Below, one piece after another: positions 1 to 43,737 of a stretch of 43,737 nucleotides of DNA. A program made the position numbers and the translations under genes. Position 1 is the first letter of the stretch. Every line of letters begins with the position of its first letter. A model generated the notes under the pieces. The model saw only the letters and a program-made list of their open reading frames with translations. It was not told where the DNA came from and made no database searches. The stretch is taken from assembly GCF_002154695.1 (NCBI RefSeq), contig NZ_MTAV01000262.1:1-43737 (forward strand), read 5' to 3'. The DNA is from Nostoc sp. T09 (lineage in GTDB: Bacteria; Cyanobacteriota; Cyanobacteriia; Cyanobacteriales; Nostocaceae).

Positions 1-165
1 ATAGCAATCCGATTTGATTACTGAAATTATTTACATAGGGAGGGAACAGGGAACAGGGAACAGGGAACAGGGAAGAAAGAATAAAACTGTACTGAGTTTT
101 TTTCAAAAATCAAATATAAGTCCTATAGAATTCATATTTGATTCGTGAACTTGCTCGTAAATGTA
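1..165. repeat. Dispersed intergenic repeat copy with heptamer tract
   Basis: This segment starts with ATAGCAATCCG and contains four tandem copies of GGGAACA (42-69). Its inner end carries GTGAACTTGCTCGTAA (145-160). A related segment lies in inverted orientation at 32978-33150, with the same TATAGCAATCCG outer end, a purine-rich GGGAA-type middle and a similar GAACTT inner end. It is probably a non-coding dispersed repeat. Short tandem heptamers are common in heterocystous cyanobacterial genomes. No gene is seen in bases 1-264. Confidence 0.5.
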
Positions 166-196
166 GGAAATAAGCGACAGGAAAGAAGTTGGTAAT

Positions 197-251
197 TTAA
201 CAGTTATCAGTTTGAAGTAAATCTCTATATCATACAAGTGATAACTGTTAA
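197..251. terminator. Inverted repeat downstream of argJ
   Basis: TTAACAGTTATCA (197-209) pairs perfectly over 13 bp with TGATAACTGTTAA (239-251) across a loop of about 29 nt. It lies just after the argJ stop on the minus strand. On the plus strand the right arm runs into a T tract. It may act as a transcription end or RNA 3' stabiliser. The loop is long for an intrinsic terminator, so this is tentative. Confidence 0.35.
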
Positions 252-264
252 TTTTTTAGTTAAT

Positions 265-1506
265 TTAAGTTGTATATTCGGCGTTAATCTTCACATAGTC
301 ATAGCTTAAATCACAACCCCAAGCTTTACCTATACCATGACCATTACCAACGCTAACAGAAATTAATACTGTATCTTCTTTAAGATACGCACCTTTAGCT
401 GCTGCTTTCAAATATTCACTCGCTGCTGCACGGTCAAATGGTAGAGGTTGACCATTTTCTAATAGTAAAAAATCTCCTAGCTTGATTTGTAAATTTTCTT
501 GCTCAAAGGGTACACCTGCACGTCCAGCAGCGGCGGCGATGCGTCCCCAATTAGGATCGCGACCAAAAATTGCAGATTTAACTAAAGATGAACCTGCAAT
601 AGTTTTAGCTATTTGACGCGCGGAGAGTTCATCATTGGCTCCGGTAACTTGCACTTCAATCAGACAAGTTGCACCTTCGCCATCGCGAGCGATCGCTCTT
701 GCTAAATGTTGACACACTGCTGTTAACATCGCCTCTAATTTTTCCGCTTCTGGCCCCATTTCTATAATTGCTGGGGTGCGGGATTGGCCATTTGCTAAGG
801 CAATTAAGCTGTCATTGGTACTAGTATCACCATCCACAGTAATGGAGTTGAAGCTTCTGTCAGCGGCGCGACTCAACATTTGTTGCCATAGCGCTGGTGA
901 CACAGCAGCATCACAGGTAACAAATGCCAGCATAGTTGCCATGTTGGGATGTATCATCCCAGAACCTTTAGCAATGCCACCAATGCGCACGGGGCGATCG
1001 CCGATAGTTGTCTCTAAAGCAATGGATTTAGTCACCAAGTCTGTAGTAATAATTGCTGCTGCTGCTGCATCTGAGCCTGTTTCTGAAAGTGCTGCTACTA
1101 GTTTGGGAATTCCTGCTTTGAGTTGCTCCATGCGGATTCGCTGTCCAATTACCCCAGTCGAAGCCAATAACACAGATTCACTTGAGATATTCAAAGCTTG
1201 GGCTACTGTCATCGCTGATTCTAGGGCATCGAACCAGCCTTGACTACCTGTTGCAGCGTTTGCTTGCCCAGCATTGCACAGAATGGCCTGAGTATGATGC
1301 TTGGCTTGTAAGTGTTGACGACAATAATCTACGCAGGCGGCTTTAACTTGACTGGTGGTGAATACACCCGCTGCGATCGCTTCTACGTCTGAAAATATCA
1401 AAGCTAAATCGGGCAATCCTGAAGGTTTTAAACCTGCGGTAATTCCTGCGGCCCGATATCCCCTTGGTGCTGTGATACCACCAGTAATTTCCTGCCAGTC
1501 TGCCAT
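265..1506 (-). CDS. argJ: Bifunctional glutamate N-acetyltransferase / amino-acid N-acetyltransferase ArgJ
   Basis: ArgJ moves the acetyl group from N-acetylornithine to glutamate in the cyclic arginine pathway; the bifunctional form can also use acetyl-CoA. The 413-residue length fits the family. The self-cleavage site is visible as MIHPNMATMLAF, with the predicted nucleophile Thr191 that would split the precursor into alpha and beta chains. The C-terminal part has the usual SxFGRDPNWGRI-type block. The ATG start gives the typical N-terminus, with GGITAPRGYRAAGI soon after, and a GGGGG stretch lies upstream. The nearest gene, gatB, runs the same way but is about 960 bp upstream, so argJ is probably transcribed separately. 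From sequence alone I cannot say whether the enzyme is mono- or bifunctional. Confidence 0.95.
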   Translation of the reverse strand: MADWQEITGGITAPRGYRAAGITAGLKPSGLPDLALIFSDVEAIAAGVFTTSQVKAACVDYCRQHLQAKHHTQAILCNAGQANAATGSQGWFDALESAMTVAQALNISSESVLLASTGVIGQRIRMEQLKAGIPKLVAALSETGSDAAAAAIITTDLVTKSIALETTIGDRPVRIGGIAKGSGMIHPNMATMLAFVTCDAAVSPALWQQMLSRAADRSFNSITVDGDTSTNDSLIALANGQSRTPAIIEMGPEAEKLEAMLTAVCQHLARAIARDGEGATCLIEVQVTGANDELSARQIAKTIAGSSLVKSAIFGRDPNWGRIAAAAGRAGVPFEQENLQIKLGDFLLLENGQPLPFDRAAASEYLKAAAKGAYLKEDTVLISVSVGNGHGIGKAWGCDLSYDYVKINAEYTT

Positions 1507-1560
1507 GATTATTCCCCCACAACTATATAGTGGCTTGACTGGCGATTATATCAAGTCTTA

Positions 1561-1740
1561 GGTAATTCAAAATTCAAACTTCAAAATTCAATATCAATAT
1601 AGACTCCACGGGCTTTAGCGTAGCTCTTCCTGAAGCTGGCTCCCACCCACAACGCGGCCTGCGAGGCTATAAAAACAAAATCTTTACCTTCTGCCTATTG
1701 CCCTCAGCTTTTTACCTTATTTTCTAGCCAGAGCGCAGAT
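1561..1740. other. Intergenic stretch upstream of argJ, no gene seen
   Basis: This stretch has an AT-rich stutter of ATTCAAA-type words (1565-1590), then a GC-richer piece around 1608-1670 that looks like the short dispersed repeats common in these genomes. I see no credible open frame. The argJ promoter should lie here. Confidence 0.4.
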
Positions 1741-1744
1741 AAAA

Positions 1745-1799
1745 AGCGAAAAAGGAGAGCCACTTGGGCAGCTCTCCAGATCATCAGGGTGCATCTATG
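1745..1799 (-). ncRNA. Small-RNA-like unit 1 of a tandem array
   Basis: Read on the minus strand, a TATAAT -10 (1811-1806) and a TTGCCC -35 sixteen bases upstream precede a predicted start near 1799. The transcript would contain the conserved stretch AGATGCACCCTGATGATCTG, then a strong hairpin (GGAGAGC pairing with GCTCTCC) and a run of T. Its length would be about 55 nt. The promoter, conserved body and terminator recur in three more units upstream. The layout resembles NsiR1 of Nostocales, but I could not match the sequence. Confidence 0.6.
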
Positions 1800-1893
1800 T
1801 AGCACATTATAACATCTTTACTCCGAGGGGCAATACCCCTTAATTGGAAATTTATGAAAAAATTATTAAGTTGGTTTTTAAGCTTAAACGAAA

Positions 1894-1946
1894 ATAAAAA
1901 AGAGAGCTACCTAGGCAGCTCTCCAGATCATCAGGGTGCATCTGTT
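1894..1946 (-). ncRNA. Small-RNA-like unit 2 of a tandem array
   Basis: On the minus strand, TTGACC, a 16-base spacer and TAATAT (1958-1953) form a promoter. The conserved body with ATGCACCCTGATGATCTG follows. The hairpin GGAGAGCT/AGCTCTC ends in a T-rich run. The unit lies about 146 bp from units 1 and 3. The loop differs slightly (CTAGG in place of TTGGG on the plus strand), while the stem is kept. Confidence 0.6.
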
Positions 1947-2036
1947 CAGCAGATATTAGCATTTTCTGTATGAAGGTCAATACCAATGATTGAACTTTCT
2001 TTTTATAAAGTTATGATAAAGACTTATCGAAGTATA

Positions 2037-2090
2037 AAAAAAAGAGAGAGCTACTTGGGCAGCTCTCCAGGTCATCAGGGTGCATCTATA
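2037..2090 (-). ncRNA. Small-RNA-like unit 3 of a tandem array
   Basis: On the minus strand the promoter is TTGACC, a 16-base spacer and TATACT (2103-2098). The body is nearly identical to units 1 and 2 with one A/G difference (GACCTG for GATCTG). The terminator stem GGAGAGCT/AGCTCTC is intact and followed by several T. This unit has the best-looking promoter of the four. Confidence 0.6.
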
Positions 2091-2183
2091 TAACATAAGT
2101 ATAACACTTTTGTAACGATGGTCAACACCCCCTAATGGAATTTTTTAGATAAATTTTTCAAAAATTTTTCACCTTGATTTGGC

Positions 2184-2238
2184 AAAGAAAAAGAAAAGCC
2201 ACTTAGAAAGCTTCTCCAGACCATCGTAGTGCATTCAT
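2184..2238 (-). ncRNA. Small-RNA-like unit 4, degenerate
   Basis: This is the unit nearest gatB. The -10 TATACT (2251-2246) is kept, but the -35 region has drifted and no TTGACC is present. The body has several changes (GCACTACGATGGTCTGG), and the hairpin is weaker (GAGAAGC/GCTTTTC) though still followed by T. It looks like a diverging copy of the array. Confidence 0.45.
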
Positions 2239-2467
2239 TTAACAGAGTATAGTACTTTTGGATTGAGGGGTATAACCCATCTTCATAATTTCTTTTTGTA
2301 ACAATTTTGTAAAGTAAGTACTAGAAATATACTCAAGCGGCGTGACAGGAATCAGAATTCCCTTCTGCCTCCTGCCCTCTGCCTTTCTTGCTAAATCTCA
2401 AAACTGCCCATAAAGCCTGTTGTACTCCTGAATTCTGAATGCTCCTGTAATTGTACTTAGTCAAAAG

Positions 2468-3943
2468 TTAGGAATTCAGTTTCTTCTCCACCAATTCATT
2501 AGTCAGCTTAGGATCGGCACGTTTGTCAGTCTTTTTCAGAACTTGCCCGACAAAGAAGCCTTTGAGATTAGTGTTACCATTACGATACTTTTCTAGTTCT
2601 TTGGGATTGGCGGCAATCACTTCATCTACGATTGGTTCCAACACGCTAGGATCGCTGATCAGTTCTTGTCCTGCAAAAGCTTTGTCAGGAGACACACCTG
2701 CAAGCAAGTCTGGTAACTTTTGTTTGGCTTGGGCGTTACTAATTTTGCCTTGTTCAATCCGAACGATCGCATCAGCTAAATTTTGCGGAGTCAAACCAAT
2801 TTCGCTAATGCTGAGTTTTTGCTTATTGAGATAGGCTGCAATATCTTGAGTAATCCAGTTAGCGGCTGCTTTAGGATTTGCACCCGCAGCGATCGCAGCT
2901 TCAAAATAGTCAGCGACTGGCTGATCTTCTGTCAAAACTCGCGTATCGTAAGCAGAAAGCCCCAACTCAGCTTCATAACGATGGCGTTTTTGTGCGGGTA
3001 GTTCTGGAAGTTCGCTGCGCCAAGTCTCTAATTGTTCTGGGGAAACTTCAATTGGTGCCAAATCTGGTTCCGGGAAATAGCGGTAATCGCTAGAACCTTC
3101 TTTCGTCCGCATACTAATTGTGCGTTGCGAACCTTCTTCCCACAAACGCGTTTCTTGAATAATGCGATCGCCTGCTTCGACAGCTGCAATTTGCCGTTCG
3201 ATCTCGTATTCAATCGCCCTTTGAATGGCGTTGAATGAGTTCATGTTTTTAATTTCTACTTTCGTGCCAAACTCTTTTTGTCCTACCGGACGAACAGAGA
3301 TGTTAACATCGCAACGTAAAGATCCTTCTTGCATATTGCCATCGCTGACGCCAAGATACCGTACAATCCGACGCAGTTCTTGAGCATATTCAGCCGCTTC
3401 TTGTCCAGTACGCAGATCTGGTTCAGAAACAATTTCTACTAGTGGCACACCTGCTCGATTGTAATCTACCAGAGAATAAGTAGAGCCAGAAAGACGTTCG
3501 CTACCTGCATGTACTAATTTGCCTGCATCTTCTTCCATATGCAGACGCGTAATGCCAATGCGTTTGCGTGTAGGATTACCGTCAGCATCTACTAACTCAA
3601 TTTCTAACCAACCATGTTCGGCAATTGGCAGGTCATATTGCGAAATTTGGTAATTTTTTGGCAAATCAGGATAAAAATACTGTTTACGGTCAAATTTGCT
3701 ATATTTAGCGATTTGACAATTTAGTGCCAAACCTGCTTTGACGGCATATTCTAGTACTTTTTGGTTGAGAACTGGTAAGACTCCAGGTAAACCCATACAA
3801 ACTGGGTCGATGTTAGTATTGGGGTCACCACCGAATGCCGTAGAGCTGGTAGAAAAAATCTTGGTATTGGTACTCAGCTGACAATGGGTTTCTAGACCAA
3901 TAATCGCTTCGTACTCAGTTTTTACGGTTGTAGCAGAAGTCAT
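2468..3943 (-). CDS. gatB: Aspartyl/glutamyl-tRNA amidotransferase subunit B
   Basis: GatB is the tRNA-binding and kinase-like subunit of GatCAB, which converts misacylated Glu-tRNA(Gln) and Asp-tRNA(Asn) to the amide forms. The 491-residue protein shows the GatB core: EAIIGLETHCQL at the N-terminus, FDRKQYFYPDLPKNYQISQYD, then NRAGVPLVEIVSEPD and LRCDVNISVRP. The alpha-helical YqeY-like tail follows, ending with GNTNLKGFFVGQVLKKT. The length is normal and the frame intact. gatC lies about 1.1 kb upstream on the same strand, separated by a GST gene, so the two subunits are near each other but not directly joined. gatA is not in the window. The T-rich repeat array downstream may insulate it from argJ. 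Confidence 0.96.
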   Translation of the reverse strand: MTSATTVKTEYEAIIGLETHCQLSTNTKIFSTSSTAFGGDPNTNIDPVCMGLPGVLPVLNQKVLEYAVKAGLALNCQIAKYSKFDRKQYFYPDLPKNYQISQYDLPIAEHGWLEIELVDADGNPTRKRIGITRLHMEEDAGKLVHAGSERLSGSTYSLVDYNRAGVPLVEIVSEPDLRTGQEAAEYAQELRRIVRYLGVSDGNMQEGSLRCDVNISVRPVGQKEFGTKVEIKNMNSFNAIQRAIEYEIERQIAAVEAGDRIIQETRLWEEGSQRTISMRTKEGSSDYRYFPEPDLAPIEVSPEQLETWRSELPELPAQKRHRYEAELGLSAYDTRVLTEDQPVADYFEAAIAAGANPKAAANWITQDIAAYLNKQKLSISEIGLTPQNLADAIVRIEQGKISNAQAKQKLPDLLAGVSPDKAFAGQELISDPSVLEPIVDEVIAANPKELEKYRNGNTNLKGFFVGQVLKKTDKRADPKLTNELVEKKLNS

Positions 3944-4057
3944 AAAATCAAAAATCAGGCATAATCCTTCTTTAGGGTACTATTGTAGCTGCCTTATCAG
4001 TTGGGCTGAAGTCTGAAATAGTGTTGATTGCTGAGTCTGGTAGATAGGGATTTCCGA

Positions 4058-5026
4058 TTAGACGCTGAGGCGATCGCGATTATGAGGCGCATCAAAATCA
4101 ATTAACGGCCCTTTTGGTACAATCCTTGTGGGGTTAACCTTGGGATGACTCCGGTAATAATGCCGTTTGATATGGTCTAAATTACAAGTTTCTTTGATTC
4201 CCGGCACTTGATAGAGTTCTTTGAGATAATTCCACAGATTAGGATACTCAACAATTCGGCGGATGTTGCATTTGAAATGCACATAATAAACTGGATCAAA
4301 ACGAAACAAGGTAGTAAACATACACCAATCGGCCTCAGTAATTTTATTACCGCAGAGATAGCGTTGTTTATCTAATAGTTGTTCCCAATAATCGAGAGCA
4401 TTAAATAATTCTGTTACTGCCTCATCATAAGCCGACTGAGTAGTAGCAAATCCCGCCCGATAAACACCATTATTAATTGGTTGGTAAATCGTATCAATTG
4501 TCTCGTCAACTAGTTTTTGCAACTCTTGAGGATAGAAATCGACATCTGTTTTTGCGAAAGCATCGAATTCTGTATCAAACATCCGAATGATTTCGCGAGA
4601 TTCATTATTAACAATTGTCTTTTCCTGAATATCCCATAAAACTGGGACTGTCACCCGCCCGCTGTAGTTCGGTTCAGCCTTGAGATAAAGTTGCCAAAGA
4701 TATTGAGTCCCGTTAACTGTATCAGGAATAGCTCCTGGTTCATCGCTAAATTCCCAGCTATTTTGATCAATTTCCGCCCCAACAACCGACAAACCAATTA
4801 CATCAGTCAATCCTTTTAACTGGCGAAGAATTGCAGTACGACAAGCCCAAGGACAAGCCCAGGAAATATACAGATGATAACGCCCTGGTTCAGCTTTAAA
4901 CCCACTAGAGCCATCGGCTGTAATCTTATTACGAAAAGTGGTTGAGGGACGGATAAATTTTCCTTGCGAATCTTCTTGATCCCGTTCAGAAATCCACTTC
5001 CCATCCTTAAGAATTCCCAAACCCAT
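4058..5026 (-). CDS. Glutathione S-transferase, glutathionyl-hydroquinone reductase type
   Basis: The 322-residue protein matches the Xi-class (YqjG/ECM4-like) GST family, which uses glutathione to reduce glutathionyl-hydroquinones. An N-terminal extension of about 45 residues precedes the thioredoxin fold. The catalytic motif is WACPWAC with the predicted nucleophile Cys58; Cys58-Pro-Trp is the family signature. Downstream are NNESREIIRMF, the glutathione gamma-glutamyl contact region, and an all-alpha C-terminal domain with LCGNKITEADWCMFTTLFRFD, typical of the family. It sits between gatB and gatC but has its own spacing (about 115 and 56 bp). The physiological quinone in cyanobacteria is not known from sequence. 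Confidence 0.9.
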   Translation of the reverse strand: MGLGILKDGKWISERDQEDSQGKFIRPSTTFRNKITADGSSGFKAEPGRYHLYISWACPWACRTAILRQLKGLTDVIGLSVVGAEIDQNSWEFSDEPGAIPDTVNGTQYLWQLYLKAEPNYSGRVTVPVLWDIQEKTIVNNESREIIRMFDTEFDAFAKTDVDFYPQELQKLVDETIDTIYQPINNGVYRAGFATTQSAYDEAVTELFNALDYWEQLLDKQRYLCGNKITEADWCMFTTLFRFDPVYYVHFKCNIRRIVEYPNLWNYLKELYQVPGIKETCNLDHIKRHYYRSHPKVNPTRIVPKGPLIDFDAPHNRDRLSV

Positions 5027-5045
5027 AATTACCTCCGAATTTGTT

Positions 5046-5083
5046 AGCCATTAGCTAATGACTAATGACTAATAACTAATGAC
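5046..5083. repeat. CTAATGA heptamer tandem repeat
   Basis: Four or more imperfect copies of a CTAATGA/ACTAATG unit lie in the gap between gatC and the GST gene. It is a short tandem heptamer tract of the kind scattered through heterocystous cyanobacterial intergenic regions. No coding potential is seen. Confidence 0.6.
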
Positions 5084-5373
5084 TATTCAGCATTAAGAAT
5101 TTTTGGTACTTTGAAAAATTCCCCTTCCTGTTCAGGCGCACCATTGAGAATGGCTTCTCGGTCAGGATAGGGTTGTAGTTCATCTTCTCGCGTTACATTG
5201 CTGACATCAATTGCCCTTGCTGTTGGCGGAACATCACTGACATCTAGTTCATTTAACTGCTCGATATAATCGAGAATGCTTCCCAGTTGGGTGGTGAATT
5301 GCTCTTCCTCTTGTGGTGTTAACTCCAAACGAGCAAGAAGGGCTACTTTATGGACTAGTTCACGATCAATCAT
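5083..5373 (-). CDS. gatC: Aspartyl/glutamyl-tRNA amidotransferase subunit C
   Basis: GatC is the small subunit that clamps GatA and GatB together in the tRNA-dependent amidotransferase. The 96-residue length is typical. Visible family features are [28 protein letters not shown] at the N-terminus (helical), then [23 protein letters not shown] and the tail [23 protein letters not shown], which ends in the conserved FFKVPK block. The gene lies in the same direction as ycf3 and is separated from it by a 77-bp spacer holding a heptamer hairpin. Confidence 0.95.
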
Positions 5374-5385
5374 TGTTTATTAGTT

Positions 5386-5443
5386 GTCATTGGTCATTGG
5401 TCATTGGTCATCATACAAAGGACAAATGACCAATGACAAAGGA
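5386..5443. repeat. TCATTGG heptamer repeat forming a hairpin
   Basis: Three tandem TCATTGG units (5387-5408) are followed by an inverted partner. TCATTGGTCAT (5401-5411) pairs perfectly over 11 bp with ATGACCAATGA (5426-5436). The element fills the gap between ycf3 and gatC. It could act as a weak terminator or processing site, but it lacks a clean T run. Confidence 0.5.
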
Positions 5444-5450
5444 CTATTGT

Positions 5451-5972
5451 CTAAAAGAATACGTCAATTTGGGTTCTTCCAGTGGTTTTCAGCCAGTTTT
5501 GGGCTTCGATATAGTTATTGGGAGCCATGCGAATCGCTCTCACCCAATAGTCGGCTGCTTGGTCCAACATTGCTTCGCCACCATCATGATCCCCAGCTTC
5601 TTTGAGCTTTTCGCCTTGGTAGTGATAAATCACGGCGATGTTGTTTAAGGCTTGGGGTAAACGCGGGTTTAACTCAATTGCCTGGTGATACAGTTCTAAA
5701 GCCTTCTCATGGTCGCCATTGCTGGCATAGATTAGCCCCATATTGTAGAGGATATAGCCGCGATCATTAGGATCTTCCTCTAATGTGAGGGCTTCTTCAT
5801 AGTATTCTAAGGCTTCAGCATATTCACCGTCTGCTTGGGCCGACATGCCATCTCGGTAATAAACAAACGCTTCTTTAGCTTTTTTATTGGTTGGCAATAT
5901 CTTCAGGATGATATCCGCCATCACTGTAAAGGATTTGTCAATAAAGTTATCGTTTTTCTGTGTTCTTGGCAT
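5451..5972 (-). CDS. ycf3: Photosystem I assembly protein Ycf3
   Basis: Ycf3 is a thylakoid-associated TPR chaperone needed to assemble the PsaA/PsaB core of photosystem I. The 173-residue protein has the expected length and sequence: the N-terminal block [21 protein letters not shown], the first TPR with [20 protein letters not shown], a second with [21 protein letters not shown], and a third with [21 protein letters not shown], then the tail [21 protein letters not shown]. The ATG start is preceded by AGAGG and gives the normal N-terminus. It is upstream of gatC on the same strand. Its presence confirms an oxygenic phototroph. Confidence 0.96.
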
Positions 5973-6196
5973 ATTTGCCTCTGTGAGATTGCAGCTATTA
6001 GCTCAAAAGATGCCCCAAGGAGAGTTTGTTTAACCGTTGTTAAGACGCGATGAATATTGTCTCTACGTTGTGTGGGCATAGGCGGAACCTCCCTATTTTC
6101 CCTCTTTAGTAAAACGGATGAAAGGGGAGAGCCGCAGATTCTATCTACTTGGTAATTTTGCGATCGCTATACTTAATAGCTAATTTAACTGATTTA

Positions 6197-6880
6197 TCAA
6201 GCATTATTTTCGCTGATTGGCATGATGCACTCTGGAGTATTATGCTGAGGTTTATTTACTAAAGTGCTAACTGGGTAGCTAGTCATTGCTTCGGCTGGAT
6301 AAGGACGTAATAGCTGCTGTAGTGCTTCAGGATTCTGCTCTTGGGGGTCTAACCACAAATTGTAATCATTGGGAGCCAGAATTACTGGCATACGATCGTG
6401 GATTGGTTGGAGTAAATCGTTGGCTGCTGTTGTCAAAATTGTACAAGAGGTGATTTCCTCTCCTGAAGGAGATTGCCATTTCTCCCACAAACCAGCAAAA
6501 GCGAAGGGTTGCTCATTTTGAAAACGAAAATAAAAGGGTTGTTTTTTGTGCTGTTGTCGTTGCCATTCATAAAAGCCATCAGCCAATACTAAACAGCGTC
6601 GGTGCTTAAAAGCTGAACGGAAAGACGGTTTTTCCTGAACGGTTTCGGCTCTAGCATTGATGAGTTTTGCCCCCATTCCTGGGTCTTTCGCCCATGAGGG
6701 GATTAACCCCCAACGTAACTGTTGAAATTCACGCTTGTGGCTTTCTGATTTGTGTAACACTGTCGCTACCATTTGTGTAGGTGCAATGTTATATTGCCCT
6801 GCCAAGTCGGGAACTGCTTCTAGATCAAAAGCTTGAGCTAGTGCTGCTGCTGTCTGGTTTAAAGTGAATCTTCCACACAT
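6197..6880 (-). CDS. yedK: SOS response-associated peptidase (SRAP/YedK, HMCES-like)
   Basis: SRAP proteins crosslink through Cys2 to abasic sites in single-stranded DNA and shield them from cleavage. I chose the internal ATG at 6880 rather than an upstream GTG (6898), because removal of Met must expose Cys2 of MCGRFTLN, the catalytic residue. This gives 227 residues. Other family features are YNIAPTQ, whose Asn is part of the active site, RWGLIPSWAKD, NARAETV, RRCLVLADGFYEWQ with the catalytic Glu, and IHDRMPVIL with the catalytic His. All expected active-site residues are present. The gene stands alone, facing away from the GST gene at 7085. Confidence 0.93.
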   Translation of the reverse strand: MCGRFTLNQTAAALAQAFDLEAVPDLAGQYNIAPTQMVATVLHKSESHKREFQQLRWGLIPSWAKDPGMGAKLINARAETVQEKPSFRSAFKHRRCLVLADGFYEWQRQQHKKQPFYFRFQNEQPFAFAGLWEKWQSPSGEEITSCTILTTAANDLLQPIHDRMPVILAPNDYNLWLDPQEQNPEALQQLLRPYPAEAMTSYPVSTLVNKPQHNTPECIMPISENNA

Positions 6881-7084
6881 ATTTTTATTTTCAACCACAG
6901 ATTAAAATGAAACATCTAAAATTATGATAATTAATTAATACTTTTTTTATTTCTTCAGATAATTCTAATTCCAAGTTACATACTGAATATAAATCAGAAA
7001 ATATCCGGTTTCTTGAAAATCATTTGGTAAGATATTGTATTTTGAACCCTACATTCTGAACATATTCCCTATTATATTTTTGGC

Positions 7085-7705
7085 ATGGAAATATTACGGC
7101 TGTACGATTTTTTACCTTCAGGTAATGGCTATAAGATACGTCTTCTATTGACACAAATTGGTATGCCATTTGAGAGAATAGAAGTCAACATCATCAAAGG
7201 CGAGACTCGAACACCGGAATTTTTAAGTAAAAATCCTAACGGTAAGATTCCCCTGTTGGAGATTGAACCGGGGAGATACTTAGCAGAATCAAATGCCATC
7301 TTGGTATATTTAAGTGAAGGTACAGAATTTCTTCCTTATGACAGATTTCTGCGAGCACAGGTGTTGCAATGGTTATTTTTTGAGCAATACAGCCATCAAC
7401 CTTTTATCGCCACATCGAGGTTTTTGCTCTCTATTTTGGGTAAGCCTGAAGAATATCGAGAAGCCATAAAACAAAGGCGTGAACCAGGTTATGCTGCATT
7501 AAGAGCGATGGAAAAGCACTTAAGCTCTCATACCTTTTTTGTAGGAGAACGCTATACTATTGCTGATATCGCTTTGTTTGCTTATACCCATGTAGCTGAT
7601 GAAGGTGGATTTGATTTGACACAATTTCCGGCTATTCAAACTTGGATAAAACGCGTCAAATCTCAGTCAGGGTATATAAGCATTCAACAAGATTTCAAAA
7701 TATGA
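7085..7705 (+). CDS. Glutathione S-transferase family protein
   Basis: This 206-residue protein has a classical two-domain GST layout. The N-terminal thioredoxin-like half has LYDFLPSGNGYKIRLLL (a Ser near residue 12 could be the catalytic residue), NPNGKIPLLE with the cis-Pro, and AESNAILVYLSEG, the glutathione-binding ESxAI motif. The alpha-helical C-terminal half has YTIADIALFAYTHVADEGGFDL, the conserved N-capping region. It is one of few plus-strand genes here and has its own AT-rich upstream region (6899-7084). Its substrate cannot be predicted. It is not closely similar to the hydroquinone-reductase-type GST at 4058-5026. Confidence 0.9.
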   Translation: MEILRLYDFLPSGNGYKIRLLLTQIGMPFERIEVNIIKGETRTPEFLSKNPNGKIPLLEIEPGRYLAESNAILVYLSEGTEFLPYDRFLRAQVLQWLFFEQYSHQPFIATSRFLLSILGKPEEYREAIKQRREPGYAALRAMEKHLSSHTFFVGERYTIADIALFAYTHVADEGGFDLTQFPAIQTWIKRVKSQSGYISIQQDFKI

Positions 7706-7784
7706 TTTCATTAACAGTTATCAGTTAATAGTTATCAGCTTTACCCAGATTGCTGTTAACTGACTGCTGTCTATTGATTTAATA

Positions 7785-8012
7785 TTAAACATCAGTGTCA
7801 ATTTCTACTAATTTTTGTCGAGAAGACGCACCTAATTTAATTTTGATATGGGATTTAGGTACATTAAATTTTTCTGCTAGTAGTTTAATTAACTCTTCAT
7901 TCGCTTTTCCATCTACTGGCGGCGATTTTAAATACACATTCAGACTACCGTCACTTTGTTCTTCAATCTTTTGTTGTTTTGAATTAGGTTTCACTTTTAC
8001 TTTTTTTTGCAT
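7785..8012 (-). CDS. DUF167 (YggU-like) family protein
   Basis: A 75-residue protein with the DUF167 pattern: basic start [16 protein letters not shown], then [24 protein letters not shown] and the motif [18 protein letters not shown]. The family is small, soluble and widespread, with no firm function. Its start overlaps the end of the upstream DUF2809 gene by 29 nt, which suggests translational coupling in a two-gene unit. Confidence 0.85.
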
Positions 8013-8406
8013 TGCCTATTCCTTGTAATTGCCTGAGCCATAACCAACCTAAAGCACAACCCAATAGATAATGTGGAAAATCCCACCAAGCAAAGGTAGT
8101 ACCAAGTAGCCATTTGCCTATCAATGTAGCGCGAATCTCTTCCAAGAGCGTTGGATGCCAAAGTTGCAAAAATTCGAGGATACAGGTAATGATAAAAACC
8201 CAAATAGGTATTTGCTTGACTGCTGTCCGACTTCGAGTAAACCAAAATGCAAACAGGCACCAAAATACTTCGTAAAATACAGCTGCTCCATAGTTGTTAA
8301 ACCATTGATGGGCAGGCCCAGTATAGTACTTAAAGAAAAAGCCCATCGCTACTACGATGAGCATAGACAAGATCATAAATTTTGACTGCTGACGATTTTG
8401 GCGCAT
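7984..8406 (-). CDS. DUF2809 family membrane protein
   Basis: The 140-residue protein has four likely membrane helices: near 9-26 ([18 protein letters not shown]), 40-57 ([16 protein letters not shown]), 67-82 ([15 protein letters not shown]) and 108-127 ([15 protein letters not shown]). The motif [21 protein letters not shown], followed by [10 protein letters not shown], is typical of DUF2809. The function is unknown. The gene overlaps the DUF167 gene downstream and probably shares its transcript. A 60-nt repeat-free leader separates it from the intergenic region to its right. Confidence 0.8.
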
Positions 8407-8585
8407 TTTGTTAGGGCTAGAAACTAAGGAAGATTTTAGCCTTTACATAGCTAGTTTCTCAGTTCCTTTCGAGTCCTTCCCCAAATGCGAGATTTCAAAG
8501 GTCTAGCAGTCGTCACAGCAACTTTGAAGGCTTGTAGTCAATGCTCAAGCTCTTTTTCAAGTACTAAAGTACTTACTACTAATAG

Positions 8586-9137
8586 TTAAGGATATCTTTT
8601 ACTACCAGCGCCCACTACTCCGATTTTGTGGCGATAAGAGAGTTCAGCACCGAACCACCCAGAAATGCTAGTTAGTGTTCCCACAATCAGGGAGATTAAG
8701 AGTCCCCAAGGTAAGATGCGCGACTCAGTATTACCTAGACGAAGCAGGAAGTTAACAAGTGTTAAAATGAGTATAGAAACGTTAAGAATCAAGTGTGCCC
8801 AGCCGGCTTGGCGCTTGCGAACTCGCTCAATTCTCAAAAAGTCGCTGATACCGGTTAGGGCTGCGATGCTACCTCCTGCTAATCCCAGTCCAATTAACCA
8901 TAACGAAGCTCTCGCCCAAAAGAAATCTTTTGTTAACCAATAGCCAAAGTCGCTTCCTAAAGCGGCGGCTAAAAAAGCTATCGGAAAAATTACAGTCAAG
9001 GGGTGTAAGGGATGCCCAGCGATCGCTACTGTACTGGGTACACCGCTATCAAGATATTCTCGGTCGTCGCTTTCAATAATTGGTGGAATATTTGGGAAAG
9101 GTGTCGAGGTAGTTTGGGTATTTTCTGTAGTTTCCAT
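8586..9137 (-). CDS. DUF2231 domain membrane protein
   Basis: The 183-residue protein starts with a hydrophilic, acidic segment, then has the DUF2231 signature GHPLHPLTVIFPIAFLAAALGSD around residues 41-63. Four membrane helices follow, with an RVRKRQAGWAHLILN loop. The family's HPxHPxxxxFP block may bind a metal or heme, but its biochemistry is not settled. It follows the DUF2993 gene by 12 bp in the same direction, so the two are likely co-transcribed. The hemerythrin gene diverges from this pair. Confidence 0.85.
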   Translation of the reverse strand: METTENTQTTSTPFPNIPPIIESDDREYLDSGVPSTVAIAGHPLHPLTVIFPIAFLAAALGSDFGYWLTKDFFWARASLWLIGLGLAGGSIAALTGISDFLRIERVRKRQAGWAHLILNVSILILTLVNFLLRLGNTESRILPWGLLISLIVGTLTSISGWFGAELSYRHKIGVVGAGSKRYP

Positions 9138-9149
9138 TATCTTAGTACC

Positions 9150-9896
9150 TTAATTTTCAGCGGAAGGAATTTGCTCAACGTGAGCTTGGGCTTGGAGTAT
9201 GAGTTTGCCGGGTTCTACTTTTAAACTGTTAACTTGTAAGGTCATTCCCTCTAAATCAAAGTTGCTCAAGTTCAAGAGTTCACTGGTTTGATCTACCAAA
9301 GCTTTTGTGAGTTCTGGCGATATTTCCTCACTTTTTCCATACTCGACATTTTCCAAAGAAACAGTTTTTCCGTTAGCGCTGACACGGGGTACTGCCTCAA
9401 AAGCAACTGGGTGAGTTTCACCAGTTTCTACTAAGAGTATGTTGGCATTTAATGCAACCTTTCCCTCACCAGGTAGGTGAAAATCTACATTTTGAGGATT
9501 AATTGTTCTCGTTTCTCCATTGACCTGTATTTTCTGATTTTGGAGTTGAGAACGAACATAATCAGAGTTAAAGGCGCGGTTAATATCTGCTTCATTTAAA
9601 ACGACTCGCGCACTTCCTACAGTAGGTTTTGTAAGTTCAATTTTGCCAAAAGCAACACTGAGAGGATTAATGGCGACGCTTTGGATTTGCATGTCCATTT
9701 CCTCCACGCGGAGGTCTTTTTGCATCACTAAACCTTCGCCCTCAATCGAGACTGTATCTATCTGTCCCTGAACCAATTTGAGCGGATCAGTTTTAATATT
9801 GACATCTAAATTTTCTACTTCATCTAATTGGCTAGATAACCCTACTTCTGCGGCTTTATTTAGCGCTTGCTCTCCTAGTCCAGGACTTTCCGCCAT
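9150..9896 (-). CDS. DUF2993 (LmeA-like) protein
   Basis: This 248-residue protein fits the DUF2993 family, many of whose cyanobacterial members are uncharacterised; the actinobacterial LmeA binds phospholipid. Visible blocks are LGEQALNKAAEVGLSSQLDEVE at the N-terminus, DPLKLVQGQIDTVSIEGEGLVM, and the C-terminal LSNFDLEGMTLQVNSLKVEPGKLILQAQAHV. No clear signal peptide or membrane segment is seen, so a cytoplasmic or peripheral location is possible. AGGAG lies a few bases before the ATG. It heads a likely two-gene unit with the DUF2231 gene, which starts 12 bp after its stop. Confidence 0.82.
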   Translation of the reverse strand: MAESPGLGEQALNKAAEVGLSSQLDEVENLDVNIKTDPLKLVQGQIDTVSIEGEGLVMQKDLRVEEMDMQIQSVAINPLSVAFGKIELTKPTVGSARVVLNEADINRAFNSDYVRSQLQNQKIQVNGETRTINPQNVDFHLPGEGKVALNANILLVETGETHPVAFEAVPRVSANGKTVSLENVEYGKSEEISPELTKALVDQTSELLNLSNFDLEGMTLQVNSLKVEPGKLILQAQAHVEQIPSAEN

Positions 9897-10154
9897 GCTG
9901 ACTTAATCTCCTATTTAACTATCTTTGAGTCAATCTAGAAAATCTGCAACATAAATTAATCTACCTGACGATGGAGTAAAGATTAAGTATTTGTCTATCT
10001 AAAAGTAGAAGTATGAATTTATGAGTAAATTTTTTTGTTTTTCTACCTAGAGTAACCAAGGTAATCACTCAAAAGAAAGAGGGAAGGATTCTCAGCAATC
10101 GGCAAACTTGTTATTAGTGACAACTACGAATTCTTTTTTGAGGAGAACTGAATA

Positions 10155-11207
10155 ATGGTAGCTAGTTTAGATGATACTAAACGTAATGCAATTGCCGTTA
10201 AATTGGCATCCCTAAAAGCCCTGCAACAGTTGGTTCTGGAAAATGAACAGCAACTTTTACAGCAAGGTCTTGATTCCGAAATTTCTGACCGCATCCGGGA
10301 TTTCATTAAAGATGATCAAAAGAACCTCGGTGTTTTAGAAACTGTAATCGGTCAGTATGGTATCCAAGCTGAACCCAAACAAACAGTTCAACAATTTATT
10401 GACAGAGCTCGCCAATTGTTTCAAGGTTCCGAACTCAGCTTGTATGAAAAAGTGTCTCAGCATGAATTGCTGAAGCATCAAGTAGTCATGAGTGGCTTGA
10501 TTGTTCACAAGGCTGCTCAAAAAGTTGGTGCTGACGTTTTGCTGGCGATCGGACCTTTGAATACCATTAACTTTGAAAACCGCGCTCACCAAGAGCAACT
10601 CAAAGGTATTCTCGAAATTTTGGGTGTTCGCGAACTGACTGGACAAGAAGCCGATCAAGGTATTTGGGCACGGGTTCAAGATGCTATGGCCGCAGTCAGT
10701 GGTGTAGTTGGTAGTGCAGTTACCCAAACCACTGACAAAAAGGATATGAATATCCAAGATGTCATCCGTTTGGATCACAACAAGGTAAATACTCTATTCA
10801 CCGAACTGCTACAAAGCAACGATCCCCAAAAGATCCAAGAGTACTTCGGTCAAATTTACAAGGATTTAACTGCTCACGCTGAAGCAGAAGAAGAAGTTGT
10901 TTACCCAAGAGTACGTGCTTTCTACGGTGAGGGCGATACCCAAGAACTGTTTGATGAGCAAGCCGAAATGAAGCGGATGTTAGAGCAAATTCAGGCTATC
11001 AGCCCCTCTTCAGACGAATTCAAAGATAGAGTCAGACAGTTGATGGAAGCAGTTGGCGACCATATCCGTCAAGAAGAAAGTACAATGTTTGCTGCTATTC
11101 GCAACAACTTGAGCAGCGATCAAACTGAGCAATGGGCTACTGAATTTAAAGCGGCTAAGAAGAGAATACAGGAAAGACTTGGCGTTGTTAGCGAAGCTAA
11201 TGCCTAG
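10155..11207 (+). CDS. Hemerythrin HHE-domain protein with N-terminal helical domain
   Basis: The 350-residue protein has two parts. Residues about 1-170 are helical, ferritin-like in appearance, with Q-rich coils and His residues (QHELLKHQV, IVHKAAQ, RAHQEQL). Residues about 200-345 form an HHE cation-binding domain with candidate ligands His208 (LDHNKV), His241 and Glu245 (HAEAEEE), a DEQAEMKRM helix, and His303 with Glu307 (DHIRQEES). Such proteins bind a di-iron centre and may sense or bind O2 or NO. A GAGGAGA ribosome site lies before the ATG. It diverges from the DUF2993-DUF2231 pair across a 258-bp gap and ends with its own terminator. Its precise role is not known. Confidence 0.88.
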   Translation: MVASLDDTKRNAIAVKLASLKALQQLVLENEQQLLQQGLDSEISDRIRDFIKDDQKNLGVLETVIGQYGIQAEPKQTVQQFIDRARQLFQGSELSLYEKVSQHELLKHQVVMSGLIVHKAAQKVGADVLLAIGPLNTINFENRAHQEQLKGILEILGVRELTGQEADQGIWARVQDAMAAVSGVVGSAVTQTTDKKDMNIQDVIRLDHNKVNTLFTELLQSNDPQKIQEYFGQIYKDLTAHAEAEEEVVYPRVRAFYGEGDTQELFDEQAEMKRMLEQIQAISPSSDEFKDRVRQLMEAVGDHIRQEESTMFAAIRNNLSSDQTEQWATEFKAAKKRIQERLGVVSEANA

Positions 11208-11256
11208 GATGTCTTGAGGCTTTCTCTAAAGGCTAATAAAGGTTAGTTAGAATTGG

Positions 11257-11289
11257 AAACTCCCAGCACCTTGGTGTTGGGAGTTTTTA
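11257..11289 (+). terminator. Intrinsic terminator of the hemerythrin gene
   Basis: ACTCCCAGCAC pairs with GTGTTGGGAGT (11 bp, one G-U) around a short CTTG loop and is followed by TTTTT. It lies 50 bp after the hemerythrin stop and just before the end of the convergent toxin gene, so it may stop transcription from the left. Confidence 0.9.
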
Positions 11290-11290
11290 T

Positions 11291-11566
11291 TTACAAATTT
11301 TTGTAAACTTCACTATCATTACGCTTCCCGACCCTAAACACATCGATCAATTGAGTTTGGTCATCAATCGTGTACAGAATCCTGTATTCTCCAGAGTCTA
11401 CACGATAACCACCTTCATAACCTTTGAGAGATTTGCAGTCTTGGGGTCTAGGATTTCCTTGGAGCGATAATATTTTTGATACTACCTGCTTAAACTGTTT
11501 AGGTTGCAAGTCGAGTAAGTCTTTTTCAGCTGTCTTAGCAATCCTTAGTATGTAACGCTCACTCAT
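11291..11566 (-). CDS. RelE/ParE-family toxin
   Basis: This RelE/ParE-type protein is a probable ribosome-dependent mRNA interferase, or gyrase-directed if ParE-like. I take the ATG at 11566 (MSERYILRIAKTAEKDLLDL), five codons inside the longest frame, giving 91 residues. Family features are KTAEKDLLDLQPKQFKQVVSKILSL, then DCKSLKGYEGGYRVDSGEYRILYTIDD and VFRVGKRNDSEVYKNL, with the conserved basic residues of the RelE fold. Its start overlaps the antitoxin stop by 8 nt (G-ATG-AGTGA), a classic antitoxin-toxin coupling. The hemerythrin gene converges on its 3' end. Confidence 0.9.
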   Translation of the reverse strand: MSERYILRIAKTAEKDLLDLQPKQFKQVVSKILSLQGNPRPQDCKSLKGYEGGYRVDSGEYRILYTIDDQTQLIDVFRVGKRNDSEVYKNL

Positions 11567-11810
11567 CACCACGCTTCGCAATTATTGCTTCTATGCTGGT
11601 AAATCCTTCATTCTGGTTTATGGCATGACGGAGGGTAGCCGAGTCAATCGCATCCTCAATAGCTTCGAGCAACTTGAGATCCTCAAGATTGATAATTGCC
11701 ACAACTGGCTTGCCATGACGCTCAATTAAAATGCGTTCTTTGCCATACTCAGCACGGTTAATTAGCTCTGGCAAATTAGCACGAGCCTCAGTTGCACTGA
11801 CAATATCCAT
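11559..11810 (-). CDS. Phd/YefM-family antitoxin
   Basis: The 83-residue protein begins at the ATG at 11810 (MDIVSATEARANLPELINRAEYG), which gives the normal Phd/YefM N-terminus; a longer frame to 11891 has no family match. The N-terminal fold binds DNA and the C-terminal tail (AIDSATLRHAINQNEGFTSIEAIIAKRGDE) would wrap the toxin. Two TGTACA motifs just upstream fit YefM-type autorepression. The gene overlaps the toxin gene by 8 nt. Confidence 0.92.
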   Translation of the reverse strand: MDIVSATEARANLPELINRAEYGKERILIERHGKPVVAIINLEDLKLLEAIEDAIDSATLRHAINQNEGFTSIEAIIAKRGDE

Positions 11811-11824
11811 AGTTTTGGCTATTT

Positions 11825-11848
11825 TGTACAAATTACTAATATTGTACA
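11825..11848. promoter_or_regulatory. Probable antitoxin operator with two TGTACA sites
   Basis: The palindrome TTGTACAA occurs twice, with TGTACA cores at 11825-11830 and 11843-11848, 18 bp centre to centre and just upstream of the antitoxin start. YefM of E. coli binds 5'-TGTACA sites in its own operator, so these are good candidates for autoregulation. The match is by core motif only. Confidence 0.75.
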
Positions 11849-11860
11849 AAATATAGATGA

Positions 11861-11890
11861 TGCGGAATAATGCGATCGCATTATTCCGCA
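11861..11890. repeat. 30-bp perfect palindrome centred on HIP1
   Basis: The sequence reads the same on both strands over 30 bases, built as TGCGGAATAAT, GCGATCGC and its complement. The centre is the HIP1 octamer. It begins directly after the stop of the gene at 11891-12214 and lies next to the toxin-antitoxin operator. It has no T run, so it is not an obvious terminator. Confidence 0.8.
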
Positions 11891-12214
11891 CTACTCATAG
11901 GACTTTACGGGAAAGCCTCTTCCTTCGAGCCATTTACATTTGGTTACTAGATTTGTAATAGCCTGCCGAATGGATGCAGCATTAAAATCTCGCAATACAA
12001 TATCTGGTAAAATCGCAACCTGTTCATCGAGCCAATCAAGATTGCGGATTTGATTATAGAAGTACTTTTCACTCCAGATATTAAGACCAATTTGTGACCC
12101 ATCAACAAAGTGTATTATTGCATTGCAAAACTCATCATCAAGATGCTTTTCTTCGCTTGTGCCATATTCATCAAGCTCAACCCATATCTCAAATCTCTGA
12201 TTTGAATCCATCAT
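11891..12214 (-). CDS. Conserved hypothetical protein
   Basis: I do not recognise this family. I chose the ATG at 12214 (MMDSNQRFEIWVELDEYG), since the longer frame starts at a TTG and has no ribosome site. The protein has 107 residues, is acidic at the N-terminus, and has a DFNAASIRQAITNLVTKCKWLEG helix near the C-terminus. There is no signal or membrane segment. It lies directly upstream of the toxin-antitoxin pair on the same strand, separated by the HIP1 palindrome and operator. Whether it belongs to that module is unclear. A single-Cys pair (FCNAI and TKCKW) is visible but no metal motif. Confidence 0.6.
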   Translation of the reverse strand: MMDSNQRFEIWVELDEYGTSEEKHLDDEFCNAIIHFVDGSQIGLNIWSEKYFYNQIRNLDWLDEQVAILPDIVLRDFNAASIRQAITNLVTKCKWLEGRGFPVKSYE

Positions 12215-12322
12215 TGGTGATTGATGATACCTACACCATAGCCTCAATTCCTAGTTGCACAAGTCAAAAGTTGCTTCAACTGCGGTAATCACGTTGAAGC
12301 AAAACATGAACTGACGATTTTA

Positions 12323-13510
12323 TCAGATTTGAGGAGACTGCCAGAATTTATACGCGGCATAGGCCATAGTTACAACACCAGTGATAATTGCAGTTTCATC
12401 AACTTCAAATTCGGGGTGGTGTAGTGGGTGATTAATAATTCTATCTTTATAGCCTACGCCCAAGCGAAACATAGAACCAGGGGCGTGTTCTAAATACACA
12501 GAAAAATCTTCTGCACCAAGGGAGGGTTCTGGTAAGACTTGGACGCGATCGCTACTCCAAGCTTCTTCGGCTGCTGATTGCAATAATTGCGTCAGGGCAT
12601 AATCATTTTGCACGCTAGGTACACCCTGGTGATAATTGACTTGATAATGCGCACCATAAGAATGGCAAACACTAGAGACAATGTTTTCAATCCAGCTGGG
12701 AAGACTAGCACGGGTTTCGGGATGAAGCGATCGCACTGTTCCCAATAAACGTACTTTATCGGCAATCACATTTGGTGCTCGCCCACCATTAATTTGCCCT
12801 ATGGTTAAGACTACTGGACGGAGAGGATTTTGCGTTCGGCTAATTGCTTGTTGTAAAGCAGTAATTACTTGGGAAGCAATCCAAATTGCATCAATTGCCT
12901 CATGGGGACGTGCTCCATGTCCAGATTCGCCAATAATCAAAATCTCTAAATCATCAGCTGCTGCTGTTAATGCGCCATAACGCACGCCAATAGAACCTGC
13001 GGGTATGGAAGGAAAAACATGTATACCTAATATAGCCGACACATTTTTCATCGCTCCGTCTTTTACCATCCAGCTGGCTCCTTGAGCAATTTCCTCTGCT
13101 GGTTGAAATAAAAACCGGACTTTACCGCCTAATTCCTCTGCCAATTGGGATAGTACCATTGCTGTTCCTAACCCGACTGTGGTGTGGACATCATGACCGC
13201 AAGCGTGCATCACACTTGCGGCGCGAGAGGCGTATTCTAAGGTAGTGCGTTCTTGAATTGGTAAAGCGTCCATATCGGTGCGAATTGCCAATAAACGCTG
13301 ATCATTACCAGTGCCTTGCAATTCACCAATGACGCCGGTTTTGCCCACACCTTCCTGCACATGAATACCGCTAGAAGACAACACACCTGCAACGAAGGCA
13401 GCTGTTTGATATTCCTGACCGCTGAGTTCTGGGTGTGCGTGGATGTGGCGGCGAATTTCTATGAGACGAGGTGCTAGCTTTGTGGTTAAGTCTTTAATCT
13501 GGTTAAGCAT
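12323..13510 (-). CDS. M20 family amidohydrolase (N-acyl-L-amino acid hydrolase type)
   Basis: M20D peptidase-family amidohydrolases remove acyl groups from amino acids or related conjugates, using a di-metal site. The 395-residue protein has the catalytic pieces: TDMDALPIQE, MHACGHDVHTT (His/Asp ligands), FQPAEE with the general-base Glu, a GESGHGARPHEAIDA dimerisation/lid segment, LGAEDFSVYLEH, and INHPLHHPEFEVDE near the C-terminus. Its length and start (MLNQIKDLTTKLAPRLIEIRRHIHAHPELS) are typical of the family. No signal peptide is seen, so it is probably cytoplasmic. The substrate is not predictable. It is monocistronic in appearance. Confidence 0.9.
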   Translation of the reverse strand: MLNQIKDLTTKLAPRLIEIRRHIHAHPELSGQEYQTAAFVAGVLSSSGIHVQEGVGKTGVIGELQGTGNDQRLLAIRTDMDALPIQERTTLEYASRAASVMHACGHDVHTTVGLGTAMVLSQLAEELGGKVRFLFQPAEEIAQGASWMVKDGAMKNVSAILGIHVFPSIPAGSIGVRYGALTAAADDLEILIIGESGHGARPHEAIDAIWIASQVITALQQAISRTQNPLRPVVLTIGQINGGRAPNVIADKVRLLGTVRSLHPETRASLPSWIENIVSSVCHSYGAHYQVNYHQGVPSVQNDYALTQLLQSAAEEAWSSDRVQVLPEPSLGAEDFSVYLEHAPGSMFRLGVGYKDRIINHPLHHPEFEVDETAIITGVVTMAYAAYKFWQSPQI

Positions 13511-13656
13511 GAATCGATTGCAGTTTACAGCTTTGTTCCCATGATAAAGAAGTGTTAAGAAATCGCTAACTGATGCACCCTTTGAGAAGGCTGTTTATTC
13601 TCAGGGAGCTAAGTAAGTTCCTAGAGCTTTCTTACTCCCCGTGTGACTATTTATAG

Positions 13657-14184
13657 CTATTTCTTTTTACTAGCTTGTGCGTCTGTGCCTTCTTGTAACG
13701 ACCAGCCATAGGGTTTGTCAGAAGTTACAACACCATTAGCCAGCGTTGTTAGCCGGAAATTTGCCGCCCGGAAATTAGTGAACAGCATTGTAGCCCCCTT
13801 GAGGTTAGCTGCTTCTAGATTGGCGCTAATAAAACCAGCGTAGGAAAGATTAGCATTTTCTAAAGATGCTGATTTCAAGTTTGTACCGGTTAAGGAAGCA
13901 CCAGTAAGATTTGCAGAAGTTAGAATCGCAGTTTCCAGATCTGCCCCAGTCAGATCGGCATTTGTCAGATTAGCTTGAGAGAAATTGGTTCCCTTTAGGT
14001 TAGCGCCGCGTAAGTTAGCTCCAGTTAGATTCACTTGCGTAAGGTCAGCACCACTTATATCGCATCGGGGACAGCTAGCTGTTGTTTTTAACTGCTCTAA
14101 GTCTTGCTGATTCACAGCTAAGGCTTGTCCTGCAAAGCCAAAACAAGCTAACAGGGTGAGGGTAGCGGCAATCTTGAGTTTCAT
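13657..14184 (-). CDS. Secreted pentapeptide-repeat protein
   Basis: A 175-residue protein with a signal peptide (MKLKIAATLTLLACFGFAGQALA, cleavage near 23) and about 18 tandem pentapeptides of the A(D/N)Lxx type from residue about 40 to 155. Two cysteines lie just before the repeats (SCPRCDISGADL), which may form a disulphide in the periplasm. The repeats should form a right-handed quadrilateral beta helix. A tail with GWSLQEGTDAQASKKK ends the chain. Pentapeptide proteins are numerous in cyanobacteria and mostly of unknown function. Its upstream region holds several small hairpins. Confidence 0.88.
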   Translation of the reverse strand: MKLKIAATLTLLACFGFAGQALAVNQQDLEQLKTTASCPRCDISGADLTQVNLTGANLRGANLKGTNFSQANLTNADLTGADLETAILTSANLTGASLTGTNLKSASLENANLSYAGFISANLEAANLKGATMLFTNFRAANFRLTTLANGVVTSDKPYGWSLQEGTDAQASKKK

Positions 14185-14547
14185 ATTTTTTAAGGATATT
14201 CACAAAGATGACATGTAATAGAATGCCCCGTTGAACACCTATAATACCTACACTATCCTTAGTTTCTCGTTAGATACCGTGAGGTTAACCTGTGGCTAAA
14301 ACCATAGGCAAACCGGAGTGCCTGGATTACAGTCATTTCAACCTTTATGGGCAAGGTATAACAACTATACTTATTGTCATACTTAACATATCCGAATTTT
14401 TAGGCAAATGACAGGTAATGAAGCGATAATGAAGAAGTTATAAAATTCTTATAAATTATAGTGATAATACTACCCAATCTCAAATTTAGGGATTAGAATC
14501 GTGTCGTAACGAACTATACTGAACCTTTTATAGACTACCATATATTT
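14185..14547. other. Intergenic region with a cluster of small hairpins
   Basis: Between the pentapeptide gene and the kinase 3' end, 14285-14375 has several adjacent short stems: CTGTGG/CCATAG, AGGCA/TGCCT, ACCTT/AAGGT and GTATA/TATAC. The rest is AT-rich. I considered riboswitch families (c-di-GMP, cobalamin, glutamine) but found no convincing consensus. It could be a structured 5' leader of the pentapeptide gene. No gene is seen. Confidence 0.3.
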
Positions 14548-14587
14548 GATCCCCCTAGCTCAATGATAAAGCGCAGCTAGGGGGATC
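14548..14587 (-). terminator. Strong hairpin after the kinase gene
   Basis: GATCCCCCTAGCT (14548-14560) pairs perfectly over 13 bp with AGCTAGGGGGATC (14575-14587). It lies 18 bp past the kinase stop on the minus strand. It lacks a clean T run on that strand, so it may work as a terminator or as a 3' stabiliser. Similar GATCCCC hairpins occur at 35593 and 37198. Confidence 0.6.
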
Positions 14588-14605
14588 TTAATTTTGGGCC
14601 CTTGC

Positions 14606-16354
14606 TTAACGCCATCCTAACAAGCGCAACCCAGGCACGATTAAGTAATAACTCACCCCTAACCAGAAGCTCATCAAGATACCTTCTAAAGCAAAAAAAA
14701 CAATAGGCATGAATAATTCATACCATTGGGCAGGACTAGAAAATTCAAAGACAGTTGGTAGAATGTCTAAGCGAATTGCACCTGCAAACAACAGTGCAGT
14801 GCCCAAAGAAGCAATCACAGCGTAGACTATGTGATGGCTGCGCAGTCCTAAACTCAAGGTGAGCAGGAAAACTGCAAATACAACCGAAATGACCAACCCT
14901 TCATTGCTGTTTCTCGGTATAGCTAATTGCAAAATCAACCAGCCTAAGCCATAGCTAATAGTACCCATCAGCGATGCTACTAAAAATCGTCTGCGTTGGG
15001 CAAAACCTCCCGCCACCGTCAGTCCCCATGCTGTTCCCAAGCCTGCGCTGGCAAATATTAGAACTTCTGCTATCAATACAGTTTGATTATCGGCAAACAA
15101 CCCAGGTAGCTGACGAAAGATCAATTGAGCAACGCGATCGCCTAAAATTGTCCGATAAGCTAAAAAGAAACCAATAATTGTCCCAAGTACAGCACCAGTT
15201 CCAGTCAGTATCATTGCCCAAATTGTGATCAGACAGGCGAGTAAGAATTTAGCGATCGCCTTTAAGATCCATAGCGTAGTTTTACCTATAGCCTGAGTAA
15301 AATTCCCTAACGCTTGTTCCACAGCTTGCATTAGCAGTGTCAATCTGGCTGATGCTTGGCGCAGAATATTTTGAATGAAAAAAGATAACCTCTTGGGTGA
15401 CGTGATTTGAGAGATTTTTGCCAACCGTCTTTGAATGATAGTGGCATTTACCGGACGCGATCGCACATCCTCCTGCACCATGTCATCTAATAAATCTGCA
15501 AACCTGGGATTCACATTCACCCGATTGCGCCATTGCAATAACCCAGTTTGCGAATCTTCCAAGTCTGGGGGATATTTACCCGTGAGTAATTCAATCATCG
15601 TTCGACCGAGGGCATAAAAATCAGCACTCGGTCCCACATGACCCCCGCTAACTTGTTCTGGTGGACTGTAACCAGAGGAAAATAATCGCGTGGAACTCGA
15701 TTGCGATCGCATCTTGGCATCGCTAAATTGTTTTGCTCCACCAAAATCAATCAATACTAATTGATTTCCAGTCGCTCCTTGCCAAACCAGAGGTAGACTA
15801 GACAAAGAGTTACGTAGCATTAAATTGGAAGGTTTGATATCCCTGTGAAGAATCTGGCGTTTGTGCAATTCCTGTAAAATCTGCACAGCCTGGGTAAACC
15901 AGCTGAACACCATCTCTTCAGGACAGCCTTGAGGATAGTTTTTGAGTATTTCCTCTAAAGTCTGCCCATTAATTTTTTCCATCACCAAACAAGGCAGTTG
16001 GCATGGTTTGGGATTTGATAAATTTAGTAAAAAATATCCATCGGCATCTACTCTAGGGACACCTGGATGGCGCAAACTACTTAAAACTGAAGCCTCTTGT
16101 CTAAATAAATCCAGTGCCTTTGATGAATTTTCTACCAAAACCTTCAGCACTTTTTCTGTCTGAGTTTTTTCATCCCAAACTGTGTAAATTTGGGCAAATC
16201 CTCCCGATCCTAAGGGCTGGATTGGCACATAGCGGTCTAATAGCTGTAACGGTGCGCCACAGCTATTGCAAAATTTGTTTCCCCAAGGTTGAGGATAGGG
16301 ACGTTGACAATCAGGATTTATGCAGTGAACCGCACTCTGAGTGATGTGGGACAC
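14606..16354 (-). CDS. Serine/threonine protein kinase with zinc ribbon and C-terminal membrane domain
   Basis: This 582-residue protein has three parts. Residues 11-33 form a zinc ribbon with Cys11, Cys16, Cys29 and Cys32. Residues about 42-310 are a Hanks-type kinase with all key motifs: glycine loop LGSGGFAQIY, VLKVL lysine, RQEASVLSSLRHPG Glu, HRDIKPSNLML catalytic loop and DFGGAKQF. Residues about 345-580 hold about six membrane helices, likely in the inner or thylakoid membrane. Zinc ribbon-kinase fusions are common in Nostocales. No partner phosphatase is nearby. The substrate is unknown. Confidence 0.92.
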   Translation of the reverse strand: MSHITQSAVHCINPDCQRPYPQPWGNKFCNSCGAPLQLLDRYVPIQPLGSGGFAQIYTVWDEKTQTEKVLKVLVENSSKALDLFRQEASVLSSLRHPGVPRVDADGYFLLNLSNPKPCQLPCLVMEKINGQTLEEILKNYPQGCPEEMVFSWFTQAVQILQELHKRQILHRDIKPSNLMLRNSLSSLPLVWQGATGNQLVLIDFGGAKQFSDAKMRSQSSSTRLFSSGYSPPEQVSGGHVGPSADFYALGRTMIELLTGKYPPDLEDSQTGLLQWRNRVNVNPRFADLLDDMVQEDVRSRPVNATIIQRRLAKISQITSPKRLSFFIQNILRQASARLTLLMQAVEQALGNFTQAIGKTTLWILKAIAKFLLACLITIWAMILTGTGAVLGTIIGFFLAYRTILGDRVAQLIFRQLPGLFADNQTVLIAEVLIFASAGLGTAWGLTVAGGFAQRRRFLVASLMGTISYGLGWLILQLAIPRNSNEGLVISVVFAVFLLTLSLGLRSHHIVYAVIASLGTALLFAGAIRLDILPTVFEFSSPAQWYELFMPIVFFALEGILMSFWLGVSYYLIVPGLRLLGWR

Positions 16355-16729
16355 AACCGCTAAAATACAAAGGCTGACTTGATTTTAGCGTTTCTTTAGG
16401 TTTCTGGAATTTAAAGGGTCATTGAATTCATCGGTGGCATAATCCCAATCATTACCACAGTGTTTTTCGCTTGAGTCTAGCGTCAACCAGTAGGTGTTTG
16501 AAAACAAGCTTCAAATTTTGCGCTCCAAAAGCTTACTCCTGCTAGTTTTGAACCCTTTTACACCTATTTTGAGGTTGACGCAAACTCCCTAACCCTTGCT
16601 ATACAAGCCTTTGGAGCTTTTTACCCAATGACACCCTTGACAAGTCAATGCTCGAAAAGCTACTTTGATTGGAGATTGACGCAACTGTACCTTGAAAACC
16701 AAATATATCAATACTTTCAACACCGGGCG
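16355..16729 (+). promoter_or_regulatory. CRISPR leader region
   Basis: This 375-bp stretch between the kinase start and the first CRISPR repeat has no gene. The array reads left to right, since its right-hand terminal repeat is mutated and the first repeat is perfect, so the leader should be here. A TTGACA (16637-16642) with an 18-base spacer and TACTTT (16661-16666) could be the array promoter. Two TTGACGCAA words (about 16575 and 16676) recur. Part also serves as the kinase promoter region, on the other strand. Confidence 0.6.
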
Positions 16730-18574
16730 GTTCCAATTAATTAAAATCCCTATCAGGGATTGAAACATGCCTTGGGATTTTCGCAAGCGCTCTTTAAAAC
16801 TGTTCCAATTAATTAAAATCCCTATCAGGGATTGAAACATCTCTACGGATAACATTAACGGATACCTCTACGTTGTTCCAATTAATTAAAATCCCTATCA
16901 GGGATTGAAACAAAGATTTAAACTCTCACGCTTGCCAGGTTGCAGTTCCAATTAATTAAAATCCCTATCAGGGATTGAAACAGTTCCAGCAGTACGAACA
17001 GAACCAAAAGAAAGTTCCAATTAATTAAAATCCCTATCAGGGATTGAAACTTGACCATGCCTCAGCACCTTCTAGAGTGCAATTCGTTCCAATTAATTAA
17101 AATCCCTATCAGGGATTGAAACCTATCTCGTGTGGGCATTCTACCGAGAGTGTGAAGCTATCAGGTTCCAATTAATTAAAATCCCTATCAGGGATTGAAA
17201 CAGCCAGGAGAATCATCGATCGCAAGCCAGAAGGCGGATATGGTTCCAATTAATTAAAATCCCTATCAGGGATTGAAACATTCAATTGGCAATTAAAAAG
17301 ATTCAAACAGCAGGGTTCCAATTAATTAAAATCCCTATCAGGGATTGAAACGGCAAAGATTCTCAAGCTGCTTTTGCTATTCAGGGTTCCAATTAATTAA
17401 AATCCCTATCAGGGATTGAAACTGTTTTAGTCGATTATTCTGTTGTAGAAGCTGGTTCCAATTAATTAAAATCCCTATCAGGGATTGAAACTAAAAATCC
17501 CTTAGCATCATCCCGACTTACGATGTTCCAATTAATTAAAATCCCTATCAGGGATTGAAACACGCTGTTGTTTAATCTGGGGGTTGAATGACGCAGATGG
17601 TTCCAATTAATTAAAATCCCTATCAGGGATTGAAACTCGCTGGTTATGGGGAAACAATTGGAAGCGGATAGAGTTCCAATTAATTAAAATCCCTATCAGG
17701 GATTGAAACCAAGCATATAAAGGCTTTTGCCACTTCCGAATTTACGTTCCAATTAATTAAAATCCCTATCAGGGATTGAAACATTAGGAGTAGTTAGTGC
17801 GGGAATTGTCAGTACAAGCAGTTCCAATTAATTAAAATCCCTATCAGGGATTGAAACTTGTCATCCCTGGAATTCTGGACACAATCGGACAGCGTTCCAA
17901 TTAATTAAAATCCCTATCAGGGATTGAAACCACCCTCGCACTCAATGTATTTAGCCCAGAAGCGTTCCAATTAATTAAAATCCCTATCAGGGATTGAAAC
18001 GATGCTGTAAGCGGTGGCGCGTGTTGCGCGCGCGTTCCAATTAATTAAAATCCCTATCAGGGATTGAAACTTAGCTTTGCCCTTTTCTGTTTTTGCCCCT
18101 GTTGAGTTCCAATTAATTAAAATCCCTATCAGGGATTGAAACAAGTATCAGCTTAGGGTGTAAGTAAAAATCCCCAGTTCCAATTAATTAAAATCCCTAT
18201 CAGGGATTGAAACAGTGCGGCTGGAAAGAAAAGCAAGAAATCCAGACGGTTCCAATTAATTAAAATCCCTATCAGGGATTGAAACAAGTTTAGATTTTTC
18301 TAAGCTGGCCCGTTTTTTCTGTTCCAATTAATTAAAATCCCTATCAGGGATTGAAACTGGCTGTTATTTAGCGACTGCTTCATGTCTTTAAGGGTTCCAA
18401 TTAATTAAAATCCCTATCAGGGATTGAAACGGCGATTGGTCGAGTTACTGGGGTAATTACAAATGTTCCAATTAATTAAAATCCCTATCAGGGATTGAAA
18501 CGAATCCAATCAAAGTTGCCGCCAATTAATCCAACGAGTTCCAATTAATTAAAATCCCTATCAGGGATTGCAAC
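16730..18574 (+). CRISPR. CRISPR array, 26 repeats and 25 spacers
   Basis: The 37-bp direct repeat begins GTTCCAATTAATTAAAATCC and ends CCCTATCAGGGATTGAAAC. An internal inverted repeat AATCCCT/AGGGATT gives a 7-bp stem. The last eight bases, ATTGAAAC, are typical of 5' handles in type I-D and type III cyanobacterial arrays, but the type cannot be fixed from the repeat. I count 26 repeats from 16730 to 18574, 25 of them identical by eye and the last with one change (ATTGCAAC). The 25 spacers are 32-42 nt long. No cas gene lies in the window, so the array depends on cas genes elsewhere. Several spacers have an open frame. Confidence 0.97.
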
Positions 18575-18593
18575 TTCTTTAAGGTTTTTTAAG

Positions 18594-18616
18594 CCTCTCC
18601 CCGCAACGGGGAGAGG
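18594..18616 (-). terminator. Hairpin between CRISPR array and PGM1-like gene
   Basis: CCTCTCCCCG and CGGGGAGAGG pair perfectly over 10 bp around CAA. The minus strand then reads CTTAAAAAACC, and the plus strand has a similar GAGAGGGG stretch next to it. It lies downstream of the convergent gene at 18673 and could also end CRISPR transcription from the left. Confidence 0.55.
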
Positions 18617-18672
18617 TTTGGAGAGGGGTTCCGTTAATACATAGAATGAATTTTGACTTCTGCGTAGCGATA

Positions 18673-20277
18673 CTAGTCGTTATATCCATCCCAAATCATC
18701 GGAAAACCATAATCTGAAAATGCAGGAAAATCTTGATAATTACTGCGGCTTTCTTCATCAAGAACTTTGACAACCTTGTTATACATATCTTCTGCTTGTT
18801 GTAGGGAATCACCGATGCTAGTTATTCCCAATTTGCCAAATTGAGAAAGACAACCCATGAGATGAAATACCGTACCTGTTTCAGTGCAGCTATCAAAGTG
18901 CAATCTGTGGTGGGCAACAATATCCATTAAATCGTTGGGTAATAATCCCTGATAGCGGTCTTTTTGGAGGTTGTCGGTCGCAATGTAGTATTTAGGACGC
19001 CCTTGCTGACTGTAAAATAATCCTGTAGATAGGTCATAGCGACCGTTCGTTAATAATTTCAGAGTCATGAAAGGATGAGTAGTGCCACCTTTACGGAGGT
19101 TAATTTCGATCGCCTGAATATCCCACTGTCCATTTTCCTGTTCAACGGCAATAAAATCTACGCCAAATCGCTCTAAAGCACCTTTTTGGGCTAGTTTTCT
19201 GCCAACTTGCAAGCCTAATTGCTGTAATTGCAACCGATAGCTTGCGTCTGCGGGAAAACGACAACCCAGATAAATCTGACCATCTGGCCCTCCTAATATT
19301 TGGTCATGGGTTGAGAGAATTTCGACTTCGCCAGTAGGTGTAATCCTTCCTTGAACGCTAGGCGATCGCTTGATTTCTCCTTCCACAAAAGCCTCAACAA
19401 TCGCTCCTAATTCCGTGATGCGTCCAGAAAAATTTTCCCACGTTTCTTGAGAAGATTGAAAGCGCATAGTTGTAAAGCGATCGCTAATCGCTGCTACCCG
19501 TTCAGCAATAGAAGCTTGCCCTGGTGCTACATTCATAATTGGTCTTAAATCTAGCAGTGCATTTCCTTCTCCCGAAATGCCTTCGTTAAGTTTCACTACT
19601 ATTCGTTGCAATTTCGGCTGGCGTTCCCACAAATCACTAGCAGCTTGTGCCAAATCCTGCTGATGCCAAACCCTCTCGCTACCATCTGGATGTGGTACAC
19701 CGCTTTCTGCAAATATCTGCCGACTGCCACTTTTTGATCCCCAAATCTGCAAATCTGGTGCGGCTGCGTATAGCGGCACATCCAATTTTAAAGACAATTC
19801 TGCTTCCAAGTCGGTGGAATTATAACACACCATGAATGCTTTTTCTGGCCTCAAGGCTTGGCGAATTCTTTCTAGCAAACGCGGACGTTCTAAAATCTTT
19901 TGACTGAGAGGTTTAAGAGAAGAATCGTAAGTAGAAAGTAATAGTAAACGATTGCGGGCGTGAGAGAAAGGAATGCCGGGTAACAGTTGGAGATAGTAAT
20001 CGATAATACTAGGATGCAGAGGCATTGATGTTACATAAATTAGCCTAGTACGAGGGTTCCGCAACCGCATTAAAGAAAATAATAATCGTTCTTCATAATG
20101 TTCACAGCCTTCTATTTTTTGGAGTTCGCGCTGGTCAATACTCAAAGAAGGAATAATTAAAATATCCGCCTCACTGTTGTCAAATAGCTCGATAGTTTTC
20201 CAGCGATGGCGTAAAGTTAATTGCAAACTGCGAAAATTATCAACCCGATCTAACTCTGAGATATTCATTTCTACCAT
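18673..20277 (-). CDS. ATP-grasp peptide ligase, PGM1-related
   Basis: This 534-residue protein matches the cyanobacterial family called peptide ligase PGM1-related, after the pheganomycin enzyme that joins peptides using ATP. The first 170 residues form a domain of unknown role (ELFDNSEADILIIPSLSID). From about 185 an ATP-grasp fold follows, with PDLQIWGSKSGSRQIFAESGVPHP, VVKLNEGISGEGNALL, and the metal-binding region VDFIAVEQENGQWDIQAIEINLRKGGTTHP. The start may be at 20277 or three codons in (MNISEL). No precursor peptide or partner gene is recognised nearby. Its role in this organism is not known. Confidence 0.78.
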   Translation of the reverse strand: MVEMNISELDRVDNFRSLQLTLRHRWKTIELFDNSEADILIIPSLSIDQRELQKIEGCEHYEERLLFSLMRLRNPRTRLIYVTSMPLHPSIIDYYLQLLPGIPFSHARNRLLLLSTYDSSLKPLSQKILERPRLLERIRQALRPEKAFMVCYNSTDLEAELSLKLDVPLYAAAPDLQIWGSKSGSRQIFAESGVPHPDGSERVWHQQDLAQAASDLWERQPKLQRIVVKLNEGISGEGNALLDLRPIMNVAPGQASIAERVAAISDRFTTMRFQSSQETWENFSGRITELGAIVEAFVEGEIKRSPSVQGRITPTGEVEILSTHDQILGGPDGQIYLGCRFPADASYRLQLQQLGLQVGRKLAQKGALERFGVDFIAVEQENGQWDIQAIEINLRKGGTTHPFMTLKLLTNGRYDLSTGLFYSQQGRPKYYIATDNLQKDRYQGLLPNDLMDIVAHHRLHFDSCTETGTVFHLMGCLSQFGKLGITSIGDSLQQAEDMYNKVVKVLDEESRSNYQDFPAFSDYGFPMIWDGYND

Positions 20278-20843
20278 AATCCCTACCCTGTCTTGATTTC
20301 AAGACTGTATTATTACTATGGTACATCCTTTATCTTCTGCTTTCTGGCTTAAAAATAGACACACAAACAAGGAAAGTCGGTAGCACAGTGAAATGTCAGA
20401 AGTTTATTTGGACTGTCTCCTAATAAAACACGACTGAATTAGAGATTTAGCCGTAGTTTATGCTCTCTGTCTGCGATTCAGAGATACCAGTTACTCTCCC
20501 TATAGCTGTGTTAAATACTTCGCCTACCCCACTACAACTCAGCACTATAGAACACTATATTTTGAATTTATATCTTAAGATTGAGCAAATTATAATTTTT
20601 TTACATCTAAAGAATGATAACGCTCCACTTGATAACAGCTAATTTAAAAATAGATGAGCAGGATAAATCCTTCATCACAAGAGAGTTGTTTACTTGTTGC
20701 CCGTGGTCTAATTAAGAGCCTGTGTCGAGTGTGGGGAGAATAGTATCAGCTTAGTGCATTTACCAGCTATAAGTAAGCTTGGCGAATATCTAGGGTAGAA
20801 TAGCCTAAACTTACAAATATCAAGTAAAGAACAAAGCAAAAAG
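20278..20843. other. Intergenic region with no clear gene
   Basis: About 560 bp of AT-rich DNA between the PGM1-like gene start and the hairpin at 20844. A 60-codon frame at 20460-20642 is not credible: it lacks a ribosome site and protein-like composition. The PGM1-like gene promoter should lie in the left part. Confidence 0.4.
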
Positions 20844-20878
20844 TAACCCTTGGATTGAGTTTTTCGATTCAAGGGTTA
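20844..20878 (+). terminator. Orphan terminator-like hairpin
   Basis: TAACCCTTGGATTGA and TCGATTCAAGGGTTA pair over 15 bp with two G-U pairs, around a short T-rich loop. The plus strand continues GTTTTATAA. No annotated gene ends here, so it may close a small RNA transcribed from 20700-20840, perhaps from the TAGAAT-like -10 at 20796-20801. Confidence 0.45.
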
Positions 20879-21115
20879 GTTTTATAAGCAGAAGATCTGG
20901 ATTAAGGATTTTTCTTCAAAAACAAAAATATGCAAGTTAAATTTGCATTAGCCCAGTACTATATCGATACCATCTGATTTGATCAAAGTCGAGAAGAAAG
21001 AAAATTAAAAATTTTGAATTTGCTGAATCTGTGTCCACCATTAGAGGGATGATTATATCCTCAATAATTGATAATCTACTCATACAAAAACACGTAATAA
21101 ATAGTAAGTAGATAT

Positions 21116-21373
21116 ATGGCATCCACAACACCATTGCAAGGCACAGAGTTAGTAGATTGTGCTAGAGCAAATGCCAAACAAGGAATTGAAACAGCTGCTT
21201 ACCAATGCGGTTATGGTAGCGATCTCAATAGATTTGCCAAAGAACTAAGGCAAGCTTGTGAAGGAATGAACTTACAAGTTAAAGAACTCACTGAACTGAT
21301 TACCGACCAGGATTTGATTCTAGAAATAGGAACTGGTGAAGTCGTTGCGCCTGATTCAGCTTCCGAACTGTAA
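21116..21373 (+). CDS. Small conserved hypothetical protein
   Basis: An 85-residue, mostly helical soluble protein with no signal or membrane segment. It has three cysteines (VDCAR, QCGYG, QACEG) and the central segment DLNRFAKELRQACEGMNLQVKELTELI, which could be amphipathic. I do not recognise a named family, though proteins of this type occur in cyanobacteria. It stands alone on the plus strand, with the minus-strand CBS gene converging. Composition and length fit a real gene, but the function is unknown. Confidence 0.7.
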   Translation: MASTTPLQGTELVDCARANAKQGIETAAYQCGYGSDLNRFAKELRQACEGMNLQVKELTELITDQDLILEIGTGEVVAPDSASEL

Positions 21374-21532
21374 AGAAATTTTTGAATTCCTAAGAACTAA
21401 AATTAGTGGTGGGTGCAATGCCCCACCCTAGAGCGATCGCTTCAATCAAGATTCAGGAATCTCAAAAGCCAATAAGAAGCTGAATGGTATTCAACAGACA
21501 TCAAATCTAACTGACGAAAATTTGTATATATT

Positions 21533-21690
21533 AAAGTTTTGCCGTAAGAATTCAGCACCTAGGAGTCAGAAGTCAGAATTTAGAGGTAATCTAGTAGATT
21601 AGTAAATTGATTCATCAAATATTTCTCCTCATTCCTTAACCCTTCTGGCTCCTGAATTCTGACGGATGTATTCTTACGTTTTGCCCATCA
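21533..21690. repeat. Inverted-repeat element between two genes
   Basis: The left end GCCGTAAGAATTCAG and right end TGTATTCTTACGTTTTGCC are imperfect inverted copies sharing CGTAAGAAT. Inner parts GGAGTCAGAAGTCAGAATT and CTGGCTCCTGAATTCTGAC also pair. The whole is about 155 bp, non-coding and MITE-like in shape. It fills the gap between the small hypothetical gene and the CBS-CP12 gene. Confidence 0.5.
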
Positions 21691-21715
21691 GCTTTTCACC
21701 GCTAATTCAGCAGTT

Positions 21716-22330
21716 CTAAAAATCATACATTCTGGCTTCTAAGGCTTCTGGATATTCATCGCAATAATCATCAAAAGCTGTTTTAACAAACTTTTCAGAT
21801 CGTTGGTGCGCTATCTCTGCTTGCAGTTCCTCAACAACATCCCACGCAGCAGCACATTCTTGTGAACGAGCACCTGTCTGAGCGCACATCATCCGAGCCT
21901 TCTTAATTTCATCCTGTAATTCTTGTTCTAGTAGAATTGTTCGCGGTTGTTCGAGAAAATGACTGTGAGCCAGAAGATCGGTAAGTGAGATAATACCCAG
22001 CAGTTCGCCCTGGATAACTGGCGCTCTGTGGAGATGATGATCGGCAAATAACCGTGCTACATATTCCAAACCGAGATCGGGATTGATGGTGATACAAGGC
22101 TTAGTCATTACTTCGTAGACACGCATCGTTTGGGGGTCTTTTCCATAAGCAATTACCTTATAAGCGATGTCACTCTCGCTAATAATGCCGTAAGCATCTT
22201 GTTCGTGGCGACGCTCTACAATTAACGCTCGCCAGTCTCTTGACCTCAATAACCTAACAGCTTCAGCTACTGTTGCCGAACTACGAATTGTGGCCACATC
22301 TTTAGTCATGATATCTGCTGCTTTCAACAT
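21716..22330 (-). CDS. CBS-domain protein fused to a CP12 domain
   Basis: The 204-residue protein has two CBS motifs (residues about 1-62 and 70-125), which usually bind adenosine nucleotides, followed by a CP12 domain (about 140-204). The CP12 part has the N-terminal Cys149-x9-Cys159 pair and the core AAAWDVVEELQAEIAHQR. At the C-terminus only Cys190 is present (DDYCDEYPEALEARMYDF); the partner Cys expected in the ECR position is Ala199. CP12 links GAPDH and PRK in the dark; CBS-CP12 fusions are known in cyanobacteria. A GGAG lies before the ATG. It may link adenylate level to Calvin-cycle control. Confidence 0.9.
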   Translation of the reverse strand: MLKAADIMTKDVATIRSSATVAEAVRLLRSRDWRALIVERRHEQDAYGIISESDIAYKVIAYGKDPQTMRVYEVMTKPCITINPDLGLEYVARLFADHHLHRAPVIQGELLGIISLTDLLAHSHFLEQPRTILLEQELQDEIKKARMMCAQTGARSQECAAAWDVVEELQAEIAHQRSEKFVKTAFDDYCDEYPEALEARMYDF

Positions 22331-22457
22331 AATTAATCTCCAAAAAATCTTTAATGATGCTGCAAACTCGGTTGCACATCTGTGTTTGCAAAAGACTATT
22401 TATAAGTTGAGAATGCGACCTATTACTGGGATTACCTGACAGTAAATAAAGAACAGG

Positions 22458-22973
22458 CTAATTGCTAACTACTGTTTGCCATTCTTCCATTACAGATTGA
22501 GGAACTGAGATATTAATAAAGTGCTGACCAGGCAAAGGAATACTAAGTAGTAGCTGTTCTACTGGTAATTTTGGCAGTATATCCTTGAAATCATACTGTC
22601 CAATGGTAGGTACTGGTGCTTCCGCCAAGAAAACATCAGGAGCAGTCAATATCTCACCTGTAGCTTTGGTAATTCTCAATGGTTGTGGATGAATTAGTTC
22701 GGCTGAACCAGGAAACCCTACCAACCGCAGATTTACACTCGGTGGGCAATCAGGATAAACTTGCTTCCACAAAATCACCTGCCAAACATTTCCCGATTGA
22801 TCCTCTAATTTTAGCTGTGAGCGATAAATTACTTCTCCTGGTACTGCTTCTAATCGACTAATAGCAGCGATCGCGGTTTTAGAAGCGCTAATTTCTAAAC
22901 CCAGGAATATGAATATTGTCAATATCCCTAGCAATAGCAGCCACCAAAATGTTTGTAGAAAGCGACGCAACAT
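22458..22973 (-). CDS. DUF3122 family secreted or membrane-anchored protein
   Basis: A cyanobacterial DUF3122-type protein. I use the ATG at 22973, since AGGAGGAA lies just upstream of it and the product then begins MLRRFLQTFWWLLLLGILT, a signal anchor of about 20 residues. The product has 171 residues. Visible conserved pieces are LEAVPGEVIYRSQLKLEDQSGNVWQVILWK and NLRLVGFPGSAELIHPQPL, then KDILPKLPVEQLLLSIPL. It probably faces the periplasm or lumen. The function is unknown. It lies in the same direction as the CBS-CP12 gene (127-bp gap). Confidence 0.8.
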   Translation of the reverse strand: MLRRFLQTFWWLLLLGILTIFIFLGLEISASKTAIAAISRLEAVPGEVIYRSQLKLEDQSGNVWQVILWKQVYPDCPPSVNLRLVGFPGSAELIHPQPLRITKATGEILTAPDVFLAEAPVPTIGQYDFKDILPKLPVEQLLLSIPLPGQHFINISVPQSVMEEWQTVVSN

Positions 22974-23188
22974 CAGGTGTTCCTCCTCTGCTTTAGAATC
23001 AAGATTCAAGGATTAAGAGTGATTAGTTATTTTTTTGCCACTCCCCCTGATTCTGCTTGTCTCCTCGATCCCTGTTCTCTGTTTTCAACATAGATTTCCA
23101 AGGGCGATCGCGCCACAACGCTCGTCATCAAAATTAATGCATCATGCCCTATTTTCAAGCTGCACTTTGCTGTGCAGCTATAAATTTT

Positions 23189-23722
23189 TCATTGGTTAAC
23201 ATTAGCAGGTTCTTGAACAACTTCTTCAGCTTGGGGAACCTTACTTGGAAGATGAACAACATGGACTGAGCAAGGAGCATGATGAAGGACGTAGTTACTC
23301 ACGCTACCAAGAAATAGTTCCGTTAGCCCTGAGCGACCCCGACGCCCCATGACAATTAAATCAGCACCCCAATTAGCCGCTAATTGAGAGATCAGCCGAC
23401 CAGGGCTACCAACTTGTTGGGTAAATTCTGCATTAACTCCTGCTGTGTTTGCTTGGGCACAGAAAGATTGTAATAACTGGACACCTTGATTTTTAAATTT
23501 ATCCCATTGCTTTTGGTAGTGCTCGAAGCTTTGACTACCCACACCTGGATAATAGTCAAAATTGGCTAGTAGCGGTGCGTAAGGGCTACCATCTTCTTCC
23601 GCAGATAGGACATGCAGTAGCATTAAACTAGCTCCTGTTACCTTTGCTAAAGCCAAGGCTTGCTCAAAAACCTGTTTCCCCATTGGTGAACGATCCAACG
23701 CAACTAAAATTTTAGTAAACAT
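23189..23722 (-). CDS. Universal stress protein, UspA family
   Basis: A nucleotide-binding UspA-type protein. I use the ATG at 23722 (MFTKILVALDRSPMGKQVFEQAL), with AGAGG a few bases upstream; the longer frame adds residues with no family match. The 177-residue chain has LMLLHVLSAEE and the ATP-binding motif GRRGRSGLTELFLGSVSNYVLHHAPCSVHVV near 135-165 (G-2x-G-9x-G-S). ATP-binding Usp proteins are thus likely. It stands alone, with AT-rich flanks. The region 23756-24166 holds no other gene. Confidence 0.92.
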   Translation of the reverse strand: MFTKILVALDRSPMGKQVFEQALALAKVTGASLMLLHVLSAEEDGSPYAPLLANFDYYPGVGSQSFEHYQKQWDKFKNQGVQLLQSFCAQANTAGVNAEFTQQVGSPGRLISQLAANWGADLIVMGRRGRSGLTELFLGSVSNYVLHHAPCSVHVVHLPSKVPQAEEVVQEPANVNQ

Positions 23723-23755
23723 ATATACCTCTACTTTTTGTTGATCAATGGTCAT

Positions 23756-24166
23756 TGAGGTTTCTAGCTTCTATTTCGCAAGTGTGTTTGGTAACTTATA
23801 GATACAGTTCTTTTAGTCGTTACCTTGAGTGTTTTGGTAAGCGCTTTTTTAGATCCAGTTTGTATACAGTTATGTTATAGAACACAAATTTGAGGAACTT
23901 GTGAGGATCGCAAAATCTCTCATATTAAAATAAGATACTTCATGAATAAATCTTTATCTAAGATTCTCACTAGTGCAGCTTGGCAGAAATAACTAGCTAA
24001 TTACAAAAGCTTAAAAAGTTTATGAATGAAGGTTGATGCGATTTTGAACACACCTACTTACCATTTCCTCAACATTTAGATGCGTTTGTCCTGCACTTTA
24101 AGAGAGACAGAACAAACTTCAGGGGTTTCTTTTCTTGAGCGATTGTAGCTATCGGCTGTATATATT
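23756..24166. other. Intergenic region, no gene seen
   Basis: About 410 bp of AT-rich DNA between the universal stress gene and the DUF5009 gene. It should hold the usp promoter (23760-23900 on the minus strand). No hairpin with a T run or credible frame was seen. Confidence 0.4.
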
Positions 24167-25651
24167 TTATGTTTTCCAAAACAGCTTGTATCCAGTGAAC
24201 AGGCTTGTTAGCAAAGCGATAGGTAAGGTGTACAAAATTCCTTTAATTACTCCCATCACAGGCGTTGTAGTGTTTGCAATAATTACATCTTCTAACCCAG
24301 TAATTTGTAATATTGGCCAGACAAAATTAGCAAAAGCAACATAAGCAATCATTGGATTTTGTCCATTATCAATTAATATAGCCAGCCATTTTTTAAATTT
24401 AAAAATATCAATCAAAATAGTAAATATTATTAATATAAAAATAGCAATTGCAGTAGTTACGAAATAATAACTATATGTAGAAGGGTCTTTATGAATCCCA
24501 CCTTGAAAAGGCTCAAAAAACAAGCCAATAAATAACCAGTAAACTCCCCACTGATAATACTGCTTGAGCAAATAGTCTATATCGGTTTCTGGCTGGGCAA
24601 ATAAGAACCAGCTAGCAGCAGAAATTACAACACTTACCAAAGTTGTTTGCCAAAGCCAACGACCTTGTAATCCAACCAGCAACACCAAACAAATCATCAG
24701 CATGGATAAGATAATGAGCCAGAGACGTTGCTTGAAGCGAGGGGTTTGAAAATGTTGATTTGCTACGACTTCATCAGATTCAGTATTTCTTGCTATCCAG
24801 CTTAGTAACAACTCTCCGATAATAGTTCCAGGAATGATAATAAATAAATACTTCAGGTAATAAAACTGAAAAATCCAAGAGTAATTTAAATCATAGCCAA
24901 AAATCCGTACAGATGAAGCTGTCCAAAAATCTTTGATCCAGCTATTAGATGAAGCGGATAGTTGCAGAGCAATCAAATAGCCCATTAATCCTAAGCGTAA
25001 TAGCAAATTGGTACGAGTTAACAACCAAGCTAGAGAGCCAAAAACAGCCATATTTGCTAAGGCTATAAGAATAGGATCGCTGCGCTCAAGTAAAAAACCT
25101 TTACCACCATATTGAAAGTGAGAAATCAAAGCTATGGTAGCAATTAATCCGCCTATATTTAGCCAAGCGCCATACTTACTCCACTTCCCCAAAATAGACC
25201 AACGCCCAAATATTAAGAACAACAAAATAAAACCTAAAATTGCTACATACCATGTTGCTTGAGTCGGGTTTTTATTAATAGTGAAGGGACGAAGATGTTG
25301 AAGAATTATGGCAAATGTCCCTAACATTAACCCTCGCTTTAAAACGTACAGAATAATCCTTGCAACACTCCAACCTTGAGTTAGACGGCGTGATAGTGCT
25401 AGGGGTATAGCTGCACCCATTGCAAACAAGAATAGGGGAAATACCACATCTACCCAGGTTAAGCCAGCAATCTGAGGATTAAAGTTATGGGTAGGAGGTG
25501 GCTCTTGAGCATGATACATCCAAGCAGGCAAAATCTTGTATCGGATTGTGCCTGAAAAGACCATTGCTAAGATAGCAAATCCTCGGAGTGCATCTAAGGC
25601 ATCAGCGCGTTTTAAAATTGTGGTGGGAACAGTGCGATTTTCCTGAGTCAA
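24167..25651 (-). CDS. DUF5009 / heparan acetyltransferase-like membrane protein
   Basis: The 494-residue protein belongs to the DUF5009 or HGSNAT-like group of integral membrane acyltransferases. The N-terminus has the family signature RADALDALRGFAILAMVFSG, and about eleven or twelve membrane helices follow. A TWVDVVFPLFLFAMGAAIPLAL block, with the conserved Asp-Phe-Pro-Phe-Phe-like motif, appears around 68-90. The C-terminal DNGQNPMIAYVAFANFVWP is typical. Members transfer acyl groups to sugars or lipids, but the substrate here is unknown. It starts 75 bp after the deacetylase gene, on the same strand, so the two may be one transcript acting on cell-envelope sugar. Confidence 0.8.
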   Translation of the reverse strand: MTQENRTVPTTILKRADALDALRGFAILAMVFSGTIRYKILPAWMYHAQEPPPTHNFNPQIAGLTWVDVVFPLFLFAMGAAIPLALSRRLTQGWSVARIILYVLKRGLMLGTFAIILQHLRPFTINKNPTQATWYVAILGFILLFLIFGRWSILGKWSKYGAWLNIGGLIATIALISHFQYGGKGFLLERSDPILIALANMAVFGSLAWLLTRTNLLLRLGLMGYLIALQLSASSNSWIKDFWTASSVRIFGYDLNYSWIFQFYYLKYLFIIIPGTIIGELLLSWIARNTESDEVVANQHFQTPRFKQRLWLIILSMLMICLVLLVGLQGRWLWQTTLVSVVISAASWFLFAQPETDIDYLLKQYYQWGVYWLFIGLFFEPFQGGIHKDPSTYSYYFVTTAIAIFILIIFTILIDIFKFKKWLAILIDNGQNPMIAYVAFANFVWPILQITGLEDVIIANTTTPVMGVIKGILYTLPIALLTSLFTGYKLFWKT

Positions 25652-25726
25652 TGATAGTACCTTGAGCTTGATTTAGTATTAATGTTGATAAATTAAAATA
25701 CCGATAAATGAATAGCCTTTTAAGGT

Positions 25727-26647
25727 TTACCTCTGAATAATGCTAAAAGAGCGACTAGCCATTTGAATTAATCTTGCGGTTGTTTTGTTTCTATTTACTG
25801 TTAAACGCGAAATCCGGTATTTATCATTTAACCAACGGAACCTTAAGATTGTGCTGTTATAAAGATAACCGGATTGGTAGTATTTACTAGCATAAGTTTC
25901 TACTTGATGATTCATAGAGCCATAGGGATATGCAATGTGTGCGGCGATTTCCTGCTCTGGAGCTAATCCAGCCATGCATTCCCTGAGGTGAGTTTGAGCT
26001 TGGGCCAGTTCTTGATTCAAATCCTGCACAGTCAGTGTAACCAAGTTTTTGTGGCTCTGACCATGAGATTGAATATCATAAAATCCCTTTTTAAATCCGG
26101 TTCTTAAATCCTCACAACTCAAATAAGTTGTGGATGGATGATTAACTTTAGATAGAGTCCCAGGATTTACAAATAGAACAACTTTAATTTTTTGATTGAA
26201 CTCTTTTTCTAACCTTTCTAAAATCGGAATAAGATTAGTATAAACTGTTTTATAGCTGTCATCAAAGCTTAACATAATAGGTTTTTTGCCTACATATTTT
26301 TCTGGAATATCTTGAGAACAGTTAATAAAGTAATCATACATTTCTTGTGTAGATAGAAACCAATAATTATTAGCAGCTAAATCCTCTAGAAACTCTTCTA
26401 GATTTTGCATAGGATAAGCCATTCTCTGAGCTATGGGGTTCTGAGCTATTCCCAGATTAGAATTATTTAAATCAACAATGCCATGAAATCCCAAAATAGG
26501 AATTCTCGGAGCATTTATATATGAAAGAGTTATAAGAAGGGTAAAAAAGAATACAATACTATATAAGGAAAAAAATTGAAAATCACCTATTTTTTTACGG
26601 GAGAATCTTTGGCGTTTTGATTTTTGACGCTCTAATTTAAAAAGCAT
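25727..26647 (-). CDS. Polysaccharide deacetylase (NodB-like) membrane-anchored protein
   Basis: The 306-residue protein has a basic N-terminus and a membrane helix near residues 26-45 (FFSLYSIVFFFTLLITLSYI), which would anchor it with the catalytic part outside the cytoplasm. The NodB homology domain has PILGFHGIVDL, IMLSFDDSYKTVYTNLIPIL (catalytic Asp and metal Asp), and DIQSHGQSHKNLVTL (metal His pair). YPYGSMNHQVETYA follows. It probably removes acetyl groups from an envelope or extracellular polysaccharide. The DUF5009 gene lies 75 bp downstream in the same direction, perhaps an opposing acetylation activity. Confidence 0.88.
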   Translation of the reverse strand: MLFKLERQKSKRQRFSRKKIGDFQFFSLYSIVFFFTLLITLSYINAPRIPILGFHGIVDLNNSNLGIAQNPIAQRMAYPMQNLEEFLEDLAANNYWFLSTQEMYDYFINCSQDIPEKYVGKKPIMLSFDDSYKTVYTNLIPILERLEKEFNQKIKVVLFVNPGTLSKVNHPSTTYLSCEDLRTGFKKGFYDIQSHGQSHKNLVTLTVQDLNQELAQAQTHLRECMAGLAPEQEIAAHIAYPYGSMNHQVETYASKYYQSGYLYNSTILRFRWLNDKYRISRLTVNRNKTTARLIQMASRSFSIIQR

Positions 26648-26733
26648 TTTTAGTGAGGAAGTATTACTAGATATTTGTACTTATAATCTGTCAAATTAAA
26701 AAATTCTGTATATCTAGTTGACTGACAAAAAAA

Positions 26734-26807
26734 CCACGAATATGGAGAAATTTAGGCTTTAAATTTAAAACCAAAATATCTCTATAGTTTTTGCACTTAA
26801 TTCGTGG
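26734..26807. repeat. Small inverted-repeat element
   Basis: CCACGAAT (26734-26741) and ATTCGTGG (26800-26807) form an 8-bp end stem around an AT-rich centre that includes a TTAAATTTAA palindrome. It is non-coding, 74 bp long and probably one of the short fold-back elements scattered in this genome. The remaining DNA up to 26969 shows no gene. Confidence 0.4.
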
Positions 26808-26969
26808 ATTATACAATCAACGCCTGAACCGTTCCTGACAGCTTGGGAAAAATATAGCACGGCTTCTGTCGTAATGGCAGGGTTGTAAAATGTTCTTACA
26901 CATCAATCTTTATTTCCCCTTACCTTAGCCTAGGAAAAGGTGCGCATTCTGCAAGCAGCCACTCCGCGT

Positions 26970-27235
26970 CTAAAATGACATTACTAATATTAAGCGATTG
27001 CTAAAATATTGTCTTAATGCACCTGAAGTCTGATGTTTCAAAAACTCCAATATGGAGATTTCCTTGTTAAAAATGGTTTGCAGCAATTCACGTAGCTGGA
27101 ATAAAGGCAAAGAATGTCAACCTAAATCAAAAAATTGTGATCGCGTCCAACTTTGTCTAGTTGGAAGATTTTTCGCCAAACATCGGCGATCGCTTTATAC
27201 TTTCAAATGCTGGAGATTTCGCCTCAGATATACTC
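26970..27235 (-). pseudogene. Broken carrier-protein domain remnant downstream of the NRPS
   Basis: Read on the minus strand past the NRPS stop (27238-27236), the same frame gives KAIADVWRKIFQLDKVG and RDHNF, a normal carrier-domain start. A six-T run then has one base too few to keep frame. In the shifted frame FDLG is followed by TGA (27119-27117) where a GGA glycine is expected, then HSLPLFQLRELLQTIF and the rest of a carrier fold, ending at TAG (26972-26970). The serine for phosphopantetheine is present. Extra TGA stops lie at 27226 and 27205. It is thus a decayed PCP/ACP domain. Confidence 0.75.
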
Positions 27236-30200
27236 TCAGTTGATGGGTAAACTCTTCTGTGCTAAACGTTCTGCATCGTTGAGCAAACGGATTTGTGCCA
27301 ATTTTTGGTTAGAATCAGTAGCAATGGCTGCTAACAAAGTTTGAAATTGCTCGCTCATGCGAGCGATCGCCTGACGCTCAAATAAGTCGCTATTATACTC
27401 CCAAGTAGCTTTAAGTCCAGTTGCAGTTTCTACCATTGATAGAGTCAAATCAAACTTCGCTGTCATTGGCTCTATATTGATGGGAGTTACAGAAATTCCG
27501 GGTAGTTCCCAAGGACGAGAGGCGGATTCTAAATTAAACACAACTTCCAGCAATGGACTCTGGGTAAGAGAACGATCTGGTTGTAAGGTTTTCATAAGTT
27601 GCTCAAAAGGAACATCCTGGTGAGCATAGGCTGCTAATGCTACCTCGCGTACCTGATTCAGCAGTTCCCTAAAACTAAAATTTTCTGAAATCTTGAACCG
27701 CAGCATGAGAATATTGACGAACAACCCAATGAGGGATTTAGTATCCTGGTGGTGGCGGTTGGCAATGGGAGAACCAACTAAAATATCTTCGCGATCGCTA
27801 TAGCGATATAGCAAGGTGACAAATGCTGCTAGCAAAGTCATAAACAGCGTTACACCTGATTGCTGGCTCAGGGTTTTTATTTGCTGGGAGAGATGAGCAT
27901 CAATATCCAACTCTAAGCTGCTACCCTTAAATTTATGCAAGGCTTTTCGCGGTTTATCTGTAGGTAGTTGCAGCAATGGTTGCACATTTAATAACTGCCG
28001 AGTCCAGTAGTTAAGTTGTCGTTGTAATACTTTTGTTGTTAACAACTCCCACTGCCAAAGCGTATAGTCTACATACTGAATAGGTAAACCTGGTAAGGGA
28101 GAAGGCTTATCTGCACAGAAGGCTGGATACAAGCTAGATAACTCTTGCAGCAAAATCCCCATCGACCAAGCATCACAAACAATATGATGTATGGTCAGCA
28201 GTAAGACGTATTCCAATTCTGATATTTGCAACAGCTTGGCTCGGATCAGAGAATCTTTAGCCAAGTCAAAGGGTATATGGGCTTCTATTTTGGCTAACTG
28301 TTGTACCTCGTTGTCTTGGTCTGGTGAATTCTGCAACTTAACCACAGATAAGCTAATAGTGGCAGTAGGATTAATCACCTGTACTGTCAAACCATTAACT
28401 ACCTGAAAGTGACTCCGCAAGCTGGCGTGACGTTGAACAATTTCCTGGATGCTACGCTCTAGAGCATTGATATTTAAATTGCCGACAAGCCGGACTGCAA
28501 GTGGCATATTGTAAGTTGCATTTTTTCCTACCACCTGATCGAAAAACCAAAGTCTTGCTTGGGCAAAAGATAGAGGAAATTCTGTTTGGTCTTGTGAAAC
28601 AGGAGCGATAGCAGGTACTATATGCCTCAAATCTGTTTGACGATAACTAGTAATTAACCTTTCTAGTTCGGCTACTGTCGGCGCTTCAAACAAACAGCCC
28701 AAGGGTAGTTCTATCTGATAAGCTTGCCGCAACCGGGAAATAACTTGCATCGCCAGGAAGGAATGTCCTCCCAAGGTAAAGAAGTTGTCGTAAATTCCAA
28801 TTTCTTCCAAACCTAGGACTGTGGCAATAATATCAGCAATCACAGCTTCCGTAGGTGTGTGCGGCGGTACAAATTGATTTTCCCGTTCTAAATTGAGATC
28901 AGCTTCAGGTAGTGCCCTGTGGTTAACATTTCCATTGGGTGTGAGGGGAATGTGTTTGAGAATCACAAAGGTTGTCGGCACCATGTACTCTGGCAGTTTT
29001 TGCTGCAAAAAACTACGTAGTGCAGTTGATTTTAAAGTACAGGTTTTTTCTTTACTGGCTTCCTCTGATGGTACAACGTAAGCAACTAAGTATTTCTCTT
29101 TGGATGAGTTGGTGTTGATTGTGACTACGGACTGCTGTACCTTTGGATGCTGAGCAAGTACATTTTCGATATCTTCTAGCTGAATACGGAAACCCCGGAT
29201 TTTCACTTGCTGGTCAATTCGTCCCAGAAATTCTATGTTGCCATCTGGTAGATAGCGGGCGAGGTCACCAGTTTTGGACAAGCGTGCGCCAAGCTGAGAG
29301 CTAAATGGATGGGGGATAAAAGTTTTTGCTGTCAGATCTGGTTGGTTAAAGTAACCCCTCGCTAGTCCATCGCCACCAATGTAGAGTTCTCCAGGTATGC
29401 CAACTGGTACTGCCTGTAATTGCGCATCGAGCAAATACACTTGAGTATTGGCAATTGGGCGACCGATGGGAACAGTAGCATCAATATTAGATGCATCCGT
29501 TAGTTGGTAACAGCAGGTAAGAACCGTATTCTCTGTTGAACCATAACAATTAATTAGCTTTAATTCTGGGGCAGCGTGCAAAAGTTTCTTAACGTGGGGA
29601 ACAGATAAAACATCTCCCACTGCTAGTAGTTGCTTTAACTTTTTTAATTCTGCCAGGTGCTCATCTACCATTAAACGAAATAATCCGGCCGTCAGGCACA
29701 GAGTTGTCACCTGATGTTGTCGAATTGCTTGTGCCAACTCTAGCAAAGACGGAGTGTGGGAAGGCGCGATCGCTAAACGTGCTCCATTGAGTAAGCTACC
29801 CCAAATTTCTAGCGTTGCCGCATCAAAAGTAATGGGAGCTAACTGAAGAAAAACTTCTTCTTTAGTAAAGTTGGCATAGTTATTACCTTTAACTAAAGAC
29901 ACTACACCTCGATGGGTGATGCTCACACCTTTGGGTTTGCCAATAGAGGCAGATGTATACATGACATAAGCTAAATTTGCCGATGTCATTGATGGTGACG
30001 GGTTTTTTTGGCTGTGTTGCGCAATGATGTTCTCGTCTGTATCCAGGCAAACTAGATGTGCTTGATGTGTAGGTAAAGTTTCCAGCAATTGTGTTTGCGT
30101 CAGCAACACTGAGACTTGAGTTTCTTCTAATATGTCTGCCAAGTCTTCTTGAGGAGAGGTAGGATCTATGGGCACGTACACACCACCCGCTTTAAGAATC

Positions 30201-32029
30201 CCCAAAATTCCGATAATCATTAACACAGAGCGCTCTACACAAATCCCTACCAGAGCTTCTGTCCCGACGCCTAGAGATTGCAAGTAGTGCGCTAGCTGAT
30301 TGGCTTTTTGATTTAATTCTTGATAGGTGATCTGTTGGTCTGTAAATACCAAGGCTACTGCATTTGGTGTCAATTCTACCTGCTGTGCAAATAACTCATG
30401 GATGCATTTATCTTGAGGATATTCTGTGTTGTTTTTATTCCATGCAACTAATAATTGATGTCTTTCAGTTGCTGTTAACAAAGAGAATTCTCCAAGGCGT
30501 TGCTCTGGGTTGGTGGCAATTCCCTTTAGTAAAGTCTGGTAATGACTTTGCATCTTAGCGATAGTTGCAGAATCAAACAAGTCGGTACTATATTCCCAAG
30601 CAACGTAGAAGTCATTACCTGCTTCCATAATCCTCAAGTTAATGTCAAATGCCGCTCCCCGCTGTGCTCCGAGATGCGGCAAAATTTCAATTTCCATCCC
30701 CTGTTGTTCGAGATTTTTAGAAGTTTGAAAACTGCGATATTTATGCCAACTAAAACACGTAGACACGAGGGGAGAACGACTGCGATCGCGCTCAATTTTT
30801 AATTGTTCAACTAAAAAAGAAAAAGGAGCCTCTTGATGCTGGAGCACTCCGATTACTATGCTGCGTAACTGAATTAGTAATTCTTTGAAGGTTGGGTTCC
30901 CAGCTAAATGAGCACGCAAGACATTTATATTAGTAAAATAACCAATAATTTTCTGAAACTCTTTGCTACCCAACCTACCTGCTATGGGAGTTCCTACCAG
31001 AATTTCTTCTTGACCTGTATAACGGTAAAGTAGAGCAAAGAATGCTGTTAGCATAACTGTATAAAGAGAAGCTCTTTGAATGTTTTTTAGCTTCTTCAGT
31101 TTTTGAATCAGTTCTGGGTCTAACTTGAAAATAGCGGTATCGCCCCGATAACTTTGCACTGGGGGGTAAGGTCGATGCCTATAGCGAGCTTCGCTAACGA
31201 TAGGCAAATTTAAAGTTGGTAATACACCTTCTAGCTGTTTGTGCCAATATTCCCAAAGTTTTTCTTGGGAACTCGCCAGCATCTCTGTTTGCCAGCGCAC
31301 ATAGTCTGTATATTGACATTTAGGAAAGGGGATACCAAAAGAAATTGAGGATTGAGTATTAATTTCGGCAGCATACAACAGTTGGAGTTCTTCGATTAAT
31401 AACTCAAAAGACCACATATCTCCAGCAATGTGGTGCATTACAATTAATTGAATGTTTCCTTGCGTTGTATTGCTAAACAGTTTTACCCGCAATACCGGAC
31501 CAACTTCTAGATCAAAAGGACGATCTGTTTCTAAATAAATTTGCGACTTTAAATATTCTTCACTCCAAGAAGAAGCATCTATCACTTCTATGTCAATTTC
31601 TAGATAAGAGTGGATCTGTTGAATTGGTTGGCCGTTGCGAATCGCATAAGTAGTGCGGAGAATTGTATGGCGATCAACGAGCTGCTGCCATGCTCGTTCC
31701 CAGGCTTCTAGATCCAATTCAGAATGAATTCGCGCCGCCATAAAAATATGATAAGCAACGCTTTTTGGTGCCATCTGGTAAAGGAACCACAAGGCTTGTT
31801 GACCGTGAGAAAGTGAACAAAACGATGTGGTGTCTTCTAATTGACAAGAAGAAGAACTATCAGATTGCTTCAGGATTGCTAGTATTTCTGCTTCTTGCTC
31901 TCGCAGTTGAGCTAACAGGGCAGGAGAGAGGCTCTCTTTGACCGCTTCATAGCGTAGGCTGTTGCCCTCTGTCCAGAACTTCACGTTAAGACATCGCAGC
32001 TCTAACAACAACTCATCAACTGTTTTCAT
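27236..32029 (-). CDS. Non-ribosomal peptide synthetase (docking-C-A-PCP-C), probably decayed
   Basis: The 1597-residue frame has a TubC-type docking domain (1-55), a condensation domain (about 70-500, HHIAGDMWS with His199-His200), an adenylation domain (about 540-1050), a carrier domain (Ser1090 in LGGHSFLAMQ) and a second condensation domain (about 1165-1590, HHIVCDAWS with His1281-His1282). Several core motifs are unusual. A3 reads YTSASIGKPKG (canonical YTSGSTGKPKG). A10 reads NGNVNHRALP, so the catalytic Lys is Asn1034. The specificity pocket reads roughly D-A-L-C-L-V-C-V-L. Both condensation motifs lack the usual Gly after Asp. The protein ends right after the second C domain. A broken carrier follows. 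The upstream partner is not in the window. Confidence 0.85.
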   Translation of the reverse strand: MKTVDELLLELRCLNVKFWTEGNSLRYEAVKESLSPALLAQLREQEAEILAILKQSDSSSSCQLEDTTSFCSLSHGQQALWFLYQMAPKSVAYHIFMAARIHSELDLEAWERAWQQLVDRHTILRTTYAIRNGQPIQQIHSYLEIDIEVIDASSWSEEYLKSQIYLETDRPFDLEVGPVLRVKLFSNTTQGNIQLIVMHHIAGDMWSFELLIEELQLLYAAEINTQSSISFGIPFPKCQYTDYVRWQTEMLASSQEKLWEYWHKQLEGVLPTLNLPIVSEARYRHRPYPPVQSYRGDTAIFKLDPELIQKLKKLKNIQRASLYTVMLTAFFALLYRYTGQEEILVGTPIAGRLGSKEFQKIIGYFTNINVLRAHLAGNPTFKELLIQLRSIVIGVLQHQEAPFSFLVEQLKIERDRSRSPLVSTCFSWHKYRSFQTSKNLEQQGMEIEILPHLGAQRGAAFDINLRIMEAGNDFYVAWEYSTDLFDSATIAKMQSHYQTLLKGIATNPEQRLGEFSLLTATERHQLLVAWNKNNTEYPQDKCIHELFAQQVELTPNAVALVFTDQQITYQELNQKANQLAHYLQSLGVGTEALVGICVERSVLMIIGILGILKAGGVYVPIDPTSPQEDLADILEETQVSVLLTQTQLLETLPTHQAHLVCLDTDENIIAQHSQKNPSPSMTSANLAYVMYTSASIGKPKGVSITHRGVVSLVKGNNYANFTKEEVFLQLAPITFDAATLEIWGSLLNGARLAIAPSHTPSLLELAQAIRQHQVTTLCLTAGLFRLMVDEHLAELKKLKQLLAVGDVLSVPHVKKLLHAAPELKLINCYGSTENTVLTCCYQLTDASNIDATVPIGRPIANTQVYLLDAQLQAVPVGIPGELYIGGDGLARGYFNQPDLTAKTFIPHPFSSQLGARLSKTGDLARYLPDGNIEFLGRIDQQVKIRGFRIQLEDIENVLAQHPKVQQSVVTINTNSSKEKYLVAYVVPSEEASKEKTCTLKSTALRSFLQQKLPEYMVPTTFVILKHIPLTPNGNVNHRALPEADLNLERENQFVPPHTPTEAVIADIIATVLGLEEIGIYDNFFTLGGHSFLAMQVISRLRQAYQIELPLGCLFEAPTVAELERLITSYRQTDLRHIVPAIAPVSQDQTEFPLSFAQARLWFFDQVVGKNATYNMPLAVRLVGNLNINALERSIQEIVQRHASLRSHFQVVNGLTVQVINPTATISLSVVKLQNSPDQDNEVQQLAKIEAHIPFDLAKDSLIRAKLLQISELEYVLLLTIHHIVCDAWSMGILLQELSSLYPAFCADKPSPLPGLPIQYVDYTLWQWELLTTKVLQRQLNYWTRQLLNVQPLLQLPTDKPRKALHKFKGSSLELDIDAHLSQQIKTLSQQSGVTLFMTLLAAFVTLLYRYSDREDILVGSPIANRHHQDTKSLIGLFVNILMLRFKISENFSFRELLNQVREVALAAYAHQDVPFEQLMKTLQPDRSLTQSPLLEVVFNLESASRPWELPGISVTPINIEPMTAKFDLTLSMVETATGLKATWEYNSDLFERQAIARMSEQFQTLLAAIATDSNQKLAQIRLLNDAERLAQKSLPIN

Positions 32030-32977
32030 TTATATATTTTCCTTTGAGCAATCCACAGAATCTAAAATTTTTAAATAACTATCATGACCTGCGTACAACT
32101 GGACGCATCAAGAAGGGACTAGTACTATTACACGAAGTTCAAAATTCAAAATTATTATGAATATAAATTTTCTCGGTGGGTATCACTCACCAAAATTCTG
32201 GCAATACGTATATTTCAAAACTCAAGCATGAATTCTTTACCAAGATGTTTGAGAATTAATATCTCTTCATTCTTAGCCTTCATTTTTATGTTTTCATTAG
32301 AGTTAATTAAGAAATATTTTTTCACTGATTTGACTTAGCTAATTGTTCTGACTTTTTATCAGACGTTAGTTGTATTACAGTCATATGTTGTATTTGTTGA
32401 TTATTAAAAAACACTAAAAGATTTAAAAACTAGATTACAAGCAAGAAAAGTTAAATTATTTTAGAAATAAATGTAATTAAAATTAAACTATGTTTACCCA
32501 GAAAACCGTAGGTTTCTTTAAATCAGGTAAAGCTCCGAAGCCCAAGCAAAACTGAATAATCTACCCTCCTTACCAAACTCCAGCTTACAAAAAGTAGGGG
32601 ATTTATATAAAAATTTGGATACAAAGAAAACAGCCAAAAATTTATTTAAACGATATAACTGTTTAAGCTCAACTACAAACTGCTTAGGCAACAATATAAA
32701 AATCAATTTTGAGAAAATCGTCAGTATAAGTACTAGTTTTTTGTTATATCTGTGTTGTAAATTCAGTGATTTTACAGAATTTAGAAATGATTATTTAATA
32801 TTTTAATACTGCGTTACACTAATTTTGAGATTTACACCTGACCAAGTTTCTTCGGCAAATTATGACGATTTCAGGAAAAATTTAGAAAAAATTTTTTAGA
32901 AAGTAAAAAATTCTCAGTTGTTATACTGATTGCTATTCTGAAAAATAGAAATCTTTCTTTACACTTGTGATAAATTT
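32030..32977. other. AT-rich intergenic region upstream of the NRPS
   Basis: About 950 bp without a credible gene. Small frames at 32518-32706 (minus) and 32615-32806 (plus) overlap each other and lack family features. A few ATTCAAAATT-type words occur near 32135. The NRPS promoter is expected here; an AAAGGAAAA ribosome site lies just before the NRPS ATG. Confidence 0.4.
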
Positions 32978-33150
32978 GAGCGTTACGAACTAGTAAGTTC
33001 ATAAATGAAATGGGATTACTATAGCAGTCCTATTTCATTTGTGAAAAAACAAATTTAATTTGTATATCCTTCTTTCTCGTTCTCTATTACCTGTTCCTTC
33101 TTCCCTAACTCAACGAGTAATTTCACAACTCCTACACGGATTGCTATATA
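32978..33150. repeat. Second copy of the dispersed repeat, inverted
   Basis: Read on the minus strand this segment starts ATATAGCAATCCG, has a GGGAAGAAGGAACAGG-like purine tract and ends near ATGAACTTACTAGTTCGTAA. It matches the layout of bases 1-165 of the window in reverse orientation. It lies between the NRPS leader and the hypothetical gene at 33179. Confidence 0.5.
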
Positions 33151-33178
33151 TTCTCTACAGAAAGTTAGAAAAGAGGAG

Positions 33179-33661
33179 TTATTTTGGCTGACGCTCAAGG
33201 CTCGCTTCTATCGTACTATTTAAAAAATGACCAGCCAGAATAGCACTACTTAAATAGTAAGAATCATCTGATAATTGATGCAATGTTTCAAACCCACTAC
33301 GACGTTGGCGATCGTTTAGTGCCCAGTAACGCTGCACAATTGTTGATACACCAATCAAACCCTCGCCTTCAACCTGTCCTAAAGAATTATGTTGGAGTAA
33401 AAAAGTATATTGGCGCTCTCCATCATCTAAACGCCCCTTATACTGCAAAGAGATTTCCGAGCGATCGCTACCTGGAAAAATCAGCTTTGTCGCCATTGTA
33501 AACCAGTTATCTCGATTCCAAGCCACCAAGATCATACCTTTGACATTAATCGGCATACTATTGCGTTCCAGCCAACTTCCTTGTAGTGTCCAGCGTCCGG
33601 GTTGCATTAAAAAAGTATGAGCCACCTTGTTATGTTCCTTGTCTTGCTCGAGTACCGCCAA
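33179..33661 (-). CDS. Conserved cyanobacterial hypothetical protein
   Basis: A 160-residue soluble protein I cannot assign to a named family. It looks like a beta-rich fold: FLMQPGRWTLQGSWLERN near the start, then GMILVAWNRDNWFTMATKLIFPG and EISLQYKGRLDDGERQYTFLLQHN. The C-terminal half has RYWALNDRQRRSGFETLHQL and SYYLSSAILAGHFLNSTIEA. There is no signal or membrane segment. Related chains occur in other cyanobacteria by my recollection, but their role is unknown. It is downstream of anmK on the same strand (77-bp gap) and may share its transcript. Confidence 0.75.
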   Translation of the reverse strand: MAVLEQDKEHNKVAHTFLMQPGRWTLQGSWLERNSMPINVKGMILVAWNRDNWFTMATKLIFPGSDRSEISLQYKGRLDDGERQYTFLLQHNSLGQVEGEGLIGVSTIVQRYWALNDRQRRSGFETLHQLSDDSYYLSSAILAGHFLNSTIEASLERQPK

Positions 33662-33738
33662 GACATAAAGATATATTTGAAACGCAAAAATGTCAGGCGA
33701 TCAATAAGTTAAAGTATAGCCTTCAGAAATTTGGAGTG

Positions 33739-34977
33739 CTAAGTTGTTAACTCAATACTGGGGTAAATTTCTCCCAAAAGCACTTCTTGAGGCGCACCCG
33801 TGGCGCTAGGTAAGTTCCCAGGAATACCTAATTGTCGCCAATAGGCTAAAACGGCAAAAGCGATCGCTTCTTTAAAATCTGCACTCAAACCAACTTCATC
33901 TGTAGTCAAAACGGGCACAGATGGTAATAAAGACTGTAAGCGCTGTTTCAAATAAAGATTGCGACTACCGCCACCACATAATAATACGCGATCGGGAAGT
34001 TGTGGCAAAAAGGTACGGTAACTATGAACAATCGATGCAGCAGTGAGTTCTGTTAGCGTTGCTAGTATATCCGCGGGACTGAGTTGGTATGCTTCAGCAG
34101 CTTGTAAACACTGTTGTAGATAAGTTACACCAAATAACTCTCTACCTGTAGATTTAGGCGGTGGTAGTTGAAAGTAATCTTGGGTTAGCCATTGTTCTAC
34201 TAAAGGCTGACAGGGAGTGCCAGTTGCTGCCCACTGACCATTTTCATCGTAAGTTTTAGCACCATTTGTTAGATGCTCTACAGCTAAATCCAATAGGCTA
34301 TTTCCTGGGCCCGTATCCCAGCCACGCATTTTTTCCAGCCAATTGTCACGGCGCGGCGGAATATAAGCAACATTACCAATGCCACCGATATTTTGTATAC
34401 AACGTGCTTCCTGGGGATGACTGAGCAAATAAGCGTCAACTCTTGGAACTAGAGGCGCACCATGTCCGCCAATAGCAATATCAGCAACACGGAAATTACT
34501 CACAGTTGTAATCCCCGCCAAATGAGCAATCAAATCACCGCGACCGAGTTGCAGCGTGTAACCCAAAGAAGATAAGGGGATTGTTTTTGATAAAATTGAC
34601 CCGTCCCCTTGTCCCCACGTCCCCTTGTCCATCTTCTGGGGTGGTCGATGGTAAACTGTCTGACCGTGGGAGCCAATCAAACTAGCTGGTTGATAACCAA
34701 TTTGAATATTTTGAGCAGCTTCAGCAAAAACAAAGGCGATCGCATCATCTATTTCTGCTAATTCTGCCATCGAGATGGCTTCTCCTGCGCAAACTGCCAA
34801 GATTTTTTCTCTCAGTTCTGCGGGATAGGGATATGTTGCTCCAGCTACTAACTCAACTTTCAGATCTAATTCTTGCCCGGAAATCTCTACTAAGGCAGCA
34901 TCTATACCATCAACAGATGTGCCACTAATTAAACCGATAACGCGAGTAGGTACGGTAGCTTGTTCAGTTGGATGCAT
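33739..34977 (-). CDS. anmK: Anhydro-N-acetylmuramic acid kinase
   Basis: AnmK phosphorylates and opens 1,6-anhydro-MurNAc in peptidoglycan recycling. The family start [18 protein letters not shown] is clear, as are [59 protein letters not shown], and the C-terminal [11 protein letters not shown]. At 412 residues it is longer than usual. The extra length is a stretch of about 23 residues ([20 protein letters not shown] and a few more) between HRPPQ and [11 protein letters not shown], encoded by GTCCCC-type heptad repeats. The insertion is in frame and lies before the substrate-binding block. The gene is otherwise intact. Confidence 0.93.
34601..34631. repeat. Heptad repeat inside anmK
   Basis: Plus-strand DNA reads as imperfect copies of a GTCCCCTTGTCCCCAC-type unit. 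It codes, on the minus strand, for the extra residues in AnmK. A similar tract sits in priA at 41257-41290. The source is probably a cyanobacterial short tandem repeat inserted in frame. Confidence 0.7.
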
Positions 34978-35081
34978 TGACAGAGCTTTTTTATTGCTTG
35001 CAAGGGGTAGTTTAATTTATGCAACTGCTCATGTCAAAAAAATTGCACTAATATTGCCTGAAGTTGTACAGGCATTTATTA

Positions 35082-35360
35082 CTATTGAACGGAGCAATGA
35101 ATTTGTACACGCTCACGCCCAAGTAAAATACATTTATTCCCAAGATTCTTATTTAAAGAAACTTCACTTTGATTCTCGTTTTTAGCAGCAACTAATTTTG
35201 GCAGTAGTAGCGGCGTCCAAATAGCAATTACTGCTAAAGACAACATTGCTAATTTTATTCTCTTGTTAGCTATGTTTTCTTTTGATTTACCTTGTGTTGA
35301 GTGGCTACAGACTTTCTTGGGAGACCAGAAATGGTCATTAAAGTTATAATAACTCATCAA
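35082..35360 (-). CDS. Possible small membrane or secreted protein
   Basis: A 92-residue frame with one hydrophobic stretch (IKLAMLSLAVIAIWTPLLLPKLVAA, residues about 36-60) flanked by basic residues, then a charged tail. It has no family match that I recognise, and an overlapping plus-strand frame competes in the same region. The LVAA end of the hydrophobic part could be a signal cleavage site. It is listed only as a possible gene. Confidence 0.3.
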   Translation of the reverse strand: MMSYYNFNDHFWSPKKVCSHSTQGKSKENIANKRIKLAMLSLAVIAIWTPLLLPKLVAAKNENQSEVSLNKNLGNKCILLGRERVQIHCSVQ

Positions 35361-35592
35361 TTAATGCTGTTCTATTCTCTTTTATTGGGGAATACTGTAG
35401 CAATCTTTTAAATAGTTGTCGAATCGATAATTCCTAATTTATAGAGATTTACTGGGTTTTTTCTCAACCCTACGCCATCTTACTCTGCATATATCTCTCT
35501 TAAGAATTATATTCTGATTGATCTCATCAGACAGTTATAAAAATTTCAAATCATACTACTTATTTCAATTTTGTATCATTTGATATGAATTT
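35361..35592. other. Intergenic region, no gene seen
   Basis: AT-rich DNA between the possible small gene at 35082-35360 and the hairpin at 35593, with no credible frame. The promoter of the small gene, if it is real, would be here. Confidence 0.35.
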
Positions 35593-35622
35593 AGATCCCC
35601 GACTTTAAGAATTCGGAGATCT
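35593..35622 (-). terminator. GATCCCC-type hairpin after the TPR gene
   Basis: AGATCCCCGACTT pairs imperfectly with AATTCGGAGATCT across a short loop. It lies 55 bp past the TPR gene stop on the minus strand. It is an imperfect relative of the perfect hairpin at 37198-37230. Confidence 0.55.
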
Positions 35623-35676
35623 GGGCAGGAATGTTTCTGTTGCTGCCTTCTATCAGAGAATTAAAATAGGATTTAT

Positions 35677-36594
35677 TTACGCAAATTCCGAAACTGAAGG
35701 TATTTGTTTTTGCATCGTTTTCAGTAAAATCAAAGCTTTTTGATAGGCCAGCTTTTCGCCTGTATGACCAAGAAACTCAGATGCTTTTTGCAAATCCGCG
35801 ATCGCTCCTTGATAGTAACCTAGGTGATATCGAGCCACTCCACGGTTAACATAAGCGAGGGCATTACTGGGATTTAGCTTGATGACTTTCGAGAAATCAC
35901 GTAATGCACCAAAGTTATCTCCTTTGCGACCGCAAGCACAACCCCGGTTAAAGTAAGCTCTATAATCGTTGGCATCGAGGTGAATTGCCATACTAAAATC
36001 GACCATAGCAGCTTTTAAATCTTGTAACTGCAAACGCGCTAAACCTCTATCATTGTAGATATCTGCGAGGAGTAGATTTGTGGGCTGGGAAATTTGACCC
36101 AGAGCCAGATTGTAATCAATGATTGCCTGGGAATAATTGCCCTTTGCCGCCTGAACTAGCGCTAGATTGTAGTAAGCTCGAAACTCATAAGGTTTAAGTG
36201 CGATCGCTCGATGATAATCAGCAGTTGCTGCGGCATAATCTTGTTGCCTATAGTTTGCCAACCCCCGATTTAGATAAGCCTCAGCGTTGTTGGGAGTAAA
36301 ATTTATTGCTTGAGTACAATCTGCGATCGCCTGATGGTAAGCTTGGAGTTGCAGATAAGCAAGACAGCGATCGCTATACGCTTCCCCAAAATTGTTTTGA
36401 AGTTGAATTGCCTGATTTAAATCCTCAATAGCTTCCTGATAATTACTGTGTAGAATTTTATTCGCACCCAACTTCAAAAATTCCTCAGATGTGATTTGGG
36501 GGTTCGAGATAGGTGAAGCGCAGGCAGCATCCGTCGAAAAAGTAAGGAACAAAACAAAGATTGCACTGAGAAATAATCGCCAGAGATAATTCAT
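35677..36594 (-). CDS. Secreted TPR-repeat protein
   Basis: A tetratricopeptide protein with a signal peptide. I prefer the ATG at 36594 (MNYLWRLFLSAIFVLFLTFS), which gives a standard signal with a likely cleavage near TDAACA; nine more codons precede it in the same frame. About six or seven TPR units follow, such as AIEDLNQAIQLQNNFGEAYSDRCLAYLQLQAYHQAIADCTQAI and later copies to about residue 295. It probably acts as a scaffold in the periplasm or lumen. It begins 90 bp after petJ on the same strand, so co-transcription with cytochrome c6 is possible. Partners are unknown. Confidence 0.88.
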   Translation of the reverse strand: MNYLWRLFLSAIFVLFLTFSTDAACASPISNPQITSEEFLKLGANKILHSNYQEAIEDLNQAIQLQNNFGEAYSDRCLAYLQLQAYHQAIADCTQAINFTPNNAEAYLNRGLANYRQQDYAAATADYHRAIALKPYEFRAYYNLALVQAAKGNYSQAIIDYNLALGQISQPTNLLLADIYNDRGLARLQLQDLKAAMVDFSMAIHLDANDYRAYFNRGCACGRKGDNFGALRDFSKVIKLNPSNALAYVNRGVARYHLGYYQGAIADLQKASEFLGHTGEKLAYQKALILLKTMQKQIPSVSEFA

Positions 36595-36684
36595 AAGCAA
36601 TATATTTGACAATTTCGACATCGCTAGAATTTAGCGGGACAAAAGCCCCGCTAGTAGATAATTTTTGCTGCTATGTTGGGTTAA

Positions 36685-37017
36685 TTACCAACCTTTATCT
36701 GCTTGTTCAAGTACGTAAGCAGCTACATCTTCAATTTGGCTGCTATTTAAACGACCTTTAAAAGCAGGCATAGCATTTTTACCCTTTGTTACTTGGCTGA
36801 TAATCGCCTCTGCTGAATACATACTGTATTTTTCCAAGGCATCTTTTTTCAGGCTCTTGTCAGCTTGAACCAAATTTTTACCACCTGCATGACAAGAAGC
36901 ACAATTAGCACTAAATACTTTGGCTCCACTTACAGTGTCTGCTGCTAAAGCTGCATTACTGAAGGCAAAGGTGAAGATGGCTATGCCTAACAGTATTATT
37001 GAAAAAAACCTTTTCAT
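36685..37017 (-). CDS. petJ: Cytochrome c6 (soluble lumenal electron carrier)
   Basis: Cytochrome c6 carries electrons from the cytochrome b6f complex to photosystem I, or to oxidase, in the thylakoid lumen. The 110-residue precursor has a signal peptide ending at NAALA (cleavage near 25) and a mature part of about 85 residues. The heme motif is CASCH, and the distal ligand is the Met of [10 protein letters not shown]. The C-terminus [16 protein letters not shown] is typical. AGAGG lies before the ATG. A TPR gene follows on the same strand. In other cyanobacteria petJ responds to copper, but I did not identify an operator here. Confidence 0.95.
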
Positions 37018-37197
37018 TTCGTGTTTCCTCTACAACCAAAGCGTATTCGGTGCAATATTCTCCATAATTTTCAGATGAGTACTTGCCTAAGTCAAAAGAC
37101 AAGCTGTCAAACTTAGTCTAACTATTTATAATGTTTAAGATAAATTTAAAATTTAACTTGAAAGCAATTCTATCTGATATAAAAATTTGTGTTATCT

Positions 37198-37230
37198 AGA
37201 TCCCCGACTTCTCAAAAAAGTCGGGGATCT
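37198..37230. terminator. Strong bidirectional-looking terminator hairpin
   Basis: AGATCCCCGACTT and AAGTCGGGGATCT pair perfectly over 13 bp around CTCAAAA. It lies just past the stop of the GNAT gene on the minus strand, upstream of petJ. The plus strand continues AACTTTTT. It should isolate petJ from the GNAT gene. Confidence 0.8.
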
Positions 37231-37236
37231 AACTTT

Positions 37237-37746
37237 TTACGTAGGATTTGAGACTGCTATAGCTGCTAATTGTGCCAATGCTTCTTCTGTAACTCTGCAA
37301 ATTCGCCAATCATCTAAAATAGATGCTCCCATGCTGCGGTAAAATTCTTGCGCTGGCTCATTCCAATCTAATACACTCCACTCTAACCGCCCACAATTTC
37401 GCTCTACAGCTATTTGGGCTAATTTAGATAAAAGAGCCTTACCAATACCTTGACGGCGATATTCAGGTAATACAAATAAATCTTCTAGATAAATACCTGG
37501 CTTAGTCAAAAATGTTGAATAATTATGAAAAAATAGGGCAAAACCTACAGCTTGCCCTGCATACTCTGCTAATATTGCCTCAACATATTTTGGCGAGCCA
37601 AATAGATGCTCTTTAAGAGCCATAATATTGCCAGTTACTGCATGAGATAGTTTCTCATACTCTGCTAGTTGCTGAATTAGATCAAACAAAATACTGCAAT
37701 CAGCAGGTTCGGCAAAACGCAAAATAAAATTGCTACGCGAAGTCAT
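37237..37746 (-). CDS. GNAT family N-acetyltransferase, diamine/thialysine type
   Basis: The 169-residue protein is a GNAT acetyltransferase resembling SSAT-like diamine or thialysine N-acetyltransferases. Visible parts are the start RFAEPADCSILFDLIQQLAEYEKLS, then ILAEYAGQAVGFALFFHNYSTFLTKPGIYLEDLFVLPEYRRQGIGKALL, which holds the acetyl-CoA motif RRQGIG, and GRLEWSVLDWNEPAQEFYRSMGA. The substrate is an inference from the family. Its upstream region (37747-37790) holds an imperfect TATAGTC tandem tract. It lies between sigC and petJ on the same strand but is separated by a strong terminator from petJ. Confidence 0.88.
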   Translation of the reverse strand: MTSRSNFILRFAEPADCSILFDLIQQLAEYEKLSHAVTGNIMALKEHLFGSPKYVEAILAEYAGQAVGFALFFHNYSTFLTKPGIYLEDLFVLPEYRRQGIGKALLSKLAQIAVERNCGRLEWSVLDWNEPAQEFYRSMGASILDDWRICRVTEEALAQLAAIAVSNPT

Positions 37747-37790
37747 GAGTCTATGGTCTATAGTTTATAGTCCATAGTTTATATTCAACA
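37747..37790. repeat. TATAGTC-type imperfect tandem tract
   Basis: Four imperfect copies of a TCTATAGTTTATAG-like unit lie between the GNAT gene and the sigma factor. It is a short tandem repeat with AT-rich palindromic character and no coding potential. Confidence 0.45.
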
Positions 37791-37824
37791 GTGCAACCTT
37801 TTTTGCCTATTGCGTCTTACCTAT

Positions 37825-38961
37825 TTAAATCAACCACCCTTTTAAGCGTTTTGCAATATGGGGACGCCGCAATTTTCGCATAGCTTTACTTTGAATTTGT
37901 CGCACTCGTTCGCGGGACAGATTGAACATATTGCCGACTTCTTCCAAAGTACAAGGTTCGCTGGTTGTCAACCCATAACGTAGAGAAATTACGTCTTTTT
38001 CCCTTGGGGTTAAGACATCACCCAACACTTCCCATATCTCCTGACGCATCATATGTTCATTCATTTTTGCTTCTGGAGATTGGTTATCTTCATCCTCAAG
38101 CAAATCCATCAGTTCGGTGTCTTCTTCTTTACCGACGCGGTGATTAAGGGAAAGTGCTTGACGCCTGAGTTGTTGCAATTGGCGTAATTGTTGCACATTC
38201 ATTTCCAAAGCTTCTGCCATTTCAGCTTCGGAGGGATTGCGAGAAAATTTTTGTTTGAGTTCGCGTTGCGCTTTTTTAAGTTTGTTGAGTTTTTCAACAA
38301 TATGGATGGGTAAGCGGATTGTTCGCGCATCGTTAGCGATCGCTCTTGTAATCGCTTGTCTAATCCACCAATAGGCGTATGTCGAAAATTTATATCCTTT
38401 ATCTGGATCGAATTTTTCTGTAGCACGATTTAAGCCCATTGCGCCTTCTTGGATTAAATCTAGAAAAGGCACTCCGCGATTAAGATATCGCTTGGCAATT
38501 GAGACTACTAAGCGTAGGTTCGAGCGAATCATTTTGCGTTTCGCTACTCGACCTTGGTACAATCGACTTTCTAGCTGCCTTGCCGTCATTTCTAGCTCGG
38601 CAGCTACTTGTTCTTTAGTCGGTTGTTCTCCTAAGCTTGATTGTAAGGAATGTTGTATGTCCCTTACTTCTTCCAAAAATCTAACTCGCCGTGCTAACTC
38701 TACCTCTTCATCCGGCTTTAGCAACGGATAACGCGCCATTTCTTTAAAAAATGCGCCTACAGCATCATCATGCTCGGTTTTATTGTATCCCGAAGGACGG
38801 GCTGCTGCCATCTCATCGCCACTATCACGTTCCTCCGACTCCAGAGTTTCTGGAATTGAAGAATCGTCATCTGCCACTGCTTCTAAACTATCAAATGATT
38901 GTTCTTCATTTTCAGCAGCATTCTCCAGTAATTCCATTGTTCCCAATTCAGCAATATTCAT
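37825..38961 (-). CDS. sigC: Group 2 sigma-70 factor, probably SigC
   Basis: The 378-residue RNA polymerase sigma factor is of the RpoD family. Region 1.2 is AVGAFFKEMARYPLLKPDEEVELARRV, region 2 has FLDLIQEGAMGLNRATEKFDPDKGYKFSTYAYWWIRQAITRAI, region 3 has RTIRLPIHIVEKLNKLKKAQRELKQK, and region 4 has LTPREKDVISLRYGL and TLEEVGNMFNLSRERVRQIQSKAMRKL. The acidic, non-SigA N-terminus and the AFFKEMARYPLL block suggest the group 2 factor SigC rather than principal SigA. In Anabaena SigC is linked to nitrogen and heterocyst responses. The assignment to SigC is by memory of sequence. It diverges from priA across an 836-bp gap. Confidence 0.85.
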   Translation of the reverse strand: MNIAELGTMELLENAAENEEQSFDSLEAVADDDSSIPETLESEERDSGDEMAAARPSGYNKTEHDDAVGAFFKEMARYPLLKPDEEVELARRVRFLEEVRDIQHSLQSSLGEQPTKEQVAAELEMTARQLESRLYQGRVAKRKMIRSNLRLVVSIAKRYLNRGVPFLDLIQEGAMGLNRATEKFDPDKGYKFSTYAYWWIRQAITRAIANDARTIRLPIHIVEKLNKLKKAQRELKQKFSRNPSEAEMAEALEMNVQQLRQLQQLRRQALSLNHRVGKEEDTELMDLLEDEDNQSPEAKMNEHMMRQEIWEVLGDVLTPREKDVISLRYGLTTSEPCTLEEVGNMFNLSRERVRQIQSKAMRKLRRPHIAKRLKGWLI

Positions 38962-39797
38962 AACTTTCCTTTAGGGATTGTTGCTTTGTTTGGTACATAA
39001 TTCAGTGACAGCTGCTTGCTTGAGGCTTGGTAGTTTCCCTAAGGGAGAAATGCATATGTCCGGTAGCAAAACAAAAGTTTATGCTAATTTCTCATTAGAA
39101 GTTAAAATCAATGTCTAGCTGTCATTCCTTAGTTCCTGCTAGATAGATCTCATAACAATACTGGTCTATGCACCCACCAACTATCTCCTCATCTCCCCAA
39201 CCTCTATATTCCTCATTCTTTTCTTGATCACTAAATATGTCAAATGCCCTCAAACTTTCTCAACCTTAACTCTTATAAAATTTTCAGCTAGACATCCCAA
39301 AATCTTAAATTTTTATTTAAATTTCTAAAGTTTTTTAGACTTCATTGGTTGGGAGTGATGTCAAAAATCGTAAGCTTACTGCTGAGTTTATTAGGTTTGA
39401 TCGAGTTTCATGACTGACACAAAATTAGCAATTTAAAATTCGGAAATATTTTCTTTGTTTGTATAAAAGCATCTCATATACATAAATAATTGAATATCTA
39501 TCAATAGTGTGAAAATCTTATACTCTATTCAGTAGATATAACAAGCATTTAGAAGATAGTGGAGGGAATGCTTTTCTTGGGTATACGAGGTATCCAATAT
39601 TTATGGCATGTATAGTTGAGTTTAATTTTGCGATGTGGATTACATAAGAGGAAACTTATCAAGTATTATGAGGGATAAAAGTATTGCGAATTACAGTTTA
39701 TGCCGCCAGAAAGAAAAAGTTAGATTCTTAGGAAAAAATTGACTTTTGACGAACCAGACATAAGCAATAGAAAAATCTATCTATTAAATTAGAATAT
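38962..39797. other. Long intergenic region between sigC and priA
   Basis: About 836 bp of AT-rich DNA separate the divergent sigC and priA genes. A 22-codon frame (39050-39118, MHMSGSKTKVYANF and on) is preceded by AAGGGAG, so it might be a small gene or leader, but I cannot confirm this. No clear riboswitch was seen. Promoters of both sigC and priA should lie here. Confidence 0.4.
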
Positions 39798-42374
39798 ATG
39801 TATATTGATGGCGTAAATTTATCCCATTTGGTAGTGCATGAGCCAGGAGAGTCGTATCAATCACAGACAAATATTAATCGTTGGATTGAAGTCTTGGTAG
39901 ACTGTCCGGGAAACTTGGGGCTATTTACCTATCGATTACCTGCCCAGTTAGAAATCAAACCAGGTGATATTTTAACTGTACCCTTTGGTACACAACAAAT
40001 TGGCGGGATCGCTATTCGTTTATTGACACAGCCAAATACTGATATACCAATAGAAAAAATCCGGGATGTAGAAGATGTAGTAAGTGTAGGGTTTTTTCCA
40101 AGTGGTTATTGGGAATTATTAAATAAAGTATCGACATATTACTATACACCGCTAATTCAAGCGATCAGGGTAGCTTTGCCACCGGGTTTGTTGGGGCGAT
40201 CGCAGCGTCGTATCCGCTTAACTTTTTTAGGAAAGCAAAGTGGAAAAAAAGAAGACCCAAGTAACTATCTACTTACTCAACAAATTTCTCCTACTCATAC
40301 ATTCCTTAGTTCCTCAGCACAGCAAATTTTACAACTTTTACAAGCTCAACCAGCAGGAGACTACAGTTTTGTGTACCTCCAACAAAAAGTTAAATCTGCT
40401 CATCGTGGTGTTCGGGAGTTAATGCGATTTGGCTTTGTAGAAAGCTACTTAGAACCGCCAAGATTAACTCGACCAAAATTACAGAAAGCAGTTACCCTAA
40501 TAGGCACAATCGACAGTGATTTAACTACACGTCAAAGAGAAATTATAGAAGTATTGCGAAGACGTGGTGGTGAGATATGGCACAGTGAATTATTGCAGAT
40601 TTGTCATACTAGTTCCTCTACCTTGAAGACGTTGGCAAATAAAGGCTACATCGTTATCGAAGAACGGGAAGTATTGCGAACAGAACAAGGGCCTGTAGTG
40701 ACAGGCGATCGCCCTAAATCTTTAACCGCGGATCAATCTACAGCCTTAGCCAGAATACAAGCCCTGGATAGATATGCTCAAGTCTTATTGCATGGAGTAA
40801 CCGGTTCGGGGAAAACAGAAGTTTATTTACAAGCGATCGCACCTTTATTGAATCAAGGCAAATCTGCCCTTGTCTTAGTACCAGAAATTGGACTAACACC
40901 CCAGCTAACAGATCGTTTCCGTGCCCGTTTTGGTAATAAAGTTAGCGTCTATCACAGTGCTCTCTCGGAAGGAGAACGTTACGATACCTGGAGACAAATG
41001 CTAGCGGGAGAAGCCCAAGTAGTAATTGGCACTCGCAGTGCGATTTTTGCGCCTTTACCCAAATTGGGTTTAATTATTTTAGATGAAGAACACGACAGCA
41101 GCTTTAAGCAAGACTTCCCCATACCTACCTATCATGCGCGCACCGTTGCCCAATGGCGAGCCGAAATCGAAAATTGTCCTTTAGTATTGGGTTCTGCTAC
41201 ACCTTCATTAGAAAGTTGGGTGGGTTTGAGACAAGACGCGCAGACAGAAATTTTCTCCGCGTCCCCGCGTCCTCATGTCCCCGTGTCTTCCTACTACCTC
41301 TCTCTTCCCGAACGCATCAACTCTCGCCCATTACCGCCGATAGAAATAGTAGATATGCGGCAAGAGTTACAGGCGGGAAATCGTTCTATATTTAGTAGAT
41401 CGCTACAAGCAGCTTTGGAACAGCTGCAAGAACAACAACAACAGGGAATTTTATTCATCCATCGGCGGGGACACAGCACTTTTGTCTCTTGTCGCAGTTG
41501 TGGCTATGTGCTGGAGTGTCCTCATTGTGACGTGTCATTGGCGTATCACCACACCGAAGACGGAGCGCCACAACTGTTACGCTGCCATTACTGTAATTAT
41601 GGGCGATCGCATCCACAATACTGTCCTGACTGCGCTTCCCCTTACCTAAAATTCTTCGGTAGCGGTACTCAGCGCGTCGCCCAAGAATTATCGCGCCAAT
41701 TTCCCCAACTGAATTACATCCGTTTTGATAGCGATACTACCCGCAACAAAGGCGCACACCGTACTCTACTTACCAGGTTTGCTAACGGGGAAGCACATCT
41801 ATTAGTGGGTACGCAAATGCTCACCAAAGGTTTGGATTTGCCACAAGTAACACTTGTAGGTGTTGTTGCTGCTGACGGCTTGCTACATCTGTCAGACTAC
41901 CGCGCCAGTGAACGAGCATTTCAAACTTTAACTCAGGTAGCTGGACGTGCTGGCAGAGGCGACGATCCCGGTAGGGTAATTGTGCAAACTTATAACCCAG
42001 AACATGAGGTAATTGAAGCAGTCAAACGCCACGATTATCAGTCTTTTTCTACTGCCGAATTAGAACAAAGACAAGCACTTAATTATCCTCCCTATGGACG
42101 CTTAATTTTGTTGCGCTTGAGCAGTCTAGATCCAATTCAAGTACAAAATACTGCTCAGATGATAGCTACAGCGTTGGGAACTTGGGAAGGATTTGAGATT
42201 TTAGGACCAGCACCAGCTAGCATTTTACGGGTAGCTAATCGTTATCGCTGGCAGATATTGATTAAATTTGCGCCTGATGAATTACCTAACTTACCAGATT
42301 GGGAGGAAGTGCGATCGCTCTGCCCTGCATCTGTGAGCTTAACTATAGATGTAGATCCTTTAAACATCATGTAA
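39798..42374 (+). CDS. priA: Primosomal protein N' (replication restart helicase PriA)
   Basis: PriA restarts stalled replication forks by recognising them and loading the replisome. The 858-residue protein has the N-terminal 3'-end-binding domain (WIEVLVDCPGNLGLFTYRLP), the helicase core with GVTGSGKTEVYLQA (Walker A) and LDEEHDSSFKQD (DEEH), and a zinc cluster (CRSCGYVLECPHCDVSL, then CHYCNYGRSHPQYCPDCAS). GTQMLTKGLDLPQVTLVGV and QVAGRAGRG are the later helicase motifs. Near residue 483 it has about 20 extra residues (TEIFSASPRPHVPVSSYYL) encoded by a GTCCCC-type repeat, which precedes the conserved LPERI block. The ATG at 39798 lacks an obvious ribosome site, so the exact start is uncertain. 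Confidence 0.94.
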   Translation: MYIDGVNLSHLVVHEPGESYQSQTNINRWIEVLVDCPGNLGLFTYRLPAQLEIKPGDILTVPFGTQQIGGIAIRLLTQPNTDIPIEKIRDVEDVVSVGFFPSGYWELLNKVSTYYYTPLIQAIRVALPPGLLGRSQRRIRLTFLGKQSGKKEDPSNYLLTQQISPTHTFLSSSAQQILQLLQAQPAGDYSFVYLQQKVKSAHRGVRELMRFGFVESYLEPPRLTRPKLQKAVTLIGTIDSDLTTRQREIIEVLRRRGGEIWHSELLQICHTSSSTLKTLANKGYIVIEEREVLRTEQGPVVTGDRPKSLTADQSTALARIQALDRYAQVLLHGVTGSGKTEVYLQAIAPLLNQGKSALVLVPEIGLTPQLTDRFRARFGNKVSVYHSALSEGERYDTWRQMLAGEAQVVIGTRSAIFAPLPKLGLIILDEEHDSSFKQDFPIPTYHARTVAQWRAEIENCPLVLGSATPSLESWVGLRQDAQTEIFSASPRPHVPVSSYYLSLPERINSRPLPPIEIVDMRQELQAGNRSIFSRSLQAALEQLQEQQQQGILFIHRRGHSTFVSCRSCGYVLECPHCDVSLAYHHTEDGAPQLLRCHYCNYGRSHPQYCPDCASPYLKFFGSGTQRVAQELSRQFPQLNYIRFDSDTTRNKGAHRTLLTRFANGEAHLLVGTQMLTKGLDLPQVTLVGVVAADGLLHLSDYRASERAFQTLTQVAGRAGRGDDPGRVIVQTYNPEHEVIEAVKRHDYQSFSTAELEQRQALNYPPYGRLILLRLSSLDPIQVQNTAQMIATALGTWEGFEILGPAPASILRVANRYRWQILIKFAPDELPNLPDWEEVRSLCPASVSLTIDVDPLNIM
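41257..41290. repeat. Heptad repeat inside priA
   Basis: Plus-strand DNA reads CCGCGTCCCCGCGTCC and similar units. It codes for the extra PriA residues SASPRPHVPVS. The unit resembles the tract inside anmK (34601-34631), though it is read on the other strand relative to its gene. Confidence 0.7.
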
Positions 42375-42601
42375 TGGCAAATTTATTGTGAGGTTGGCAT
42401 CTCGCTTGCCCTAATTATGCAACTTAAAAGTACATGAGATGATAACAGCAGATCTGCACAAAGTTAAAGGGAGGAATATTGTCCCTCCCTTTTTAGTATT
42501 AATGCATCAATTAATCTGGAATGTAACTTTAAATCCCCGTTCTTGATGAATTGAACGATAACCAATCACAAGAAACCAATTTAATTTGAACATCCTGACT
42601 G

Positions 42602-43737
42602 CTACTGAATTAAAAAATCGGTTGCTAAGAGTGATGGATGATTAGCGAGCGTCGCAAATTGAGCACCTGTACCAAAACCATTTACAGCGCCATTTTCGTT
42701 ATAAAACAATTTACCATTGGCAGAATTGTAAACAATCATCGCACTGCTAATAGCGGCAGCAGTATCGTTTGTGACTTGGGTAAACTCACTGCTAACACTA
42801 AAACCATCGCCAATATTACTTTTGAGGGCAGCGAATGTATTTTTGTACAGAACAATTTTGTCAGTATTTAGAGTAAAGTCAGCAATAGTGTCAACGCCAA
42901 TAGAGTTGCTATTAAAAGCAGCGTTGAGGTTATAAACAAAGTGATCGTTGCCAGTTCCACCTAAAAGGTAATCATTACCAGCACCACCTACAAGAAAGTC
43001 ATTATCATTACCGCCCAGTAGCGAGTCATTGCCATCACCACCAACAAAGTAGTCATTGCCAATATCACCAGAAAGGTAGTCATTACCGTTCTCACCTAGT
43101 AGCGAGTCATTGCCAATCCCACCAAATAGGTAATCATTACCATCGCCACCCAACAGCAAGTTGTTGGCATTATTTCCTCTGATGATATTGTTGAGGGCGT
43201 TGCCGACAGCGTTAATTGCAACATCACCTGTGAAGGTAAGATTTTCTAAGGTCAAACTCAAGGTGTAGTCAACAGAGGCATATACTGAATCAATCCCAGC
43301 ATTGATGTTCTCCTCAACTATGTCATTGGCACTATCAACATAGTAAATGTCATCGCCATCACCGCCCACTAAGCTATCATTGCCTGTACCACCATCAAGA
43401 ATATCGTTGCCTGCACCACTGATGAGAGTGTCATTCCCATCACCACCATACAGACGATCCTTGCCTGTACCGCTTTCAAGGCTGTCATTTCCGCCAAAGC
43501 CATAGAGAAAATTATCACCTTCCCCACCCAACAGTAAGTTGTTGGCATTATTTCCTCTGATGGTATTGTTGAGGGCGTTGCCGACACCGTTAATTGCAAC
43601 ATCACCTGTGAGAGTGAGATTTTCTAAGGTCGAACTCAAGGTGTAGTCAACAGAGGCATAGACTGAATCAATCCCACCATTGATGTTCTCCTCAACTATG
43701 TCATTGGCACTATCAACATAGTAAATGTCATCGCCAT
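42602..43737 (-). CDS. RTX calcium-binding repeat protein, 5' end outside the window
   Basis: The frame is open to the window end, so the coding region extends beyond it; a tool-called start at 43639 is an internal TTG. The product has tandem GGxGxDxLxG calcium-binding nonapeptides in two groups, separated by TLENLTLTGDVAINGVGNALNN segments. The C-terminus (DTIADFTLNTDKIVLY... LATDFLIQ) resembles type I secretion targeting tails. It should be exported by an ABC system and fold outside the cell upon calcium binding. A 209-bp segment repeats with a 378-bp period (43151-43359 and 43529-43737), in frame. It is the last gene in the window. Confidence 0.92.
   Translation of the reverse strand, partial: GDDIYYVDSANDIVEENINGGIDSVYASVDYTLSSTLENLTLTGDVAINGVGNALNNTIRGNNANNLLLGGEGDNFLYGFGGNDSLESGTGKDRLYGGDGNDTLISGAGNDILDGGTGNDSLVGGDGDDIYYVDSANDIVEENINAGIDSVYASVDYTLSLTLENLTFTGDVAINAVGNALNNIIRGNNANNLLLGGDGNDYLFGGIGNDSLLGENGNDYLSGDIGNDYFVGGDGNDSLLGGNDNDFLVGGAGNDYLLGGTGNDHFVYNLNAAFNSNSIGVDTIADFTLNTDKIVLYKNTFAALKSNIGDGFSVSSEFTQVTNDTAAAISSAMIVYNSANGKLFYNENGAVNGFGTGAQFATLANHPSLLATDFLIQ
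43151..43737 (-). repeat. Direct repeat of 378-bp period in the RTX gene
   Basis: Bases 43151-43359 recur almost unchanged at 43529-43737, 378 bp (126 codons) apart, and the copy may continue past the window. The repeated unit encodes the NNLLLGG, TLENL and DDIYYVDSANDIVEENIN segments. It indicates recent internal duplication within the coding region. Confidence 0.85.

Follow-up and report, generated by a model that had tools for sequence, protein, structure and literature searches.

The window analysed here, a stretch of 43,737 nucleotides from Nostoc sp. T09, contains four tandem units in the interval between gatB and argJ, each with the layout of a promoter, a short RNA gene and a terminator; all four are on the minus strand, and three are good while one is decayed (Table 1). 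A tandem array had been described in an earlier note made from the letters of the sequence, and the alignment bears it out: units 1–3 are 89-nt copies (at 1749, 1896 and 2040; spacing 147 and 144 bp), followed by a fourth unit at about 2188–2239. Units 2 and 3 are 79% and 69% identical to unit 1, respectively. The 5′ ends predicted in that note (1799, 1946, 2090 and 2238) lie close to the starts given by covariance model R1 (1799, 1946, 2090 and 2239), and the unit nearest gatB, which had been called degenerate, scores only 24.7 bits against 71.8–75.3 bits for units 1–3. The proposed intrinsic terminators were also recovered, as the region holds five terminator-like sites compared with a shuffle mean of 0.8 (sd 1.0), four of which belong to the array. 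Promoter-like sites number five against a shuffle mean of 2.6 (sd 1.7), which is not significant alone; three are those of the array, and unit 4 contributes none. Each of units 1–3 combines a TG-extended −10 box, the element AGATGCACCCTGATGATCTG (with one change in unit 3) and a 10-pair terminator stem. Regarding the proposed TTGNCC/TAtAaT promoter, the −10 boxes of units 1–3 stand, whereas TTGNCC forms just one half of a palindrome covering the −35 region; other genomes keep the palindrome rather than the hexamer. Unit 4 (2188–2278) retains a TATACT −10 box and an exact palindrome, with a decayed RNA body. Elsewhere in the window, a CRISPR array lies at 16730–18574, with 26 matches to the CRISPR-DR5 repeat (RF01318).

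Table 1. Features of the gatB–argJ interval and its flanking genes in the window (R1, covariance model; operators and RNA genes are predictions).
Feature	Position	Strand	Basis
argJ, downstream neighbour	265..1506	-	Pfam ArgJ
Unit 1 RNA	1749..1799	-	R1 75.3 bits; terminator scan; alignment
Unit 1 terminator stem	1754-1777	-	
Unit 1 seed AGATGCACCCTGATG	starts 1796	-	
Unit 1 −10 box TATAAT, TG-extended	1806..1811	-	promoter scan
Unit 1 predicted HetR-type operator GGGTATTGCCC, exact GGGN5CCC over −35 region	1828..1838	-	motif comparison
Unit 2 RNA; terminator stem 1901-1924	1896..1946	-	R1 71.8 bits; terminator scan
Unit 2 −10 box TAATAT	1953..1958	-	promoter scan
Unit 2 operator position, degenerate TGGTATTGACC, 4/6 core bases	1975..1985	-	motif comparison
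Unit 3 RNA; terminator stem 2045-2068	2040..2090	-	R1 71.9 bits; terminator scan
Unit 3 −10 box TATACT	2098..2103	-	promoter scan
Unit 3 operator position GGGTGTTGACC, 5/6 core bases	2120..2130	-	motif comparison
Unit 4 degenerate RNA body, seed altered; terminator-like stem 2192-2217	~2188..2239	-	R1 24.7 bits; alignment
Unit 4 predicted operator GGGTTATACCC, exact GGGN5CCC despite decayed body	2268..2278	-	motif comparison
gatB, conserved upstream neighbour	2468..3943	-	Pfam GatB_N and GatB_Yqey; synteny

The array is a member of a widely distributed family. Among 80 named loci collected via GatB, 22 were scanned for the seed and 35 with R1. One to four seed genes follow gatB in the heterocystous Fischerella, Nostoc, Dolichospermum, Anabaena and Spirirestis, and likewise in Symplocastrum, Symploca, Phormidium, Leptolyngbya, Microcoleus, Lyngbya and Hydrococcus. 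R1, built on 28 copies, three of them from the window, was used to search 386 genomes of the phylum. Matches were obtained in 91/386 genomes at E≤1e-3 and in 86/386 at 39 bits or more. Five low scorers were removed before counting: G004, G122 and G281, in which the match lies mainly in the terminator, and G039 and G064, whose best hits (31 and 29 bits) fall inside NsiR1-type arrays. The body of the unit, whose conservation the earlier note had proposed to check, is kept in 86 genomes, and in 63 of these a copy lies on the same strand less than 5 kb downstream of gatB (median 139 bp; GatB positions were found in 375/386 genomes). For this synteny count, 16 rows at about 30–33 bits were left out and seven gatB-side rows at 30–38 bits were kept; without the latter the count is 62/86 with a median of about 160 bp, and only G127, with a 31.5-bit copy, depends on them. 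In the remaining 23 genomes, the copies are at other places, on a different contig or, for G360, on the opposite strand. Copy numbers per genome are minimum figures. In two genomes of one genus, a second gatB-type copy follows hetR on the same strand, at a distance of about 3.6 kb (L190, G284:C1:1709163-1709216) and 4.9 kb (L155, G199:C10:137143-137193). A literature search of main texts for a gatB-linked cyanobacterial sRNA or for the letters of the seed returned nothing related among the matches listed; it is possible that published lists (Table S3 of PMC4734099; the Nodularia transcription-start file) hold the array RNA unnamed.

The palindrome GGGGTNNNNCCCCTCA spans the −35 region of the promoters and resembles the HetR operator described in the literature, GGGN5CCC. 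For hetP, the reported HetR site is GAGGGGTCTAACCCCTC, with a GGGN5CCC core that is needed for binding (PMC4192349, PMC4649674), and paired changes in the GGG/CCC bases abolished HetR binding in a reported electrophoretic mobility shift assay (PMC4649674). Aligned by their distance from the seed, 77 promoters give the consensus aataagGGGt.t.aCcCCtCa..cc.aaaaTG.tATA.TgTG.TAaGTAGATGCACCCTGATG, in which the palindrome centre lies near −34, counted from the −10 box; the offset of the unit 1 palindrome is similar in other genomes. In the window, GGGTNNNNCCC has six hits against 1.96 expected, a number reached by 2 of 100 shuffles, and three of the six (at two sites) fall in the array. Among hetR-bearing genomes, the core before the best copy is exact in 57/77 and keeps five of six bases in the other 20. 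All of these 20 belong to the taxonomic family of the window, where they make up 20 of the 42 holders of the RNA; outside that family the core is exact in 35/35 hetR-bearing genomes. By comparison, an exact core was present in 87/17200 shuffled windows. CGRE1, an element of Yfr2 promoters for which no motif letters were found, had been considered for the palindrome and was dropped once the HetR match emerged.

The distribution of the RNA follows that of hetR. Taking the HetR family PF03574 as the measure of presence, hetR was found in 80/386 genomes, and the R1 family occurs in 77/80 genomes with hetR versus 9/306 without it. The corresponding Fisher value of 1e-66 ignores phylogeny and is not a true probability, and it overstates independence because the hetR-bearing genomes are phylogenetically clustered. 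Among the named genomes, hetR is present in 15/23; the sRNA lies beside gatB in 14 of these 15, Planktothricoides being the exception, and in one of the eight genomes without hetR, namely Hydrococcus, which lacks the palindrome. The hetR-bearing exceptions are G039, G320 and G064. In G039 and G320, an exact palindrome precedes the seed genes, whose terminator is a different one and scores low with R1; among the copies looked at in G064, all are DIF1-type or near-DIF1. The seed genes with exact GGGN5CCC and terminators unlike the gatB type are those of L245 (G320:C24, about 50926-51275), two copies of which have the palindrome GGGTCTAACCC, and L247 (G039:C120:72053-72107). The palindrome class is thus wider than R1 shows. 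The nine holders that lack hetR comprise seven genomes of one genus, G005 and G229. In the seven genomes of one genus (L192–L198), the RNA copy lies away from gatB and is not preceded by the palindrome.

From these data, the array is best read as part of a HetR-controlled family of trans-acting sRNAs, a reading to which we give a probability of roughly two in three. The main competitor is a housekeeping role for the sRNA, with some other factor in place of HetR binding its promoter and the co-occurrence with hetR merely marking the filamentous lineage. The phylogenetic clustering and the imperfect cores in 20/77 genomes speak for it, as does G229, which has the palindrome and, at a threshold as loose as E≤10, no detected hetR; G229 requires either an assembly gap or another factor. 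On the other hand, the similarity of the palindrome to the hetP operator extends past the core into the CTC flank, and eight of the nine RNA holders without hetR (seven of the eight being from one genus) lack the palindrome, keeping two or three of the six core bases, with an exact core in G229 only. Hydrococcus, which has no hetR, points in the same direction. We consider the housekeeping reading unlikely.

Regarding the relationship to NsiR1, the earlier note held that the array may be a different multi-copy sRNA with the layout of NsiR1, and this view is upheld on the sequence. The layout of tandem short RNA genes, each with its own promoter and terminator, is present, and the 5′ seed AGATGCACCCTGAT is common to the gatB-side units and NsiR1; in the same genome, the seed GATGCACCCTGAT is identical in units 1–3 and several NsiR1 copies. 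With the Rfam model of NsiR1 (RF02399), unit 3 scores 22.2 bits and unit 2 15.5 bits, and for units 1 and 4 no match to this model is listed at E≤5. Were the array a divergent second form of the NsiR1 array, sharing its function, specific to heterocysts and driven by HetZ and DIF1, the common seed and layout and these weak matches would be accounted for. However, both scores are below the gathering cut-off of 39, the array sits between gatB and argJ and not upstream of hetF, and the terminator differs. The DIF1 motif TCCGGA, the absence of which had been pointed out before, has no occurrence in the whole window (about five expected). Moreover, gatB-type and NsiR1 classes have distinct promoters in other genomes, and both are present in most of the same genomes. 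A second NsiR1 array is slightly less probable than a housekeeping role; by its sequence, the array is not canonical NsiR1 but kin to it. The seed in common with NsiR1, the orthologues beyond Nostocales and the HetR-type palindrome in the promoter had been missed in the earlier note.

NsiR1 itself is present in the genome of the window. RF02399 finds three copies on contig C68 and five on C256. High-scoring copies (up to 72.6 bits) sit where C68 ends and where C256 begins, and several of them are preceded by a TATCCGGAT promoter; this array (L014, L013) is apparently split by an assembly break. An 830-aa CHAT-domain protein, which we take to be HetF, is encoded on C68 next to the NsiR1 copies. 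Across the phylum, RF02399 matches 81/386 genomes, 80 of them over the cut-off, and these matches occur in 78/80 genomes with hetR versus 3/306 without it. Of 30 loci inspected in 24 genomes selected from outside the taxonomic family of the window, three (L231–L233) are the gatB-type RNA. Among the other 27, TCCGGA is exact in 20, the same position holds a form differing by a single base in seven, and the terminators are diverse. As the seed is common to loci with palindrome and DIF1 promoters, there is one seed with two promoter classes, both following hetR. The genome of the window also contains four orphan genes with the seed GGTAGATGCACC and four other terminators unlike those of the array, L035 (C66:78573-78623), L036 (C26:21200-21256), L037 (C188:67662-67730) and L038 (C20:45155-45215); upstream of the C66 copy lies TTTCCGGAT.

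The pattern of conservation is that of an RNA gene. In the terminator, 96.6% of 799 cells are paired, and six of nine pairs have two-sided changes, although the alignment was fitted to the R1 model, a bias in favour of pairing. Cells with two-sided changes number 37, compared with 15.5 in shuffles, none of 500 shuffles being as high on these measures, and the count of pair types is equalled in 2/500. These compensatory changes, the gatB synteny and a seed nearly fixed over many genera make an inert tandem duplication or a functionless spreading repeat highly improbable, although unit 4 is decayed and one genome, G360 (L171, L207), has at least 10 R1 matches on at least seven contigs, as if the unit had spread there. 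A leaderless micro-ORF beginning ATG CAC CCT GAT (MHPD...) was rejected as the least tenable reading: ATGCAC occurs within the seed in 84 of 90 distinct copies, but CAC, CCT and GAT vary no more at their third positions than the seed does elsewhere, all 12 bases are kept in 79 copies while the five other ATGCAC forms carry non-synonymous or shifting changes, no synonymous change is found among the 90 distinct sequences, and NsiR1-class members diverge or stop shortly past the seed.

In the HetR-controlled reading, each good unit would be a free-standing gene for a trans-acting sRNA of about 50 nt. A HetR dimer is proposed to bind the GGGN5CCC palindrome near −34, which replaces a normal −35 box and adjoins the extended −10 element TGNTATANT. 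RNA polymerase would then produce a short transcript whose 5′ seed, 5′-AGAUGCACCCUGAUG, is largely unpaired and which ends in the intrinsic terminator hairpin; the seed would pair with the leaders of target mRNAs. Tandem copies may raise the dose. NsiR1 would represent a sister branch within this seed family, one with the DIF1 promoter. As to the sign of regulation, activation is somewhat favoured over repression, given that the promoters lack a conserved good −35 box and that hetP and hetZ are reportedly upregulated by HetR (PMC7377430). Some genes are reported to be repressed by HetR (PMC4192349), and a site centred near −34 would equally suit a repressor. The imperfect cores in 20/77 best copies of hetR-bearing genomes and in units 2 and 3 of the window argue against the HetR reading as a whole.

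NsiR1 is reported to repress hetF and the hetP-like alr3234 (PMC9045159). As the array RNA has the same seed, it probably acts on mRNAs overlapping those of NsiR1. In the genome of the window, the seed complement with at most one mismatch occurs at 35 sites, compared with six for a reversed control; 13 of the 35 are the seed genes themselves. Only one of the 10 perfect sites lies outside the seed genes, TCAGGGTGCATC in the leader of the gene for HU (hanA), 35 nt before the ATG (L005 1506-1520), where the complementarity extends over 15 nt, or 17 nt with unit 2. Conservation of the site was searched in 71 genomes and counted in 70 (G056 has no upstream sequence), of which 48 have hetR and 22 do not. 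No well-conserved target was found, and the HU leader, a candidate, has a perfect 15-nt match in 2/48 hetR-bearing genomes. With at most four mismatches, the match is found in 9/48 genomes with hetR versus 0/22 without it, compared with about 2% for shuffled sites; all nine belong to the taxonomic family of the window, and eight have the match at the same place. Related genomes have diverged but similar letters at this position. The predicted duplex energies, whose absolute values seem too large, were compared with 300 shuffles: those of units 2 and 3 lie below the shuffle minimum (−45.8 and −43.5 versus −41.3 and −38.7), that of unit 1 does not (−42.6 versus −45.7), and that of unit 4 equals the mean. 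HU is retained only as a weakly conserved candidate target because the site is inside a predicted hairpin of the leader. Khudyakov and Wolk (1996) reportedly dealt, to judge from the title, with HU (hanA) and heterocyst differentiation. HU is described as essential for heterocyst differentiation in PCC 7120, and hanA is reported as not found in Nodularia CCY9414 (PMC3610870); G199, from the same group (g14) as Nodularia CCY9414, has HU at 98%.

The role of hetR in filamentous cyanobacteria without heterocysts has been called a mystery (PMC11298460). An NsiR1-like RNA is reported in Limnospira, which makes no heterocysts (PMC8400943), and, among the genomes compared, many holders of the RNA gene with HetR make none either. 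The array family probably predates heterocysts and is kin to NsiR1. An sRNA whose occurrence tracks hetR over the phylum and which has a predicted HetR operator would offer a testable answer to this mystery, would add a conserved non-coding RNA to the HetR regulon and would place the developmental sRNA NsiR1 in a larger, probably older seed family. More tentatively, and at somewhat less than even odds, the ancestral pre-heterocyst job of HetR may have included direct control of a seed-sharing sRNA family, with the gatB array as the direct HetR branch and NsiR1 as the DIF1/HetZ branch of one two-armed post-transcriptional regulon in almost all hetR-bearing filamentous cyanobacteria, from which the heterocyst-specific NsiR1 system would have been recruited.

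Several known systems can be compared with the array. Yfr1 and Yfr2 are likewise short, widely conserved cyanobacterial sRNAs, and Yfr1 is reported to have an invariant unpaired motif (PMC4734099); this motif, CACUCCUCACACC, differs from that of the window units, and Rfam lists no Yfr family in the array region, either at the gathering cut-off or at E≤5. Matches to other Rfam families (MIR159, sbrA and SSRC38) were far below their cut-offs and were discarded. The HetR operators of hetP and hetZ have the GGGN5CCC core as well, with the CTC flank seen in the hetP site (PMC4192349), whereas the putative site here overlaps the −35 region of sRNA promoters. The DIF1 promoters of patS, patX, hetR and nsiR1 likewise belong to the HetR circuit and have their regulatory element at about −35, but the motif differs, and they are reportedly HetZ-dependent rather than directly HetR-dependent (PMC7377430). 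The closest likeness is to NsiR1, with tandem RNA genes of about 50–60 nt, their own promoters and terminators, an identical seed and a link to the HetR circuit. In contrast to NsiR1, the array of the window is linked to gatB, has another terminator, remains below the Rfam cut-off and carries a HetR-type palindrome in place of the TCCGGA of DIF1.
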